Assembly: GCF_015100155.1 (NCBI RefSeq)
Contig: NZ_JACKZA010000006.1
Coordinates: forward strand, 62,001-126,000
DNA length: 64,000 nt
From: Acidithiobacillus sp. HP-2
GTDB lineage: Bacteria; Pseudomonadota; Gammaproteobacteria; Acidithiobacillales; Acidithiobacillaceae
Reading direction: 5' to 3'
Below are positions 1 to 64,000 of this stretch, piece after piece (within the stretch, counting starts at the first letter, position 1; each line of letters begins with the position of its first letter). Under the pieces are notes generated by a model, which saw only the letters and a list, made by a program, of their open reading frames with translations, did not search any database and was not told the origin of the DNA. The position numbers and the translations under genes are program-made.

Positions 1-168
1 TTCCTTTTCTGTATTCCCCAATTCATGCTCAAGCACCAACACATCTATAACCCGTTTCCTAGATACAGGCATCTCCACCACTATACGTCCATCGCTCTTC
101 TTCTCTAGATAACGAACAGGCACTTGAGTTTCTTTAATTATTAAAGGTTGTTCTAAATCTACAGACAT
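1..168 (-). CDS. Hypothetical protein, cut by the left edge (N-terminal 56 residues)
   Basis: An open frame reads leftward from an ATG at 168 off the window edge with no stop in 56 codons. It begins MSVDLEQPLIIKETQ and is rich in charged residues. A strong Shine-Dalgarno (GGAGG) lies nine bases before the ATG, which is the main support for a real gene. It is more AT-rich than the conjugative block to its right. I recognise no domain in the visible part and propose no function. Confidence 0.6.
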   Translation of the reverse strand, partial: MSVDLEQPLIIKETQVPVRYLEKKSDGRIVVEMPVSRKRVIDVLVLEHELGNTEKE

Positions 169-487
169 AACTACTACCTCCTATCCTTCTTCATGTTACA
201 GCTAGTCGGAATGGTTTCCCTGATGAATAAGGGGTTTGAATAAGGTTACCATAAGATGCTGACTTTCTCTGTCGGTGTAATCTGAAATTCGATTTTTGTG
301 GAGTTTCCGTTCTCGAAAATCCCTCTTGATGCAGATTCACGATTGCATCCCTGTATGGCAGGTTTTGAGAGGACGTGACCTGTCACGTTGTTTTGTTAAT
401 GTAGCGTCCCTCATTGAGACCTCGGATTGGTAATACGCAGGTCTGGGTCCAAACAACACGAGCAAAAGTGGCAATTAAGTATCCGGG
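169..487. other. Intergenic region with a 7-2-7 inverted repeat
   Basis: No convincing gene is seen between the left-edge gene (reading left) and the end of the aromatic-rich exported protein. At 373-388 lies ACGTGACCTGTCACGT, with perfect 7-bp arms around two bases. It could be a dimeric regulator site, but nothing next to it fixes which gene it would serve. Confidence 0.4.
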
Positions 488-1279
488 TCAATGGTCATGT
501 TGCCCGCCTGGACCTCTCCGCCCTCTATTTCTTTGAACCGGGTGCATGGCACGATGTACCGGCGGATGGCGGAATCTTGGATGGAACCGTTGTGGTTGAC
601 CGGGGTGATAGATTGGGTGCGGACGCGCTATAGGTCCGTGCACCGGCGGGTGAAAAACGGGACGTGCGCCCTGTCGAAATCCTGGTCTGAATATCGGATG
701 AACCTCAGGATGAATCACTCTGCCCCGCATCACCGGACCGGCAATCCGACGAACAGGATATGGGTGGTGAAATACCGGGTGCATGGGTCCGCGATAAAAA
801 GGCCTACCCCGGTATAAAGGGATCACGCGGGACCGCCATATCCGGTAATGCGCCATGTCCGCATGGTGCCGAAACCACCAATGGGGATGGTGCACCTGAT
901 ACCAGGGCGCCACTCTGGATCGCCACCAGAAGAAATAGGGTTGGTAGGGATAAGTCGGTGGTGGCGGCCCATATTCGAGCGGGAGTGGCAAGAAGCTGGT
1001 TGCCGGTAATAGATACCAAGGACCATAGTAATCCGTGCTGTACAGCCAGCCATTGCCCGTCCAGTCGTAGTAGTAATTATCGTATGCGTACACAAAGTTT
1101 GACACGTTAGGCAGGTAATACGCATTGACCCCGTCTCCGACGGAGAACGCGAAATTTATCTGTGCGGCGGCCATTGGGCTCGAAGCCGCCCATGTTGCGA
1201 ACAGCAGTAACCCCCAAAACGTGACTGACAGGAAACTGGATATGAAGTAGTCACGATACTTTTTCCTATGAGCATCCAT
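488..1279 (-). CDS. Exported aromatic-, Pro- and His-rich protein, function unknown
   Basis: The protein is 263 residues from ATG 1279 (GAT GCT CAT next). A hydrophobic stretch at residues 12-38 ending in AAA-Q looks like a signal peptide, so it should be exported. The mature part is dominated by Tyr, Trp, Pro, His and Arg, with runs such as YYYDW and PPPPTYPY and many His-Pro pairs in the second half. This is a low-complexity composition seen in some cell-surface proteins. It starts just after the stop of the small lipoprotein gene (1284), so the two are probably translated together. An upstream in-frame extension to 1351 would overlap the lipoprotein gene and is less likely. No known domain is recognised. 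Confidence 0.6.
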   Translation of the reverse strand: MDAHRKKYRDYFISSFLSVTFWGLLLFATWAASSPMAAAQINFAFSVGDGVNAYYLPNVSNFVYAYDNYYYDWTGNGWLYSTDYYGPWYLLPATSFLPLPLEYGPPPPTYPYQPYFFWWRSRVAPWYQVHHPHWWFRHHADMAHYRIWRSRVIPLYRGRPFYRGPMHPVFHHPYPVRRIAGPVMRGRVIHPEVHPIFRPGFRQGARPVFHPPVHGPIARPHPIYHPGQPQRFHPRFRHPPVHRAMHPVQRNRGRRGPGGQHDH

Positions 1280-1283
1280 GGCA

Positions 1284-1466
1284 TCACCGCCACTGCCCGT
1301 GGTGCCACCATTCGTAGTGAATGGGGGGATGACCACGGTAGCCGTACCCATATCCGCCAGGAGCGATGATGCATCCTGAAAGAATAGCTACCGCAACCAG
1401 AGCGGTGATCAGCCGCAGAACCCGAAAACTTCTGCGTTGAATTTCTGTGTATTGATCCATGCGCAT
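1284..1466 (-). CDS. Small outer-membrane-type lipoprotein
   Basis: A 60-residue protein with a hydrophobic segment at residues 18-30 and a lipobox LSGC, whose Cys32 would be lipidated after signal peptidase II cleavage. The short mature part is rich in Gly, Tyr, His and Trp (GGYGYGYRGH, EWWHHGQWR), the same flavour as the larger exported protein encoded right after it. AGGAAAGG lies about ten bases upstream of the first ATG; a second ATG two codons later could also be used. The pair looks like one transcription unit of envelope proteins. Function unknown. Confidence 0.6.
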   Translation of the reverse strand: MRMDQYTEIQRRSFRVLRLITALVAVAILSGCIIAPGGYGYGYRGHPPIHYEWWHHGQWR

Positions 1467-1515
1467 AGCAATGATCCTTTCCTGAATTGTTTACCCTCAG
1501 CCTAGCACAAATCCG

Positions 1516-1529
1516 TCCATCCACGGATG
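1516..1529. repeat. Short perfect inverted repeat upstream of the lipoprotein gene
   Basis: CCATCC-AC-GGATGG lies about 50 bp upstream of the ATG of the small lipoprotein gene (minus strand). It may be an operator or part of a leader hairpin. No regulator can be assigned. Confidence 0.35.
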
Positions 1530-1700
1530 GTCAATGTGTTAAAAAATGTGATGATTTTGGCTTGCGCCAGGCGATGTACAGCGGTACGGTAGAAAGCAAT
1601 GAGGCATAGCGAATCTGTGCGGGTTTGTTTCGTCAGGTCCTTGCCCGGAAGGACAATGCCGAGCAGCCCGGGAATGGCATCATGCTTCGTTCCTCTGACT

Positions 1701-1730
1701 AGCCCACATCGATGTGGGCTTTTTTTGTTT
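1701..1730 (+). terminator. Intrinsic terminator without a visible upstream gene
   Basis: A perfect 20-bp inverted repeat (AGCCCACATC then GATGTGGGCT) runs straight into a T-rich stretch on the plus strand, a textbook Rho-independent terminator. No plus-strand protein gene ends before it, and the small HTH gene starts 15 bp after it. It therefore ends either a small RNA transcribed from about 1550 onward or an attenuated leader of the HTH gene. Confidence 0.7.
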
Positions 1731-1744
1731 GGTAAAGGATGTCC

Positions 1745-1981
1745 ATGGATAGACTGACTCTCCAAGATCGGGACCGCGTTATCGCCTGCCTGCGCGCAGG
1801 TCCCATGACTGTGGCTGAAATCAGTAAACAGCTGCATCTCAGCGCCAGTCGCATCAACAGCATCATCCTGGACATGGAACGTCATGGACAGGTACACGTG
1901 CTACGCTGCATCAAAAGCATCAAAGGACACCCTGTCAATCTCTGGGCACTGAAAACCATCTCATTGGAACACACGCAATGA
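1745..1981 (+). CDS. Small winged-helix DNA-binding protein
   Basis: A 78-residue protein starting MDRLTLQDRDRV. Residues about 8-60 read as a winged helix: a helix (DRVIACLRAG), then PMTVAEISKQLHLSASRIN as a helix-turn-helix, then a Met-Glu-Arg-His-Gly-Gln wing. A hydrophobic LWAL stretch closes the fold. I chose ATG 1745 because AAAGG lies at good spacing before it; an ATG two codons earlier has none. The family resembles MarR/ArsR-like single-domain regulators, but no inducer-binding residues can be identified. It follows an intrinsic terminator directly and is transcribed alone. Confidence 0.65.
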   Translation: MDRLTLQDRDRVIACLRAGPMTVAEISKQLHLSASRINSIILDMERHGQVHVLRCIKSIKGHPVNLWALKTISLEHTQ

Positions 1982-2557
1982 AGGGTGTTTGATTTTTCGG
2001 CCTGAAGACGGATTTTGATCAATGTGTGACCAGTTGCGTTATTGTGTTTCCGTAACGGCTAGTTTTTGGACTGTATTATTGCTAATCCGATGGTCCATCA
2101 TGTAACAATATAAAAATTATCACTTGTTTTAGTGAATAAAAGAATGGCGCAAACTGGCAAATGCCCAAATTTTGCCCAAGTAACCTGGATAATGGGCACT
2201 GGACCTGCCTGTGGTTCGATAGAAAGCAAGTTTTTTCCTTCTCAGGCCAGACTTGGTGTCTGGGTTGTTATTTTCCGGGATTTCCGGACCTCTATTTTGA
2301 CCTGTGGCTTGCTGGGCACCCTGCATTCCGGCACAGGGTCTTCTGGCAATGCCAGATCGCGCGGATAATGAAACCCACTTCCGCCCGTTCCGGCTGCTAA
2401 GGGTGTCCTGGCGCCACCACAGGATTTTACGATGTTCTGTTTAATTTCCTGTAGATACCCATCAGGTTGTGTGGCGTCCTGAATCGGTGCCTGTTCTTTT
2501 TTTGGCTGCCGCCGCATCCCATACTGGGGTGCATGGGAACTTTTGCTGACACCCAAT
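1982..2557. other. Intergenic region at the left border of the conjugative block
   Basis: No convincing gene is seen. A minus-strand frame at 2242-2556 (104 codons, TTG start two bases beyond the stop of the zinc-ribbon gene) could be a coupled hypothetical gene, but it lacks a recognisable domain and a good ribosome-binding site. Overlapping plus-strand frames are no better. Base composition shifts here from the AT-richer left flank to the G+C-rich par/tra block. Confidence 0.4.
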
Positions 2558-2815
2558 TTACAGGCCTTTGCGGTATTTCAACCGCACGTCCTGGCACTGG
2601 GGACAAACGTAAATATCGACTTCCAGCTTTTTCTCAAAGGCTTCTTCGCCATCGGTAGCTACCTGACCGCCCAGGAAAGCAGCGCCCGCCCCCAACATGC
2701 CGGTCAGCCCACCCATACGCAGACCGTGTGCGCCCTGGTAGGCCATATTGGTTCCACAGGTGCAGATGACCTGCTGGACGTTTGCGTGATCATTGTGTTC
2801 GCCAAATCCAAACAT
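2558..2815 (-). CDS. Small zinc-ribbon-like protein
   Basis: An 85-residue protein with two Cys pairs, C-T-C near residue 18 and CPQC near residue 72, able to form a zinc ribbon. Between them is a Gly/Ala-rich stretch (MGGLTGMLGAGAAFLGG) that could be a short membrane or packing segment. The start is firm: AAGGAG precedes the ATG at 2815 by eight bases. It lies 83 bp downstream of parB on the same strand and probably belongs to the par transcript. Function unknown. Confidence 0.6.
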   Translation of the reverse strand: MFGFGEHNDHANVQQVICTCGTNMAYQGAHGLRMGGLTGMLGAGAAFLGGQVATDGEEAFEKKLEVDIYVCPQCQDVRLKYRKGL

Positions 2816-2898
2816 GACTATTCTCCTTGAGGTTTAGGCCAACATGAGACCGCAAAACAACCTCAAGCGTTCACGCTCCTTCATGTCGCGGTTTGCGG

Positions 2899-4152
2899 TC
2901 ACCCGTTTAATACCAACTCCAACACCTCAACGATCTCCGTCGTTCCCATCGTCCCGGACAATTCGCGCCCGGCCTTTGCAAAAGCCCTCTCCAACAAAGG
3001 GCGGGGGAGGGCCACCGTCACCTGATTCGGCAGGGATGCCCCCGGCAGGGGTGCCCCCGGCAGGGATACTCCATCCGCCGGATCTCCGATGACCACTCCG
3101 TTCTCATCCACGGCGCCCCCATCCTCAATGTCCTCATCGCTATCAACTTCGGACAGGTCAATCGTGGACATGTCCACTTCTTCCCCATTGGCATCAAAAG
3201 CCCTTGCAGGGTGCGAACCCATCACGAACCCTTTTTCCTGCTGCATGTCTACCTCCTGCGGTTTTCCGCTCAAACCTTGTTCGTAGCGATCTTCCTCTCT
3301 ATCCACCAGCACACGGGAGAGGGTTTCCCCAGCCTGCAGTCTGGCACGGATGGCGTCCAGCACGATGCGCTTGCCCGCGTCCTTCATCCATCCTTTCATG
3401 CGACTGATGTCTGTTTGTCCGATGGACTCCAGCGGTACGCCCAGATACTCCGCCACTGCCTGTGCATCTTCGCTCCCCAGAGAGAGCATCTGATGTACCC
3501 ATGCCTTGGATCGACCCAGCCGCTTGCCCAGATCCGCCAGGCTCGGCTTTGGGTCCAGGCTATCCATCAGCTGCTTTACAGCCTTCGCCGTATCCACGGG
3601 CGTCATATCCGCCCGCGCCAGATTTTCGGCCAGCTGCATTTCCAGCCGGTCGGCGTCTGTGTCGGGCTCCAGGATCACGGCGGGAATCCGGGACAGGTCA
3701 TAGCCCTTGCGACGGCATGGCTGGCCACTGTCCCGGGCAGCCATGGATGCCCTCCAGCGCCGCTCGCCCGCTATGATCCGATACCTTCCCGACGCGACAT
3801 GACGAACCGCGATGGGCTGCAATACCCCATGCTGCAGGATGCTCTCCTTCAGCAGTTCAAGATCATTGTCGATGGCGTCCTGCGCTCCGGATGCCACAAA
3901 CGTCTTGCGCGGCTGCTCCGGGTCTGGCTCGATCTCCGACAACGCCAGAAAGAGCGCTGAAGCGGCTCCGCCGCCGATCGTTCCGCCCCCGACGGCATTT
4001 CGTTCATCCGCACGAGCCGTTTCCTGGCCCGGAAGTCGTCTACCGGGTAGACGATCGGCTTTGGCAGCGGTCTCGCCGGAATCTCCCGCCATCTCGGCCA
4101 GTGTGCGCTTCATCTCATCAAAGAGATTCTCTGAAAGATCTACCTTGGCCAT
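2899..4152 (-). CDS. parB: ParB/KorB-type partition protein of the mobile element
   Basis: A 417-residue protein. A variable N-terminus is followed by a ParB/Spo0J nuclease-like domain (about residues 75-165, with SEIEPDPEQPRKTF, LLKESILQHGVLQPIAV and RYRIIAGERRWRAS). Next is the KorB-type helix-turn-helix (about 170-250, with LAENLARADMTPVDTAKAV and LGKRLGRSKAWVHQML). The family binds centromere DNA and, with ParA, segregates plasmids or elements. It starts two bases beyond the stop of parA. A copy of the 17-bp palindrome (4037-4053) is embedded in codons 34-39, encoding RLPGRR. The C-terminus has a degenerate Pro-Gly-Ala repeat (LPGAPLPGASLP). Confidence 0.85.
   Translation of the reverse strand: MAKVDLSENLFDEMKRTLAEMAGDSGETAAKADRLPGRRLPGQETARADERNAVGGGTIGGGAASALFLALSEIEPDPEQPRKTFVASGAQDAIDNDLELLKESILQHGVLQPIAVRHVASGRYRIIAGERRWRASMAARDSGQPCRRKGYDLSRIPAVILEPDTDADRLEMQLAENLARADMTPVDTAKAVKQLMDSLDPKPSLADLGKRLGRSKAWVHQMLSLGSEDAQAVAEYLGVPLESIGQTDISRMKGWMKDAGKRIVLDAIRARLQAGETLSRVLVDREEDRYEQGLSGKPQEVDMQQEKGFVMGSHPARAFDANGEEVDMSTIDLSEVDSDEDIEDGGAVDENGVVIGDPADGVSLPGAPLPGASLPNQVTVALPRPLLERAFAKAGRELSGTMGTTEIVEVLELVLNG
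4037..4053. repeat. 17-bp palindrome copy 1, inside parB
   Basis: An exact copy of CGTCTACCGGGTAGACG, lying within the parB coding sequence. The reading frame there differs from the frame used by the copy inside the traB-like gene, so conservation is at the DNA level. Confidence 0.9.
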
Positions 4153-4153
4153 T

Positions 4154-4924
4154 TTATCCCTCCTTCACCGTTTCTTCCGTCGGCACCCGGTCCATTTCCA
4201 GAATCATCTTGCAGGCCATGGCCCATTTCGCCGCTGCCGCGTCTTTCGGGTCCAGCTTCCAGACAGGCATCCCCTGTTTCATGGCGTTGGAAACAATCTG
4301 CCGATTGGTCAGATGCACCGGAAGCACATGCTGACCGAAACCCGACTCGGTGATCGCATCCACGACCATCTGCTGATTCGTGGAGTTCAAAACCCGCTTG
4401 TTGATGACCAGTGACAATCCCAGATCGACCTGCGAGGCGATCTCCCGCCAAACCTTGAGCAGCGAAGTGAGCCCCTGCAACGCCAACAGGTCGGGCTCCA
4501 CGGGCGCCACCAGCAATCCGCCCAGATAGAGCGGGGCCAGCTGCTGTACGCCGGCGGCTGGTGGCGTGTCGATGACCACCACATCGAAATCGATGTCGAG
4601 CAAACGGCTCATCGCCTCCTGTCCGGCCTTCAATCCCTGCTTTTCCACCAGATGGACATGCTGGTGGCCTGGCAGGATTTGGAGATCCCCGAACCGGGTA
4701 TCCTGGAACTCCAGACGGGTGTCCCCATCCCACAGTTCCAATACCGATTTGCCACGGCCATTCGGCTCACCCGTAGTGATGAACGTAGCATTGCGCTGGC
4801 CGTCCATGTCCACGAGCAGGGTCTTTTTCTTTGCCGCCATGCTGGCATAAGCCGCAATGTGAACGGCAAGAGCGGTCTTTCCTACGCCGCCCTTCTGATT
4901 GGTCACGGTAATGATCTGTGGCAT
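4154..4924 (-). CDS. parA: ParA-family partition ATPase
   Basis: A 256-residue deviant-Walker ATPase that drives partition of the element with ParB. It begins MPQIITVTNQKGGVGKTALA, where the P-loop KGGVGKT with its signature lysine marks the ParA/MinD class. The Walker B-like segment is VVVIDTPPAAG near residue 105. There is no N-terminal helix-turn-helix extension, so it is the short form. ATG 4924 was chosen because GAGGGAGAG lies directly upstream; a longer frame to 5017 would overlap the preceding gene by over 100 bp. With this start the overlap with the preceding gene is 22 bp, which suggests translational coupling. Confidence 0.85.
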   Translation of the reverse strand: MPQIITVTNQKGGVGKTALAVHIAAYASMAAKKKTLLVDMDGQRNATFITTGEPNGRGKSVLELWDGDTRLEFQDTRFGDLQILPGHQHVHLVEKQGLKAGQEAMSRLLDIDFDVVVIDTPPAAGVQQLAPLYLGGLLVAPVEPDLLALQGLTSLLKVWREIASQVDLGLSLVINKRVLNSTNQQMVVDAITESGFGQHVLPVHLTNRQIVSNAMKQGMPVWKLDPKDAAAAKWAMACKMILEMDRVPTEETVKEG

Positions 4925-5343
4925 CTCTCCCTCGCTTCTCGCGCTTTGCCAGCGCGAAACTTCGTTTTCCGCCGCTCCTGCTCCTGCAGTGGCGGGTACA
5001 GAATCCAGGCATACCAATACAACATCGTATAGAGCACATCAGGCAGGCCGACTCTGTTGCGGCGGCTGACCTCTGCCAGGTTGTCCGCCAGATGCGCCGG
5101 AATCCGCACGTGCACTTCCACCCATTCCGGGCCGGACACGGCCGGAGGGTGCCCATCCCGCCATCGAAGTCCTTTCTCCCAGGCTTTTTCGGCCAGAAAC
5201 CGGGTGGCGCAATCCTCATGGACGGCCCTCAGCGTCATCCCCTGAACGAAGGCCAGAGCCTGGATGTACAGGTGCATCTTTAACGGGATCACCGTCGATT
5301 CCCCCGCATAGGGCATACCGTTAAAGAGAGATGGTGTCAGCAT
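4903..5343 (-). CDS. First gene of the par operon; possible ribbon-helix-helix regulator
   Basis: A 146-residue basic protein of unknown family. Residues about 72-115 (VEVHVRIPAHLADNLAEVSRRNRVG and what follows) have the pattern of a ribbon-helix-helix domain: a short strand of alternating residues followed by two helices. Such proteins often repress their own partition operon. The gene lies directly downstream of a 17-bp palindrome and the GATCTATACCC motif, and overlaps parA. The assignment as the factor binding the palindromes is inference from position. A plain structural role is also possible. Confidence 0.55.
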   Translation of the reverse strand: MLTPSLFNGMPYAGESTVIPLKMHLYIQALAFVQGMTLRAVHEDCATRFLAEKAWEKGLRWRDGHPPAVSGPEWVEVHVRIPAHLADNLAEVSRRNRVGLPDVLYTMLYWYAWILYPPLQEQERRKTKFRAGKAREARERCHRSLP

Positions 5344-5373
5344 GATTTTTCCTGGCGTGCCCCTTTCACGAAT

Positions 5374-5416
5374 GGGTATAGATCAGCGCCGGGCCAGATC
5401 GTCTGCCGGGTAGACG
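5374..5416 (-). promoter_or_regulatory. Probable promoter/operator of the par operon
   Basis: On the minus strand the order is palindrome (5416-5400, one mismatch: CGTCTGCCGGGTAGACG on the plus strand), 15 bp, then GATCTATACCC (5384-5374), then the ATG at 5343. The same order and the same 15-bp gap occur upstream of the traB-like gene. The TATACC part could be a -10 element, which would put the palindrome over the -35 region, as expected for a repressor site. This is inference from layout. Confidence 0.6.
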
Positions 5417-5438
5417 ATTTACGAGTACGGCCCGGGGC

Positions 5439-6029
5439 TCAGTCTCCCTTCTGCAGCCAGAACTGGCTCCCGGGAATCGTCCACCAGGGAACCGCCCGTT
5501 GCAGGATGCTGGTCTCCGGGACCGGGCCATAATAGCTGGAGTCAAAGGCATAGTTGCCTGGAGCGTAGAGCCAGACCTGCCCATGCTGCAGGTGATAGGT
5601 GCTGAAAGGGTAATGAACAATCTGGTGATGGTGGCCGGGCGTCCAGCGATCCACCCGGGAGTTGGGCAGAGTGTGCCCATCTACCCGGACCCCGGATCTC
5701 GTCAGCCGTACGGTCTGCCCGGGGACAGCGGCGATCTCTTTGATCCACGGCTGTCCAGCGGGAAACCAGTGGTACTTCAGTCCTTCCGCAACGGCGGTGT
5801 GATGGGCGGGGCCAGGAATCCCGACTTCGACCAGTTCTCCATCATGCAACGGATAGGGCGAGCCGAGAAGCTGGTAGAGGCCCACCGGCTCGCAGGTGGA
5901 GTCGTTCAACACCAGATGCTGGGACTGCATCCATAGCCCTACGGCAGCATTCAGCACCAGGACACCGATGATCGCCCATGTGCCCCACCAGAGCAGCCGC
6001 TTAGCGATTGCGGCGGATATTCTTTGCAT
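5439..6029 (-). CDS. traF: TraF-like conjugal transfer peptidase (S26 family), nucleophile Ser replaced by Cys
   Basis: A 196-residue protein with one N-terminal membrane segment (about residues 12-33) and a periplasmic signal-peptidase-like domain. In RP4 TraF and its relatives the catalytic Ser lies in an S-x-P-x-G-x-Y motif; here the motif is C46-E-P-V-G-L-Y52. The general-base Lys is present (WIKEIAAVPGQTV, K97), and so is the C-terminal GPVPETSILQRAVP region. TraF matures pilin by cleavage and cyclisation. The gene ends a four-gene unit with the traB-like gene and overlaps the previous small gene by 29 bp. If the alignment is right, the enzyme would use a thiol nucleophile or be inactive. 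Confidence 0.75.
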   Translation of the reverse strand: MQRISAAIAKRLLWWGTWAIIGVLVLNAAVGLWMQSQHLVLNDSTCEPVGLYQLLGSPYPLHDGELVEVGIPGPAHHTAVAEGLKYHWFPAGQPWIKEIAAVPGQTVRLTRSGVRVDGHTLPNSRVDRWTPGHHHQIVHYPFSTYHLQHGQVWLYAPGNYAFDSSYYGPVPETSILQRAVPWWTIPGSQFWLQKGD

Positions 6030-6213
6030 GGTGGCGCTCCAGAAAACAACGTGCGGGGCCTGTCAATAGCCGAAAGGGAAAGAAGAATAGCCACTCGAAC
6101 TGGGCGGCACCCCAAAGCAGGGCTTCGGCCAGCTTGCGCGGGCCGGGCCGTTCGAAGAAGGCGATGAGCCTCTGGTCAAACCGAGCGATGACTGGTCGAA
6201 GAGGATTGCTCAC
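6001..6213 (-). CDS. Small membrane-associated protein of the transfer operon
   Basis: A 70-residue protein with a basic, amphipathic N-terminus (RFDQRLIAFFERPGPRK), a hydrophobic middle (LAEALLWGAAQFEWLFFFPFRLLTG) and an Arg/Lys/His-rich tail. It overlaps the upstream 109-residue gene by 38 bp and traF by 29 bp, so all three are likely translated from one message. No family is recognised. A role alongside TraF at the inner membrane is inference from position. Confidence 0.5.
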   Translation of the reverse strand: MSNPLRPVIARFDQRLIAFFERPGPRKLAEALLWGAAQFEWLFFFPFRLLTGPARCFLERHHAKNIRRNR

Positions 6214-6505
6214 GCACCCGCTCCTTCAGGATCGTGATCGCCTTTTCCGGAGAGGCTTCCAGGGCTGCAATGTGCTGTTCAGCCGGAATCCGCGAATAAT
6301 CCGCAGGGAGCATCTTTTCCCATTTGGCAATCCGCCGTTGCACGGTGAGGGGGCGGGACCGGTGCGTCTTGAGCAGATCCTTGCGTCGTTCACGGCGCCT
6401 GTCATCCAGGGAATCCAGAACGGACTTCCAGGCCAGCATTGGATCGCAGGGACCAGAGGGGTTTCCCATGGAAACTCCTGCCTTCATATGATCAGGCTTC
6501 TTCAT
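6176..6505 (-). CDS. Small basic cytoplasmic protein of the transfer operon
   Basis: A 109-residue, strongly charged protein with runs such as DDRRRERRKDLLKTHRSR and no membrane segment. It starts 12 bp after the stop of the traB-like gene and overlaps the next gene, consistent with one operon. No domain is recognised. The composition would suit a nucleic-acid-binding or structural protein, but nothing in the sequence decides this. Confidence 0.5.
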   Translation of the reverse strand: MKKPDHMKAGVSMGNPSGPCDPMLAWKSVLDSLDDRRRERRKDLLKTHRSRPLTVQRRIAKWEKMLPADYSRIPAEQHIAALEASPEKAITILKERVREQSSSTSHRSV

Positions 6506-6517
6506 CCGTTCCCCCCA

Positions 6518-7828
6518 TCATTGATTCACCGCGAACAATACCGGTACCCTGAAGAACGCAGCCCAGGCCTTTGCCGACACTCTCTGGATGGCCGGGATAT
6601 TAGTCCCCCGCGCCCACCAGTCATTGGCCGGAGCCAGCAGGATCTGTATCCCATGCGGGTATAGATCGAGGGCCGGCCACATCAGCAGTTGCTCATAGCA
6701 GATGAGATAGCCGACCTTTTTGCCGTCCATCTCCGTGGTTTCCGGTTTTCGGGAAAACGGGGCCATCCGGAAACTGCCCTGGGGGCGCCACGGGTGCCAC
6801 ATCGAGAATGGCACAGGGATGTGATCCGGCAGCACCGTCTGATGGCCATCCTGGATCTTGACCAGAGCATCCAGGTAACCCTTGGCAAGGGGCACATCGG
6901 CCCCGAGCAACACGATTTGTTCTGGATGTCGGGCCGTCCAGCGGATGACCGGGCGCCAAATGGCCCGGGTGCCCGGCAGCCAGGGGCCAGCCACGGTTTC
7001 GGGGAGTAACACTACTTTGTCGCCAGAGCGCAGATCCGCCAGGACCTTCGGAGCCAGTTCCATGGATGCCTCGACATAGGAAAGATTGGAACGCAGACGG
7101 CCCAGGTGGGTATCGATGCCCACCCAGCCAGTGGGCGCTGTGGGCAGCGGGTGCCCCATCATGGCATCCAGGGCAGGGAAAGCAAAAGGCAAAAGCCAAA
7201 GAGCGACGACAACAAATCCAACCACCAGCAGGCGGGTCAAGATCTCTTGATTCTTCTGCGTCAAGCGCCCCAGCGCGAAGATCCCGAGAATGGTCAGCAG
7301 GATGCCGGTTGGTCCTGCGGCGACGGCGCCGAGCCAGGGGGAAGTCCAGCCGATGATGCCCAAAGGCGGGAAGATCGTGGATATGGCGGAGGTGATGACG
7401 GTGGCCGTGACCGCGCCAAAACCGCCGCCAGTAAGGCTGCCGCCCGCAGGGCTGCTGCCACGGAAATACAGAGTAATGTACGGGTACGCCATATAGGGCA
7501 GGGCAAAGGCCAGAGATGACAGCGACCAGAACCCCATACCGAGAAACAGCCCGGCGTGTAGGAAGAAAACCGATGTGCCTTTGATGAGACCATAGGTCGT
7601 CGCCAGGTGGTAACCCAGCATCAGCAGAAACGGGTGCAACCAGTGCCGCTTGTTCACGATGGGCAGAAGCAGCAACGCCAGTGGGGCAAGCCAGATGGCA
7701 TGAGGCCAGGCCAGGGCACCAACCAGGGCGCCCAGGAGTGCCGGAATGGCGAATCTGGAGATGGGAGCGGACTTTCTCCGCGAATCGTCTACCGGGTAGA
7801 CGGAAACGGGTACGTATTTGCTCTGCAT
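6518..7828 (-). CDS. traB: TraB-like conjugal transfer protein (nitrilase/Lnt-like)
   Basis: A 436-residue protein with several N-terminal membrane helices (about residues 25-215) and a C-terminal carbon-nitrogen hydrolase-like domain. That layout matches apolipoprotein N-acyltransferase and the TraB proteins encoded next to traF on Ti-type plasmids. The nitrilase Glu (LLPE277T) and Cys (LIC377YEQ) are visible. At the place of the catalytic Lys the sequence is PDHIPVPF, with Asp instead. A second palindrome copy (7786-7802) lies inside codons 9-14 (SVYPVD). Called TraB rather than a housekeeping Lnt because of the context and the altered Lys. It heads the traB-x-x-traF unit. Confidence 0.75.
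   Translation of the reverse strand: MQSKYVPVSVYPVDDSRRKSAPISRFAIPALLGALVGALAWPHAIWLAPLALLLLPIVNKRHWLHPFLLMLGYHLATTYGLIKGTSVFFLHAGLFLGMGFWSLSSLAFALPYMAYPYITLYFRGSSPAGGSLTGGGFGAVTATVITSAISTIFPPLGIIGWTSPWLGAVAAGPTGILLTILGIFALGRLTQKNQEILTRLLVVGFVVVALWLLPFAFPALDAMMGHPLPTAPTGWVGIDTHLGRLRSNLSYVEASMELAPKVLADLRSGDKVVLLPETVAGPWLPGTRAIWRPVIRWTARHPEQIVLLGADVPLAKGYLDALVKIQDGHQTVLPDHIPVPFSMWHPWRPQGSFRMAPFSRKPETTEMDGKKVGYLICYEQLLMWPALDLYPHGIQILLAPANDWWARGTNIPAIQRVSAKAWAAFFRVPVLFAVNQ
6657..6667. repeat. Isolated copy of the 11-mer GGGTATAGATC inside the traB-like gene
   Basis: This is the same 11-mer that accompanies the palindromes, but here it encodes Asp-Leu-Tyr-Pro and has no palindrome nearby. It lies 150 bp before the 109-residue gene. 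It may be chance or an internal promoter element. Confidence 0.4.
7786..7802. repeat. 17-bp palindrome copy 3, inside the traB-like gene
   Basis: An exact CGTCTACCGGGTAGACG, 26 bp into the coding sequence. With the copy at 7859-7875 it brackets the start codon, a layout suited to co-operative repression. Confidence 0.9.
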
Positions 7829-7832
7829 GAGC

Positions 7833-7875
7833 GGGTATAGATCGGAGATGGGGCGGATCGTCTACCGGGTAGACG
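7833..7875 (-). promoter_or_regulatory. Probable promoter/operator of the traB-traF operon
   Basis: An exact palindrome (7859-7875) is followed on the minus strand, after 15 bp, by GATCTATACCC (7843-7833); the ATG is at 7828. The spacing is identical to that before the par operon. If TATACC acts as a -10 element, transcription would start at or inside the first codons, so either the leader is very short or the motif has another role. Confidence 0.6.
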
Positions 7876-7971
7876 GGCGCAGTGGCCAAGTTTTCCCGGA
7901 AAACGCCCACATGACCCCTTCTTTATCTTGCGTTCCGCTTTTCTTTCGGTAGACACTTTTTTTGGCGTTTT

Positions 7972-7988
7972 CGTCTACCGGGTAGACG
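7972..7988. repeat. 17-bp palindrome copy 5
   Basis: An exact CGTCTACCGGGTAGACG in the non-coding region. A half site (CGGTAGAC) lies 18 bp to its left at 7947-7954. Confidence 0.9.
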
Positions 7989-8042
7989 ATTTTTTGGAGC
8001 GTTATCCCCGCGATCCACAGTCCGAAGCCCAGACAACGAAGT

Positions 8043-8060
8043 GGGGTCCAACTGGACCCC
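8043..8060. repeat. Perfect 8-2-8 inverted repeat
   Basis: GGGGTCCA-AC-TGGACCCC would form a very stable hairpin. No T-run follows it on either strand, so it is not a standard terminator for topB. It could be a processing signal or part of a transfer origin. Confidence 0.6.
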
Positions 8061-8190
8061 CGGCGGCCGTCTGGGTTGTGGTCGGCAAGCCGGAACGAGT
8101 ACCGGCTGGTCGTTACACGGTAACGAGTCGTCCATAAGGCGGTGGAGCTGCGGGGATAACGCGACCAGATGTCCTGGGAAAAGCGGGGTT

Positions 8191-8207
8191 CGTCTACCGG
8201 GTAGACG
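8191..8207. repeat. 17-bp palindrome copy 6, just beyond the topB stop
   Basis: An exact CGTCTACCGGGTAGACG, 28 bp past the end of topB. Confidence 0.9.
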
Positions 8208-8234
8208 ATCTCAGGAAGCAACAAATTGTCTCGC

Positions 8235-10289
8235 TCATGTTTTTTTCTCGCTCCACTTCGTTCCGAGCTTCCTGGCATCCTGCTTGTCCGGCCACCAGCA
8301 GGACTGGCAGCCCTCGCACTTGCAAAAAGCGTCGCCTTTCTTCGTCTTCAGGATGATGGTTGGTTTCTTGCAGGCGGGGCAGGAGGGCCCAACCTTTTGC
8401 ATCTTGCCCCGCGTTTTCACGGCAGACGACTTACCACGACTAGCGCCGGAAGTCGGCCGTGCCTGGCCGACAGCAACGGTCGTCGCCTTGGCCGCCTCGA
8501 TCATGCGCACCACGAATTTGCGCTGGGCTTCCTCGAACTGCTGTAGCGTCACGCGGCCCTCAGACACGGATGACAGGGCATCTTCCCAGCGTGCCGTCAG
8601 GACGGGATCGGTGAGGTCTTTGGGCAGCGCGTGAACCAGCGCCCGCCCTGCCTGGGTGGAGAGGATCTGCTTGCCCTTACGCTCCAGGAATCCCCGGGTC
8701 AGCAGCGTTTCAATGATGCTGGCCCGAGTGGCCTCGGTTCCCAGTCCGGAGGTTTCCTTGAGTTTGGCCTTGGCGGCTTCATCCTCCACCACCTTATGGA
8801 TGTTGCTCATGGCCTCAATGAGCGACCCATCCGTAAATCGGGCCGGCGGCTTGGTCTGTTTTGCCTGGACATCTGCATCCTGGACGTTCAGAACCTGGCC
8901 TTTTTTGAGCGCCGGGATCAGCTGGGCGGGGGTGTCATCACTATCGTCATCGGTCATCCCATACACGGCTTTCCAGCCTGCGGAGACCGGGATGTTGGCA
9001 GTCGCCTTCCAGTCCTCGCCGGTGCAAGTCAGAATGGCCCTGATCGCTCGATACACATAGGGCGGATAGAACTGCGCGAGATAGGAGCGGACGATGATCT
9101 CGTAGACTTTGGCCACGGCGGGTCTCATGGAGCCCTGCATGGAGCCGGTCGGAATGATGGCGTGGTGCGCCGTCACTTTACCCGTATTCCAGATGGCCAA
9201 CTTCCGGTCAGAATCAGCGGCTTTCACCAGATCCGCAAATCCAGCTTTTGCCAGGCCGGACAGTATCTGTCCGGCATCCCCATGCTGTTCTTCCGGTAGA
9301 TAGCGGCAATCGGTCCGGGGATAGGTCGCCGCCTTGTGTTCCTCATACAGCGCCTGGGCCGCATCAAGGACATTTTGCGCCGACATGCCGAGCTTGGCGG
9401 AGCAGACCTTTTGTAACTCGGCAAGGGAGAAGCCTAATGGTGCCTGCTGCTGCTTTTCGGCGCTGGTGAAGTCCTTCACCGACGCCTTGCCGTCTGCTTT
9501 GGCCCGGGATACCAGCCGATCAGCGGCTTTCCGGTCGGTGAGGTAGCCTTCGACATCGACGCCCTCGAAATCCTCCCTCAGCTCCCAGGTGGCCCAGAAG
9601 CCCGCGTTGATGCGCGGAACGTAGTAGTCCTTCGGCTTGAAGTGCTCGATCTTCTCATCACGGGCCACGACCAGAGCCAAGGTCGGCGTCTGCACCCGAC
9701 CCACGGAGACGACCCCAGCGCCGCTGTTGCGCAGCGTGAATGCGCGGGTGAGATTCATGCCCATGAGCCAGTCCGCGCGGGCACGGGCTTCGGCAGAATT
9801 GCGGAGATTCTGGTAGTCCTGGTTATCCTTGAGCGATGCCAGCGCCTTACGCACGGATTGCTCATCGAGGGCGGCCAGCCAGATCCTCAGGGTTGGTCCT
9901 TTCCAGCGGAGTTCCTCCAGTACCTCATCCACCAGCAGCTGGCCCTCTCGGTCCGGGTCGCCTGCATTGACGACAGACGAAGCTTTCTTGAGCAGGTCCC
10001 GGATCACCTTGATCTGGGCCTTGGCGTCATCCTTCGCCCGCTTTTTCCATTGCTCGGGGAAAATGGGCAAATCCTCAAATCGCCATTTCTTCTTGCCCTT
10101 CGGCGTGGTGGGGACATCATCGGGCGTATAGAAGTCCGGCTCTTCTTGCTCGAAGATATGGCCGAAGCACCAGGTCACGACGGTATCGGATCCGCACTGA
10201 ATGAACCCGTTACCCTTGTTCTTCGGTCCGGGCAAATACTCGGCGATCCCTTTGCCCAGACTGGGCTTCTCAGCGATGTATAGTTTCAT
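8235..10289 (-). CDS. topB: DNA topoisomerase III (type IA), mobile-element form
   Basis: A 684-residue type IA topoisomerase that passes single strands through a transient nick, here probably serving decatenation or transfer of the element. The Toprim domain is N-terminal (MKLYIAEKPSLGKGIAEYLPG; DPDREGQLLVDEVLEE near residue 115). The catalytic Tyr lies in AATYPRTDCRYLP, near residue 325. A C-terminal zinc ribbon is visible (CPACKK at about 640, CKCEGCQSCWW at about 662). Plasmid and ICE copies of this enzyme (TraE of RP4) lie close to traF, as here. GAGGG seven bases upstream supports the ATG at 10289. A palindrome lies in the leader. Confidence 0.9.
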   Translation of the reverse strand: MKLYIAEKPSLGKGIAEYLPGPKNKGNGFIQCGSDTVVTWCFGHIFEQEEPDFYTPDDVPTTPKGKKKWRFEDLPIFPEQWKKRAKDDAKAQIKVIRDLLKKASSVVNAGDPDREGQLLVDEVLEELRWKGPTLRIWLAALDEQSVRKALASLKDNQDYQNLRNSAEARARADWLMGMNLTRAFTLRNSGAGVVSVGRVQTPTLALVVARDEKIEHFKPKDYYVPRINAGFWATWELREDFEGVDVEGYLTDRKAADRLVSRAKADGKASVKDFTSAEKQQQAPLGFSLAELQKVCSAKLGMSAQNVLDAAQALYEEHKAATYPRTDCRYLPEEQHGDAGQILSGLAKAGFADLVKAADSDRKLAIWNTGKVTAHHAIIPTGSMQGSMRPAVAKVYEIIVRSYLAQFYPPYVYRAIRAILTCTGEDWKATANIPVSAGWKAVYGMTDDDSDDTPAQLIPALKKGQVLNVQDADVQAKQTKPPARFTDGSLIEAMSNIHKVVEDEAAKAKLKETSGLGTEATRASIIETLLTRGFLERKGKQILSTQAGRALVHALPKDLTDPVLTARWEDALSSVSEGRVTLQQFEEAQRKFVVRMIEAAKATTVAVGQARPTSGASRGKSSAVKTRGKMQKVGPSCPACKKPTIILKTKKGDAFCKCEGCQSCWWPDKQDARKLGTKWSEKKT

Positions 10290-10303
10290 TAGGTACCCTC
10301 AAT

Positions 10304-10352
10304 CGTCTACCGGGTAGACGCTCTGCGTCACCCCAACGCAAGGGTATAGATC
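10304..10352 (-). promoter_or_regulatory. Control region upstream of topB
   Basis: On the minus strand GATCTATACCC (10352-10342) comes first, then after 21 bp an exact palindrome (10320-10304), then the ribosome-binding site and ATG (10289). The order is the reverse of the other two promoter regions, so here the palindrome would lie downstream of transcription start, as a roadblock-type operator. Confidence 0.55.
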
Positions 10353-10911
10353 GTTGTTGGGTCGGTCACTGTCCCGGATCGGCAAGCGTTAGATCCGAAC
10401 GACCAAAATGCAGCGGAAGCAGTCGTTCAAAGGCAGGTTGGGAATCAGGTCTTTTTCTGTCTCATGGCATCCGCCGATGCCGCCGCAATTGCCAACTTCT
10501 GGATTGCCGAATATTCCGCACTGCCTTTGAACTGGTCGACAAGAGCAATGATTCGGTTACCCTACATATTCCTAGTCATTTGATGGTAACATGAGCCAAA
10601 TAATGATTAACGATAACGCTGATTGGAAATTCGGTTTAATCAGGTTGGGGCTGTAAATAAACTGAGCCATGAACCTTGGAAAGGGCCAAATCTGCTCCCT
10701 GATAAAGGTGTCCATCTTAAGAATTCAAAAGCTTAACGACCATAATGGGAGCCTCATGGCTTTGAATGATTAACCATTGCACATAATTTTGATTGCCATC
10801 ATTCTCTACTACAGCCTCATCGTGCTAACTTTCAGTTATCAACATCTCAGTAAGCGATGAGAGGTTGCTTCTTCTATGTAGGCACTATACATCGCTGAGA
10901 CTTCTCATATA
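10353..10911. other. Intergenic region at the right border of the conjugative block
   Basis: No gene is supported. Composition falls from G+C-rich to AT-rich across this stretch, marking the apparent edge of the topB-tra-par block. I could not find an integrase, an att core or a repeat matching the left border. Confidence 0.4.
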
Positions 10912-11289
10912 CTACACATGGTGTCGAGGAGCCATTACCCTAATCGAGCTATTAATCTGTGACCGGTTAGACAAAAACCATTTAATAGCGGTAAGTTCGT
11001 CCATCAATTGACTTAATGAGCATTGTAATTCTAAATTCTTGTCTTTAGCACGGGCATCTTCTAACATTAAAAAAACTACATGCTCAATGTCTAAAATATC
11101 GTGCTCCAGAACTTCCCCGTTATTACAGCTTGCAGGCATATCGTTGAGATCAATCAGCTCATTTAAGCCTGTAATTAACTCACGTAAACCATCGACTAGT
11201 AGATAGCGACATTCCTTATCTGCACTGGCTACCAGAGCAACATGAAACAATCCGTTGAACAGCATTTTGGATAATTTGAGGTTACGCAT
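10912..11289 (-). CDS. Hypothetical cytoplasmic protein
   Basis: A 125-residue protein, mostly helical by sequence (LIDLNDMPASC, HDILDIEHVVFLMLEDARAKDK, SQLMDELTAIKWFLSNR) and without a signal peptide. AAGGAGG eight bases before the ATG at 11289 makes the start firm. It is transcribed alone and lies in AT-rich accessory DNA, convergent with nothing. I do not recognise the family. Confidence 0.6.
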   Translation of the reverse strand: MRNLKLSKMLFNGLFHVALVASADKECRYLLVDGLRELITGLNELIDLNDMPASCNNGEVLEHDILDIEHVVFLMLEDARAKDKNLELQCSLSQLMDELTAIKWFLSNRSQINSSIRVMAPRHHV

Positions 11290-11490
11290 TTTGTCCTCCT
11301 TTCTGCTAATATATGAAAAATCTAATTACATTCTGCTTCAGGATATATTAGTAAACAATAAAACAAAAACCTTCCAGATTGTTACGCTGGGGATGACTTT
11401 ATCCGTAACCTCTAAGCCAGTAGATCTAACAGCATTAAAAACAACTGTTAGTTCACAGAAAAGTCATATCATCGTACCAAAAATGTTTGG

Positions 11491-12282
11491 CTAGAAGTTA
11501 TAAGCAACACCTACCATACCCCGCAAGCTGTTTACACGGGTCTTCACGTTGATGGGGCCGAATTGTTTAGATGCCAAGTAGCGATCGTAATTCACCCCGA
11601 CGAATCCACTGACATTCGGCAGGAAGCGGTAACTTAGTTTACTGCCCACCTGGAATACATTGGCTGATGGAACGCCGCCAGGCTGAACGGACAAATCAGA
11701 AAATTTCACTTTTTCATTGGATGATATGCCCACCATATAGCCAGCATGGGCAGACAGGGTGAGGTCTTGAACAGGCCCCATGGCAAGAAACAATCCACCA
11801 CCGATGGCATTATTATTGTAGGTTGCATTTCCGAAGTTGCCATTATCACCAATCCCTAATTTGAACTGAGCGTACTGATAGCCAATATAGGGGCCCACTA
11901 TCAGATTGTGACCAAACTGAAACCCCTTGCCCAGCCGCGCATTAAAAGCCATGGAATGACCATTGTTGCTGGTATTTCCATTGCTGTCACCAATAATGGG
12001 GCTAAATCCATAATTAAACCCTAGATGCAAGAGGACATCATCCTGACTGATACCGTTCAGTACCACACCGACACCACCCGAGGTGTTTCCACCAGCAGCG
12101 GGTTTCATGGACTTGAAGGACTGTGCGAAATCTTGCGTATTAAAAGAGTTGTATGAATCGGGTGTACCGATAGCCTCCCCGTAAATGCCGATATAGTTCA
12201 GACCATGTTGAAGTGGGCTGGCAAAGGCCAATACGGGGAACACGCCCAGCGCTGCGCAGCCAATCAAAGCAATAGTTTTCAT
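11491..12282 (-). CDS. Outer-membrane beta-barrel protein
   Basis: A 263-residue protein starting MKTIALIGCAALGVFPVLAFA, a clear signal peptide (cleavage near residue 21). The rest has alternating short strands with Gly/Asn-rich loops and aromatic girdles (FNYGFSPI, VGPYIGYQYAQFKLG). It ends GMVGVAYNF, and the terminal Phe is the usual barrel-insertion signal. Length and pattern suit an 8-12-stranded OmpA/OmpW-like surface barrel. The start at 12282 has AAAGGTG upstream; a longer in-frame start adds 20 residues without a site. Function, whether pore or adhesin, is open. Confidence 0.75.
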   Translation of the reverse strand: MKTIALIGCAALGVFPVLAFASPLQHGLNYIGIYGEAIGTPDSYNSFNTQDFAQSFKSMKPAAGGNTSGGVGVVLNGISQDDVLLHLGFNYGFSPIIGDSNGNTSNNGHSMAFNARLGKGFQFGHNLIVGPYIGYQYAQFKLGIGDNGNFGNATYNNNAIGGGLFLAMGPVQDLTLSAHAGYMVGISSNEKVKFSDLSVQPGGVPSANVFQVGSKLSYRFLPNVSGFVGVNYDRYLASKQFGPINVKTRVNSLRGMVGVAYNF

Positions 12283-12758
12283 TTGATTCACCTTTGTGCA
12301 AATTGATTTATATACTATAGTAAATATTTTACAGCTTATCAACTTTTGTATCTATCTGAAAAATAAATAAGTTATTTGTATTGTTTTAATTATATTCTTA
12401 TTTATGGTGACGTTATATTTGTATTTTATTGCTTGCCTATGCCCTTTTTGCAGTGTCGTTATCTGATCTATGCTATTCATTTTTGTACAATGAAATTCTT
12501 ATTTTGATTGTTTCATATCAACGACAAAGTAATTTTATAATGTATGTTTTAGATCTTCAGTAACCCGCCATGATCATTGTTAATAAACAGTAATCAAGGA
12601 AATATGAGAAAGCATTAAGAAGTCGCCAATTAGCTACAGCAACGTTATTGTAATCAATTTTTGACAATGTACCAGAATTAATCGACAATAAATCAACGTA
12701 TCAAATTAGCTGAATCTTAAATCCAGTTATCTACATGGAGAAGGAGATAAGTGAGAAT
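12283..12758. other. AT-rich intergenic region between divergent genes
   Basis: This carries no supported gene. It separates the outer-membrane barrel gene (minus) from the envelope lipoprotein run (plus) and should hold both promoters. It is markedly AT-rich with many T-tracts. Confidence 0.4.
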
Positions 12759-13031
12759 ATGAAAATATCAAAATTGTTTTTTCTAATACCGCCGTTATTC
12801 GGCATGGCTCTTGCCGGTTGTTCAGCCGTTTCTCAAGGGCCCCAGGGTGGCCATCCAGTTTCCTGGTATTTACATCATCAGAAAAAAATGTCGCAGGAAG
12901 TAGCCTGGTGTAAAAACAGTGCCGGCCGAGACAAGTTGGCATCCTGCAAAAATGCTGAAAAAGCCTCTGGTAATGCATTGTCTTATAACGCCAATAAAAC
13001 TCTACATAGTTTCGGGAAAGCCTTGCCTTGA
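12759..13031 (+). CDS. EexN-like lipoprotein
   Basis: A 90-residue lipoprotein with a hydrophobic leader and lipobox LAGC near residue 20. The mature part has HPVSWYLHHQKKMSQEVAWCKN, then a second Cys (ASCKNAEKASGNAL). This His-Pro-Val-x-Trp-Tyr, Cys-Lys-Asn, Cys-x-Asn-Ala layout is typical of the EexN family, small lipoproteins linked to entry exclusion in conjugative systems but also found alone. ATG 12759 is preferred because AAGGAG lies between it and an earlier in-frame ATG. It opens a run of four envelope genes. Confidence 0.6.
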   Translation: MKISKLFFLIPPLFGMALAGCSAVSQGPQGGHPVSWYLHHQKKMSQEVAWCKNSAGRDKLASCKNAEKASGNALSYNANKTLHSFGKALP

Positions 13032-13059
13032 GGTGTGTTAATTCAAAGGAGAAATTATC

Positions 13060-13320
13060 ATGAATGTATGGAAAACGATGAAGACGCTCACGCTGACAAT
13101 GATCATGTTGGCCCCTCTGGCCCTTGCCGGGTGCGGAGGCGGCCCTAGCGCCAAAGCCGAGTCAGCGCAGAATAATGCACGCGCTGCCCAGGAGACAGCC
13201 AATCGGGCCTTGGCGAAAGCCGATGCGCTACAGCATAAACAAAATGAAGCATTAAACCGGGCAGACGCTGCGCAACAGACGGCAAACCAGGCAGCTCGGG
13301 AAGCGAACAATGCCCAGTAA
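13060..13320 (+). CDS. Alanine-zipper lipoprotein (Lpp-like)
   Basis: An 86-residue lipoprotein with lipobox LAGC (Cys25) followed by a coiled-coil of Ala-rich heptads (AESAQNNARAAQETANRALAKAD). This resembles Lpp/OprI-type alanine zippers, which trimerise at the outer membrane. It lacks the C-terminal Lys-Lys/Arg-Lys that ties Lpp to peptidoglycan and ends NNAQ, so it is probably unattached. AAAGGAG eight bases upstream sets the start. A second member of this type is encoded at 63114-63419. Confidence 0.75.
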   Translation: MNVWKTMKTLTLTMIMLAPLALAGCGGGPSAKAESAQNNARAAQETANRALAKADALQHKQNEALNRADAAQQTANQAAREANNAQ

Positions 13321-13403
13321 ACTGGAATAGAGCGTCCTGCTCGTTGAGCAGGATCCTGACGCCCTATCCGTTCCATGCTTACAGCAAACACAAGGAATGA
13401 ACA

Positions 13404-13862
13404 ATGCGTATTCAATATCCAAACTACGGGAAGCAACTCGGCTGGATGGCTGCAGTTCTCTGTATGGGGGCGGTATTGCCTTTAAGTGGCTGCGTCGCTA
13501 TCGCTGCAGCCGGTGCGGGAGCCGGCAGCGTTGCTGCTGTACATTCAGGCGTTCTATCCGACTATCATGCCTATTATCCAAGGCCGCACGGAACGGTTCA
13601 GGCTGCCGTTCTGCATGTTTTTTCGGAAATGCATATTACCTATGTGGGTAATGTGAAGAAAAATCCAGACAAATGGATCATTGATGGAAAAACGGCAGCA
13701 GGCACGGATGTCAGCGTCATTTTGAAATCTACAAGTCCAGGGGTTACCAAAGTGACGATGGGCGTTGGACTATTTGGCAATAAAACACTTTCCAGACAGT
13801 TTTTCTCGTCGTTGAACCAGACGCTGGGTGTCCAGGCTACCGTCAAGGCCCCGCCTATTTGA
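13404..13862 (+). CDS. DUF3568-type lipoprotein
   Basis: A 152-residue lipoprotein. The leader ends LSGC (Cys30) and is followed by a Gly/Ala-rich AAAGAGAGSVAAVHSG linker. Residues about 50-150 form an alpha/beta domain (TVQAAVLHVFSEMHITYVG, KTAAGTDVSVILKST, VTKVTMGVGLFGNKTLSRQF), the pattern of the DUF3568 family of small periplasmic lipoproteins of unknown role. AAGGAA lies before the ATG. A hairpin between this gene and the previous one (13334-13352, TCCTGCTC-GTT-GAGCAGGA) lacks a T-tract. Confidence 0.65.
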   Translation: MRIQYPNYGKQLGWMAAVLCMGAVLPLSGCVAIAAAGAGAGSVAAVHSGVLSDYHAYYPRPHGTVQAAVLHVFSEMHITYVGNVKKNPDKWIIDGKTAAGTDVSVILKSTSPGVTKVTMGVGLFGNKTLSRQFFSSLNQTLGVQATVKAPPI

Positions 13863-13890
13863 TTTCAAGTAAATGAAAAAGGAGATAAGG

Positions 13891-14526
13891 ATGAAATTTT
13901 CACAACGTACAGAAAACCCAAAGTTTTTGGGTGCTTGTATAACGATATTCATGTTGGGTACAGGAAGCGCTATTGCGTCAACAGGTAATGCGCCCGACAG
14001 CGTCGTGGCCAAGCTCAACATGGCGCTCATACACTCCATGAAAATGGGGCCATCCAGTAGCTTTAAGAGTCGTTTTCACGCATTGTATCCCGAAATCAGC
14101 CACGCCTATGATTTTTCAAAGATCGCGCACTACAGCCTGGGGACCGCGTGGGATAAGCTGTCTGCTCCAGAAAAGAAGCAGTTCGTGCAGGCGCTGACCG
14201 ATTATTCTGTGGCAAATTATGCCGCGCATTTCACCCATTACGCTGGTCAAAAGTTTAGTAGTCCCGTCTCCAAGAGCGTGCCTGGCCACCGAATGATGGT
14301 CAGCAGTACGTTGAAGTCCGGCAATGGTGGTAAAAACAACACGTTTGATTATCTGCTCAGCCAAAACCATGGCCAATGGAAAATTGTCAATGTAACGACA
14401 AACGGCGTCAGCAACCTGGCGATGCAGAAAGCAGAATTTACCAGTGCTCTGAAAAAAGGCGGGATTCATGTGCTACTGAATGAGCTCGATAAACACTCGG
14501 AAAAGTTAGCTCACGCAGCCCAGTAA
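13891..14526 (+). CDS. MlaC/HpnM-like periplasmic lipid-transport protein
   Basis: A 211-residue protein with an N-terminal signal segment (about residues 10-30, ending AIAS). Its body matches the MlaC/Ttg2D family: SRFHALYPEISHAYDFSKIAHYSLGTAWDKLSAPEKKQFVQAL, then a beta-rich half (FDYLLSQNHGQWKIVNVTTNGVSNLAMQKAEFTSAL). MlaC ferries phospholipids between membranes; HpnM is its hopanoid-linked relative. No other mla or hpn gene is nearby. ATG 13891 was chosen because AAGGAG lies six bases before it, inside an apparent 5' extension. Confidence 0.75.
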   Translation: MKFSQRTENPKFLGACITIFMLGTGSAIASTGNAPDSVVAKLNMALIHSMKMGPSSSFKSRFHALYPEISHAYDFSKIAHYSLGTAWDKLSAPEKKQFVQALTDYSVANYAAHFTHYAGQKFSSPVSKSVPGHRMMVSSTLKSGNGGKNNTFDYLLSQNHGQWKIVNVTTNGVSNLAMQKAEFTSALKKGGIHVLLNELDKHSEKLAHAAQ

Positions 14527-14573
14527 TAACCAAGGTCGTGTTGCTGAACAATCTATCAACTAAGGAGAGTTTT

Positions 14574-14747
14574 ATGAATAAAACGCAGGTCAAAGATGCC
14601 GTCAAAGAAGTCGCCGGTAAAATTACCGGAAACGCTCAGCAAGAGGCTGAAGGTAAAGACACAAAGGAAGCAGGATATGTACAGGAAAAATGGGTGATTT
14701 CAAAGAGAGGTGCTCTGATTAAATGTTTTCCTGTCATCTCTTATTGA
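14574..14747 (+). CDS. CsbD-family stress protein with an apparent frameshift
   Basis: As read, 57 residues: MNKTQVKDAVKEVAGKITGN then QQEAEGKDTKEAGYVQEK, which is the CsbD fold (a small general-stress protein). After residue 39 the frame leaves the family pattern. One extra A in the A5 tract at 14686-14690 would restore the continuation MGDFKERCSD with a stop at 14722, and Gly-Asp-Phe-Lys-Glu is what CsbD proteins normally show. The gene is therefore either frameshifted by one base or affected by a sequencing error in the homopolymer. AAGGAG lies seven bases before the ATG. Confidence 0.7.
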   Translation: MNKTQVKDAVKEVAGKITGNAQQEAEGKDTKEAGYVQEKWVISKRGALIKCFPVISY

Positions 14748-14758
14748 GGATATTATAG

Positions 14759-14779
14759 GTGAGTTAATCGGTAATTCAC
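14759..14779. promoter_or_regulatory. Inverted repeat upstream of sor, candidate operator
   Basis: GTGAGTTA-ATCGG-TAATTCAC has 7 of 8 matching arm positions and lies 42 bp before the sor ATG. A dimeric regulator could bind it. No promoter hexamers of good quality could be fixed around it. Confidence 0.4.
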
Positions 14780-14820
14780 TTGTCTAACTTGTTCCATGAG
14801 TAACTACTGGAGGTTAATGT

Positions 14821-15756
14821 ATGAGTAAAAATCCTATTATTGCCATCAATCAGTCAAAAGTAGCCAATCGACCGGAAAGTTATGAAACCATGATGAAGGT
14901 TGGGCCCAAGGTTTGTATCACTACGGCCTCGCATCCCGGGTTTTTAGGTTTTGAACAATTATTGCAGACGGGCATTCATCCTATGGCTGGGCGCTATGGT
15001 GGTGGCGCTATTGATATGCATGAAACCCTGAATCCTATTTCCATGTTTCAGTACACCGCATGGAAAGACGTGAAGTCGCATGAAGAGATGCATCATGAAA
15101 ACTTCAAGGAAATTTTTGAATTATGTGGAAGCTGCCTGGATATGGTCATAGAGGGACCATGGGAACCCTATTATGAAGTCATTCGTTCCGATCTCCCCCT
15201 GATTATGGGTATGACCGATATTCCTGCAGCTTTAGGAAAGTCTTTCGCAGAGCAGAAGCTCGTGCCTAAAGTGGCATTATCGGCAAAGCGAAGTATTGCC
15301 ATTGGTGACCATTGGGTGATGGACGGGCATGAGGAAGCTTTTGAAAAAGGGGCCATAGAGACGCTCACCTGGATGAAAGAAAATGTTCCGGGCATGATCG
15401 GCTGGATGATCATGAAACAGTTTGGCGTTTCTGCCATAGGATCCTTTCAGTTTGACCCCAAAGGGATGCTGAAGGCCACGCTGGGCGCCAATCCACCAGA
15501 GTACAACACCAACTATGGCAGTCAGGTGCCTGATAAGCCACTGATTCCGGGACAGAAGCCAACGCAGTACTTGGTGCACATGGAATGGGAGTCTCCTGAA
15601 CATGCACATATGGGCATAGCCCATGCGATGCTGGATTACGAGTTGCGGCAGATTCACAATGAGGGCGTACTTGCCCATTTGGATAAAGGGCCTTACTACA
15701 TGCTTTTTGAGCCCATGATGGAACAGGGACAATGGCGTAAAAAATTAGTCATTTAA
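14821..15756 (+). CDS. sor: Sulfur oxygenase reductase
   Basis: A 311-residue cytoplasmic enzyme that disproportionates elemental sulfur with O2 to sulfite, thiosulfate and sulfide without added cofactors. It assembles as a hollow 24-mer. Known active-site residues from Acidianus all have counterparts shifted by one: Cys32 (GPKVC), iron ligands His87 and His91 (SHEEMHHEN) and Glu115 (GPWEP), plus Cys102 and Cys105 (LCGSC). The pattern KVCITTASHPGFLGFEQ is closer to the bacterial (A. caldus-type) enzymes than to the archaeal ones, as far as I recall them. TGGAGG eight bases upstream sets the start. It is monocistronic, with hairpins following. Confidence 0.95.
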   Translation: MSKNPIIAINQSKVANRPESYETMMKVGPKVCITTASHPGFLGFEQLLQTGIHPMAGRYGGGAIDMHETLNPISMFQYTAWKDVKSHEEMHHENFKEIFELCGSCLDMVIEGPWEPYYEVIRSDLPLIMGMTDIPAALGKSFAEQKLVPKVALSAKRSIAIGDHWVMDGHEEAFEKGAIETLTWMKENVPGMIGWMIMKQFGVSAIGSFQFDPKGMLKATLGANPPEYNTNYGSQVPDKPLIPGQKPTQYLVHMEWESPEHAHMGIAHAMLDYELRQIHNEGVLAHLDKGPYYMLFEPMMEQGQWRKKLVI

Positions 15757-15769
15757 TGGCAAGCTGGAA

Positions 15770-15796
15770 AGATCTGTCATTTTCACTTACAGATCT
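15770..15796 (+). terminator. Possible terminator downstream of sor
   Basis: AGATCTGT and ACAGATCT pair around an 11-base loop and are followed by a short T-rich stretch (GAACTTTTC). A second, longer hairpin (AACAGCCC at 15809 with GGGCTGTT ending at 15855) follows without T-run. Together they would separate sor from the next unit. Confidence 0.4.
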
Positions 15797-15983
15797 GAAC
15801 TTTTCAAAAACAGCCCTTGGGGAATTGCTTCGTAATGGGCAATGAGGGGGCTGTTCATCATGGTCATTTAAATTGAATGGTAGGCATTTGATAGTACTTG
15901 CCAATAAATATGAAAAGATAATTTTCTTTACCAGTACTTTTGCGAACTAATATTACTCGCTTTGTTGATCACGTGGAGTGCGT

Positions 15984-16433
15984 ATGAATCTTAATAAAAT
16001 AGAAAAAATAATCCACATTTGCATCGATTCATTTTCAGAGATTTCCATATTAAGCATTCCCGTGCTTATTTATTTGTTTTTTATTGTGATAAGAATATAT
16101 TCTGGGGATTTTGCAGAAATTGCCTTAGAAATGTCTTTGATGTCTATTATTTACTATTCTGATTCGGTATTAATTGCAAAACGCATTAATCATAATACAT
16201 GGAATGTTGCAATAAATGTGATGCTGATAGTCCTGATCATATTTGCGTCTTCATTGTTTACTCTGGAGCTTCTTGCTAATGGGACTAAAACTGCAGCACT
16301 GGTGTTTCAGAAAAAATCAGATGCTTATATTGATATGCAAATTGCCAATATCATGCTTATTGTTGGAGGGTTTATTGCCAACCTTGTATTACGCATCGTT
16401 GTGAGGATTCAGGGCAATGTAGTTGGAGAGTAA
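15984..16433 (+). CDS. Small multi-pass membrane protein
   Basis: A 149-residue AT-rich gene whose product has about four hydrophobic segments (near residues 20-40, 47-60, 73-95 and 118-140), with short charged loops. A TGGAG stretch lies five bases before ATG 15984; a GTG two codons earlier is also in frame. It heads a tightly coupled unit with a 49-residue protein and a beta-propeller protein. I recognise no family. The composition suits an inner-membrane subunit or chaperone for the exported propeller, but that is inference only. Confidence 0.6.
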   Translation: MNLNKIEKIIHICIDSFSEISILSIPVLIYLFFIVIRIYSGDFAEIALEMSLMSIIYYSDSVLIAKRINHNTWNVAINVMLIVLIIFASSLFTLELLANGTKTAALVFQKKSDAYIDMQIANIMLIVGGFIANLVLRIVVRIQGNVVGE

Positions 16434-16438
16434 TAAAA

Positions 16439-16588
16439 ATGATGAACTCTATATTTGATGGTGCTTATGTAAATAACACGGTCCTATTGTTTGTAAAAAA
16501 TATCATTTTCTATAGTACTAACAGATTAAACAAAAAAATCACAGGTGATTCTCTTGAGTTGATTGTTAACCATGGTGGCCAGAAATGA
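16439..16588 (+). CDS. 49-residue protein between the membrane and propeller genes
   Basis: A small ORF that starts five bases after the stop of the membrane-protein gene. Its stop overlaps the start of the propeller gene as ATGA. GGAGAG in the end of the preceding gene can serve as its ribosome-binding site. The product (starts MMNSIFDGAYVNN, ends VNHGGQK) has one mildly hydrophobic stretch, VLLFVKNIIFY. The exact fit between neighbours is the main evidence. Alternatively it is only a leader for coupling translation of the propeller gene. Confidence 0.5.
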   Translation: MMNSIFDGAYVNNTVLLFVKNIIFYSTNRLNKKITGDSLELIVNHGGQK

Positions 16589-18054
16589 GAATAAACCGGT
16601 TATTGTCTATCACCACAAAAAAAATTAATGCATTAAAACATGTTTGGTTAATAGTTGTGATTCTATATCTTGCAACTGCGCCCATGACTATAGCTTCGGC
16701 ATCGTCAGTGAATCAATTTGAAGATAATATTCACCATCTGAATACATCGAATCAGAAATTGGGAAGTTTTACAATAAATTTAGGTGAAAGAATTATCGCT
16801 CCCATCAATATCCGCAAAAACAATCTGTTTATAAGCGCTGGAAGATCAAAACCTCAACAAGGAAAGGTCGTCAGAGTTGATGGGAAAAATGGTCGGATAA
16901 TTTGGTCCACAAAATTACCTAATATCAGTATGACAGAACCCATTGTTACTCGGCATTTGGTCATTGTTGGAATGGGTGGAAAGCGCATGTTTTCGACAAA
17001 TAAAGGTTATTCTTGCCGTTCACCATACCCGCATGGAGTGATAGCCGTTCACAGGAAAACAGGCCATACTGCCTGGGAACATTTGACCCGCTGTCAAGTT
17101 ATGCCAACACCTGCGTATGTAAATCACGAAATCCTTGGCCCTGATGGCGGTGGTCATTTCTTTTCTTTGAACGAGAAAACGGGCCATATTCTATGGAAAA
17201 CAGCAATTAGTGGTTGGTCAGCAATGTCTTCACCTCTGCATGCACAGAATCAGCTTTATTTTGGGACTGATAATTCATTTACAGACAAAAATTATTTTTA
17301 TGATATCGATTGGCGAACTCATAAGGTGGTATGGTCACAAAATCTTTCTCATGCTCAAAATCTCGCTGAAGCATCTCCAGTCCTCTCTCATGGAATTGTT
17401 TATACAGCATATATGCGAAATCCACCATATGGTCTGTTACAGATTATCAACCATATCTGGCGACATGAAAAGATGAAATACTTCACCTTTCAGGTTATTG
17501 GTATGCAGGCAAAAACAGGTGATGTGATCTTTAATAAAACCACTTATACAAAGAGACTGCCTCCCAACGCATGGATACATCAACGTCTACTGGATGAAAA
17601 GTACTATTGGTCCAACTGGACTATTGCTGCCATCCGTAGAGTGGCGCACTTTTTAGATATCCACGTTCATTTTTCCAAGATGTCCAACCATGATCCGGAA
17701 AAGGCGGGAATTTATGATCCTCCACTCACTGCTTGGCATCGTACTATCTTTATAGAGCCTCGGATAACTCATATACTATATGCTTTGAGGGTTGGTACTG
17801 GGCGTTTACTTTGGTCCGTTGATACTGGAGAAGATGTCAGCAATCCTAATATTTATAACGGTAAATTGTATTTAGTGAACAGTCACGGTGTATTGTTTGT
17901 GATTAACCCAAACAATGGAAGGGTTTTATATAAAAGGCATCTTTTTGCTGGATCTCCTGGACCCGCAGATGTTTTGCTCAGTAGAAACCATTTGGTAGTT
18001 GGAGGATCTTCTGGGAAGGTTGTCTCCGTAAAAACTGGGCGCGCCCTAAAATGA
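16585..18054 (+). CDS. Exported PQQ-type beta-propeller protein
   Basis: A 489-residue protein with a signal peptide (hydrophobic segment about residues 20-40, TIASAS) and repeated blades of the quinoprotein type: GKVVRVDGKNGRIIWST, GVIAVHRKTGHTAWEH, FFSLNEKTGHILWKT, LYALRVGTGRLLWSVDTG, LFVINPNNGRVLYKR. Such propellers occur in PQQ dehydrogenases and in BamB. I see no clear dehydrogenase catalytic Asp/Ca set, so a binding or scaffold role is as likely. The stop TGA lies at the edge of an IS30-type remnant, so the C-terminus may have been altered by insertion. It is AT-rich and was probably acquired. Confidence 0.75.
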   Translation: MRINRLLSITTKKINALKHVWLIVVILYLATAPMTIASASSVNQFEDNIHHLNTSNQKLGSFTINLGERIIAPINIRKNNLFISAGRSKPQQGKVVRVDGKNGRIIWSTKLPNISMTEPIVTRHLVIVGMGGKRMFSTNKGYSCRSPYPHGVIAVHRKTGHTAWEHLTRCQVMPTPAYVNHEILGPDGGGHFFSLNEKTGHILWKTAISGWSAMSSPLHAQNQLYFGTDNSFTDKNYFYDIDWRTHKVVWSQNLSHAQNLAEASPVLSHGIVYTAYMRNPPYGLLQIINHIWRHEKMKYFTFQVIGMQAKTGDVIFNKTTYTKRLPPNAWIHQRLLDEKYYWSNWTIAAIRRVAHFLDIHVHFSKMSNHDPEKAGIYDPPLTAWHRTIFIEPRITHILYALRVGTGRLLWSVDTGEDVSNPNIYNGKLYLVNSHGVLFVINPNNGRVLYKRHLFAGSPGPADVLLSRNHLVVGGSSGKVVSVKTGRALK

Positions 18055-18197
18055 AGTGTAACACCTCTGGTCGAAGGCAGACGGAGGTGAGAGATGGCCA
18101 GAAAATACAGGCAATTGATGCCCGATCAGCGAAACCACACTCCAGCCGAAGTGATGGCACAGCAAATCAGGCAGTTAAACAATGGTGTTGCACTTCA
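18052..18197 (+). mobile_element. Internal-deletion remnant of an IS30-family element (MITE-like, 146 bp)
   Basis: Terminal inverted repeats TGAAGTGTAACACC (18052-18065) and GGTGTTGCACTTCA (18184-18197) match with one mismatch. Inside is a 36-codon ORF that joins the start of an IS30-like transposase (MARKYRQLMPDQR) to its end (HTPAEVMAQQIRQLNNGVALQT). Ending in GVALQT across the right repeat is typical of IS30 transposases as I know them. Flanking AA on both sides would fit a 2-bp target duplication. It can move only with a transposase supplied in trans. Confidence 0.7.
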
Positions 18198-18204
18198 AAC
18201 TTGA
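18094..18204 (+). pseudogene. IS30-type transposase, N- and C-terminal ends fused
   Basis: 36 codons remain of a protein normally above 300 residues. The catalytic DDE region is gone. The reading frame is intact across the deletion, which suggests a single clean internal loss rather than decay. Confidence 0.6.
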
Positions 18205-18374
18205 AACCGCCTTTACTGACAACGGGTGAGTAGGGATGGTGTATTCTTACCTGGCTTATGCCCTCTATTCATCCATCTCACAAAGCATTTCCATTGGCCA
18301 AATGTACCAGATTCACATCCAACAGAAGAATACCGACCAAGGCAGTCGATAAATCACCTCGATCACCCACTCAC

Positions 18375-19634
18375 TCAATTTGGAGGTTCAGTTCTATAGA
18401 TCTCAATAGTTAAGTGGGATATGGACCTAAAACATGATAATTTCTGCTGGTATTCTTTAATACTAGATTGCGTGGATGTCTGCACAGAAAGAATTGCACC
18501 AAGATGACCCGGACCAAGGCGCCAGAGATGCAAATCTGACACTGTGTCACCATCCATTTCAATTTTCTCCTGCATCTGCTGGGCTAGACTTTGATCAGGG
18601 GTCATATCTAAAAGAATTTTGGCGGTGTCCCGGACTAATCCATATGCCCAATTTCCGATAACAATTGCCCCAACAATAGCTGCCAATGGGTTCATCCAGA
18701 GCCAATTAAAAGTAAATCCCAGCCATAGCCCAACAACAACAAGAGCGGATACCGCTGAATCTGTTACAATATGAGCAATCGCCGCACGCATATTGTTATC
18801 CCGCCCGATCGACTCATGTGTGTGCTCGTGTTCAGAAAATTGGACCAAACTGCTTGTTCCATTGCAGTCAACTATGGCCGAAAATTCATGTGGTTCGGGA
18901 ATTTCTTCAACAGATTCCAGATAACCTTTTTGAGTCGCCATGAGGAATACATGGCGTTGGCCATTGGGGCGTACGGTCTCGACGGATACAGGCAAGTTGG
19001 CTAGATCGGTGGCATGGTCACTATAGATGCGAAATCTTGGCGGCACACCCCGCTCATAAATTTCTAGTTGAATATTTTTATTGTTAAGGAAAAAGGATTT
19101 TCGCTCATCTTCATGGTCAGTTATATGCGGATGTGTGTGCATGGAGTGGTGCCCATGATGGTGAGAGTGGCCACCGATAAGAATCCATCCGGTAATCACA
19201 TTAACCAATAAGGCCAGGCCAGCAATAGGCAACGCCTCAGTATAATTGACCGGCATTGGAGCAAAAAATTGTCTCACAGCCTCAAACCCTATCACCACTG
19301 CAATCATTGCCATGACAATGGCACTACTAAAACCAGCAAGGTCACCGATTTTCCCAGTCCCAAAGCTGAAACGTGGGTCATGAACATGTTTGCGTGCATA
19401 GCGATAGGCTAATGCTGTTAGCAATAAGGCACCTGCATGCGTGCTCATGTGAACGCCATCGGCTATCAGGGCAATAGATCCAGATAAAAAGCCACCGACA
19501 ATTTCTACCAACATCATTACAATACATATCCAGACCACCCACCAGGTTCTTCGTTCATTATGTTCGTGGTCGGTTCGCAGAAAAATGTGTCCATGCCGTA
19601 GATTGGCAGATTGAACGGCCATATATTGCCTCAC
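18375..19634 (-). CDS. dmeF: DmeF-like cation diffusion facilitator (Co/Ni efflux)
   Basis: A 419-residue CDF transporter exporting divalent metal by proton exchange. Six membrane helices are recognisable, with the metal site ADGVHMSTH in helix 2 and HIVTDSAVS in helix 5. A His-rich loop (SHHHGHHSMHTHPH) follows helix 4. Between helices 4 and 5 is an extra beta-rich domain of about 110 residues (GVPPRFRIY, VETVRPNGQRHVF, IPEPHEFSAI), found in a DmeF-like subset but absent from the short CDF proteins. The start is a GTG overlapping the dmeR stop as GTGA. The regulator upstream has the Ni/Co fingerprint, which supports Co/Ni over zinc. Confidence 0.85.
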   Translation of the reverse strand: MRQYMAVQSANLRHGHIFLRTDHEHNERRTWWVVWICIVMMLVEIVGGFLSGSIALIADGVHMSTHAGALLLTALAYRYARKHVHDPRFSFGTGKIGDLAGFSSAIVMAMIAVVIGFEAVRQFFAPMPVNYTEALPIAGLALLVNVITGWILIGGHSHHHGHHSMHTHPHITDHEDERKSFFLNNKNIQLEIYERGVPPRFRIYSDHATDLANLPVSVETVRPNGQRHVFLMATQKGYLESVEEIPEPHEFSAIVDCNGTSSLVQFSEHEHTHESIGRDNNMRAAIAHIVTDSAVSALVVVGLWLGFTFNWLWMNPLAAIVGAIVIGNWAYGLVRDTAKILLDMTPDQSLAQQMQEKIEMDGDTVSDLHLWRLGPGHLGAILSVQTSTQSSIKEYQQKLSCFRSISHLTIEIYRTEPPN

Positions 19635-19909
19635 TTCAAGTAGGTACGAATTACTGCTATAAGCTGTTCTGTCGCTTCCTGATTCAGAGCCTTTGGAAAA
19701 CTGGTTGTATCTACCAGATGGGTGCGGACATGATCTTCAACGACCTCTGCCATAAATCCAGCAATGGCACCACGCACACTGGCGATTTGCTGCATAATCA
19801 CTTCGCAGCCTCTTTCTTCCTCTAATGCATGCTCTATGGCTTCAATCTGCCCCCGTATTCTGCGCAGGCGGGCAAGCAGCTGTTGCTTCTCTTTAATGGT
19901 ATGTGCCAT
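19631..19909 (-). CDS. dmeR: RcnR/DmeR-type metal-sensing repressor
   Basis: A 92-residue CsoR/RcnR-family repressor. It carries the full Ni/Co ligand set known from RcnR: His3, Cys35, His60 and His64, rather than the Cys-His-Cys copper set of CsoR. Metal binding should release DNA and switch on dmeF. Four bases overlap with dmeF. A C6 tract flanked by short A/T arms lies just upstream inside the promoter. The predicted transcription start falls on the ATG, so the message may be leaderless. Confidence 0.88.
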   Translation of the reverse strand: MAHTIKEKQQLLARLRRIRGQIEAIEHALEEERGCEVIMQQIASVRGAIAGFMAEVVEDHVRTHLVDTTSFPKALNQEATEQLIAVIRTYLK

Positions 19910-19915
19910 AGAGTC

Positions 19916-19944
19916 AGTATAGAGTACCCCCCTACCCTATGCAA
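19916..19944 (-). promoter_or_regulatory. dmeRF promoter with RcnR-type operator in the spacer
   Basis: On the minus strand TTGCAT (19944-19939), a 17-bp spacer, then TATACT (19921-19916). The spacer carries a run of six G (19932-19927) flanked by TA on the left and TACT on the right, the form of RcnR/CsoR-like operators. Transcription would start at about the A of the dmeR start codon at 19909. Confidence 0.6.
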
Positions 19945-20207
19945 TGCGGCCAAAAAAAGGTGATGCAGCCTCATATACCGCCAGGAGAGTGCGTTATTCC
20001 CTTGGTTCGTGGCACACACATAATACAGGGATGCCGCCACCGAATATGAAGCCTCGTGTGTCCAGAGCAATGCCGTACGCTGGATAAAAAAGCCGATCAG
20101 GTTCGGACTCCTGCCCGATCCGGCATAGATGTTTTCATATCCCGTAAAATGGCATTCACAGGCCGGGGGTTTCTGTGACCATAAACCCCTCTCTTTCGCA
20201 TTAAATT

Positions 20208-20978
20208 TTAGTTGGGATCGTCCACTCTGTGAATTATCAAGTAGGTGAGCAGCATCAGAATGACCAATGTTAGCGATATGCTCACCGGACCCGTACCCAG
20301 ACCAAGGCCACCGAACTGAATGGGTTTGTCTGTCCAATCCGCGAAAGAGGCTCCCAATGGTCTGGTCAAAATATAGGCAATCCAGAAGGCAGCTATTTCA
20401 TTAAGATCGAACATGAAATATGCAATCACGGGAATGCCAAACATTATGACAAACAAGATCCCCGATTCAAGGTAGCCTAAATCCAGGCTCGATGCAGTCA
20501 TGTCACCAGCGGCGGTGCCCAACGCAAAGGTGGCTACAATGGTCGCCCAATAAAAAGCCTCGCGCTGAGGTGTATGCACACTGTGAATGGAAAGCGTCTT
20601 TTCTTTGAGCTTCCAGATTCCCAGAATCCCGATCAATGCCATCAGAAAAACGGATGTCGAGATATCATAGGGGACACCCAGTACGACATGGGTAACGTCC
20701 GCTATTTGAGTCCCGAAAATGCTTACCATGATAACAGCAAACCAGTAATAGTGTGCTTTATATTGATTGCTACGCATCTGCAGCCAGAGAGCAATCAGGA
20801 ATAATAAACCACAACCAATAACAGCCAGATAGGGGTTCGTGTGAAATACGAGAAAATCTGACGTGGCCTCTCCCATGGCAGTAGTCAGGAGTTTCGCTAT
20901 CCAAAAATAGGCGGTAATTTTAGGTACCTTCAGGAGTGGTGCATTTCCGGAAGTGCGGTTGAAGACAGCTGTGTTCAT
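20208..20978 (-). CDS. COG4705-type multi-pass membrane protein
   Basis: A 256-residue inner-membrane protein with about eight hydrophobic helices in two related halves. One contains KITAYFWIAKLLTTAMGEATSDF, the other REAFYWATIVATFALGTAAGDM; the repeated Tyr-Trp and Gly-Glu/Ala-x-x-Asp pattern is typical of the COG4705 membrane family, whose function is not established. AAGGAA precedes the ATG. It lies 300 bp from the dmeRF operon on the same strand with its own upstream region. A hairpin GGGGTTT/AAACCCC lies just past the stop. A metal-related role is possible but unsupported. Confidence 0.7.
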   Translation of the reverse strand: MNTAVFNRTSGNAPLLKVPKITAYFWIAKLLTTAMGEATSDFLVFHTNPYLAVIGCGLLFLIALWLQMRSNQYKAHYYWFAVIMVSIFGTQIADVTHVVLGVPYDISTSVFLMALIGILGIWKLKEKTLSIHSVHTPQREAFYWATIVATFALGTAAGDMTASSLDLGYLESGILFVIMFGIPVIAYFMFDLNEIAAFWIAYILTRPLGASFADWTDKPIQFGGLGLGTGPVSISLTLVILMLLTYLIIHRVDDPN

Positions 20979-21360
20979 TGACGTTCCTTATTTTCTCTCT
21001 CATGAAACTGGTAGCAAGGTGGCAAATCAGCTTGTCTACCCAGTATGTCAAAAGTTCTTGATAGGATTAACGCCATCCTTAGATCAAAGCGAAAAGCCTG
21101 GAAATAAGGACAAAAGGGTATTCACAATGTCACTACAGGCTGGAATACCCAGAAGCTATTAATCTGGAATAGAGATTTTATACCAAAGTGATGCACCGAT
21201 TAAAGCAATTAAATAATTCGTACCAGGTTCTGTTCCAGAATGAATGGATGAGATGGACTTCCTCTTCCGCCAGCTGTGACTCGATGCAAAAAACTAAAAT
21301 CCCCTAACTACGTTGTCCATTATGGTTTTGGGGACAACACGCGTGCCAATGCACAGTGTA
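20979..21360. other. Intergenic region
   Basis: No gene is supported. It must contain the promoter of the COG4705 gene and the end of the degP-like transcript. A GTTGTCC/GGACAAC stem-loop lies at 21310-21345 on the minus strand, followed some bases later by a T-run, and may act as a weak terminator. Confidence 0.35.
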
Positions 21361-22881
21361 CTATTTCTTTGCCGGGGTAATGACCACATAGATGCTCGCT
21401 TTACCCTGACGGACCAACATGGGAATGGGTTGGTCTTTTGGTAACCCGGCGACAATGTGCGCCAGCTCGCTGACATTTTGGACATCCTGCTGATTGATCT
21501 GCTGAATGATCATCCCGGGCATCAGGCCCGCTTCAGCGGCAGGGCCTTCACTGACACCTACCACCACGACACCATGGTGAACATCCAGCTGTTTTTCAAT
21601 GTCTGGAGTCAGATTTTGAACATGAATATCCATCCGACTGATTTTCAGGGTCTTTGCAGGCGCTGCCGGTTGGGTACTGCCGGGCTGCTCGTCCATGTTT
21701 TTCGGCAGGGCGGTGACCAGAACATTTTTGGTTTCCGCGACGCCATGATGAAGGATGCCCACGCTGGCATGGGTGCCGGGAACCGTGTTGCCGACCATGG
21801 GCGGCAGTTGGCCGACGTTGTAAACCGGTTTGCTGTCATAGGTCACAATGACATCACCGGGCTGGATGCCAGCCTTGGCAGCGGGGCTGCCCGGCATCAC
21901 CGAAGCCACGAGGGCGCCGACCGGTTCCTGAAGATGCAGGGCTTGCGCCATTTGCGGTGTGACATCCTGCACTTCGACACCCAGGTACCCGAACTGAATG
22001 GGTTTATGGTCCTTGAAGTCCTGCACCACGCGCATGACGGTATTGATGGGGATGGAGAAAGACAAGCCCATGTATCCGCCGCTGTTGGTGTATATCTGAT
22101 CATTGATGCCGATTACCTGGCCCTTCATGTTAAAGAGCGGACCACCGGAATTGCCAGGATTAATGGGCACGTCGCTCTGGATGAAAGGGATGTATTCGTC
22201 ATCAGGCAACGGCCGGTTCATGGCGCTGACTACCCCCTGGGTGACGGTATTGTAAAAACCGAAGGGCGCACCTACCGCCAGCAACCACTGGCCGACTTTC
22301 AGATGATCAGAATTGCCGATGGGAACTGTGGGCAGATCCTTGGCATCAATTTTCAGCAGGGCCGTGTCGTAGCGCACCGAAAGTCCGATCAGTTTGGCGG
22401 GATAGGCATGATGATTGGTCAGGGTGACGACAATATGATTGGCACCCCGTACTACGTGACCGGCGGTGACAATGTAACCATCCGGGCTGATGATGAATCC
22501 AGACCCCAGAGATTGGATTTTTTCGTGCTGCTGATGGCTGGGACCGGCTTGTCCGGGTGCGCCGAAGTGCTGAAAAAACTGGTAAAAAGGAGAATTTGGC
22601 GGAAACGGGTTGTGCTGTTGGTGGATGACTTTGTTGGTGGTGCTGCTGATGTTCACCACTGCCGGACCATAGCGATCAATAATGGGGGTAAAGTCCGGGA
22701 GGGCAACCAGCGCCTGTTGGGGTGCGGTGTTGGTGTGGATGGATAAGGCGGGCGACGTAGGGGTGGCATCGGCCTGTGCCCATTCGGTGGCGCCCAGGGT
22801 AAAACCAAAGCACGCAGCGACAACAGCAGTAATCAGTAGTTTCGGGCGTTTCAACAGGGTTTTCGGGCGACTATTCGCCAT
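21361..22881 (-). CDS. degP: Periplasmic serine protease/chaperone, DegP/HtrA family
   Basis: A 506-residue protein with a signal peptide (residues 1-37). The trypsin-like domain has catalytic His in TAGHVV, Asp in RYDTALLKI and Ser in NPGNSGGPL. Two PDZ domains follow (about 270-360 with GYLGVEVQDVTPQMAQ, and 400-500 with LTPDIEKQLDVHHGVVV). Such proteases degrade or refold damaged envelope proteins. Usual length, and apparently intact. ATG 22881 has AAAGGAG upstream; the 14 codons before it are excluded. It is the last of a run with cnoX, an unknown gene and uvrA on the same strand. Confidence 0.9.
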   Translation of the reverse strand: MANSRPKTLLKRPKLLITAVVAACFGFTLGATEWAQADATPTSPALSIHTNTAPQQALVALPDFTPIIDRYGPAVVNISSTTNKVIHQQHNPFPPNSPFYQFFQHFGAPGQAGPSHQQHEKIQSLGSGFIISPDGYIVTAGHVVRGANHIVVTLTNHHAYPAKLIGLSVRYDTALLKIDAKDLPTVPIGNSDHLKVGQWLLAVGAPFGFYNTVTQGVVSAMNRPLPDDEYIPFIQSDVPINPGNSGGPLFNMKGQVIGINDQIYTNSGGYMGLSFSIPINTVMRVVQDFKDHKPIQFGYLGVEVQDVTPQMAQALHLQEPVGALVASVMPGSPAAKAGIQPGDVIVTYDSKPVYNVGQLPPMVGNTVPGTHASVGILHHGVAETKNVLVTALPKNMDEQPGSTQPAAPAKTLKISRMDIHVQNLTPDIEKQLDVHHGVVVVGVSEGPAAEAGLMPGMIIQQINQQDVQNVSELAHIVAGLPKDQPIPMLVRQGKASIYVVITPAKK

Positions 22882-22980
22882 AGGACTCTCCTTTGGAGTT
22901 TTGGTTCTGCAGCATTGACGCATTTGCGTTTAGACTCGGTAATAAAGCATCTAGTTCCTGCCTGATGTCTACCATAGCAC

Positions 22981-23850
22981 TTAATACAAAGCGCGGGATA
23001 ATTTGGTGCGGTATTGCTCAACCAGTGGTCCCTGATTGCTGTGCAGGGCAAAAATCTTCAGAACAGTTTTGCGGGCGAGGCCATCGTCGTAACTTTTGTG
23101 TCTTTCCACCATTTCAATCAGTTGATCCAAAGCGGCAGCTTCCTGGCCCTGCAAAAGCAGAACCAGCGCCCGTTGATACATGGCCAGAGCGCGCGTGTCG
23201 CCTTTTTCATGGGCAATGGTCGTCTCCAGCTTGGCCATGGGCGGAGCTTTGCGCGCCGCATCCGTAAATTCCAGTAATGCTTTCAGGCCTTCGACCTCGA
23301 TTTCCATCTGAAACAGAGGGGACATGGCATCAATTTGTGCCTGAGCATCCGCATGACGTCCCTGTTGTATGGCGAGATGGGCCAGTGCCAAACGTGCCTG
23401 ATCGTTTTGAGGGTTTGTTTGCAGGGACTCTTCCAGAAGTGACTGGGCTTCATCGGTTTTGCCCTGGGCCATGGCGGCCATGGCCTCGGCGCGCAGATCA
23501 TCGCCGGGCTTGGGTAAATGTTTTTCAAGAAACTGGCGGATGGCCGACTCCGGGAGAGCACCGGTGAACTCATCTACCACTTTACCGTTTTTGAAAGCCT
23601 TGACTGCGGGAATTCCGCGCACCTGATATTCCCGGGAAAGTTCCGGGTTTTCATCAGAATTGATTTTGGCCAGAACAAAGGCTCCCTGCATTTCTTCCGC
23701 CAGCTTTTCGAGGACAGGACCCAGGGCGCGACAGGGTCCACACCAGGGTGCCCAGAAATCCACGAGGACCAGGGCCTTTTGGGAAAGCTCAATAACGGCT
23801 TCCTGAAAATTACCTAAGTTGACTTCGAGGATGTGTTCACCAGTGGCCAT
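22981..23850 (-). CDS. cnoX: Thioredoxin-TPR protein, CnoX/YbbN family
   Basis: A 289-residue protein. Residues 1-110 are a thioredoxin domain with an intact CGPC centre (Cys37, Cys40) in FWAPWCGPCRALGP and cis-Pro in RGIPAV. Residues about 115-289 are TPR-like helices (AEAMAAMAQGKTDEAQSLLEESLQTNPQNDQARLALAHL). CnoX protects proteins from over-oxidation and hands them to GroEL. The E. coli protein lacks an active CXXC, so this member should also be a real oxidoreductase. It stands between an unknown gene and degP. Confidence 0.88.
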   Translation of the reverse strand: MATGEHILEVNLGNFQEAVIELSQKALVLVDFWAPWCGPCRALGPVLEKLAEEMQGAFVLAKINSDENPELSREYQVRGIPAVKAFKNGKVVDEFTGALPESAIRQFLEKHLPKPGDDLRAEAMAAMAQGKTDEAQSLLEESLQTNPQNDQARLALAHLAIQQGRHADAQAQIDAMSPLFQMEIEVEGLKALLEFTDAARKAPPMAKLETTIAHEKGDTRALAMYQRALVLLLQGQEAAALDQLIEMVERHKSYDDGLARKTVLKIFALHSNQGPLVEQYRTKLSRALY

Positions 23851-23935
23851 GCAATACTCCTGAAAATAAAAAGACGTTGACTCGGGAAATTGGGGCGATA
23901 AAGCAACATTTCAAGCTTTTCGGGTGGAATGGACC

Positions 23936-24490
23936 TTATTGCAATTCGGCTTTGGCGAGTTCGTCCAGTACCCCCTGAAGCAGGCTGCGACCCAATGGTC
24001 CCATGCCTTTTTCCAGCTTGCGGCGATCATCCAAACCTCGGGACAAGGGGCCGAGAGCGGCCCCCATACGGGCCATGTCGCCCCCGGCTTTTTGCATTTG
24101 ACTGGCCATTTGCCCCAACCAGGCGACGGCCTGGGGGTCGCCCCGACGCGCGGCAAGGATGACACTGGCCAGCCCTGGGGCCGCCAGTCCCGGGTCGGCC
24201 TGCCCCGTACTTTTGGGGAGCGTTTCGGGATTTTGCAGACCCATCAGAATGGATTCGACGATGACACTGTCTTCTTCATCCAGTCCCTGCAGTAAACCCA
24301 GTTCACGCTTGCCAGCCATAATCTGTTGAATGACCGCCACCAGTTCTCCCCAACCATTCGCAGCGGCGACGCGCAGGTGGTCGTCGACAGCGCCGCGCAA
24401 CCGGGGGTTCTGGCAGGCTGCAACTACCTGCAGGATCAGGGCGGCGTGGGCGCTGCGGATTTGTTCACGGCGTTCGGGGAGAACGGACAT
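23936..24490 (-). CDS. Conserved-looking hypothetical protein
   Basis: A 184-residue, mostly helical cytoplasmic protein: an N-terminal helix with many Ala/Arg (RREQIRSAHAALILQVVAAC), a central GWGELVAVIQQIMAGKRELGLLQGLDEED, and a C-terminal Gly-rich helix pair. No signal peptide or cofactor motif. GGAG nine bases before ATG 24490 favours this start over a GTG two codons earlier. It is 41 bp from uvrA and 85 bp from cnoX, so probably co-transcribed. Function unknown. Confidence 0.65.
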   Translation of the reverse strand: MSVLPERREQIRSAHAALILQVVAACQNPRLRGAVDDHLRVAAANGWGELVAVIQQIMAGKRELGLLQGLDEEDSVIVESILMGLQNPETLPKSTGQADPGLAAPGLASVILAARRGDPQAVAWLGQMASQMQKAGGDMARMGAALGPLSRGLDDRRKLEKGMGPLGRSLLQGVLDELAKAELQ

Positions 24491-24531
24491 ATTCACGGCT
24501 CCAGGTCATGTTTACAGGACTATTGTGCAAT

Positions 24532-27333
24532 TTATCGGGATAAATGTCGCGCCAGATAGTGACCGGTGTGTGAAACCGGATTGCGGGCGACTTCGTCAGG
24601 GCTGCCCGTGGCGATGATTTGCCCGCCTCCGGAGCCACCCTCGGGACCCAGGTCAATAATCCAGTCGGCGGTTTTGATGACATCCAGATTATGTTCAATG
24701 ACCACAATGGTATTGCCCGCATCGGCGAGCTTCTGCAGGACCACCAGGAGCAGGGCGATATCATGAAAATGCAGGCCGGTGGTAGGTTCATCAAGAATGT
24801 ATAGGGTGCGTCCGGTATCCCGTCGGGATAATTCCCGGGAGAGCTTTACCCGCTGGGCTTCGCCACCGGAAAGTGTGGTGGCGGACTGGCCGAGGCGCAG
24901 ATAACCCAGCCCTACATCCAGCAGTGTTTGCAATTTGCGGGCAATGGCTGGTACCGGATCAAAAAACTGGCGGGCATCTTCCACCGTCATTTCGAGAATT
25001 TCGTGAATATTTTTGCCCTTGTAATGCACATCCAGGGTTTCCCGCTTGTAGCGTTTTCCGGCACAAACGTCGCAGGGTACGTAAATGTCCGGCAGGAAAT
25101 GCATTTCAACGCGAATGACGCCGTCGCCCTCACAGGCTTCACAACGGCCGCCCTTGACGTTAAAACTGAAGCGCCCCGGATTGTAACCTCTGGCCCGGGC
25201 CTCGCTGGTGGCGGCAAAAAGCTCGCGAATCGGGGTGAACAGTCCGGTATAAGTGGCCGGATTACTCCGGGGGGTACGGCCGATGGGACTTTGATCAATG
25301 GCTATGACTTTGTCCAGGGCTTCCAGGCCACGCAGTTGCTGATGCGCAGCCGGACTCTGCGTGCTGCCCATCAGAACCCGCGCGCAGGCGGGATACAAGG
25401 TGTCATTGATCAGCGTGGATTTGCCCGAGCCGCTGACGCCGGTGATGCAGATAAACAGGCCGATGGGAATTCTTGCATCGACTGATTTCAGGTTGTTGCC
25501 TGTCGCACCGATGACTTCCAGCCAGCGTTGCTGGTCGTGACGGCGGCGTTCGGGAATTGCAATGCACAAATCACCAGTCAGGTAACGACCGGTGAGGGAG
25601 TCCGGATTGGCGCGAATCTCTTCGGGAGTACCCTGAGCGATGACTTCACCCCCGTGGGTACCGGCGCCGGGGCCCATATCCACTACATGATCTGCAGCGC
25701 GGATGGCATCTTCGTCATGCTCTACAACAATGACGGTATTACCCAGGTCACGCAGATGTTTGAGAGTGCCGATCAGGCGGTCATTGTCACGCTGGTGCAA
25801 GCCGATGGAGGGTTCATCCAGAACATACATGACCCCCACCAGACCGGCACCAATCTGGGAGGCCAGGCGAATGCGCTGGGCTTCGCCACCGGAAAGGGTT
25901 TCTGCGGAACGATCCAGACTCAGATAGGCCAGACCCACATCTACCAGAAACTTCAGGCGGCTGCTGATTTCCTTCAGGATTCTCTCGGCGATGATGGCTT
26001 CCTGGCCCTCCAGTTGCAAATTCGCAAAGTGTTGCAGGGATTCGCGAATGGGCAGCGCTGACACTTCCTGAAGGGCCAGAGGCCCCACCTTGACCATACG
26101 GGCTTCTTCACGCAGACGGCTGCCGTGACAGGACGGACAGCGCAGGCGGCCCATGTAACGCATGATTTCTTCCCGCGCCAGATTAGACTGGGATTCGCGC
26201 AGGCGCCGTTCCAGTCCGGGAATGACTCCCTCAAAATGAATCTGATGCGTCCGTGAACCTTGCTGCACGGTAATACGTTCGTCGGAACCGTGCAGAATTT
26301 GCTCACGCACTTCAAAAGGCAGGTCTTCCCAGGAAAACTCCAGGGAAAAGTGAAAATGAGCGGCCAGCGCATTCAACAAGGGGGTGTAATGTTCCTTGTG
26401 GCGCTTGGTCCAGGCGGCGATGGCCCCGGCGCTGAGGCTGGCACCCGGATCAGGAATAATCAGGTCTGGATCAAAAAAGGTAATTTCTCCCAGGCCATCA
26501 CAACGTGGGCAGGCCCCTGCCGGATTGTTGAAAGAAAACAGCCGGGGTTCGAGGGCCGGAAAGGAACGTCCACAACTGGGACAGGCATGGTGGGCGGAGA
26601 ACAGGCGTTCTTCCTGATGTTGCGGCCCCATCAACACGGCGATGGCCTGGTCATCGGCGAGGCTCAGTGCGGTTTCCAGGGATTCCGCCAGACGCGGCCC
26701 ACTGTCCTCGCGCAACACCAGGCGGTCAATGACGGCTTCAACGCGATGTTTGCGTTTTTTGTCCAGGGTCGGAATGTCATCCAGTTCGAGCATTTCCCCA
26801 TCTACCCGGGCACGAATCAGGCCTCTGGCCCGCAGCGCGCTGATCACCTCTTCATGACTGCCTTTGCGATCACGCACCATGGGGGCGAGAATCATGAGTT
26901 TTTCGCCTTCAGGCAGGGCCAGTAATTGATCTACCATCTGGCTGATGGTCTGGCTCTGAATGGGTGCTCCGCAACACCAGGGCGTGCCAGTGCGGGCATA
27001 CAGCAGACGCAGATAGTCATGGATTTCCGTGATGGTGCCGACGGTAGAGCGGGGATTATGGGAAGTGGATTTCTGTTCAATGGAAATGGCGGGCGATAGC
27101 CCTTCAATGGCATCCACATCAGGCTTGCCCATCAGCGACAGAAACTGCCGGGCATAGGCCGAAAGACTCTCCACATAGCGGCGCTGACCTTCGGCATAGA
27201 GCGTGTCAAAAGCCAGTGAGGATTTGCCCGAACCGGATAAGCCGGTGATGACAATGAGGCGGTCCCGGGGCAGGGTCAATGAGATGTTTTTGAGATTATG
27301 GGTACGTGCGCCCCGGATCTGGATATGTTCCAT
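24532..27333 (-). CDS. uvrA: Excinuclease ABC subunit A
   Basis: A 933-residue damage-recognition ATPase of nucleotide excision repair, acting with UvrB and UvrC. Two ABC ATPase modules are visible (Walker [13 protein letters not shown] at residue 31, [12 protein letters not shown] near 640; signatures [13 protein letters not shown] and [15 protein letters not shown]). Zinc modules are present: CPSC near 253 with CPRC near 280, and the CEACEGDG site near 740. Full length, ending ARHLSR. It is divergent from ssb, with about 100 bp between the start codons, a common arrangement. No clear LexA site is seen there. Confidence 0.97.
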
Positions 27334-27435
27334 GTAGCCGTAGCCTTTTTGGGTTCAGGAATGAGTTTTTCTCTGGATGGGTTAGTATAGGGCTTTCGGG
27401 GACGGCCGTCCCCTTGTACTCAAGGAGATCTGACA

Positions 27436-27915
27436 ATGGCGGGAGTGAACAAGGTCATATTATTAGGACATCTGGGCCGGGACCCGGAGATGCGCTATCA
27501 GCCCAGTGGTGCTGCTATCGCCAATTTCAGTATTGCCACCTCTGAAAATTTCAAGGATCGCGAAGGGAATAAACAGGAACGCACCGAATGGCATCGTATC
27601 GTGCTATTTGGACGTACTGCCGAAATTGCTGGCGAATACCTGCGCAAGGGCAGTATGGCTTATGTGGAAGGCCGATTGCAGACCCGCAAGTGGACCGACA
27701 AGGAAGGTCAGGAGCGCTACACCACTGAAATTATCGGTGACCGGCTGCAATTGGTGGGTCCACGCGGGGGCGGTGGTGGTGCAGCCAGTTTTGACGAAGA
27801 AGATCATGGCGGCGGTCATTCGACGGGTGCTTCTTCAGCTCCGGCCAGCAGCGGGCGCAAACAGGATACCCCACCCCCGCCAATGGAAGATTTTGATGAC
27901 GATATTCCTTTTTAA
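27436..27915 (+). CDS. ssb: Single-stranded DNA-binding protein
   Basis: A 159-residue SSB: an N-terminal OB fold ([42 protein letters not shown]), a Gly/Ser-rich linker, and the acidic tail ending DFDDDIPF that recruits repair and replication partners. AAGGAG lies upstream. Ended by a terminator. Confidence 0.97.
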
Positions 27916-27942
27916 AAACCACCAAACATAAATTGTAAACAT

Positions 27943-27976
27943 AATCCCGGAACGTCTTGTACTTTCTGGGATTTTT
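27943..27976 (+). terminator. Intrinsic terminator of ssb
   Basis: AATCCCGGAA pairs with TTTCTGGGATT (one G-T pair), loop of about 11 bases, followed by a T5 run. It lies 27 bp beyond the ssb stop. Confidence 0.8.
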
Positions 27977-28145
27977 AATGTGCGCGAAACGGGCTACACA
28001 ATGCCAACCCGGCAGACAGATCTTATTCCGACTAAACTTGACGTGTATATAAGAATGGGTTTTCCTATGCATATTTCTCGCGATATGTATAGGTCGAGTT
28101 GTTTTTCTTTGCATGTTTCGCCATTCCATCTATTCGGGAGCAACC

Positions 28146-29216
28146 ATGACACTTGAGCCGCTGCATCAGCTCGATCCGGTACGGTTCGAAACTGCTCCTA
28201 TTCTGAAGAAGCTAGTAAAAAGCAGCCGTAAGCTTGCGGAACTCAAGAGTATGGCACGGACCATCCCGAACCAGGGCATCCTGATTAATACTCTGGGTTT
28301 GCAGGAAGCCAAAGACAGTTCCGAGATCGAAAACATCGTCACGACGCACGATGCATTGTTCAAGGGCGAAGCTTTAGAGCGCGTGTATTCAGACCCGGCT
28401 ACCAAGGAGGTTTTGCGTTATCGGCAAGCGCTTCGCACGGGCTTTGAGGAGGTGCGCAAAACCGGGTTGATTACAAACCGGCAAATTCTGAAAATTCAGG
28501 AAGCACTGGAACAGAACGACGCAGGCTTTCGCCAGTTACCGGGCACTGATCTTCAGACCGATACAGGCCGGGTGGTCTACACTCCACCGCAGGACAATAA
28601 CGAGATCATCCGCCTGATGGGCGACCTAGAGCGATTTATCAATGACGATGCCCTGTTCAACGTTGACCCGTTGATCAAGATGGCTCTGATTCATCATCAG
28701 TTCGAGAGTATCCACCCGTTTTACGATGGCAACGGTCGAACCGGGCGCATCATCAACGTGCTTTATCTGGTCAAGGCTGAGTTGCTGGACATCCCGTTGC
28801 TTTATCTCAGCAACTACATCGTTCGGAACAAAGGGGAGTACTATCGCCTGCTTCAGGCCGTTCGGGATGATGAAGCCTGGGAAGAATGGGTTATGTACAT
28901 GCTGGATGCTGTGGAACAGACCGCAGAGCAGGCCATCAAAATGATTCAAGCGATCAGCCTCGCCCTGATGGACTACAAGAAGCGAATCCGGAATCAGTTT
29001 CGCTTCTACAGCCAAGACTTGATCAATAGTCTGTTCCAGCATCCTTACACCAAGATCGCCTTTTTTGAGCGCGATCTTCAGGTTTCACGTCTGACCGCAA
29101 CAAAATACCTCGACGATCTGGCCGAAGCGGGTTTTGTCGAAAAGGTCAAGGCAGGACGAAGCAACTACTACATCAATCTGGCATTGATCCGCGTCATTAA
29201 GGAAGACGAACGCTGA
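28146..29216 (+). CDS. Fic-family AMPylase with winged-helix tail
   Basis: A 356-residue Fic protein that transfers AMP from ATP to a target protein. The N-terminal part carries the inhibitory helix motif S58SEIE62N63, marking a self-inhibited class II Fic. The catalytic loop is canonical: HPFYDGNGRTGR at 190-201. The C-terminal 80 residues form a winged helix (ERDLQVSRLTATKYLDDLAEAGFVEKVKAGRSNYY), so it may also bind DNA and regulate itself. It lies alone between ssb and the yqaE gene with an AT-rich leader, consistent with acquisition. GGGAGC precedes ATG 28146. The target is unknown. Confidence 0.9.
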   Translation: MTLEPLHQLDPVRFETAPILKKLVKSSRKLAELKSMARTIPNQGILINTLGLQEAKDSSEIENIVTTHDALFKGEALERVYSDPATKEVLRYRQALRTGFEEVRKTGLITNRQILKIQEALEQNDAGFRQLPGTDLQTDTGRVVYTPPQDNNEIIRLMGDLERFINDDALFNVDPLIKMALIHHQFESIHPFYDGNGRTGRIINVLYLVKAELLDIPLLYLSNYIVRNKGEYYRLLQAVRDDEAWEEWVMYMLDAVEQTAEQAIKMIQAISLALMDYKKRIRNQFRFYSQDLINSLFQHPYTKIAFFERDLQVSRLTATKYLDDLAEAGFVEKVKAGRSNYYINLALIRVIKEDER

Positions 29217-29279
29217 CCGAATGCCAACTTGAGCAGGAAGTCTTATCTTGGTTAACCGATATCGGCTTAATAAGGGCCT

Positions 29280-29468
29280 TTAACGTCCCAGCGCTTTCTG
29301 GATTTTCTGATCGGTCTTGTACTGGCTTAAGGCGTAAACCGCCCAGATGGCCGCCGGTATCCAGCCCAGTACGGTGATTTGCAGAAGCAGGCAGATGATG
29401 CCTGCGAGCGGCCGGCCAATGGTAAAAAACACCAGAAAAGGTAAAAAAATCGCCAGAATAAGACGCAT
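29280..29468 (-). CDS. YqaE/Pmp3-family small membrane protein
   Basis: A 62-residue protein with two membrane helices (RLILAIFLPFLVFFTIG and AGIICLLLQITVLGWIPAAIWAVYAL) joined by a short loop, the whole of the UPF0057 (Pmp3) pattern. Homologues respond to salt and membrane stress. GGGAG lies before the ATG. Divergent from the DUF445 gene. Confidence 0.85.
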   Translation of the reverse strand: MRLILAIFLPFLVFFTIGRPLAGIICLLLQITVLGWIPAAIWAVYALSQYKTDQKIQKALGR

Positions 29469-29553
29469 GATCCATACTCCCTGCCAATAATTATGTTTGC
29501 ATATTAAATGGCGATTTCTACAGAATGCAAGTCTCCGTGCTAAACTCGCTCAC

Positions 29554-30882
29554 ATGGTTGCCGATAATAATGAACCCCCAAAAACACTTCTGAATCCTCG
29601 GCCAGGAGAACGCCTGCAAAAATTGCAGGTGATGCGTCGCTGGGCTTTGGTTTTACTGTTGCTGGCATTGCTGTTGTTCTTGTTTTCAGCCAGTCAGGGA
29701 TTTTTGGGCATTTGGGCCTGGACCGGGGCATTTTCCGAGGCCGCCATGGTGGGCGGGCTGGCGGACTGGTTTGCGGTGGTGGCCCTGTTTCGTCATCCGC
29801 TGGGTCTGCCCATTCCCCATACGGCCATTTTGCCGAGAAACAAGGCGCGTCTGGCGAAGCGTCTGGCCACGTTCATTCGTGATCATTTTCTGGAAAGCGA
29901 AGCCATTGTCCGCCTGTTGCGCCGCGCCGATCCCGCCACCTGGCTGGCGCAGTGGCTGATCCAGCCGGAAAGCAGCCATCTGCTGGCCCGGCAATTGACG
30001 ACGTTGCTGCAAAAAGCCCTGGCGCTGACTGATGATCAGGAATTGCGTGTTGCCCTGCGAAGCGCGCTGGGTCGCCAGCTTCAGCGCGTGGATGGGGCGC
30101 GCTGGATGGGAAATATTCTGGCATTACTGACAGAAGACCACCGTCATCAGGCCCTTCTGGAAGATGGTATTCAGCGCCTGCGCGAGTGGCTGGATGGGGA
30201 AGAAACGCAGGGGCTGCTGGCCGAGCAAATAGCAGCCATTCTGAAACGCGCCTATCCCACCTTGTTCTCCTGGATGAGTGCGCTCATGGACCCTGCCACC
30301 CTGAGTGATAATCTCGCGCGAAATCTGGTAAAGGCCGCGCATCAACTTTTGCAGGAAATCGAGGACGATCCCGAGCATCCACGCCGCCTGGCTTTTGATC
30401 GCTGGATGGCTGATGCGATTGTGCGGCTGCGGACAGACGCCCGGTTTCAGGAGCGTATCCGGCGTTGGCAAAATGGCCTGATTTCCCATCCGGCAGTGCA
30501 GGAGTATGCAGATGGTTTGTTGCGCGACCTGCGCGCCTGGCTGGACAAGGATCTGCGCAGTCCAGATTCCCGTTTACGGGGTCAGATTCAGGTTTTGGCC
30601 GGGCAGTTGGGGACATTTTTGGCGGAACAGGCAGTCTTGCGGGAGGCCATTAATGATTATCTGGAAAACAGTGCTCGTCGTTTGGCCCCGGCCATGCGCG
30701 ATGGTTTGGCGCAGCATATTGAAAAAACCATTCAGGACTGGCCCGAAAAAGACATGATCCGCCTGCTGGAAGAAGGGGTGGGGACCGATCTGCAATATAT
30801 TCGGGTGAACGGAACCCTGGTCGGCGGTCTGGTGGGTGTATTGATTCATGCCCTGGCGCTGGCTGTGCCTCTACTCATATAG
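29554..30882 (+). CDS. DUF445-family membrane protein
   Basis: A 442-residue protein of the DUF445 (YjiN) family. An N-terminal helix (residues about 27-50) is followed by the family's signature LADWFAVVALFRHPLGLPIPHTAILPRNKARLAKRL. A long helical cytoplasmic part follows, and a last hydrophobic helix (NGTLVGGLVGVLIHALALAVPLLI) ends the protein. Function is not established; it may be an envelope scaffold. No good ribosome-binding site is visible at ATG 29554, and other starts (29497, 29632) are possible. Confidence 0.8.
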   Translation: MVADNNEPPKTLLNPRPGERLQKLQVMRRWALVLLLLALLLFLFSASQGFLGIWAWTGAFSEAAMVGGLADWFAVVALFRHPLGLPIPHTAILPRNKARLAKRLATFIRDHFLESEAIVRLLRRADPATWLAQWLIQPESSHLLARQLTTLLQKALALTDDQELRVALRSALGRQLQRVDGARWMGNILALLTEDHRHQALLEDGIQRLREWLDGEETQGLLAEQIAAILKRAYPTLFSWMSALMDPATLSDNLARNLVKAAHQLLQEIEDDPEHPRRLAFDRWMADAIVRLRTDARFQERIRRWQNGLISHPAVQEYADGLLRDLRAWLDKDLRSPDSRLRGQIQVLAGQLGTFLAEQAVLREAINDYLENSARRLAPAMRDGLAQHIEKTIQDWPEKDMIRLLEEGVGTDLQYIRVNGTLVGGLVGVLIHALALAVPLLI

Positions 30883-31106
30883 AGGTGCTGCCGATGGAAT
30901 CAAATGGTCCGGTATGGCCCGCATGTGCATTGGGTCTTCTGGCCCGAATTGGCCATTTCAACCTGAGCAGATTGCTGGATTGATGTTGAGGGATTTGTTT
31001 TTTCAGGTAGTTACCGGGAAGGAACAAATTTTGCTGGATTGAGGATTGGAGTAATGTCCGGTCGGTTGTTTCATTCTGAACAAGGTTTGTAGAGGGAGGT
31101 GCATTT

Positions 31107-31439
31107 ATGAAGCGTCTATTGATGAGTGTGATGGCAGCAGGCACCCTGATGATGGCGGGTTTTGCGACGGCGGCGACGGTTACCGCTACAGACGCGCAGC
31201 ATGCGCTGGCGGCGGCCAAGACGGCCATGGCAAAAACTTCAGCCGTGCATTATTTGTGGCTTTCCACCCCGAAAATTTATAAAGAAGCCGAAGCGGCAGA
31301 CAAAGCCGGTAAATATGATGAGGCAGTGGTCAAGGCCAAGCATGCGGAGGAACTGGCTAATCTGGCTTACGCCCAGGGCGAAGCTCAGGCCAAAAAATAT
31401 GGCGTGAAGTTGACGGATCATGGGGCCCAGATGGACTAG
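31107..31439 (+). CDS. Periplasmic SoxXA-binding-like (SAXB/SoxK-like) protein
   Basis: A 110-residue protein with a signal peptide (MKRLLMSVMAAGTLMMAGFATA) and an all-helical mature part: AAKTAMAKTSAVHYLWLSTPKIYKEAEAADKAGKYDEAVVKAKHAEELANLAYAQGEAQAKK. This matches the general layout of SoxXA-binding proteins (Tyr/Trp-x-x-Thr-x-x-Ile-x-x-Ala, then a Lys/Ala repeat), which assist thiosulfate oxidation, but no other sox gene is nearby. GGGAGGTG sets the start. It is convergent with murI; their TAG stops share one CTAG. Confidence 0.5.
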   Translation: MKRLLMSVMAAGTLMMAGFATAATVTATDAQHALAAAKTAMAKTSAVHYLWLSTPKIYKEAEAADKAGKYDEAVVKAKHAEELANLAYAQGEAQAKKYGVKLTDHGAQMD

Positions 31440-32221
31440 GTTTTGACCCCGTGAGCGCGCAGCAGGCGACGGGCAACTTGCGTTTTTTCAGCAGCGGCGG
31501 CGGTAAAATAAAAATCAATGGATGCTTCAGTGGGCAAATCCGGTGGCGTCTCGGGGAGACTCCGTATGTCGATCCTGCGACATAATTGCCGCGCCACGCC
31601 ATCATTTCCATCCAGGGTGGGAATATTCCGTCCATTTAGCTCTGACAGCCAGTTGCTGATCCAGCAGTAATGGGTGCAGCCCAGCACAATGACTTGAGTG
31701 TCTGTCGAGTAATAAGGCAGAACATGATTGTGCAGATACTCCTGGACTTGCTGCTGCCAGTCATTGCTCTGGGATTCAATGCGTTCTGCCAGACCCGGGC
31801 AAGCAAGAGGCTGCACGCGTTGTTCGGCATTTGGTAATTGCGTCAAGAGATTACGAAGCTTTTCACCGGTGACGGTCATGGCTGTGGCCAGCAGGAGAAT
31901 ACTGCCTTCGGGATAAAGCATCAGCGCTTTTTTGATGGCGGGCTCAATACCGATGATGGGCACGTCCGCATATTCCCGCAGAGGTATGGCTGCCGCGCTG
32001 GTAGCCGTGTTGCAAGCCAGTACCACGGCATCTACGCCTTGCCGGACAAACCAGGCATAAGCAATTTCCGTCCATTGTTGTACTTCGCCGGCGGTTTTGT
32101 CGCCATAAGGACTATGAGCGCTATCGCCATAAAACAAAAAATGGGCATTCGGCAAATAACGCAGGCAGGAGAGCAGGGTGCTGAGGCCACCCAGTCCGGA
32201 ATCAAATACACCAATTCGCAT
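31436..32221 (-). CDS. murI: Glutamate racemase
   Basis: A 261-residue enzyme making D-glutamate for peptidoglycan. The two catalytic cysteines are in ACNTATSAAAIPLRE (near residue 70) and GCTHYCW (near 182); the FDSGLGGLS start and YGDSAHSPYG are conserved. It follows the ROK kinase gene by 3 bp, so it is the last gene of the glycogen cluster transcript. Confidence 0.95.
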   Translation of the reverse strand: MRIGVFDSGLGGLSTLLSCLRYLPNAHFLFYGDSAHSPYGDKTAGEVQQWTEIAYAWFVRQGVDAVVLACNTATSAAAIPLREYADVPIIGIEPAIKKALMLYPEGSILLLATAMTVTGEKLRNLLTQLPNAEQRVQPLACPGLAERIESQSNDWQQQVQEYLHNHVLPYYSTDTQVIVLGCTHYCWISNWLSELNGRNIPTLDGNDGVARQLCRRIDIRSLPETPPDLPTEASIDFYFTAAAAEKTQVARRLLRAHGVKT

Positions 32222-32224
32222 CGG

Positions 32225-33169
32225 TTATTGGCTGAGTTCCTGATCGGCCAGCAGGGCGACCCCGCGCATTCCGGCGAGATCATCATGATTGCCGCGTTTG
32301 ACTTCCACCTCGCCGCGCAGCGCGGGAATCAAGTCAGCGTCCAAACGTTGTAATAAGGCTGGCGCAAAACAATCCCAGGCCGCACTGACCCCGCCTCCCA
32401 CCCGAATGACCCGGACATCGGCAACCTTCAAAATGCTGGCCAGGGCTTGTCCCAGATAATCACCGGCCATCTGAAAGGTTTGACTGGCTTCGGGGCGTCC
32501 ATCGCAGGCCATCTGGGCAATAACGGCAGTATCCGGTGCTGTGCCGGTCAGTTCCACGTAACTGGACTGGATTCCGCGTGCCGAGGCATATTGTTCCAGG
32601 CAACCCTGATTACCACAGCCACATCGTCTTCCGCCGGGGACCACGATGATGTGCCCTATCTCCATGGCGGTTCCATGTTCACCGCGCCAGGGGCGGTCGT
32701 CATGGACCCACCCACCACCGACACCGGTACCCAGGCCGACGTACAAGAGATCGCGCAATTCGGGATTTTCCTGTTTTTCTTCCCAGAATTCGCCATATCC
32801 GGCAGCATTGGCGTCATTTTCGATGAGTACAGGCAATTGGCAGGCATTCTGAACGGCACTTTGCAAATCAAAGTGGATGAGTTGCGGAATGTTGGGCGAT
32901 TGCAGCAAAACGCCTTTGGCATTCACAAAACCGGGCACAGCCACCCCGACTCGAATAATTTCCGGGTATTGATGGCGGAGTTGAGCAATGCCTGCTTCAA
33001 GCAGTTCCGTGAACAGTCGGGCAGCGCTTTCTGAATCGGCTGCCGCAGCGCATTTGGCGTGCAGATCTACTTCATGGCGAATACTGTCCAGACAATCATT
33101 ACCCCGGAAAACCCCAAAACGTAAATTGGTGCCACCGACATCAATACCTATGGTCAGTTTCTCAGTCAT
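32225..33169 (-). CDS. ROK-family sugar kinase, probable glucokinase
   Basis: A 314-residue ROK kinase. It shows the ATP-binding start GIDVGGTNLRFGVF, the catalytic region IENDANAAGYGEFW, GLGTGVGGG, and the ROK zinc site GHIIVVPGGRRCGCGNQGCLEQYASA. Context (two GH57 enzymes, glgC and glgB) suggests it phosphorylates glucose freed from maltodextrin. It overlaps the GH57 gene by 8 bp. A fructose or N-acetyl-sugar kinase cannot be excluded from sequence alone. Confidence 0.88.
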   Translation of the reverse strand: MTEKLTIGIDVGGTNLRFGVFRGNDCLDSIRHEVDLHAKCAAAADSESAARLFTELLEAGIAQLRHQYPEIIRVGVAVPGFVNAKGVLLQSPNIPQLIHFDLQSAVQNACQLPVLIENDANAAGYGEFWEEKQENPELRDLLYVGLGTGVGGGWVHDDRPWRGEHGTAMEIGHIIVVPGGRRCGCGNQGCLEQYASARGIQSSYVELTGTAPDTAVIAQMACDGRPEASQTFQMAGDYLGQALASILKVADVRVIRVGGGVSAAWDCFAPALLQRLDADLIPALRGEVEVKRGNHDDLAGMRGVALLADQELSQ

Positions 33170-35189
33170 AGGCGATGATCTCCGTAAGGATTTCGATATG
33201 TTGCGTCTTGCCAGCCGTCAGGTCCCAGTAAAAATCCAGTTGCAGGGCCTGCATGATTTTTTCAAAGCCCGCTTCGGATTGGGAAACGGTCATATGGGGC
33301 GCAGCCTCCCAGCGCACCGGCGGATTGCAATGGAGGGTGATTTTACCGCCCATCACGGCATCTTCCAGCACGATTTGTCGGGTTTTTTCACCCTGGATGG
33401 GAAGTCCGAAGCCACCCTGGGATTGCCCATCCGCAAAAAACTGTCCCGCCGGCCCATCACAACTGGGCATGGCCAGAAATAGCCGAGTCTGAAAATGGTG
33501 AGACTCTGTATTGTGTTGGGAAGCTGGTGATTCTATCCGAAAATGCACCATCATTCCTTTATGGGCGAGGCTATAGGCTTTACTGACCGCCCAGCTGTCA
33601 GCGATACCGCCCGCAAAATGGGGAGCATCCTGAACGATGCTGCTTTCCGGATACGTGACTGCGACATTATCCAGCCACTCCTGAAAACTGTGGCAGGGGG
33701 CGGTGTCGGCAAGCAGATCATCTGCCTTAATTTCTGTTTTGAAGCTGATGCGGTCGTGGGCGGAAGCAATACCTTCACTGGGAGCCGCATGATCCACTGC
33801 CCCGTGCCGGATTTTGTCGTAGTAGGCCTCGTCGCGCCGTGCCAGTGTATCCCCAAGATTGTGATGCAGTTTGTAACAATCCCACTCGGCTACGGCGGCG
33901 GAGGGCGTCGGGCGAATGATCAACTGTTGATCGTCATTGTGATAATACAGCTCTTCATGGCCATCCATATCCACGTCAATGAACTGCAAACCTGGCCGTG
34001 CCTGGATTTTATCGAGCTGCGCTTCCAGTCGAACCATGGCATGGTACACCGCCCGGCGCAGGTGCGGCAGATAAATGCCGCCAAACAGCCCGTGCCAATA
34101 GGCATCATTGGCCTGGGTTTCATGTAAATCCGCACGCATCTGCTTGCTTTGCTGGCGCTTGGGCAAAGCATGAAAGCGCCGGGATAATTGCAGCATGCGT
34201 TTCTGCATCCAGTTGGACTCGGGATATCGGGTCAGAAAGTTTTTCCATATTCCGCCACGAATGAGTGGCTTGCGTAGGTCCAGGCGGCCTGCAGCCTTTT
34301 CCTGTTCCAGAAAAGCCGCGTAGTTGCGGGCCGCATCCGGTGCCAGTGTCCATTCGTTCATTTCACTGTAGGACACCGTGGGCAGATAAATCATACCCTG
34401 GGGCCGATGCTGGTGCAGATAATCCTTGAAACGCATGGGTTGAATATGTGGAGAATTCAGGACGCCCTGGAGAAACTGTTCCAGCCAGCCTTTTTCATAA
34501 ACCCAACTATAAGTCTCCGGCCAGACCCCGAATTTTTCGATGTCATCAAAATAAATCCCGGCGCTACCCGGATTATGCGCGGATATTTCTTCGATATAAG
34601 TGACTGCGGCAGCGGCCTCCGAGAAAGGCAGGCGATAACGCAACGCTTCGGAAATGGGGAAAACATCGATAGCCTGGCCATTTTCTTCGGTGCGATGAAA
34701 GCTGCCGAGTTGGTCGCTAGAGGCCCCCGCGCAGAGAAAGTGATAATCGTCCACCATCACATATTGAATTCCCGCCTCTTGCAGGGCGGGAACCACGCTG
34801 GGATCCCAAACGCGCTCGGTCAGCCAGGCCCCCACCGGGCGCTGTCCGAAATTTTTGTCCAGTCGGTCGGCCATGGCTTCCAGTTGGGTGATGCGATCTG
34901 CATGGGGAATAGCCGCCAGCACCGGTTCGGTGTCCCCGGCGCCCACCAGCTCCGCCTGCTGGCGGGTGACCATTTCCTGCAGCAGTTTCATGGTGTTGGG
35001 GTGTTGTTGCACCATATATTGTAGTAACCAGCCACTGATATGAATGGCAAAGGGAAATTCAGGAAAGCGATGCATGGCTTCAAGAAAGGGGTGATAACAG
35101 CGCATTACGGCGTCATCAATCACCTGCGGAAAATTACCAACCGGCTGATGGGCGTGGACGCCCAGGAGGAGGGGGGTGCTGTGGGTCAT
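33162..35189 (-). CDS. GH57 4-alpha-glucanotransferase-like enzyme
   Basis: A 675-residue GH57 protein. The N-terminal barrel opens LLLGVHAHQPVGNFPQ, has the nucleophile region GAWLTERVWDPS (Glu near residue 123) and the acid region YFDDIEKFGVWPETY (Asp near 215). C-terminal beta domains follow, as in the Thermococcus litoralis 4-alpha-glucanotransferase. Such enzymes disproportionate maltodextrins. It overlaps the ROK gene and is 3 bp from the second GH57 gene, so they form one transcript. Confidence 0.85.
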   Translation of the reverse strand: MTHSTPLLLGVHAHQPVGNFPQVIDDAVMRCYHPFLEAMHRFPEFPFAIHISGWLLQYMVQQHPNTMKLLQEMVTRQQAELVGAGDTEPVLAAIPHADRITQLEAMADRLDKNFGQRPVGAWLTERVWDPSVVPALQEAGIQYVMVDDYHFLCAGASSDQLGSFHRTEENGQAIDVFPISEALRYRLPFSEAAAAVTYIEEISAHNPGSAGIYFDDIEKFGVWPETYSWVYEKGWLEQFLQGVLNSPHIQPMRFKDYLHQHRPQGMIYLPTVSYSEMNEWTLAPDAARNYAAFLEQEKAAGRLDLRKPLIRGGIWKNFLTRYPESNWMQKRMLQLSRRFHALPKRQQSKQMRADLHETQANDAYWHGLFGGIYLPHLRRAVYHAMVRLEAQLDKIQARPGLQFIDVDMDGHEELYYHNDDQQLIIRPTPSAAVAEWDCYKLHHNLGDTLARRDEAYYDKIRHGAVDHAAPSEGIASAHDRISFKTEIKADDLLADTAPCHSFQEWLDNVAVTYPESSIVQDAPHFAGGIADSWAVSKAYSLAHKGMMVHFRIESPASQHNTESHHFQTRLFLAMPSCDGPAGQFFADGQSQGGFGLPIQGEKTRQIVLEDAVMGGKITLHCNPPVRWEAAPHMTVSQSEAGFEKIMQALQLDFYWDLTAGKTQHIEILTEIIAYD

Positions 35190-35192
35190 TGC

Positions 35193-36893
35193 TTATCCTT
35201 CCATATGGGTGCGGCGCATGGTACCTCCAGATTCGGCGGGTCCCCCACCATGACTGATGGGTTCGTTGAGGGTTTCTGGAGGAGAAATTTGCATCAGGTT
35301 ATAAAGTTTGCGCAGGTTCATCCTGAACAGGTGATCAAAATCCCTGACCGAATCGGCAGGATTGTAATCTCCGAACCACCAGAACCAGTCCGAGCCCTCG
35401 CAACGACCTAACTGTTCAGTGATTTCTTCCTGCAGTTCGGGGGTGAGTCCGGCAAAATGCTGGTCAACATCCTGCTTGGCGGCGCAGAGCATATCCCAGG
35501 CCCGGTTTTTGGCCCCATCGCCAATCCAGGTGCTGAAATTGCCATAGACCCAACTCCCGGCGGCAAGATCCGGAATGCTTTTAATGGCTTCCGGATGGTC
35601 CTGGACATAGTCGCCGAAGGTACACATTTTGATATGGGGATGATTGGAAAGGGCCCGGTAGAGCTCGGAAAGAAAATAGTAGCCATTGTAGGGGTAGTAT
35701 TCCCAGGCATTTTCTCCATCAAGAATGATGCTGACGACGGGATGATCCTGATCTTCGGTCTGGCGCCAGATGGCTTCGAGCTTATGCACGAAATCGATGA
35801 CTGCATCGTGGCCAAACCAGGTTTTATAGTCAAAACCGATGGTGTCAGAGAGCGCGTCATCCCGAAAAAACAGCGCCGGTCCCTGATTTTCGAGGCGATA
35901 AGCCTTGTATAAATATTCGGCCCGACCGCGTGGTGCAGAATCGTCATCGCTGCGCAGCAGGCTATGCGTGAGTACGCCTTCTCCCGAAGCCGTCCAGGTC
36001 ACTTGAGCCTCACCCAGCATTTTGACGAAGGCGGCAGAAACCCCGCCCTCTGCTGGCCACATGCCCTGGGCGGCAATGCCGAAATGTTGCGGATGATAAG
36101 TCTGAGCGCGTTTAATATGCCAGCGCACACGCTCGACCCCGCCAGGGTACTCAGGGGATTCGGGCAATGGCGCATCGGGTATGGCTTCCCGTGCGGCGGC
36201 AAAGTCCAGCATCAGGGGGCCAATGGGGTGGTAGTAGGGGGTGGTGGATATTTCGATACGTCCTGCTTCTGCCAGGGCGCGGTAACGGGGAATCAGTCCG
36301 CCGATCAGCTCACCGAGAAAGCGTATTAAATCCTGCCGGTCTGCGAGCGTGAAACCGTGTCCCTTGTCCATCAACTTCTTAATGAGCGGGCTGCCGCGCC
36401 GCACGGTTTCACCAGTCCAGGCCAGGTGATACCAGACCAGCAGATCGGCCAGAAACTGAATGGACAAATAGTCAGAAAGTTCCGCCGGATCACTGTGCAT
36501 GATGGTATATATTTCATACAGTCGGCGGTATCCGGGAAAGGGATTCAGCATATGTTCCGGATCCAGTCGAAAGCACTGTTCCATGAGGTGATGACGTTGC
36601 TCATTGTTCAGGGTTTTTAGATCAGTGCTGGCCAGGGCGATGAGTAGAGGATCGCGAAAATGCCCACTTTCAAACTGACTGGTGTAATCTTCAATCTGCT
36701 CAACGAGAATCGGCACGCAGTTAAATACGCCCCGAGCCATGGGGTTTTCCTCATAATGGGCGATCATGTCTGCATAATCCTTGCAGGCGTGCAGGTACGT
36801 CCAGGGCAATGCGTATTGCCCATCCGCATTGCGATAATCGGGCTGGTGCATATGCCAGCAGAAAATGACATGAAGTGCGCGTGCGGGGGGCAT
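35193..36893 (-). CDS. GH57 alpha-amylase-type glycoside hydrolase
   Basis: A 566-residue GH57 protein of the amylase/alpha-mannosidase-like subgroup: HVIFCWHMHQPDYR at the start, GMWPAEGGVSAAFVKML with the presumed nucleophile Glu near residue 285, and SIILDGENAWEYYPYNG with the acid near 400. It would attack alpha-glucans stored or recycled through the glg pathway. It lies 3-4 bp from its neighbours on both sides, between glgC and the glucanotransferase. The exact bond specificity cannot be read from the sequence. Confidence 0.8.
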   Translation of the reverse strand: MPPARALHVIFCWHMHQPDYRNADGQYALPWTYLHACKDYADMIAHYEENPMARGVFNCVPILVEQIEDYTSQFESGHFRDPLLIALASTDLKTLNNEQRHHLMEQCFRLDPEHMLNPFPGYRRLYEIYTIMHSDPAELSDYLSIQFLADLLVWYHLAWTGETVRRGSPLIKKLMDKGHGFTLADRQDLIRFLGELIGGLIPRYRALAEAGRIEISTTPYYHPIGPLMLDFAAAREAIPDAPLPESPEYPGGVERVRWHIKRAQTYHPQHFGIAAQGMWPAEGGVSAAFVKMLGEAQVTWTASGEGVLTHSLLRSDDDSAPRGRAEYLYKAYRLENQGPALFFRDDALSDTIGFDYKTWFGHDAVIDFVHKLEAIWRQTEDQDHPVVSIILDGENAWEYYPYNGYYFLSELYRALSNHPHIKMCTFGDYVQDHPEAIKSIPDLAAGSWVYGNFSTWIGDGAKNRAWDMLCAAKQDVDQHFAGLTPELQEEITEQLGRCEGSDWFWWFGDYNPADSVRDFDHLFRMNLRKLYNLMQISPPETLNEPISHGGGPAESGGTMRRTHMEG

Positions 36894-36897
36894 GAGG

Positions 36898-38205
36898 TCA
36901 CCTCACAAAATGTAGTTGCTGGCCTAATAACTCCGGAGTAATCAGAGTGACGCCATTGGGCGTTCGATAAAAGCGGCGGGCGTCTTCGGCAGGATCTTCG
37001 CCCACCACCAGCCCGTCAGGGATGATAGTACCCTTGTCGACGACGACTTTACGCAGGCGAGCCCCTTCGCCCATGCGCACGTTGGGCAAAATCACCGAAT
37101 CTTCGATGAGGGTATGGCCATCATTGACCCGGACATTGGAAAACAGCAGGGAACGACGGACCGTAGCCCCACTGATGATGCAGCCTCCCGAGACAATACT
37201 GTCCAGGGCCATGCCGCGTCTTCCTTCGTCGTCAAAGACAAATTTGGCAGGCGGGAGTTGTTCCTGATACGTCCAGATGGGCCAGCGGCTGTCGTATAAA
37301 TCCAGATCCGGGGTTACATGCACCAGATCAATGTTGGCAGACCAGTAGGCGTCAACCGTACCGACATCCCGCCAGTAGCAACGACTGGCCTTGCCTTCAT
37401 TGCTGGAAATGCAGCTGTTACGAAAGCGGTGAGCCATGACCCGATAGCGTGACACCATGTAGGGGATCAGATCGTTGCCAAAATCATGGCTGGACTCGCG
37501 ACTGTCCGCATCGCGGATGAGCTGTTCATACAAAAAATCCGTGTTGAAAACATAAATACCCATGCTCGCAAGCGCACGGTCGGGGTTGTTGGGTGTGGGT
37601 GTGGGATCGCTGGGTTTTTCGGTGAAACCGGTCACCCGATCTTCGTGGTTGACGGTCATGACCCCAAAACCTTTGGCCTCTTCCAGAGGGACCTCAATGC
37701 AGGCGACGCTCATATCTGCCTGACTTTGCACATGCTCGGCGAGCATCTGACCATAGTCCATTTTATAAATATGGTCACCAGCGAGAACAATCACATAACG
37801 CGGCCGATGGGCACGCAAAATGTCAATATTCTGAAAAATCGCGTCTGCGGTTCCCTTGTACCAGCCGGTATTCATGCGCTGTTGGGCAGGGAGGATTTCA
37901 ATAAACTCGCTGAACTCGCCTCTCAGGAATCCCCAGCCCAGCTGAATGTGACGAATCAAGCTGTGCGCTTTGTACTGGGTCAGCACACCAATACGGCGAA
38001 TGCCGGAGTTCATGCAGTTGGATAAACAAAAATCAATGATGCGGAATTTGCCCCCGAAAGGCACGGCAGGTTTGGCGCGCCAGTCGGTCAATGGTCCAAG
38101 GCGACTGCCACGACCGCCAGCCAGGACCAGGGCGAGGGTATTTTTGGTGAGGTTACTGACAAAGCGCGGGGAATTGCTGGGGCCACTCTGGTTTTCTTCG
38201 GACAT
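36898..38205 (-). CDS. glgC: Glucose-1-phosphate adenylyltransferase
   Basis: A 435-residue enzyme making ADP-glucose, the committed step of glycogen synthesis. Visible motifs: [33 protein letters not shown] (nucleotide and effector site), [27 protein letters not shown], and the C-terminal left-handed helix ([25 protein letters not shown]). ATG 38205 has AAGGAG upstream. It heads glgC-GH57-GH57-ROK-murI and is divergent from glgB. Confidence 0.95.
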
Positions 38206-38400
38206 GCTCTTCTCCTTGTCGGGCACTGGTATTACACCTAGCTAGGAGTATAGACAGGATTCCCCCGTGCTTTCGGTTTAAAGGTACTGAACTTGGAGGA
38301 TGTCGGCAAGCACTCAAAGGGGACAATGGTCTTTTCCGGCGATGTGTTATGCTCTTGGTGGGAGTGGCTCCTCAATCACAATGATGAAAAGGAGATTGTG

Positions 38401-40593
38401 GTGACGAAATTACCAAAAAAAAATCATGGCGAAGATTGGAATCATGACGAAATAGCCATTCGCGAGGCCCGTCATCACGATCCCTTCGCCTGGTTGGGGC
38501 AGCACCGGATCGGTAACGACAATCAAGCTATGCAGCGCGTTTTTTTGCCCGGGGCCTCTCAGGTAGAACTGCAAACCCCGCAGGGATGGGTGCTGATGAC
38601 CATGCAGCATCCCGACGGGATTTTCACCCATGCCGGAGAAAGCCTGCCCACCCCCTATCGTTACCGCTGGCTGGATTCCCTGGGCACGCACGAGGCTTAT
38701 GATCCCTATGTGTTCAGTCCGGTATTGGGCGATCTGGAAGTTTATCTGTTCAGTGAGGGTCGCTTGTATGAAGCCTATCAACATCTGGGCGCCCATCGTC
38801 GTTATCATGAAGGTGTCGAAGGAGTGTTTTTTGCCGTTTGGGCACCCAATGCGGAGCGGGTCAGTGTCGTTGGCGATTTTAATCACTGGGATGGTCGTTA
38901 TCACCCGATGCGGGTCCGGGGAATGAGTGGCCTCTGGGAATTGTTCGTTCCTGGACTGGAATTGGGCGAAATCTACAAGTTTGAACTCCGTCACCGGGAT
39001 TCCGGCGCGGTTTTTGTGAAAACCGATCCTTATGCCAATGCTTTTGAAAGACGTCCAAGTACTGCAGCCCGGGTAGTGGACAGTCAGCATGTCTGGAAAG
39101 ATCAGGACTGGATGGCTGCGCGGACGCAGGCCGACTGGCAGCATGCCCCCATGAATATTTACGAAGTGCATCTGGGATCCTGGCAGCGCGACGAGAAAGG
39201 GGATTTTCTGAGCTATGACGAGCTTGCCGAAGGTCTGCTGCGCTATGTGCAGGACATGGGTTACACCCATATCGAACTTATGCCGGTGATGGAGCATCCT
39301 CTGGACGAATCCTGGGGTTATCAGGTCAGTGGTTACTATGCGCCGACCAGCCGCTTCGGGAACCCGGATGGTTTTCGGGCCTTTGTAGATGCTTTTCATC
39401 AGGCCGGTATTGGGGTGCTGCTGGATTGGGTGCCGGGGCATTTCCCCAAGGATGACTGGGGACTGGCACGTTTTGATGGCACCGCTTTATATGAATATGC
39501 AGACCCCCGTGAAGGTGAACATCGTGACTGGGGGACGTATATTTTCAATTTTGGCCGCAACGAAGTCCGCAATTTTCTGTTGGCTAATGCCTGCTATTGG
39601 GCGGACAGTTTTCATATTGATGGCCTGCGGGTGGATGCGGTGGCTTCCCTGCTCTACCGGGATTATTCCCGGAACGAGGGGGAATGGATTCCCAACCAGT
39701 ATGGTGGCAGGGAGAATCTTGAAGCCATTGATTTTCTCAGGGAAATGAATGTGGTGCTCAATGAGCGCTATCCGGGTATTTTGACCATTGCCGAAGAATC
39801 GACCTCCTGGCCCATGGTCTCCCGCCCCACCTATGTGGGCGGGCTGGGTTTTTCCATGAAATGGAATATGGGCTGGATGAATGACACCCTGTCCTACATG
39901 CAGCAAGATCCGGTTTATCGGCGCTTTCATCAGAATGATCTGACCTTCAGCCAGTTATATGCATATGCAGAAAATTTTGTACTGCCCCTCTCTCATGACG
40001 AGGTGGTGCATGGAAAACGCTCTTTGCTGGATAAAATGCCTGGCGATACCTGGCAGCGTTTTGCCAATTTACGTCTGCTGCTCAGTTATCAGTGTGCTCA
40101 TCCGGGTAAAAAACTGAATTTTATGGGCAATGAATTTGCCCAGGGAATGGAATGGAATTGTGGGCAGGCTCTGGACTGGGATTTGCTGCAAACACCCTGG
40201 CATCAGGGGATACATTGGCTGAGTCGGGATCTCGGACACCTGCACCGCGACTTGTCAGCCTTGCATGATCTGGATTTTGCACCAGAGGGTTTTGCCTGGG
40301 TGGATTGCCATGACGCAGACCAGTCCATACTCAGTTTTCTGCGCCGCGATCGCAACGGTGCTTTTATTCTCGCAGTGTTCAATTTTACTCCGGTACTGCG
40401 CAAAAATTATCGTATCGGCGTTCCAGAGTCCGGGCGTTACCGGGAAATTTTCAATAGTGATGCAGCTGCGTATCAGGGCAGTAATGTGGGTAACCTTCCG
40501 CTGTTTGCCGAAGCGCGGAGCTGGATGGGATTACCCTGTTCACTGGAGTTGACTCTGCCGCCCCTGGCAGCACTGTTTTTGCAAATGGACTGA
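38401..40593 (+). CDS. glgB: 1,4-alpha-glucan branching enzyme
   Basis: A 730-residue GH13 enzyme creating alpha-1,6 branches in glycogen. It has an N-terminal carbohydrate-binding domain ([11 protein letters not shown], then [23 protein letters not shown]) and a catalytic barrel with nucleophile Asp in [17 protein letters not shown], Glu in ILTIAEEST and HD in [15 protein letters not shown] 38401 is chosen because AAAAGGAG lies six bases before it; an in-frame ATG at 38293 is 36 codons longer but has no ribosome-binding site. Glycogen synthase (glgA) is not in this window. Confidence 0.96.
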
Positions 40594-40623
40594 GGAGAAT
40601 GACTCCCGGCGTGGGTAATTAGC

Positions 40624-41085
40624 ATGCTTTATATTTATGTCATTATCGCTTTCGTAGCGGGAATATCCGAATTGTTCACCGGCACTTTTTATCTGGCGGC
40701 GGTGGCTTTAGCCGCCTTGTTTACCGCTATTACCGGATTGGTGCTGCCTGGCGCGGTTTTGCACTGGGTGTTTCTGGGCTTCTGTCTGGTATTGCTGCCT
40801 GCCGGAATGTGGCTGCGCCACCGGCTCGCCGGAAAAGCCCAGGGACTGACGGATTTTGACTTGGGTCAGGGCGTGGATGTGATTCGTGGCCCTGACCAGA
40901 ATGAACATTATACGGTGCGTTACCGGGGCAGCGAATGGATGGCGGTGGTAGATGATGGCCCGGCCCCCTGTGCCGGTGATCGCGCCGTGATCGTGGGCAA
41001 GACCGATAACCTGCTACATTTAGGGGTGCTACCCCGGCAACCCTCCGACAAGGAGTCTTTATGTCCTCCCTCATCATCATCCTGA
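40624..41085 (+). CDS. NfeD-family membrane protein
   Basis: A 153-residue short NfeD: two to three membrane helices (residues 1-65) and a C-terminal OB-fold (GQGVDVIRGPDQNEHYTVRYRGSEWMAVVDDG). NfeD proteins pair with stomatin-like proteins; here the qmcA-like gene overlaps its 3' end by 25 bp. They would form a membrane microdomain or quality-control unit. Confidence 0.85.
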   Translation: MLYIYVIIAFVAGISELFTGTFYLAAVALAALFTAITGLVLPGAVLHWVFLGFCLVLLPAGMWLRHRLAGKAQGLTDFDLGQGVDVIRGPDQNEHYTVRYRGSEWMAVVDDGPAPCAGDRAVIVGKTDNLLHLGVLPRQPSDKESLCPPSSSS

Positions 41086-41990
41086 TTGTCATTGTTGCGG
41101 CTTTTCTGATTTTACGCACCACCATCCGGGTGGTTCCCCAGCAGCGTGCCTGGGTGGTTGAAAGACTCGGTAAATATCACGCGGTTCTGGAACCGGGCCT
41201 GAATTTTATTATTCCTTTTCTGGACCGTGTGGCCTTTCGTTTTGATATGCGCGAAGTACCCATGGAAGTGCCCGCGCAGGCCTGTATTTCCTTTGATAAC
41301 ACCACCATGACGGTAGACGGGATTCTCTATTTGCAAATTACGGACTCCGTCAAGGCGGCTTATGGTTCGAGCAACCCCTTTACTGCCGTTATCCAGTTGG
41401 CACAAACCACCATGCGTTCAGAAATCGGCAAGTTGCATCTGGATGCAGCCCTGTCTTCCCGGCAGCTGCTCAATACGGCGGTGGCGGCTTCGGTGGATGA
41501 AGCGGCCCTGAACTGGGGCGTCAAGGTGCTCCGCTACGAAATACGGGACATCACCCCACCCCAGGAAATCATCCGCGCCATGGAACTGCAAATCACCGCA
41601 GAGCGGGAAAAGCGCGCCCTGATTGCCAAATCCGAAGGACAAAGACAGCAGCAAATCAACACTTCTGAAGGTCAGCGGCAACAGGACATCAATGTGGCAG
41701 ATGGCCGCAAACAGGCGGAAGTATTGCGTGCTGAAGGCGAAGCCAAAGCCATTCAACTGGTTGCCGAGGCTACCGCCGAAGCCATCCGGGTTATTGGTTC
41801 GGCAGCCCGTGAACCCGGAGGCTACGAAGCCCTGCAAATGCAGCTCGCCAAGGACTACATCGAAAAGTGGGGATATTTGGCCAAGAGCAGTACCAGTCTG
41901 GTGATTCCTTCCGATCTCGGCAATATTGGTGCTCTGGTGGGAACGGCGCTTTCTATGGTTAAGCAGTCGCAGAAAACGGCTGCGGAATGA
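41061..41990 (+). CDS. qmcA: SPFH/stomatin-family protein, QmcA-like
   Basis: A 309-residue protein with one N-terminal membrane helix (SLIIILIVIVAAFLIL), the SPFH domain (VPQQRAWVVERLGKYHAVLEPGLNFIIPFLDRV), then a long coiled-coil with an internal repeat (SEGQRQQQINTSEGQRQQDIN). QmcA oligomers organise membrane domains and interact with FtsH. Coupled to the NfeD gene. Confidence 0.88.
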   Translation: MSSLIIILIVIVAAFLILRTTIRVVPQQRAWVVERLGKYHAVLEPGLNFIIPFLDRVAFRFDMREVPMEVPAQACISFDNTTMTVDGILYLQITDSVKAAYGSSNPFTAVIQLAQTTMRSEIGKLHLDAALSSRQLLNTAVAASVDEAALNWGVKVLRYEIRDITPPQEIIRAMELQITAEREKRALIAKSEGQRQQQINTSEGQRQQDINVADGRKQAEVLRAEGEAKAIQLVAEATAEAIRVIGSAAREPGGYEALQMQLAKDYIEKWGYLAKSSTSLVIPSDLGNIGALVGTALSMVKQSQKTAAE

Positions 41991-42093
41991 ACGCCGGGCC
42001 TGTTGCTGGATGCCAGAAGTAGGACAAGAGCGCGCCCCAATATTTGGGGCTATATCGCGACGTTAGCGTTAAGCATGTGGCCCTTCCGTTTGC

Positions 42094-42333
42094 ATGCTTC
42101 GCAACGGCAAACACGCTTGGCTCATGTACCTCCGGTACGAAGGCGATAGTGTTTTTGTCTCGCAGGGTGACCTCAGTGCACAAGGAGTTGCCGCGTATGA
42201 GCTTGCCAATGGCCAAATCGATGAGTATCCGCTCGCTTGGTGCATCAAAGTGGAGTGGTGCTACAGAATATTGGTATACTTCTATGTTAACGATGGTGCT
42301 CAGCCAGATTGGGTCTCTTGGCATGCCAGTTAG
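42094..42333 (+). CDS. Imm1-like immunity protein, probably N-terminally truncated
   Basis: 79 codons from ATG 42094. The sequence GKHAWLMYLRYEGDSVFVSQG, then YELANGQIDEYPLAWCI and YFYVNDGAQPDWVSWH, resembles the C-terminal two thirds of Imm1-type proteins that neutralise secreted deaminase or nuclease toxins. The usual N-terminal 40-50 residues are missing, and a stop lies 8 codons upstream. No toxin gene is near. A GTTAAGC lies 20 bp upstream and a GCTCAAC 40 bp downstream, weakly suggesting a mobile gene cassette. Read as an orphan or remnant. Confidence 0.45.
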   Translation: MLRNGKHAWLMYLRYEGDSVFVSQGDLSAQGVAAYELANGQIDEYPLAWCIKVEWCYRILVYFYVNDGAQPDWVSWHAS

Positions 42334-42507
42334 CTCTTCTCGTTTCGGTAACCCCGACCCAACACCTCTGGCGCTCAACCTGCTCCTTCCGTTCGCTGGA
42401 TACCGCTAAGCGGCGCACTCCGTAGCCACACGTTCAGCAGTCTGAAAAATACTCCCTATATAAATTTAGCAATCCGGTAGCAGGGTGCTGCCAAAATTGT
42501 TTTTATT

Positions 42508-42526
42508 GCTATCGTTTTTTGATAGC
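42508..42526. promoter_or_regulatory. Inverted repeat, probable hicAB operator
   Basis: GCTATC-GTTTTTT-GATAGC lies immediately before the hicA start codons. HicB proteins with a DNA-binding C-terminus repress their own operon through such sites, so this is the natural candidate. A TTGTTT at 42497 may be the -35. Confidence 0.6.
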
Positions 42527-42535
42527 ATGTATCAT

Positions 42536-42790
42536 ATGAATGCCAAGCACACCAAAACGTTGCAAGCTATTTTTGCCAAACCGACTACAGCTTCTCTCGA
42601 ATGGGTGCGTATCGAAACTCTATTCATCGCGTTGGGTTGTCGGGCTATCGAAGGGCGTGGTTCTCGTGTTCGTTTTGAATTTAATGGCAGAATTACCGCT
42701 TTTCATCGCCCGCATCCCACCAAGGAAGCTAAACCGTATCAAGTTGAGCAAGCACGCGACTATTTAACTGCTATCGGAGTTAAACCATGA
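42536..42790 (+). CDS. hicA: HicA-family mRNA interferase toxin
   Basis: An 84-residue toxin of the double-stranded-RNA-binding fold: HTKTLQAIFAKPTTASLEWVRIETLFIALGCRAIEGRGSRVRF then TAFHRPHPTKEAKPYQVEQARDYLTAIG. This is the HicA variant with Ser-Arg in place of Ser-His before the strand and a FHRPHP motif. It cleaves mRNA when free of HicB. Two ATGs (42527, 42536) are possible; neither has a clear ribosome-binding site. It overlaps hicB by 4 bp (ATGA). Confidence 0.85.
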   Translation: MNAKHTKTLQAIFAKPTTASLEWVRIETLFIALGCRAIEGRGSRVRFEFNGRITAFHRPHPTKEAKPYQVEQARDYLTAIGVKP

Positions 42791-43122
42791 ACACACTGAC
42801 TTACAAGGGCTACACCGCCCGCATTGATTTCGATGACCGCGACAATAGTCTGGTTGGCAGGTTGCTTGGCATACAAGACATTATTGGCTTTCACGCCGAG
42901 AATGTTGCTGATTTACACACGGCATTTGAAGAGGCCGTGGATGATTACCTTGAGGCGTGTGAAAAAATTGGTAAATCACCTGAAAAACCGGCTAGCGGTA
43001 AGCTTTTGCTCAGGGTTCCGCCAGAGCTTCATGCCGCAGCCTTAATCAAGGCGCAGGCAGGTGGCAAAAGCCTTAATCAGCTGGCTATTGAAGCGTTGAG
43101 CCGTGAGGTTCGTATAGAGTAA
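42787..43122 (+). CDS. hicB: HicB-family antitoxin
   Basis: A 111-residue antitoxin. The N-terminal HicB domain (YKGYTARIDFDDRDNSLVGRLLGIQDIIGFHAENVADLHTAFEEAVDDYLEAC) binds HicA. The C-terminal ribbon-helix-helix (KLLLRVPPELHAAALIKAQAGGKSLNQLAIEAL) binds DNA. Stop at 43122, convergent with pgl two bases away. Both genes look intact. Confidence 0.9.
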   Translation: MNTLTYKGYTARIDFDDRDNSLVGRLLGIQDIIGFHAENVADLHTAFEEAVDDYLEACEKIGKSPEKPASGKLLLRVPPELHAAALIKAQAGGKSLNQLAIEALSREVRIE

Positions 43123-43123
43123 A

Positions 43124-43828
43124 CTACCCCGGCAGACTTTCCGGCCACGCAGCCATATCCAGCCAAACATCCGCGCCACGACCCACCACCGCTGCAGGAA
43201 TGTTTTCACCGCGTAACCAGGAAGCAATGGCGTCCTGCTTTCCTGAGCCGCATGCCAGAAAAAACAGGGCGTGTGTATGGCGCAGTCTCCAGGCGCTGAG
43301 GCTGACTCTCTGCGGGGGGGCTTTAGCAGCATCCAGAATACTGAGGGTGGGAGAGCTGCCTTTTTCCTGCCCCCAGTCATGTCCGGGAAACAAACTGGCC
43401 GTATGTCCATCTTCTCCCAAACCCAAAAGTACCAAATCAAAACGTTGTGCGGGCAGAATGGCTGCATAGCGGCGGGCCGCTTCACTGGCTCCTGCTTCGG
43501 CGGGTATGGTATGAATCTGGGCGCCTGGAATGGGTACCTGGGATAACCAGGTTTGGGCAAGCATCAGGCTGTTACGTTCGTGATCTTCGGGCGGCAGGCA
43601 GCGCTCATCGCCATAATAAATATGCCAGCATTGCCAGTCGCGGCCCATGGATGGCAGCCGGGCATAAGTGGCACGCGGCGTATTGCCTCCCGCCACCACC
43701 AGATGAAAAGTACCGCGCAGGGCGATGGCCTCAGCCGCCATGCGGGTGATGGCCGCCGCAAGATGGGTACTGATCTGTTCCTGGTCAGGATAAATATGCC
43801 ATCTTGGCAGTGAGTTTTCTTCCAGCAT
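43124..43828 (-). CDS. pgl: 6-phosphogluconolactonase
   Basis: A 234-residue lactonase of the pentose-phosphate pathway: LVVAGGNTPRATY (phosphate site), YYGDERCLPPEDHERNS, and the catalytic region LVLLGLGEDGHTASLFPG with the key His. Usual length. Downstream end abuts hicB. Confidence 0.92.
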   Translation of the reverse strand: MLEENSLPRWHIYPDQEQISTHLAAAITRMAAEAIALRGTFHLVVAGGNTPRATYARLPSMGRDWQCWHIYYGDERCLPPEDHERNSLMLAQTWLSQVPIPGAQIHTIPAEAGASEAARRYAAILPAQRFDLVLLGLGEDGHTASLFPGHDWGQEKGSSPTLSILDAAKAPPQRVSLSAWRLRHTHALFFLACGSGKQDAIASWLRGENIPAAVVGRGADVWLDMAAWPESLPG

Positions 43829-43852
43829 GCTGAATACCTCCGAAAAATGGTC

Positions 43853-44548
43853 CTAGCCGATAGCCTGACCGAGAAAGTGACCGATCAGTGCCGTAAAGGC
43901 GAGGGCGACTGTGCCCCAAAACAGGATTCTCAAGGCACCCTTCAAAGGGTTTGATCCACCCAGTTTGGCAGATATGACCCCCAGTATGGCCAAAAGAATC
44001 AGCGTACTTACAAAGAGTATGGGCAGCGCATAGGCGTGCGGGACAAAAGCGCCGATCAGAACCGGCGGTACCGCGCCGCTCACAAAAGAAACAGCGGAGG
44101 CTAATGCCGCTTGAACAGAGCGCGCTTCAGCGACTTCAGTCAGGCCCAGCTCTTCCCGTGCATGCGCTTCGAGGGGATCACGCTGCATCAATTGAAAAGA
44201 GACTTGCCGTGCCAGCGCTTCATCCAGGCCCCGGTCCATATAAATTCGACAAAGTTCGAGTTGTTCCAGTTCAGGATTTTTCTTTATTTCATGGGCTTCC
44301 TGCCGGAGTTGCGCTTTCTGGCTGTCACGCTGAGAGCTGACGGAAACATATTCACCGGCCGCCATGGACAGCGCTCCGGATAACAGGGCGGCAACTCCGG
44401 CCAGCAGAATCTGATCATGATTGGCCTGACCCGCTATGACTCCACTGAGCAGTCCTGCAGTAGAAAGGAGACCATCGTTTGCACCCAGCACGCCAGCACG
44501 CAGCCAACCCGTGTTTTTCTCGTGACTTTCTGTGTGCTTGTTTTCCAT
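43853..44548 (-). CDS. VIT1/CCC1-family iron/manganese transporter
   Basis: A 231-residue membrane protein: LRAGVLGANDGLLSTAGLLSGV in helix 1, AALLSGALSMAAGEYVSVSSQRDSQ in helix 2, a charged cytoplasmic segment (ELEQLELCRIYMDRGLDEALARQV) and three further helices. This is the VIT1/CCC1 pattern for moving Fe2+ or Mn2+ out of the cytosol, useful for an organism in metal-rich acid. The gene is divergent from cysM. Confidence 0.88.
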   Translation of the reverse strand: MENKHTESHEKNTGWLRAGVLGANDGLLSTAGLLSGVIAGQANHDQILLAGVAALLSGALSMAAGEYVSVSSQRDSQKAQLRQEAHEIKKNPELEQLELCRIYMDRGLDEALARQVSFQLMQRDPLEAHAREELGLTEVAEARSVQAALASAVSFVSGAVPPVLIGAFVPHAYALPILFVSTLILLAILGVISAKLGGSNPLKGALRILFWGTVALAFTALIGHFLGQAIG

Positions 44549-44644
44549 TCCAAGGATTCCAATCCCGACTTGAAGGGGGTTCAGGATAGCCCCGGTTTAG
44601 GGCTTGGGTCTATGATGGCGTCATGTTCAGGCAAGGAGAAGCAT

Positions 44645-45529
44645 ATGGGCGGATTGGAAGATTGGGTGGGGAATACCCCGCTTTGCGAATTCAGGAGTTT
44701 GGCACCCAGAACGGGTGTCCATATTTTTGGCAAGCTGGAGGGGAATAATCCGGCAGGTTCCGTCAAGGATCGCCCGGCCATGAACATGATCCGGCGGGCT
44801 CTGGAGCGCGGCACCATCACGACTTCCACCCGATTGATTGAACCCACCAGCGGCAATACCGGCATTGCTCTGGCTATGGCGGCTTCGGTGCGGAAGATCC
44901 CGATGACCCTGATTATGCCGGAAAACATGAGCATCGAGCGGCGTCAGGTGATGCGGGCCTATGGCGCTGAGGTCATTTTGACGCCAGCTGAACGTAGTAT
45001 TGAAGGGTCTATTGATTTGGCCCGGCAAATGGTGGCCGCCGGAGAATGCTTCATGCTGGACCAGTTTTCCAATCCCGATAATCCGGAAGCTCATTATCTC
45101 AGTACGGGTCCGGAAATCTGGCGGGATACACGCGGCAGCATCACCCATTTTGTCTCTTCCATGGGTACCACCGGGACGATCATGGGTACTTCCCGCTACT
45201 TGCGGACGGTCTCTCCGGATATTCAGATTGTCGGCGTACAACCCGCTGAAGGAGCTAAAATTCCTGGTATTCGCCGTTGGCCGGAAGCCTATTTGCCAAA
45301 AATCTACCATCGGGAGATGGTCAGTCAGATAGAAGACGTGACCCAGGAGGAAGCCGAGGACATGACCCGGCGTCTGGCGCGCGATGAAGGGGTACTGGCC
45401 GGAATATCTTCTGGAGGCGCGGTGGCCGCCGCCCTGCGCGTTGCCCAAACTCTGGAGCAGGGGGTCCTGGTGGCAATTATCTGCGATCGCGGTGATCGCT
45501 ACCTGAGTACAGGCGTTTTTCCGGCCTGA
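44645..45529 (+). CDS. cysM: Cysteine synthase B
   Basis: A 294-residue PLP enzyme making cysteine from O-acetylserine and sulfide (or thiosulfate). PLP Lys is in NPAGSVKDRPAMNMI, phosphate loop EPTSGNTGIALAMA, and STGPEIWRDTRGSITHFVSSMGTTGTIMG is typical of CysM. The frame is open upstream to 44417, but AAGGAG sits just before ATG 44645. Only 1 bp separates it from the next gene's coding start. Confidence 0.93.
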   Translation: MGGLEDWVGNTPLCEFRSLAPRTGVHIFGKLEGNNPAGSVKDRPAMNMIRRALERGTITTSTRLIEPTSGNTGIALAMAASVRKIPMTLIMPENMSIERRQVMRAYGAEVILTPAERSIEGSIDLARQMVAAGECFMLDQFSNPDNPEAHYLSTGPEIWRDTRGSITHFVSSMGTTGTIMGTSRYLRTVSPDIQIVGVQPAEGAKIPGIRRWPEAYLPKIYHREMVSQIEDVTQEEAEDMTRRLARDEGVLAGISSGGAVAAALRVAQTLEQGVLVAIICDRGDRYLSTGVFPA

Positions 45530-47608
45530 GTGTTTATGCAGGACTTTAACCCCTTGCGCCTGCCAACAACCGCCGGGTTCAGACTCAGGTATTGGCTTAT
45601 ATTTTTTTGTGCGGGATTTTTGTTGTCCGGTTCGGCTTGGGCGCAGACCCTGGAAATCACGGCGGCACGGGTTCAGGGCGCTGCCTGGCAAGCGCAGCAC
45701 CTGAGGGTCATGTTGCGGACGCATGCGCAGAAAAATGCCAGTCTGCAATTTCAGGCCGGGATCCTGCAGCTTGGCAAACAACGTCCCTGGCAAGCCATAC
45801 AGGGTAACTGTGTCCTGAAGACCCGGCAGGGTTGGTCGTGTTCAGCCTTGCACCTGGCGATTTCGGGAAGTCCCTGGGGGGCTTTGCAAGGTACTGGACG
45901 TTTTCAGGTGCTGCGTTCCGGGGGGGCTGGTAGCCTGCACTTCCAGTTGGAGGGGGCAAAATTGGGCAAGCTGACCCTGCTTGCGCGCAGTGCAGCTTCA
46001 GGTCGCTGGCAATTACAGACCCGGGGAGAAGTCGCTTTAAGCGATTGGGTTTCCGCCCTGAATCTGCTCCCGGCCACCTGGCAAAGTGGCGGAGAACTCG
46101 CTTGGCAGATGCATTCTTCGGGTGCTGGCTGGTCACAAATTTCTGCGGTTCATTTCAGGGCGCAACTGCACAAAGGCCAGTTCAGTAGTCCCGATGGGTT
46201 GCAGGCAGCCCAGAATGTCGCCGCACAATTGTCAGGTGATGGGCATCTGCAAGGACACTGGCAGGGACAGGTTCAGCTGCGTTGGGACGAGGGTGGCATT
46301 TTATGGAGTCCCTGGTACTGGGCGGCGCCGGCGCGACCGGTTGTCATGCAGAGTCGCTGGCGCCAGTCGGCAAAAAACTGGCATCTGGAGCGGGGTCAGA
46401 TAAATTGGCCGAATCTGGGAACCGCAAAATTTGCCGTCAGTGAACCCGTTCAGGGAAGTAAGCTGGACTGGCATTTGCAGGATGCAGATGTCGCTCTGGC
46501 ACCCCTTTTTACGACCTGGATTAAACCGTTATTGCCAGCCAGCAGTTTTGCAGCACAGGCTTTGCTGGCGGGTCATTTGCATTTTTCGGTGGCGGGAAAT
46601 CCGGCTTTGCGTTCTGTGCATTGGGATTTGCCGCACGGTGATTTTTCTACCCAGCAAATGAGCCTGGCAGGCGTCGTCAGTCATGGCGCCTGGGGTGCCC
46701 ATGTACCCGTGGAAAAGGCGGTTTTTAACTGGCAAAGCGCCACCCTGTATCATATTCCTCTAGGCCCGCTGGCCGTGCGCGTACTGTTGCATCCGGGGGG
46801 ATTTGCCTTGCAACAGCCGGTGGATCTCCACCTTCTGGGTGGGGTGCTGCATTTTCAGGAGCTTTCCGGCCATTGGACGGGATCCCATTCCGGTTTTTCC
46901 ATGCAGGGTAATTTGCAGGGGGTGAGCATGAAATCCCTGACGCAGATTATGCACTGGCCGCCCTTCACCGGCACGATTCAGGCTTCCATTCCGCGCTTGA
47001 CTTATCACGCCGGGACAATACAGACCAGTGGAGAATTAAGCGCAGGTATTTTTGGTGGCAAGTTGCGGGTAAGTGACCTGCAGGTGCAGAATTTCCTGGG
47101 CGTGATGCCGTTGTTGCGGGCTAACGTGTCCGTTCAGGGCTTGCAATTGAAGCCGCTCACGGACGCTTTTCATTTTGGGTATATCAGCGGGGTATTGGAT
47201 GGAAATCTCCGCAATCTGTACCTGTTGAACTGGTCTCCAGAAGCTTTTCAGGGACATTTTGAAACCGTCAAGACGCCTGGTGTTCCCCAAAAAATCAGTT
47301 ACCAGGCGGTTCAGAGCATTACCAAGCTGGGTGGGGGAGATGGGATCAGCGGCTTCTTCCAGGGACTGTTTTTGCGGATGTTCAATACCTTCAGTTACAG
47401 TCATCTGGGGATGGGCGTAAATCTGTCAAATGGTGTGGCAGAGCTTTCTGGCGTCCATCCAGAAAATGGTGGCTTTGTCATTTTGCAGGGACAAGGACTG
47501 CCCAGGGTGGATATAGTGGGGTACAATCGTCGGGTGAGTTGGGATGAGTTGCTGGCGAGACTGAAAACGGCCATGGAAACCGGACCGCAAATGCACACAG
47601 GAGAATAG
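45530..47608 (+). CDS. ydbH: YdbH-like AsmA-family envelope protein
   Basis: A 692-residue protein with an N-terminal membrane/signal segment (YWLIFFCAGFLLSGSAWAQ). A long beta-rich periplasmic body follows, and the C-terminus (YQAVQSITKLGGGDGISGFFQGLFLRMFNTFSYSHLGMGVNLSNGVAELSG) matches the YdbH branch of AsmA-like lipid-transport bridges. In E. coli YdbH works with YnbE and YdbL to move phospholipids to the outer membrane. Here a YnbE-YdbL-type lipoprotein follows at once. Read as the same system. It is shorter than E. coli YdbH (about 880 residues). Confidence 0.7.
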   Translation: MFMQDFNPLRLPTTAGFRLRYWLIFFCAGFLLSGSAWAQTLEITAARVQGAAWQAQHLRVMLRTHAQKNASLQFQAGILQLGKQRPWQAIQGNCVLKTRQGWSCSALHLAISGSPWGALQGTGRFQVLRSGGAGSLHFQLEGAKLGKLTLLARSAASGRWQLQTRGEVALSDWVSALNLLPATWQSGGELAWQMHSSGAGWSQISAVHFRAQLHKGQFSSPDGLQAAQNVAAQLSGDGHLQGHWQGQVQLRWDEGGILWSPWYWAAPARPVVMQSRWRQSAKNWHLERGQINWPNLGTAKFAVSEPVQGSKLDWHLQDADVALAPLFTTWIKPLLPASSFAAQALLAGHLHFSVAGNPALRSVHWDLPHGDFSTQQMSLAGVVSHGAWGAHVPVEKAVFNWQSATLYHIPLGPLAVRVLLHPGGFALQQPVDLHLLGGVLHFQELSGHWTGSHSGFSMQGNLQGVSMKSLTQIMHWPPFTGTIQASIPRLTYHAGTIQTSGELSAGIFGGKLRVSDLQVQNFLGVMPLLRANVSVQGLQLKPLTDAFHFGYISGVLDGNLRNLYLLNWSPEAFQGHFETVKTPGVPQKISYQAVQSITKLGGGDGISGFFQGLFLRMFNTFSYSHLGMGVNLSNGVAELSGVHPENGGFVILQGQGLPRVDIVGYNRRVSWDELLARLKTAMETGPQMHTGE

Positions 47609-47609
47609 A

Positions 47610-48308
47610 ATGATGAAGCAAGCTTTGCTGAAAAACCGAACCTGGCAGGCACTGCTGGTGTTGGGCATGCTGATGGGGCTTTCGGCTTGCGTCACGGTGA
47701 ATATTTATTTTCCGGCCGCTGCTGCCAAACGTCTTGCTGATCAGGTGGTGGGTGAAGTTTACAAGGCGGCAGCCCACGGCGCGGTTTCGACGCCCACAGC
47801 GCCCACCCTTTCAGCACCGGCTCAGGTGGCTCCTGCCCCTGCCGTGCCCGCAGCTGCACCAGCCCCCAGTGCTTTTGAGCGTCTGACACCGGCTCATGTG
47901 GCCGGTTATCTGCTGGCAACGAGCTTTTCGGCATTGAGTACACCGGCCGAGGCGGCAGCCGATCTGAATGCTTCCAGTCCCGGGGTGCAGGCCGCACGGG
48001 CCCAGTTGGAATCCATTGCCGCGCAGATGCGTCCCTATTTTGAAAGTGGTGCCGTTGGCTGGACGGCCAACGGGCTGGTTGCCATTCATGATGCTTCCGC
48101 AGTGCCTTTGCAGGCACGCGCCGGCCTCAGTGGCCTGGTTAGCAGCAATAACAGTACCTTGCAGAATCTTTACCAACAAATAGCCAATGCCAATGGTCAT
48201 CCTGATTGGGAAGGACAAATTCAACAGACTTTTGCCCAGACCTGGATCAGCAAGGCCCCTGCAGGATACTGGTATCAGAACGCCAGTGGTCAGTGGCAGA
48301 AGAAATAA
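47610..48308 (+). CDS. YnbE-YdbL fusion lipoprotein
   Basis: A 232-residue lipoprotein. The start (leader, lipobox LSAC at Cys27, then VTVNIYFPAAAAKRLADQVVGEVYKAA) corresponds to YnbE. A Pro/Ala/Thr linker (residues about 60-105) leads to a DUF1318 domain like YdbL (LESIAAQMRPYFESGAVGWTANGLVAIH, ARAGLSGLVSSNNSTLQNLYQQIANANGH). In E. coli these are two separate proteins acting with YdbH, so the fusion supports that they form one complex. One base separates it from ydbH. Confidence 0.7.
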   Translation: MMKQALLKNRTWQALLVLGMLMGLSACVTVNIYFPAAAAKRLADQVVGEVYKAAAHGAVSTPTAPTLSAPAQVAPAPAVPAAAPAPSAFERLTPAHVAGYLLATSFSALSTPAEAAADLNASSPGVQAARAQLESIAAQMRPYFESGAVGWTANGLVAIHDASAVPLQARAGLSGLVSSNNSTLQNLYQQIANANGHPDWEGQIQQTFAQTWISKAPAGYWYQNASGQWQKK

Positions 48309-48316
48309 ACACCATT

Positions 48317-49114
48317 TTGCAGAATATTCTGGTTTTTGATATCGAAACGATTCCGGATATTTCCGGAGGTCGGCGCCTGCATGGTATTGATCTTGCCGAT
48401 GATGCGGGAGTGGCCGAATTGCTGCAGCATCAACGCCGAATTGAAACCCAGGGTGCCAGCGAGTTTTTACGCCCTTATCTGCATCAGGTGGTCGCCATTT
48501 CAGCGCTTTGGTGGCAAGGCGATCAGGTTAAACTCAGCAGCTTTGGCGCGATTGAGGATCCGGAAGCGACGCTGGTTCATGCTTTTTTTCAGATGATTCA
48601 GCGTCACGCTCCACAGTTGGTGTCCTGGAATGGTGCAGCCTTTGATTTACCGGTGTTGCACTATCGGGCTTTTTTGCACGGCATTCCGGCAACGCGGTAC
48701 TGGGAACAGGGGCAAAACGAACCCAACTATCGCTGGAATAATTACACCAGTCGTTATCATGAGCGCCATCTGGATCTTATGGATGTGCTTTCTGCTTACC
48801 AGGCGCGTAATGTTGCGCGCTTGCAGGACATGGCTCTGTTGCTGGGGCTGCCGGGCAAACTCGGCATGAGCGGTGCGGAGGTCCTGAATCATTATCAGCA
48901 GGGCGAAAAACAAGCCATTCGCCATTACTGCGAAGTGGACGTTCTGAATACTGCGCTGCTGCATTTGCGCTTTGAGTTGACCCGGGGGCATCTGGACAAG
49001 TTGGCTTATGAGGCGCGTCAGAACCAGTTGCGCAGCTATTTACAGGGCCGTGATGAAGCCCATATCCGCGAGTTTCTGGACTTGTGGCCGGAGAACCTGC
49101 ATGTCGCGTCCTAA
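48317..49114 (+). CDS. Predicted 3'-5' exonuclease, PolB-exonuclease-like
   Basis: About 265 residues of DnaQ-like fold: ExoI motif VFDIETIPD near the start, Exo[22 protein letters not shown], and Exo[20 protein letters not shown]. This is the PF10108 type (exonuclease domain related to DNA polymerase B). It should degrade DNA or RNA 3' ends; the pathway is unknown. No ATG is available; TTG 48317 is the best-placed start, and a GTG at 48293 would overlap the previous gene. It overlaps rlmD by 14 bp. Confidence 0.75.
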
Positions 49115-50423
49115 GCCTATTCGCGATGCAGCGCCTGAGCGGGTACTCATTGAAAGCCTGGATGCAGAAGGACGGGGTGTTGCCCGGGTGGACGGCAAGG
49201 TGCTTTTTGTCGATGGCGCCCTGCCGGGCGAAGAGGTCATGGCCCGGCGCACTGAAAATCACAAAACTTTTGAACGGGCCGAAACGGTCACGCTCCTGAA
49301 AACTTCTTCATTGCGGGTAACACCCCCCTGTCCTCATTTTGGATTGTGCGGCGGTTGCAGTTTGCAGCATCTGGATGTGAGCGCGCAGGTGGCCATCAAG
49401 CAGCGGCAGTTGGAGGATAACCTCTGGCGCATTGGAAAAGTGCGTCCACAGAGAATTCTCCCACCCATTTTTGGTCCGGGTTTGGCTTATCGAAGCAAGG
49501 CCCGCCTTTCGGTGCGGACCCCCAAAACCCGTGGTGCTCTGGTGGGTTTTCGAGAACGTAGCAGCAACTACGTGGTAGATATGAACCAGTGTCTGGTGCT
49601 CGACCCCCGCGTTGGCCAGCGTATTCCGGAACTGCGGGTCCTGATTGGCAAAATGCAGTCTCCCCAGGATTTCCCCCAGATTGAAGTAGCTTGTACCCCC
49701 GACGCTGTAGCTTTGGTGTTTCGGCATATGCGTCCCCTGGCGGACAGTGATCTCATGCATTTACGTCAATTTGGACTGGATCACGACCTGCAAATCTGGT
49801 TGCAGCCGCGCGGTCCCGATACTTTGCATCCGCTGATCCCCGAACAACCGTCCGCCCTGCATTATGACCTGCCGGATTATCAACTGCGGATGCGTTTTGA
49901 TCCGTTGGTATTTACTCAGGTGAATCAGTCTGTCAATCAGGTGACGGTGCGCCGTGCCATGGCTCTGCTCCGTCCTCAGGCCGGTGACCATATTCTTGAT
50001 CTGTTTTGTGGCTTAGGGAACTTCACCTTGCCCATGGCGCGTTTGGGCGCGAATGTGCTGGGCGTTGAAGGCGATGCACGGTTGGTGGCCCTGGCTTCGG
50101 AAAATGCTGCCGCCAATGGGCTCTCGGCGCAAGCCCGATATCAGGTGGCTGATCTGACCCAGGCGCGGATGAGTGACTTTCAGATGGCAGGAACTATCGA
50201 CAAAATGCTGATTGACCCGCCCCGAAGTGGGGCTATGGAAGTGTTGCAAAGTCTGACTCCCGGTGTATCCCGTCTGGTCTATGTTTCCTGTAATCCGGCG
50301 ACTCTGGCCCGGGATGCCGAATATCTGGTGCACGAGCGTGGTTATCACCTGAAAGCAGCGGGTGTCATTAACATGTTCCCCCATACTGCCCATGTCGAAT
50401 CCATTGCCCTTTTTGAAAAATGA
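49101..50423 (+). CDS. rlmD: 23S rRNA (uracil-5-)-methyltransferase, RlmD type
   Basis: A 440-residue SAM enzyme methylating a uridine of 23S rRNA (U1939 in E. coli). N-terminal TRAM domain ([32 protein letters not shown]); iron-sulfur Cys cluster [13 protein letters not shown] site [16 protein letters not shown]; catalytic Cys in [18 protein letters not shown] before ATG 49101. Length typical of the family. Confidence 0.92.
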
Positions 50424-50937
50424 AACGCCAGCAAACTGGTTTTGGGTGGATGTTGCCACTCAGAACCTGCGGGTGATGCAAGCTGCGCACGAAACAGTGC
50501 AATATCCCATTTCAACGGCCCTTAACGGACTTGGAGAAAGGCGTGACAGCGCCTGTACGCCACGCGGTTGGCATCAAGTCAGGGCAAAAATTGGCGCGGG
50601 ATTGCCAGCTAATGCCATTCTGCGCGGACGCCGCTGGACGGGAGACTGCTATGACGCCAGCGAGAATCCGGACGAAAACGGCCATCAGGACTGGATACTG
50701 GGGCGGATTCTCTGGCTTTCCGGCATGGAATCCGGGTTTAATCGCGGCGGCTATTGCGACACGTTCCGGCGCTACATTTATATCCATGGCACCGCCGATA
50801 CCGCTCGTCTCGGTCAGCCCGTCTCGGCCGGCTGCATTCGCATGAGCCCGGAGAATGTGTGCATCCTCTTCCCTGAAACTGCTCCAGGGCTCCCTGTTTT
50901 TATTGGGCTACAGCCCCCTGTTGATTTCCCCCGTTGA
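50392..50937 (+). CDS. L,D-transpeptidase (YkuD family) without signal peptide
   Basis: About 181 residues; the YkuD motif [21 protein letters not shown] carries the catalytic Cys and His. The N-terminal part ([29 protein letters not shown]) is the first strands of the same domain. No signal peptide is visible with any start, which is odd for a periplasmic cross-linking enzyme; the start may be mispredicted, or secretion may occur by another route. It overlaps rlmD by about 32 bp. Lacking a clear ribosome-binding site, the start is uncertain (50362 GTG also possible). Confidence 0.7.
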
Positions 50938-50948
50938 GGAGGTTCTGA

Positions 50949-53087
50949 ATGGCCTGGATTCGCTTACCCCGATTTCGTCGTGCCGTAAACGTATTCAACC
51001 CGAAACTGTTTGAAAGCTTGTCTCTGGCTGCCTTTCTGGCCTGGGTAGGCCTGGGTTCAGATGCTTTGTCCTCATCCGCCTACGGTCCTCCGGAAATTTA
51101 TTATGCCTTGAAGGGGCATGAATATCTGGCGGTTTTCCTGGCCATTGGTATTCCGGTTTCGGTGTTCATTATCTCGGCAGGTTATAAGCAGGTGATTGCC
51201 TTATTCCCGGATGGCGGTGGTGGTTATCATACGGCCTCAACGCTGCTCGGTCCGAAAGCGGGTCTGGTCAGCGGTTCAGCCCTGATTGTGGATTACGTTC
51301 TGACCGCAGCCATTTCCGTGGCCTCTGGTACCGAAACGTTGCTCAGCAGCCTGCCGTCCTATTGGTACAGTGAACGCATCCTGATTGATGTGGCTATTTT
51401 GCTGTTTCTGATTTTCATCAATTTGCGCGGCATGAAGGAGTCCATCAAGATTCTCTTGCCCATTTTTATGGCGTTTGTCGCTACCCATATCATCATGCTG
51501 GGTTTTGGTCTGGTCAGTCATGTCGGCGATTTTCCGAGTATCGCCCACAATACGGTGGCTGGAGCCGCGCGTGATAACCAGTTGTATGGCTGGATATTCA
51601 TTGCCGCACTGGTCATGCGTGCCTTCAGTCTGGGCGGTGGAACCTACACCGGTCTGGAGGCCGTGGCCAACGGGGTCCATATCATGCGCGAACCACGCAT
51701 CCAGACTGGTCAGCGGACCATGACCCTGCTGGCCACCTCCCTGTCACTGGTGGCCGGAAGCCTGATATTTCTCTATCTCATGTATCATGTGCATGAACAT
51801 CAGGGACAGACCCTCAATGCCGTACTTTACACGGCCATCACCAGCGACTGGACTATTGCCGGAATCCATTTTGGTCCTACAGCCACGGTAATTACTTTGG
51901 TCACGGAAGGATTGCTGCTGTATATTGCCGCCAATACCGGCATTATCACTGCCCCCATTGTCATGGCCAACATGGCGGTAGACCGCTGGCTTCCAGAACG
52001 CTTTTCCTATTTGTCGGACCGCTTTGTGTCGCGAAACGGCATTTTGCTGGTCGGTTTTGCAGCGGTGGCCATTTTGCTGGCGACCGGCGGGCATGTGAGT
52101 ATTCTGGTGGTGCTCTACAGTATCAACGTGTTTATCACCTTCACGCTGACCATGGCGGGGCTGAGTCGCCACTGGTTTGCCCAGCGGCATCATGAGCCGC
52201 GCTGGAAAGGCCACCTCACGATCAGTGTGCTCGGTTTCATGGTCACGGCATCCATTCTGGCCATCACCATTTTCGAAAAGTTTGATGCTGGTGGCTGGTT
52301 TACCCTGCTGGTGACATTGATTGTTGTTGTGCTCGGATACCTGATTTATCGGCACTACAAGAGCATCCGCAAAATTACCGCTGAGCTGGATGAGACCATG
52401 CTGGATGTGGTGCCGGAACATCTGGAGCCGGGTCCCAATCTGCCCCTGGACCCCCGGGGCGCGACGGCGGTCTTTTTTGTGAGCCGCTTTGATGGCCTGG
52501 GTTTGCATACCTTGCTGACGGCGCATCGTATGGTTGGTGGCTTCGTCAAAAATTACGTGTTTTTGCTGGCTGGCATTGTTGGACAGGGCGAGTTCAAGGG
52601 CATCAAGGCGCTCGAAGATCTGAAGGTTTATGTGGAAGCAGAAGCCAATCAGTATATGGCCTTCTGTCGTAATGAAGGGATGGCTGCCACCTGGTTTGCT
52701 ACCTACTCCACCGACCGCATTCTGGCTATGGAAGAACTGGCGGATGTGGCTATTCGCTACTTTCCGCAAAGTATCTTTTTTGCAGGACGGGTGATTGACA
52801 ACCGGAGCAAGGGCCCTTTCCATGGTCTCCTGCATGATGAAGTCAGCTTTATTGTCCAGGATCGACTCCAGCATGATGGTTTCAGCATGATGATTGTTCC
52901 GGTGCATGTGCATGGTATTCCCAGCCAGCCGCCGCGCATTGAGCTGCCTATTTCCATGTCGCCCGATATGGAGCTGGTCCAGCAGGAGGATGTGGATAAG
53001 GAAGGGAGTAAGGCAGCGGCTCAGGCACCCTCCGCAGCAAAAGCCGATCCGACCGTGGAGACCAGCCCGGATGTCCCACTCCGCTGA
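50949..53087 (+). CDS. KimA/YdaO-type APC permease, probable potassium importer
   Basis: A 712-residue permease with 12 membrane helices (residues about 25-480) and a soluble C-terminal domain. The signature VGLGSDALSSSAYGPPEIYYAL and FPDGGGGYHTASTLLGPKAGLVSGSALIVDYVLTAAISVASG match the KimA high-affinity K+/H+ symporter family. In an acidophile potassium uptake would help build the inside-positive potential that excludes protons. GAGGAGG precedes the ATG. An amino-acid transporter cannot be ruled out. The last 40 residues are low complexity (Ala/Pro/Ser). Confidence 0.75.
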   Translation: MAWIRLPRFRRAVNVFNPKLFESLSLAAFLAWVGLGSDALSSSAYGPPEIYYALKGHEYLAVFLAIGIPVSVFIISAGYKQVIALFPDGGGGYHTASTLLGPKAGLVSGSALIVDYVLTAAISVASGTETLLSSLPSYWYSERILIDVAILLFLIFINLRGMKESIKILLPIFMAFVATHIIMLGFGLVSHVGDFPSIAHNTVAGAARDNQLYGWIFIAALVMRAFSLGGGTYTGLEAVANGVHIMREPRIQTGQRTMTLLATSLSLVAGSLIFLYLMYHVHEHQGQTLNAVLYTAITSDWTIAGIHFGPTATVITLVTEGLLLYIAANTGIITAPIVMANMAVDRWLPERFSYLSDRFVSRNGILLVGFAAVAILLATGGHVSILVVLYSINVFITFTLTMAGLSRHWFAQRHHEPRWKGHLTISVLGFMVTASILAITIFEKFDAGGWFTLLVTLIVVVLGYLIYRHYKSIRKITAELDETMLDVVPEHLEPGPNLPLDPRGATAVFFVSRFDGLGLHTLLTAHRMVGGFVKNYVFLLAGIVGQGEFKGIKALEDLKVYVEAEANQYMAFCRNEGMAATWFATYSTDRILAMEELADVAIRYFPQSIFFAGRVIDNRSKGPFHGLLHDEVSFIVQDRLQHDGFSMMIVPVHVHGIPSQPPRIELPISMSPDMELVQQEDVDKEGSKAAAQAPSAAKADPTVETSPDVPLR

Positions 53088-54111
53088 ACCGCGATTGCTC
53101 ATGCGTGGTCCCCTGATGGTCGATATTGCTGGTCTTTGGCCAACACCCGAAGAGTTTGAGCGGCTCCGCCAGCCGGCGGTGGGTGGCGTCATCCTGTTCG
53201 CCCGTAACTGTGAAGATGCGCAACAGGTTCAGGCGCTTTGCCAGGAAATTCATGCGCTGCGCAGTCCCCCACTCCTGATTGGAATCGATCAGGAAGGTGG
53301 TCGGGTACAACGTCTCAAAAAGGGCGTGACACGCTTTCCACCCATGGCCAGGCTGGGTCAAAAGGCCGAAGCTCTGGGTCTGGAGGCGGCTCAATCCCTG
53401 GCTTATGACTGGGGGCGTCTGCTGGCCACTGAATTGCGGGAAATTGGCGTAGATTTCAGCTTCACGCCCTGTGTAGATTTGGATCGCGGTATTTCCCGGG
53501 TGATTGGTGATCGCGCCATTCACCGTAATCCGGATTGGGTAGGTGCCATTGCGGCGCGTCTTTGGCAGGGGATGTCTGATTCCGGTCTGCAGGGAGTGGC
53601 CAAACATTTTCCTGGCCATGGTGCTGTGGCAGCCGATTCGCATCTGGCTTTGCCTCGCGATGATCGACCACTTGTCGCCATTGAGGAAGACTTGCAGCCT
53701 TTCCGCTCTATGATTCAGGCAGCCATTCCAGCGATCATGCCGGCCCATTGTCTGTATCCGCAAATAGACCCCGAGCAGCCCGCCGGATTTTCATCGCGTT
53801 GGCTCACAGGCGTATTGCGCGGATCAATGGGTTTTACAGGCGTTATTGTCAGTGATGATTTGAGCATGGTGGGTGCCCATGCGGCGGGAGACATGTCTGC
53901 AAGGGTGGATGCGGCACAGGCTGCGGGTGCGGATCTGCTCCTGGTTTGCAATGATCCTGATGGTGCCCATGCAGCCATTGAGCACCTGCAAAATCAGGGA
54001 ATGCAGACCGGGACCAACACGCTTGCCGCTCTTGCTGGAGACGCCGGAATTCCCCTGTCGGCCCCTGAGCGCGCCCGCTGTATGCGCGAAATCACCGAAT
54101 TATCCTGTTAA
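53071..54111 (+). CDS. nagZ: Beta-N-acetylhexosaminidase, NagZ type
   Basis: A 346-residue GH3 enzyme recycling peptidoglycan by removing N-acetylglucosamine. Visible: GVILFARNCEDAQQVQAL, IGIDQEGGRVQRL, GVAKHFPGHGAVAADSHLALP (His of the catalytic loop), and GFTGVIVSDDLSMVGAH with the nucleophile Asp. It overlaps the end of the permease gene by 17 bp. GGAG before ATG 53071; an in-frame ATG at 53101 is an alternative. Confidence 0.9.
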   Translation: MSHSAEPRLLMRGPLMVDIAGLWPTPEEFERLRQPAVGGVILFARNCEDAQQVQALCQEIHALRSPPLLIGIDQEGGRVQRLKKGVTRFPPMARLGQKAEALGLEAAQSLAYDWGRLLATELREIGVDFSFTPCVDLDRGISRVIGDRAIHRNPDWVGAIAARLWQGMSDSGLQGVAKHFPGHGAVAADSHLALPRDDRPLVAIEEDLQPFRSMIQAAIPAIMPAHCLYPQIDPEQPAGFSSRWLTGVLRGSMGFTGVIVSDDLSMVGAHAAGDMSARVDAAQAAGADLLLVCNDPDGAHAAIEHLQNQGMQTGTNTLAALAGDAGIPLSAPERARCMREITELSC

Positions 54112-54218
54112 GCTCTTGTTTTTCCCGCGTCGCGTATTAGAATACGCCCTCACCATTTTTTACTCCTTGTTCGGGCGATGGGCGTCCGGACTCCGCAGTG
54201 AACCATAAGGAGCAACGT

Positions 54219-54626
54219 TTGCGTCATTATGAAATCGTGTTTCTGGTCCATCCTGATCAGAGTGAACAAGTCCCCCAGATGATTGAACGCTATCGCGGCA
54301 TGATCGAAGGCGATGGCGGTCGTTTCCATCGCCTGGAGGATTGGGGTCGTCGGCAACTGGCTTATCCTATCAAAAAGGCTCATAAGGCTCATTATGTGTT
54401 GATGAATGTGGAATGCAGCGGTGCTGCCCTGGCTGAAGTGGAAGATGCTTTCCGCTTTAATGATGCGGTACTGCGGCATCTGATTCTGGCGCGTAAAGAA
54501 GCAGTGACTGAAGCGTCTTTTCTGGCCCGAGACGAAAATGATCGTCGTGAACGCGTCGAAACCGACAACGAACAAGGCGAAAGCGAATCCATTCACAGTG
54601 ATAATGAAGCCGTTGCTACGGCCTGA
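54219..54626 (+). CDS. rpsF: Ribosomal protein S6
   Basis: A 135-residue small-subunit protein beginning [21 protein letters not shown] 54219 is taken as start because AAGGAG lies six bases upstream and because the family starts exactly at this Met-Arg-His-Tyr-Glu; the GTG at 54198 would place that Shine-Dalgarno inside the gene. The acidic tail ([17 protein letters not shown]) is an extension typical of S6. First gene of the S6-S18-DUF2232-L9-DnaB block. Confidence 0.95.
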
Positions 54627-54643
54627 TTCAAGGAGCAGACAAG

Positions 54644-54916
54644 ATGGCATTTAATCGGGATAGAGATCGTGACGGTGACGGTGATAAACGTGGCGGTGGA
54701 AATTTTACCCGGCGTCGCAAGTTCTGTCGTTTCAAGGCAGAAGGCGTCAAGGAAATTGACTACAAGGATCTGAAAACCTTGCAGGCCTATGTTGGCGAGA
54801 CCGGTAAAATTGTCCCCAGCCGGATCACGGGCACCAGTAATTTGTATCAGCGGCAGTTGACCACAGCCATCAAGCGCGCGCGCTTTCTGGCCCTGTTACC
54901 ATACGTCGTGCGTTAA
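54644..54916 (+). CDS. rpsR: Ribosomal protein S18
   Basis: A 90-residue protein; the core [61 protein letters not shown] is canonical. The N-terminus has an Asp/Arg/Gly-rich extension ([16 protein letters not shown]) of 15 residues. AAGGAG upstream. Binds S6 at the platform of the 30S subunit. Confidence 0.97.
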
Positions 54917-54931
54917 GGCGCTGACGGAGCA

Positions 54932-55849
54932 GTGACGGCGCAGCCACAGGGTGGAGTTCTGCGCTGGTTTCTCAGCGGACGCTGGCAAGCCGGTTTAAGT
55001 ATTGCTGTCCTGTTCAGTCTGGCCGGGTTGGTACCCTTTCTGGCTGCGCCCCTCTTCTTGAACTGTGTGGCTTTGGTGGCTCTGGTCACTTTACAGGCAG
55101 GACGCAAGGAAAGTCTGGAAGTGCTGGTCATCGCCGGTATCGCCAGTATGCTCTTTACCTTTAACCCCTGGTTTGGGGTGCTATTTGCACTGGTGGCCTG
55201 GTTACCGGGGCGACTGTTGGGTGAGGGGTTGCATTGGGATACGCAGTGGAGTGGCGTGGTCTGGGTGCTGATTGGCTTGTCTTTGCTGATTTTGGTGCTG
55301 ATGTTGTGGGTAGTCCCACTGGGGGCCGGGCCAGATTTTTGGCAGACCCAGATGACACAGACGCTGAAACCCCTGGCCAAGGAGATCAGCAAGGTGCAGA
55401 TGGCGGCAGTTTTGCATATGGCACCCTTGTTGCCGGGCATCATGGCAGCGGGTTTGGTTTTGCTATGGACCCTTGCGGCATTGCTGGCCAGTCGTTGGTA
55501 CGAGCGTTATCAAGGTCTGGATCGACCGCAACGCTTTTACGGCAGCCTGGAATTGCCGGGCGTGCTGATCTGGCTGGTGGTGGCAACTCTGCTGGGCATT
55601 AGTCTGCTCCACGGTGCATCGGCCTGGCCATTGCAAAATCTGGCGCTGCTGGTCGGGACCTGGTATCTCCTGCAGGGCTTGAGCTTTGTGCATTTGTGGT
55701 TTGCTGCCAAAGGCTGGCCCACCATGGCCCTGGTAGGACTGTATATTGCCCTGATTTTGTTGTCACAGTTGCTGCTGGTACTGAGTGTGCTGGGAATTCT
55801 GGACAGGGTGTTTCACCTGCGGCAAAGACTATTGAGACCACGTTCCTGA
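54932..55849 (+). CDS. DUF2232 membrane protein
   Basis: A 305-residue protein with eight or so membrane helices, in the position between rpsR and rplI where DUF2232 (YybS-like) proteins are commonly found. Function not established. GTG start at 54932. Confidence 0.8.
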   Translation: MTAQPQGGVLRWFLSGRWQAGLSIAVLFSLAGLVPFLAAPLFLNCVALVALVTLQAGRKESLEVLVIAGIASMLFTFNPWFGVLFALVAWLPGRLLGEGLHWDTQWSGVVWVLIGLSLLILVLMLWVVPLGAGPDFWQTQMTQTLKPLAKEISKVQMAAVLHMAPLLPGIMAAGLVLLWTLAALLASRWYERYQGLDRPQRFYGSLELPGVLIWLVVATLLGISLLHGASAWPLQNLALLVGTWYLLQGLSFVHLWFAAKGWPTMALVGLYIALILLSQLLLVLSVLGILDRVFHLRQRLLRPRS

Positions 55850-55885
55850 GGAACGTTTTGCAAGAATTTTTGGGAGGAATTGAAC

Positions 55886-56332
55886 ATGAAAGTGATTTTG
55901 CTGGAACGTATTAACAAGCTGGGTCGCCTGGGTGATGTTGTCGAAGTCAAACCCGGTTATGGACGTAACTTTTTGGTGCCTCAGGGCAAGGCCGTAGTTG
56001 CCAACCAACGGAATCTGGAAGAATTTGCCGAGCGCAAGGCGGCTTTGGAGCAGGTTGAAATGGAACGCCTGCAGGCCGCCCAGCAGCGTGCAGCCGCTCT
56101 GGCTGATGCCGTCGTGAAAATTGCCCTGCAGGCGGGTGAGGACGGCCGTCTGTTCGGTTCTGTGGGTTTGCACGATATCAGTGCTGCTCTCAAGTCACAG
56201 GGCCATGAAGTGGCGCATACCGAAATTCGTCTGGTAGATGGCCCCATCAAGCGGATTGGTGAATTCCCCGCCCGTATCCATCTGCACCCTGAAGTCGAGC
56301 TCGATGTCATGGTTTTTGTCGAGCGGGCCTGA
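55886..56332 (+). CDS. rplI: Ribosomal protein L9
   Basis: A 148-residue protein: MKVILLERINKLGRLGDVVEVKPGYGRNFLVPQGKA, long connecting helix, C-terminal domain (GRLFGSVGLHDISAALKSQG). GGGAGG nine bases before ATG 55886; a TTG two codons earlier is not needed. Confidence 0.97.
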   Translation: MKVILLERINKLGRLGDVVEVKPGYGRNFLVPQGKAVVANQRNLEEFAERKAALEQVEMERLQAAQQRAAALADAVVKIALQAGEDGRLFGSVGLHDISAALKSQGHEVAHTEIRLVDGPIKRIGEFPARIHLHPEVELDVMVFVERA

Positions 56333-56357
56333 TCACCGGGCACGCTGAGACGCGACC

Positions 56358-57731
56358 TTGTACGAAGAGGATGACTACGGCGGCGGGGTGAAAGCTCCGC
56401 CGCATTCCATTGAGGCCGAGCAATCGGTTATCGGTGCGTTACTGATTGATCCTGAATCTGCGGATCAGGTCATGGAAGCGGTCGCCGCAGAAGATTTTTA
56501 TGAGCGCCGGCATCGGCTGATATTTCAGACGATCAGCAACATGCTTAACGCCGGTCGCGTCGTGGATGCGGTCACGGTGTCAGAAACCCTGCAGGATCAT
56601 GAGCATCTCGCTGATGCCGGCGGTGTGCAGTATTTGCTCCTGCTGGCCAATGAAACGCCCTCTGCGGCCAATGTGCTGGCTTATGCCCACATTGTGCGTG
56701 AGCGGGCCACCCTGCGCCAACTGATTAGGGTAGGCCGGGAAATCGCCGAGTTGGCTTACCGGCCTGACGGGCGCGAAGCGCGGATGCTTCTGGATGAAGC
56801 CGAAAGCCGGGTTTTCCAACTGGCAGAAGGACAGCAGCGGTCAGGCAAAGCTTTTAAACAGTTGAATGAAGTCTTGCCCGCCGTGATTGATCGTATTGAG
56901 GCAGTCGCCCGTGACAAAAAAGGGGTTACTGGTCTGGCTACGGGCTTTGCTGACCTGGATGAAAAAACTTCGGGTTTGCATCCGGGTCAACTGGTGATTG
57001 TGGCAGGTCGTCCCAGTATGGGAAAAACATCCTTTGCCATGAATGTGGCCGAGCACGTCGCCTGCGTTGAAGGCAAAAATGTGCTGGTGTTCAGCATGGA
57101 AATGCCTACAGACGAAATTGTTTTGCGGGCCTTGTCATCACGGGGTCGGGTCGATCAGCACCGTCTGCGTAACGGTACCCTGGGAAATGACGATTGGCCA
57201 AGACTGGCCCATGCCATTGGCGAATTGGGCACCGCCCCACTTTTTGCCGATGATTCTGCGGCCTTGTCTCCTGCCGACCTGCGCTCCCGGGCACGCCGTC
57301 TGAAGCGCGAGCAGGGCCTGGATTTGATTGTGGTCGATTATCTGCAGCTCATGCAGGTTCCGGGTAGAGGCGATAACCGGGTAGCCGAAATTTCCGAAAT
57401 CAGTCGTTCATTGAAAGCCCTTGCCAAGGAGTTGTCCATTCCTGTAATCGCCTTGTCCCAGCTCAATCGCAGTCTGGAAAACCGTACTGAAAAGCGTCCA
57501 CAAATGTCGGACCTGCGCGAGTCCGGGGCCATCGAACAGGACGCCGATCTGATCCTGTTTTTGTATCGGGACGAGGTGTACAACAAGGATAATGAAGAGG
57601 TAAAAGGCATTGCCGAAGTCATTATCGGCAAGCAGCGCAATGGTCCCATCGGAACCGTGCGGATGAGCTTTTTCGGCGAATATACCCGCTTCGAAAATTA
57701 TGCGCCAACGGGTGGCGAATACAGTCATTGA
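56358..57731 (+). CDS. dnaB: Replicative DNA helicase
   Basis: A 457-residue hexameric helicase. N-terminal collar (PPHSIEAEQSVIGALLIDPESADQVME), linker, RecA-like motor with Walker A AGRPSMGKTSFAMN and Walker B LIVVDYLQLM, and ESGAIEQDADLILFLYR. TTG at 56358 opens the frame; no ATG is in frame nearby, and the ribosome-binding site is poor, so the start is not certain. Follows rplI as usual. Confidence 0.95.
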   Translation: MYEEDDYGGGVKAPPHSIEAEQSVIGALLIDPESADQVMEAVAAEDFYERRHRLIFQTISNMLNAGRVVDAVTVSETLQDHEHLADAGGVQYLLLLANETPSAANVLAYAHIVRERATLRQLIRVGREIAELAYRPDGREARMLLDEAESRVFQLAEGQQRSGKAFKQLNEVLPAVIDRIEAVARDKKGVTGLATGFADLDEKTSGLHPGQLVIVAGRPSMGKTSFAMNVAEHVACVEGKNVLVFSMEMPTDEIVLRALSSRGRVDQHRLRNGTLGNDDWPRLAHAIGELGTAPLFADDSAALSPADLRSRARRLKREQGLDLIVVDYLQLMQVPGRGDNRVAEISEISRSLKALAKELSIPVIALSQLNRSLENRTEKRPQMSDLRESGAIEQDADLILFLYRDEVYNKDNEEVKGIAEVIIGKQRNGPIGTVRMSFFGEYTRFENYAPTGGEYSH

Positions 57732-57839
57732 GTTTTTCCGGTTGCGCGCCCAGCCGTAACCGTGAGCGCCACAGCCGCTGCAATGTCTCTCTCTACCCTT
57801 TGTTTTCAGATTTAACGGCGCTTGGATTATCATAGCCCC

Positions 57840-58934
57840 ATGACCCGCCCTGTATTTGCCGAAATTTCCCCTTCAGCCTTGTGCCACAACCTCCAGGTGG
57901 CTCGTAATCATGCGCCTCAGGCCAGAATCATGGCGGCGGTCAAGGCCAATGCCTATGGTCATGATGTGCGTGTTTGTGCTCCGGTTCTGGCATCAGCCGG
58001 TGTGGATGCTTTTGCCGTGGCCTCTCTGGAAGAAGCCGAAACGCTGCACGTTCTGGCATTGAACAAACCCATTTGTCTGTTGGGCGGTCCTTTTACAGCG
58101 GAAGAAGTACTGCTCGCCACCGAACGTGCTTACTGGCTGGTCATTCATGAAGATCGCCAACTGGCCTGGCTCGAAAGCCTGGTCCCGCATTGCGCTCTGC
58201 AAATTTTCATCAAGGTGGATACGGGCATGCACCGTCTGGGCTTTTCCCCGGAGCGATTACGTGAAGTTTTCGCAAAACTGCAGCCCTATCCACACTGGCA
58301 GGTGCTGGGCCTGATGAGTCATCTGGCGCGTGCTGATTACCCGCAAGATCCATTCAATGATCAACAGATAGCGGTATTTGAGCGCATGGTCAAAGCGTAT
58401 TCAGGTTACACGCTGGGCCAGCATAGTCTGGCCAACTCCGGGGCTGTTCTGAGTCTGCCTTCGGCCCAACAATATTGGGTGCGCCCGGGTTTGATGATGT
58501 ACGGATTATCGCCCTTCACCGGTAAAAATGGTGTGGATGTGGGCCTGCAACCGGTGCTTTCCTGGCAAAGTGAAATCGTCGCGACGCGCCATCTTCAGGC
58601 CGGCGACTGGCTGGGTTATGGTGCCACCTGGCAGGCAGCAGAAGCCTGTCGGGTGGGAGTTGTCGCAGCAGGTTATGGCGATGGTTATCCGCGTCAGCTG
58701 GGATCAGGTGCTGCCATCAGGGTGGCCGGTCAGGAAACCCGTACTCTGGCGCGGGTCAGTATGGATATGCTTTTTGTAGATATTACCCATATTCAGGCAG
58801 ATATTGGCAGCAAGGTGACGCTGATGGGTGGCGAAGGACCTACTCTGGAAACGCTCGCTCAGCAGCTGGATACCATCCCTTATGAAATGAGTTGCCGCAT
58901 CCAGATGCGCGTTCCCAGGAGGCTGCGGGCATGA
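57840..58934 (+). CDS. alr: Alanine racemase
   Basis: A 364-residue PLP enzyme giving D-alanine for the cell wall. PLP Lys35 in [11 protein letters not shown]; catalytic Tyr in [21 protein letters not shown] near the C-terminus. ATG 57840 is the first in the conserved frame; a TTG at 57822 is also possible. Overlaps radA as ATGA. Confidence 0.93.
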
Positions 58935-60289
58935 GTCGCGATAAAAATGTATTCGTGTGCCAGGATTGCGGGAGCAGCAGCAGCAAATGGCTGGGCCGCT
59001 GTCCGGATTGCGGGGCCTGGAACAGCTTTGTGGAACAGCGTGTCGAAAAAAGCAGTGCGCGATCGCAGACCGCTTTTGCCAATGCGAGCCCGCCCCAGTT
59101 TCTCCATGCGGTACCTTTGGAAGATGCTGGCCGAAGAACGACCGGATTGTCAGAGCTGGATCGGGTACTGGGAGGTGGGCAAGTCCCCGGTGCGGCTATT
59201 TTGCTGGGGGGGGAACCCGGAATCGGCAAATCGACCCTGCTTCTCCAGACGGCCCATCATCTCAGTCTGAGTAGCAAGGTGCTCTATGTGACGGGAGAAG
59301 AATCGGCGGCTCAGGTGGCCATGCGCGCCCAGCGTTTGAGCCTCGGGAAAAGTCCGGTGCGGGTTTTGGCTGAAAACCATCTGGAAGCCATCGAAGCACT
59401 ACTGCAGGCTGAAAAACCCGATTTGTTGCTGATTGATTCCATACAGACCGTGTATACCGATAGCCTGCAGTCGGCACCCGGATCTGTAGCCCAGGTGCGT
59501 GAATGTGCCGCCCGTCTGGTGCGTTTTGCCAAGGCCAGTGCAACCACCGTCTGGCTGGTTGGGCATGTGACCAAGGAAGGTGCTATTGCCGGTCCGCGTG
59601 TTCTCGAACACATGGTCGATACGGTGCTGTACTTTGAGGGAGAAGCTGGCAGCCCCTACCGGATTGTGCGCACCATCAAAAATCGTTTTGGTGCAGCCAA
59701 TGAGTTGGGCGTATTCCAGATGCAGGAAGCCGGATTGAGTGAGGTGGCCAATCCCTCGCAGCTGTTTCTCTCCCAGCATGAAAAACCGGTACCCGGCAGT
59801 GTGGTGCTGGCAACGCAGGAGGGTACACGGCCGCTGCTCGTCGAGGTGCAGGCACTGGTGACCCCCAGCCCATTGGCTAATCCCCGCCGCGTCGCCATTG
59901 GCTTGGATCCCAATCGCCTGTCTTTGTTGCTGGCTATATTGCATCGGCATGGGGACAGCATGTTTTTTGATCAGGACGTATTTGTGAATATTGCTGGGGG
60001 AATTCGGGTCAATGAACCCGCCGCCGATCTGGCTGTGGCATTGGCCTTGTTAAGTAGTTTTCGCAACAAGGCCATGACGGGAAGACGGGTAGTGTTTGGA
60101 GAACTGGGTCTGGCGGGAGAGGTGCGACCCGTTGCCGATGCCCAGGGGCGTATTCGCGAAGCGGTCAAGCTGGGCTTTAAAGGCGCGATCACTCCGCGTG
60201 GAGATCAGCTGCAGGCTCCCGGCACGTTCCAAATCACTTCGGTACTGCGCCTGGGTGATGCCATGGATGATGCCTTTTCGGGATCTTAG
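58931..60289 (+). CDS. radA: DNA repair protein RadA
   Basis: A 452-residue RecA-related branch-migration helicase. Zinc finger CQDCG...CPDCG at residues 10-30, Walker [15 protein letters not shown], the RadA signature KNRFGAANE, and a C-terminal Lon-like domain ([36 protein letters not shown]). GGAGG before the ATG at 58931, which overlaps the alr stop. Confidence 0.95.
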
Positions 60290-60349
60290 AGAGATTTTCC
60301 CCAACGGGTTTTCATGGCTTGCAAAATCTTCAAGGAGTCGTTACGGTAG

Positions 60350-60363
60350 CGACTGTACAGTCG
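60350..60363. promoter_or_regulatory. Perfect 14-bp palindrome upstream of the DUF4168 gene
   Basis: CGACTGTACAGTCG lies 66 bp before the DUF4168 ATG and just upstream of TTGTCA (60369-60374), a possible -35. It is too short between CTGT and ACAG to be a LexA box. Likely a dimeric regulator site. Confidence 0.45.
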
Positions 60364-60428
60364 TCAATTTGTCACGTAATTTACTGATATATGTGGTTTA
60401 TTTTTGCTTTCACAAGAGGAGAAACACC

Positions 60429-60788
60429 ATGCAGAAATCGTTGGGTCATTCTGTTAAATTCGGACTTGTCGTGTTGGCGCTGGGAGGATTGGGACTAGTC
60501 AGCAATGTGGCTTTTGCCAGTGATGCCATGGCCGCAAGCCCGGCTCAGATTAAGGATTTTGCCCATGCTGTTGAGCAGATCAAACCCCTGAACGCGCAGG
60601 CTCATGCTGAAATCAGTCAGAAAGGCGTGAGTAAAGCCAAGCAGGACGCGGTCAAAAAATCCTATGTGGAAAAGTTGGACAAAGTGCTGGCGACCAACCA
60701 TCTGAGCGCTGAACAATATTCCAGCATGCTCAAGCAAACCCAGACTGACCCAGCCTTTCTCAAACAGGTTGAAGCGGCGATGCACTAA
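60429..60788 (+). CDS. Exported DUF4168 protein
   Basis: A 119-residue protein with a signal peptide (about residues 1-30, ending AFA). The mature part is DUF4168-like: IKDFAHAVEQIKPLNAQAHAEISQKG, then LATNHLSAEQYSSMLKQTQTDPAFLKQVEAAM. Helical, periplasmic, function unknown. GAGGAG upstream of ATG 60429. Confidence 0.75.
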   Translation: MQKSLGHSVKFGLVVLALGGLGLVSNVAFASDAMAASPAQIKDFAHAVEQIKPLNAQAHAEISQKGVSKAKQDAVKKSYVEKLDKVLATNHLSAEQYSSMLKQTQTDPAFLKQVEAAMH

Positions 60789-60875
60789 AATCCAGATTGG
60801 TGCTGCAAAGCCTTCAGGCCAACTGTCGTTTTCAGGGTTATTTATGTGATAATAGGGGCATAGGAGGCCTGCCTT

Positions 60876-62210
60876 ATGCCCATACTTGATTTACCTACTC
60901 CCGATTATCCATTCCGACGCCGTCAGCTCATGCAGAAAATGCATGACTCTGCCGTTGCCATTATTCCTACGGCTGTCCCCAAACAGCGTAATAGTGATGT
61001 GCAATATCCGTTTCGCGGCGACAGCGACTTTTTATACCTCACCGGATTTGAGGAGCCTGAGGCCGTCCTCGTCCTGATTCCTGGATATTCTGAGGGAGAG
61101 CAAATTCTGTTCTGCCGTCCTCGTGATCCGGCTCGGGAAACCTGGGATGGGCGCAGGGCGGGTCTGGAGGGGGCGCTGGCCCAATGCCAGGTGGATCGCT
61201 GTTATTCCATTCATGATTTAAATGAGCAAATACCGGCACTTCTGGAAGGCCGGGAGCTTCTGTTTTATCCCATGGGACAAAACAGTGATTTTGACGCCAG
61301 AGTCATGCATTGGCGAAATCTGGCGAAAAGCAAAATTCGTCATGGCATTCGTTATCCGCAGGAAGTGGTGGATGTCGGCGGTCTGATTCATGAAATGCGC
61401 CTATTCAAGGATCCTGCCGAGCTGGAGTGCATGCGGGCCGCTGTCGGCATCAGTGGTGCCGGGCATCGTCATGCCATGCGCCAGTGCCAGCCGGGCATGA
61501 TGGAATATGCCCTGTGCTCGGAAATTGAACATGTTTTTCGGCGCCTGGGTTCACCGAGTGTGGCCTATCCCAGTATTGTTGGCGGCGGTGAAAATGCCTG
61601 TATTCTTCACTACACGGAAAATAATGCGGAATTACGCGACGGAGATCTGGTTCTGATTGATGCCGGGGCAGAAGTTGCTGGATATGCGGGGGATATTACC
61701 CGTACTTTCCCGGTGAATGGTGTGTATAGTCCTGCCCAGCGGGAAATCTACGAAATCGTCCTGGCTGCTCAGGAGGCTGGAATTGCTGCGGTGCAGGCCG
61801 GGAGGCCGGTGTCTGATTATCACGATGAGGCGGTCAAGGTTTTGGTAGATGGCCTGCGTGATCTGAAAATCCTCTCAGGCAGTCGTGATGCCCTGATTGA
61901 ACAGGGAGCCTATAAAGCTTTTTATATGCATGGTACCGGTCACTGGTTGGGCCTGGATGTGCACGATGTGGGACATTATCGCAATAAAGACAAGACCTCG
62001 CGCAAACTGGAACCGGGAATGGTATTGACGGTAGAGCCGGGTCTGTACTTTGCTCCAGCGAATCTTTCGGTACCGGAAAGGTGGCGGGGAATCGGCATCC
62101 GGATCGAAGACGATGTGGTGGTAACAGCGGCCGACCCCGAGATTCTTTCGCAAAATGTCCCTAAAAAAGTGGCAGACATTGAGGCAACGATGGCTGCGGG
62201 GCCGGCCTGA
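60876..62210 (+). CDS. pepP: Xaa-Pro aminopeptidase
   Basis: A 444-residue metallopeptidase removing N-terminal residues before proline. N-terminal creatinase-like domain (YPFRRRQLMQKM, DSDFLYLTGFEEPEAVLVLIPG); pita-bread domain with metal ligands in DAGAEVAGYAGDITRTFP, HGTGHWLGLDVHD, LTVEPGLYF and GIRIEDDVVV. Start at 60876 with GGAGG upstream. Confidence 0.95.
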   Translation: MPILDLPTPDYPFRRRQLMQKMHDSAVAIIPTAVPKQRNSDVQYPFRGDSDFLYLTGFEEPEAVLVLIPGYSEGEQILFCRPRDPARETWDGRRAGLEGALAQCQVDRCYSIHDLNEQIPALLEGRELLFYPMGQNSDFDARVMHWRNLAKSKIRHGIRYPQEVVDVGGLIHEMRLFKDPAELECMRAAVGISGAGHRHAMRQCQPGMMEYALCSEIEHVFRRLGSPSVAYPSIVGGGENACILHYTENNAELRDGDLVLIDAGAEVAGYAGDITRTFPVNGVYSPAQREIYEIVLAAQEAGIAAVQAGRPVSDYHDEAVKVLVDGLRDLKILSGSRDALIEQGAYKAFYMHGTGHWLGLDVHDVGHYRNKDKTSRKLEPGMVLTVEPGLYFAPANLSVPERWRGIGIRIEDDVVVTAADPEILSQNVPKKVADIEATMAAGPA

Positions 62211-62220
62211 ACGGAAGTGT

Positions 62221-62805
62221 TCAGATGCCGCTGGTACTGGGTTTGCTGGAATGCACAAAACGCAAGCGGGCTTTTCGAACACCAAAGTCCATTGCTTGCT
62301 GGACGCTGCCCATCAGAATATCGGCGGCCATGTGGTAACGGGGATTCATGGTGTCCCATACGATGCCATGAATGATTTTTCCCGAAGAGAGAACGATGTT
62401 GATTTGTTCTCCACAGCGATTGCTGCCATTGCTGCGAAAGAAAAGATCAGGCGACAGGGCGATCTGATCAGGCCGGGTGGGTCCGCAGGCTGACATGCCA
62501 GGATTGCTGTTGGTCTGGCTGGGTAAAGCGTTATATGCCGTAACCCGGCGCAAATAAAAAACTTGATGGTGAATGATGAGGGCGCCATCCCCTTGCCCAG
62601 CGGCAGATTCATTGCGGGTGTTACTACCTTGATCACTGGTTTTTTCCAGGGAGCCAGATCCAGAAGGGTTCACGACGATGGCTGTTTGCGGAGTGAGTTG
62701 AGTGAGCATCCCGGCTGGCAATCCTGAAGAATTAAATGCCAGAGCATTCGGTAATAATGAAGCCATCAGGGCAACGCACATTCCTGCAGACAGACTTTTA
62801 ATCAT
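62221..62805 (-). CDS. Exported 3D-domain (double-psi barrel) protein
   Basis: A 194-residue protein with a signal peptide (residues 1-23, ALA). Residues about 84-184 (YLRRVTAYNALPSQTNSNPGMSACG, then VWDTMNPRYHMAADILM and AMDFGVRKARLRFV) follow the 3D domain named for three conserved Asp, here D120, D151 and D162. Related folds cleave peptidoglycan (MltA-like). Two Cys (107, 131) may form a disulfide. Convergent with pepP. GGGAGA upstream of ATG 62805. Confidence 0.7.
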   Translation of the reverse strand: MIKSLSAGMCVALMASLLPNALAFNSSGLPAGMLTQLTPQTAIVVNPSGSGSLEKTSDQGSNTRNESAAGQGDGALIIHHQVFYLRRVTAYNALPSQTNSNPGMSACGPTRPDQIALSPDLFFRSNGSNRCGEQINIVLSSGKIIHGIVWDTMNPRYHMAADILMGSVQQAMDFGVRKARLRFVHSSKPSTSGI

Positions 62806-63113
62806 AGGGTTCTCCCGCTTTGAGCTGGCATTCTGGAGCCGGTTCCCAGTCGAAACACAGACGGGCGTTGTTCTCAAATCATGAAAAGGAACAATATTTT
62901 ATAAAAAATCTGGAAAAAATCAAGGAGATAAATTAAATTTATTAAAAACAATCGGTTGCGATTGCATCCGAGCTTGTGCGTGGTGTTGTGCTGCCTTTAT
63001 TGTCAGATAAATTGAAAAATAATAGTACCCATTGTGACGTGGATGCTGGCGTATGGTTATTTTTTTAGTTATGATTCATCTGCTCGTTTTCCAACCCAAC
63101 AAAGGAGACTGCT

Positions 63114-63419
63114 ATGAGCAAGTTTACCACAGCTTTGAAAGTGACTGCGCTGATTTTGCCCTTGGGCCTGGCCGGTTGCGCTACCAGTTCTGACCTCGCT
63201 AAGGTTTCTGCCAAGGCTGATGCCGCGCAGTCCACCGCCAACGAGGCTCTTGCCAAGGCCAATGCCGCACAGGGCACTGCTACTGACGCTTTGAGCAAGG
63301 CTAATGCCGCACAGAGCACGGCTGATCAGGCCATGAGCACTGCCAATGCTGCCAACCAGAAGGCTGAAGAAGCCAATGAGAAGGTAGAGCGCATGTTCAA
63401 AAAGGCGATGATGAAGTAA
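63114..63419 (+). CDS. Alanine-zipper lipoprotein, Lpp/OprI-like
   Basis: A 101-residue lipoprotein: lipobox LAGC (Cys22), then heptads AKADAAQSTANEALAKANAAQGTATDALSKANAAQSTADQA, a long alanine-zipper coiled coil. It ends EKVERMFKKAMMK; the Lys-rich tail could attach to peptidoglycan as in Lpp, though the usual terminal Tyr/Arg-Lys is absent. Probably abundant: strong AAAGGAG, TATGAT upstream as a -10, and a strong terminator. Confidence 0.85.
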   Translation: MSKFTTALKVTALILPLGLAGCATSSDLAKVSAKADAAQSTANEALAKANAAQGTATDALSKANAAQSTADQAMSTANAANQKAEEANEKVERMFKKAMMK

Positions 63420-63442
63420 TTTTATCGTCGTACTGGATGTGC

Positions 63443-63480
63443 AAAGGCCCCGCCGGTTTCCGGCGGGGCCTTTGGTTTTT
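63443..63480 (+). terminator. Strong intrinsic terminator of the Lpp-like gene
   Basis: AAAGGCCCCGCCGG pairs with CCGGCGGGGCCTTT around a TTT loop (14-bp stem), followed by GGTTTTT. Confidence 0.92.
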
Positions 63481-63521
63481 GGTGCTTACATGAGGCTATA
63501 GAAAGTTTGGTGTGGTCTTGA

Positions 63522-63879
63522 TTAACCTGCCTTGCGAAAATGCAAATCCACATGAATATCCACAAAAGGACACAGTACACCCCCACTGGCTGTGCGCTCA
63601 ATCAATCCGAGCTCCGTGAGCACTACCACATCATCATGTACGCGGCGCACATCTCGACCTATCTGCCCGGGCCAGCTCGCGGATGGAGACATCCCCTAAC
63701 CGCATAATCTGGCGTAGTAACGACCAGCGTAATGCCGTTAGTCGGCCAAGAAATACATCCGCTGATTCAAAATTCAGGGTTTCTCCCTGGTAGGTTTCAG
63801 ACTGAGCAGCCTTGCCCGCACTGCGTAGAGCAGCCTGCCAGTCCGGTTGTACGGTAATGGTCAGTGTCCGCGTTTCCAC
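63522..63879 (-). pseudogene. HVO_A0114/TumA-like antitoxin gene with a frameshift
   Basis: From GTG 63879 the frame reads METRTLTITVQPDWQAALRSAGKAA to SIRELARAD and then stops early at 63634. In the next frame, from about 63660, the family continues: GRDVRRVHDDVVVLTELGLIERTASGGV, then PFVDIHVDLHF, stop at 63522. One extra base (or two missing) near 63659-63663 joins the parts into a winged-helix protein of the HVO_A0114 type, antitoxin of the TumE-TumA pair. Immediately upstream, on the same strand, a frame ending IEDFIVEVERWKRGH (stop at 63861) looks like the end of the TumE-type toxin, overlapping the GTG. Confidence 0.6.
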
Positions 63880-63965
63880 CGTTCCACCTCTACAATAAAA
63901 TCCTCAATCAATTGATCCACATTGATAGCGGTACGCGCCAAACAACCATTTTCAGATTGTCACCG
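63861..63965 (-). pseudogene. C-terminal remnant of a TumE-like toxin at the right edge
   Basis: The frame TAINVDQLIEDFIVEVERWKRGH ends at 63861, overlapping the antitoxin start as in intact TumE-TumA pairs. Stops interrupt the frame at about 63963, so the toxin is truncated or frameshifted. Confidence 0.4.
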
Positions 63966-64000
63966 TTAGGTAGGTGCAACATCCCTAAAGCGGGTGATCA

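Follow-up and report, generated by a model that had tools for sequence, protein, structure and literature searches.

A 17-bp palindrome, CGTCTACCSGGTAGACG, recurs seven times across the par-to-topB block of an integrative conjugative element (ICE) of Acidithiobacillus, and sets of this site are a conserved feature of the Trb-type ICEs of the genus. The 17-mer is probably the binding site (parS and operator) of the element's own ParB, which would autoregulate the par genes and control traB and topB, the site array between the latter two genes acting as a centromere. The class of operator co-varies with the recognition helix of ParB, giving three operator codes. A little-studied but catalogued ICE family of biomining bacteria thus gains a concrete candidate regulator-operator pair, along with three related ParB specificities that occur naturally, each with its matching palindrome. 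Together these make it testable how ParB-type proteins change their DNA specificity and whether the partition protein of an integrated element controls its transfer genes, a partition-transfer link recognised recently for plasmids (NAH7, RK2).

Operator copies in the par-to-topB block

A pattern search of the window, i.e., the whole 64-kb stretch of DNA analysed, found six exact copies of CGTCTACCSGGTAGACG starting at positions 4037, 7786, 7859, 7972, 8191 and 10304 and a seventh with one mismatch at 5400, the set spanning 4037-10320. The 14 raw matches amount to these seven places, each counted once per strand. No further match was found in the 64 kb at up to 3 mismatches, so that an earlier note on this DNA, which had counted seven copies in about 6.3 kb and none elsewhere in the window, is confirmed on both points. 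Shuffling 100 times gave a chance expectation of 0.07 matches on average and 2 at most. The whole 3.2-Mb genome (G000), searched at up to 2 mismatches, holds a single extra match, with two mismatches, on contig C22. The 17-mer, which can be written CGTCTACCGGGTAGACG, is an odd palindrome with a single central G or C and an 8-bp arm on each side.

The genes of the block lie on the minus strand in the order topB, site array, traB, two small genes, traF, p146, parA and parB. The topB gene (8235..10289) encodes topoisomerase III (TIGR01056, 631.5 bits for a cut-off of 515.75) and traB (6518..7828) matches NF010397 with 985 bits (cut-off 882). The traF product (5439..6029) is an S26-type conjugal peptidase by PF10502 (39.2 bits, cut-off 22.9), its score against TIGR02771 being 61.3 bits, below the cut-off of 100.25. 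The p146 gene (4903..5343) encodes a tandem ribbon-helix-helix protein with a TraY-like fold according to its structure model. It is followed by parA (4154..4921, from a putative start codon taken at MPQIITVTNQKGG) and by parB (2899..4152), the proposed operator reader, which carries a ParB_N domain and a probable helix-turn-helix (HTH) on profile and structure matches.

The earlier note assigned three of the operator copies to the starts of the par, traB-traF and topB units. Those at 5400..5416, 7859..7875 and 10304..10320 do lie upstream of p146, traB and topB, respectively, and the placement is conserved in related elements (see below); the copy at 7786..7802 falls in the first codons of the annotated traB and that at 4037..4053 inside parB, where it covers codons 34-39 (RLPGRR), within a segment that the structure model shows as disordered. 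The two remaining copies, at 7972..7988 and 8191..8207, form part of the topB-traB intergenic array. The array further contains a companion palindrome, GTTTTCCCGGAAAAC (7890..7904, plus strand), which occurs nowhere else in the window even when 1 mismatch is allowed and is present exactly at 8 further loci (L065, L067, L069, L071, L074, L080, L082 and L083), as well as a conserved 10-mer, TTTATCTTGC (7922..7931, plus strand), with an operator core 51 nt further on. All operator positions are given on the plus strand.

Operator placement and promoter spacing

A likely -10 region, GATCTATACC, of the form GATCTATACY, stands beside an operator on the minus strand at each of the three units: at 5375..5384 for the par operon, 7834..7843 for traB and 10343..10352 for topB. 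The 64 kb hold four instances of this 10-mer, three beside operators and one inside traB. In the window, the TATACC box follows the operators upstream of the par operon and of traB by 19 nt, and it precedes the copy in the first traB codons by 31 nt and the topB leader copy by 22 nt.

We compared the placement of the sites in seven elements carrying the block (G000, both elements of G003, G007, G008, the first element of G010, and G016). Sites precede topB and p146, occupy the topB-traB stretch, fall at or just ahead of the traB start and also lie within parB. At the par promoter, the operator ends 19 nt before the TATACY box in all seven. The same holds at the traB promoter in four of them (G000, the first element of G003, G007 and the first of G010), while this 19-nt spacing was not found at traB of the second G003 element, G008 and G016. 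An operator begins 22 nt after the TATACY box of topB in all seven elements, and a further one begins 31 nt after that of traB in five. Of the 12 cases in which a TATACY follows a site by no more than 60 nt, 11 have a gap of exactly 19 nt, these 11 being orthologous copies of two promoters (par in seven elements, traB in four). If TATACY is a -10 box, the par operator covers the -35 region.

The intragenic site of parB retains the same codons in seven of the eight class A parB genes aligned (class A being the ParB class of this element, defined below), the sole change being a synonymous proline codon (CCC/CCG); it is absent from the parB of locus L084. Across six parB genes, 1 of its 17 columns varies, the minimum within the disordered segment, and 28 of 371 in-phase 17-nt windows of parB are as conserved or better. 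This conservation is supportive, though not decisive, of selection at the DNA level.

A Trb-type ICE family

Just left of the window, where ten ORFs of G000 were scanned, lie VirD4-, TrbI/VirB10-, VirB9- and VirB1-type genes, TrbI and CagX domains being present on this T4SS side, and further left an integrase gene is adjacent to a tRNA-Pro gene. A search for attL/attR found no 13-mer common to the integrase end (C48:43301-47000) and the topB end (C48:72201-75500). G003 (two elements), G007, G008, G010 and G016 share this par-to-topB block, and a coupling-protein domain (PF02534) is encoded at most some 31 kb from the par genes, or else on their contig, in these genomes (for both elements of G003) and in G000. 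The sites had been described as element-wide; in G000 they are instead confined to the par-to-topB block, with none on the integrase and Trb/TraG side.

The sites of G007, which we take to be A. ferrooxidans ATCC 23270, are located at 1,489,876-1,503,716. This interval is inside the coordinates of iMGE4 (1346955..1522548), an ICE of that strain which the available text of PMC10322971 lists with Trb, ParAB and Type I RM modules. The same text names a third ATCC 23270 element ICEAfe2 and terms it 'primarily uncharacterized' (PMC10322971); judging from its modules, we take iMGE4 to be ICEAfe2. The earlier note's description of the element as uncharacterised is not borne out in that form: its family is catalogued. 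As far as the passages at hand go, the G000 element resembles iMGE4/ICEAfe2, both being ICEs of the Trb type that carry ParAB and Type I RM, and no operator is described there for iMGE4 (PMC10322971). Nor did term searches within five Acidithiobacillus papers (PMC6370655, PMC10561277, PMC4226512, PMC10322971, PMC3826726) bring up any passage on such an operator, wording on repeats, palindromes or operators being covered in three of them, and the letters GTCTACCGGGTAGAC were not found in the CC-licensed literature.

Distribution across genomes

Within the genus, 14 of 17 genomes contain at least one match to the 17-mer at up to 2 mismatches and 9 contain four or more. Extending the search to the order, with one mismatch to YGTCTACCSGGTAGACR allowed, gave matches in 13 of 31 genomes, four or more being found in the same 9; a reversed control of this pattern gave 0 to 2 matches per genome over the 31. 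Site clusters accompany the ICE block p146-parA-parB-traF-traB-topB. The suggested co-occurrence of the 17-mer with par and tra genes in related elements is thus observed: orthologous elements do contain the 17-mer, and its copies are not scattered randomly over the chromosome. At 15 loci (hereafter CG-type), the outer letters are C..G in 77 of 80 perfect 15-mer cores, and at six loci forming a second set in G010 (C1, C92, C100, C119, C140 and C172) they are T..A in 19 of 27 cores.

A survey of other taxa returned 30 stretches. Single sites in other taxa account for 19 of them, compared with about 30 estimated by chance for the 257 Gb, and 9 are from Acidithiobacillus. One further stretch, a contig from a Proteobacteria MAG, equals G012:C76 in length, and L044, a MAG contig named Actinobacteria, bears 5 sites plus the 10-mer TTTATCTTGC and was probably misbinned. 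Nine viral contigs were also seen, with one site each.

ParB as the candidate reader

The N-terminal domain of ParB is clearly recognized by PF02195 (67.2 bits, cut-off 26.3) and TIGR00180 (96.5 bits, cut-off 58.45), while PF17762 reaches just 15.5 bits for the putative HTH, below its cut-off of 22.6. Residues G129-R132 and E176-L178 are invariant in 11 aligned ParB proteins; these correspond to the CTP-pocket motifs that we understand to be named GERR and ENL. The structure model (whole-model mean pLDDT 66.3) shows helices over residues 185-295, and the protein matches solved Noc, Spo0J/ParB and KorB structures both in sequence and, using Foldseek, in fold.

Among the 31 genomes, 24 ParB loci were detected at E<=1e-30; the recognition helix is readable in 23 and one is cut by a contig end. 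The helix of the G000 protein, SKAWVHQ, defines class A and is shared by all eight ParB loci of the class, with SKAWAHQ in one element. These loci fall in six genomes (G000, G003, G007, G008, G010 and G016) and all six bear site clusters. The ParB of L084/L125 has the class A helix yet is 62% identical over the part covered; the L084 par operon contains no site within 500 nt upstream of p146 and none in parB. Because the helix, p146 and the sites are carried together by one element, their co-occurrence does not by itself discriminate between ParB and further proteins of that element.

The product of the first gene of the par operon was considered as well. The p146 protein is encoded directly downstream of an operator, is present in all eight class A elements and has a DNA-binding fold: its model (mean pLDDT 85.9) consists of two strand-helix-helix units, and its best structural alignments are with chains of the F-plasmid relaxosome (Z 11.8 over 95 residues), which from their size we take for TraY. 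TraY-like proteins act at oriT and promoters. That p146 rather than ParB is the operator-binding regulator, with ParB using other sites, is nonetheless unlikely. Its presumed DNA-contacting second strand varies (WVEVHVRIP, WVEVNVRIP, WAAVHVRLP, WTQVTVSLP) while the site core stays the same and the ParB helix is constant, and its relatives at L090, L091 and L095 have no parA or parB match on the stretches fetched. As judged from these sequence comparisons, the choice between the two leans to ParB, our best candidate for the operator reader.

Among the 31 genomes searched, three with four or more sites (G005, G012 and G015) have no class A ParB, and G014 has a single site, again with no class A ParB. 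G005 is fragmented into 880 contigs and its cluster adjoins a topB remnant, which fits a relic; G012 is fragmented as well (430 contigs, 85% complete), and G015 is rated 100% complete in 180 contigs. We counted these three clusters in favour of another reader, either a host factor or a different protein of the element such as p119, which occurs in all eight class A elements and has an almost invariant strand (RPMSITLP, RPMSVTLP, RPMSVSLP). The p119 protein gave no Pfam or NCBIfam match and is likely another ribbon-helix-helix protein. Its gene, however, lies in the T4SS operon, between trbI and a transglycosylase gene, on the site-free side of the element and at least 7 kb from the nearest site where both could be located. 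A host factor sits poorly with the lack of clusters in 22 of the 31 genomes of the order and 8 of the 17 of the genus, and with the different outer letters used by two elements of G010. We accordingly give such a reader little credence and retain ParB.

Three helix classes and their palindromes

Two other helix classes, B and C, go with two other S-centred palindromes. Class B, with helix SRTWV in G015, G016 and G017, goes with YGTTTTCSGAAAACR. The par regions of L089 and L092 (helix SRTWVNQ) contain one TGTTTTCSGAAAACA upstream of p146 and no class A site; the palindrome was therefore expected at traB of G015, and the stretch that was then fetched contains nine exact copies of YGTTTTCSGAAAACR, an expectation that was unwritten beforehand, the pattern being present in the script that first read this stretch. 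Over the G015 genome, exact copies number ten on the whole contig C81, one on the par contig C93 and one on the relaxase contig C154, and contig C73 has one site of mixed form. Exact class B sites occur in G015, G016 (one) and G017 (two) only, that is, in the three of the 31 genomes with the SRTWV helix; with one and two exact sites, the sets of G016 and G017 are small.

Class C has helix SATWVKN and comprises G008 and G013, in which CGTCTTCSGAAGACG is present around traB in three exact copies and one, respectively. In its outer letters this palindrome differs from CAACTTCSGAAGTTG upstream of p146, so that it had been foreseen in its core only. Three class C sites were also found in G012, where no ParB was detected at E<=1e-30. 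At the genome level, Fisher tests of the pairing of helix and palindrome over the 31 genomes gave 1.1e-4, 2.2e-4 and 6.5e-3 for the three classes, values that ignore relatedness and concern helix classes defined after the sites had been seen. For elements with other ParB proteins, a direct-repeat search in four of them found no common repeat set and palindrome scans yielded candidates; with one or two copies per stretch, these had been missed by a scan for palindromes with 6-bp arms in at least 3 copies.

We tentatively suggest that the ICEs of one family may have diverged into three or more ParB-operator codes distinct from one another (GTCTACC-S, GTTTTC-S and GTCTTC-S), each running the partition and transfer genes of its own element so that co-resident ICEs would be kept apart. 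In that case, orphan class A arrays, for instance the one on G015 C66 beside replication-like and restriction-modification genes, could be hitch-hikers on the ParB of another ICE, as SGI1 is with IncC plasmids. Because the arrays at G015 C66 and at G010 C92 and C172 stand beside genes that read as replication-like in sequence (an AAA_25 domain in one), they might alternatively be replication iterons of an oriV bound by a Rep protein instead of regulatory or centromere sites. We regard this as very improbable, given that the replication-like neighbours differ among array loci and are missing from the block of the window, that no Rep initiator common to the array-bearing loci was found, and that the sites keep a fixed spacing to promoters.

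Comparison with known ParB regulons

By analogy, the system is predicted to work like the KorB or NAH7 ParB regulons, with a new operator sequence. In the portion of PMC11790492 consulted, KorB of RK2 is a CTP-dependent clamp whose operator is an odd, S-centred palindrome near to or far from promoters. Like the ParB described here, KorB of this IncP plasmid belongs to the ParB superfamily, has dispersed odd G/C-centred palindromes near transfer and maintenance promoters and links partition to regulation, but its operator is TTTTAGCGGCTAAAA instead of CGTCTACCSGGTAGACG (PMC11790492). The remark that KorB-type sites differ is thus right for the letters and not for the geometry, both operators being odd palindromes centred on one G or C. 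In addition, RK2 is a plasmid whereas the element here is a chromosomal ICE. KorB structures match our ParB at the superfamily level and no KorB Pfam domain was found in it, ParB_N and HTH_ParB being its sole Pfam matches at E<=0.1.

ParB of the IncP-9 plasmid NAH7 activates transfer genes, and an 18-bp repeat is present six times, exactly or nearly so, according to the sections seen of PMC12421886. The likeness lies in the regulation of transfer genes by ParB and in the several inverted repeats close to the par and transfer genes, repeats that other replicons also have near their par/tra genes (PMC12421886). Unlike the 17-mer, the NAH7 repeat is an 18-bp even palindrome, TTTCTCGCATGCGAGAAA, at which ParB activates, and the partner protein is a KorA-like ParR rather than a TraY-like p146 (PMC12421886). 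The IncC plasmid ParB, which SGI1 hijacks, has 14 plasmid-borne parS sites that SGI1 mimics, as the consulted extract of PMC10954446 states. Many scattered parS sites, occurring on another mobile element too, are a shared trait, while the IncC site is 22 bp long with a 14-bp even core, TTTCACATGTGAAA, and its binding has been shown by experiment (PMC10954446).

In the mechanism that we propose, a ParB dimer would dock on the 17-mer palindrome via its HTH, autoregulate the p146-parA-parB operon and control the traB and topB promoters, and the topB-traB array would serve as the centromere for ParA action while the ICE is extrachromosomal. We infer the binding by ParB, its spreading as a CTP clamp, the role of TATACY as -10 box, the sign of the regulation and the centromere function. 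Since the site covers the expected -35 region at par and at traB of four elements and lies in the topB leader, ParB would more probably repress, by occlusion or as a road-block; activation, as in NAH7, might occur instead.

Minor features of the arrays

Toxin-antitoxin-like genes (HigA- and HicB-like from their sequence) between traB and topB of other elements were also considered as regulator; they have no match in the window and hence are not the regulator there. The 10-mer TTTATCTTGC resembles a relaxase nick site, and with regard to an oriT reading it is absent from the stretches fetched around six relaxase genes. Five periods were tried for helical phasing. The 37 distinct spacings of the CG-type loci gave Rayleigh p values of about 0.08 at 10.5 bp, 0.02 at 10.0 and above 0.2 at the others, and the 19 spacings of the second G010 set gave 0.04 at 10.5 and 0.02 at 10.75; given this many tries, helical phasing is not claimed. 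The arrays of G010 show runs of 62-65 bp spacing and look like copies of one another.

Additional sequence motifs in the topB-traB operator array

Within the operator array that separates topB from traB lies a second palindrome, GTTTTCCCGGAAAAC (window 7890-7904), of which exact copies are found in nine loci, the window included. Arithmetic from site positions places it about 30 nt from an operator, centre to centre. It looks like a hybrid between sites of class A, the operator type of the window, and class B, another of the three palindrome types paired with three types of ParB recognition helix. The array also contains the 10-mer TTTATCTTGC, which occurs once in the window (7922-7931) and is carried by 14 other loci as well. 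It is preceded on its 5' side by CCCCTTC, CTCCCTC or a similar sequence, and an operator core starts 51 nt further on in 12 of 19 occurrences, the core being at a different distance or absent in the others.

Operators in other contexts

A variant of the operator sequence, TGTCTATCGGGTAGACG, is present as a single site in the genome of the window (G000:C22:247395-247411), in G001 (contig C150) and in G016 (C1:1100259); these three sites perhaps correspond to one common chromosomal locus. On contig C140 of G010, inverted repeats of roughly 75-80 bp, as read by eye, are located on both sides of an operator array (L077:5108-5640). Similar arrays are found on other contigs of this genome, some of them adjoining restriction-modification genes. 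In G015, replication-like genes adjoin eight class A operators on contig C66 (L082:8933-11938); the ParB of this family in that genome and its other operators belong to class B.

Gene context of the par block

In the DNA left of the window (L006:2294-18035), the G000 element seems to start at a tRNA-Pro with an integrase, followed by an S24 peptidase/LexA-like protein, phage-type DUF1376/IstB genes and, within the set of ORFs scanned in this region, some genes of a Trb T4SS. The element is probably mosaic or truncated. Close to the par block, the window encodes an 80-residue winged-helix protein (1739-1981; DprA_WH/MarR-like), matched elsewhere only in G010 among the loci searched. In G007 and in the first element of G003, a gene for a 1045-residue GGDEF/EAL protein sits between the par operon and traF of the same block (L069:10942-14079).
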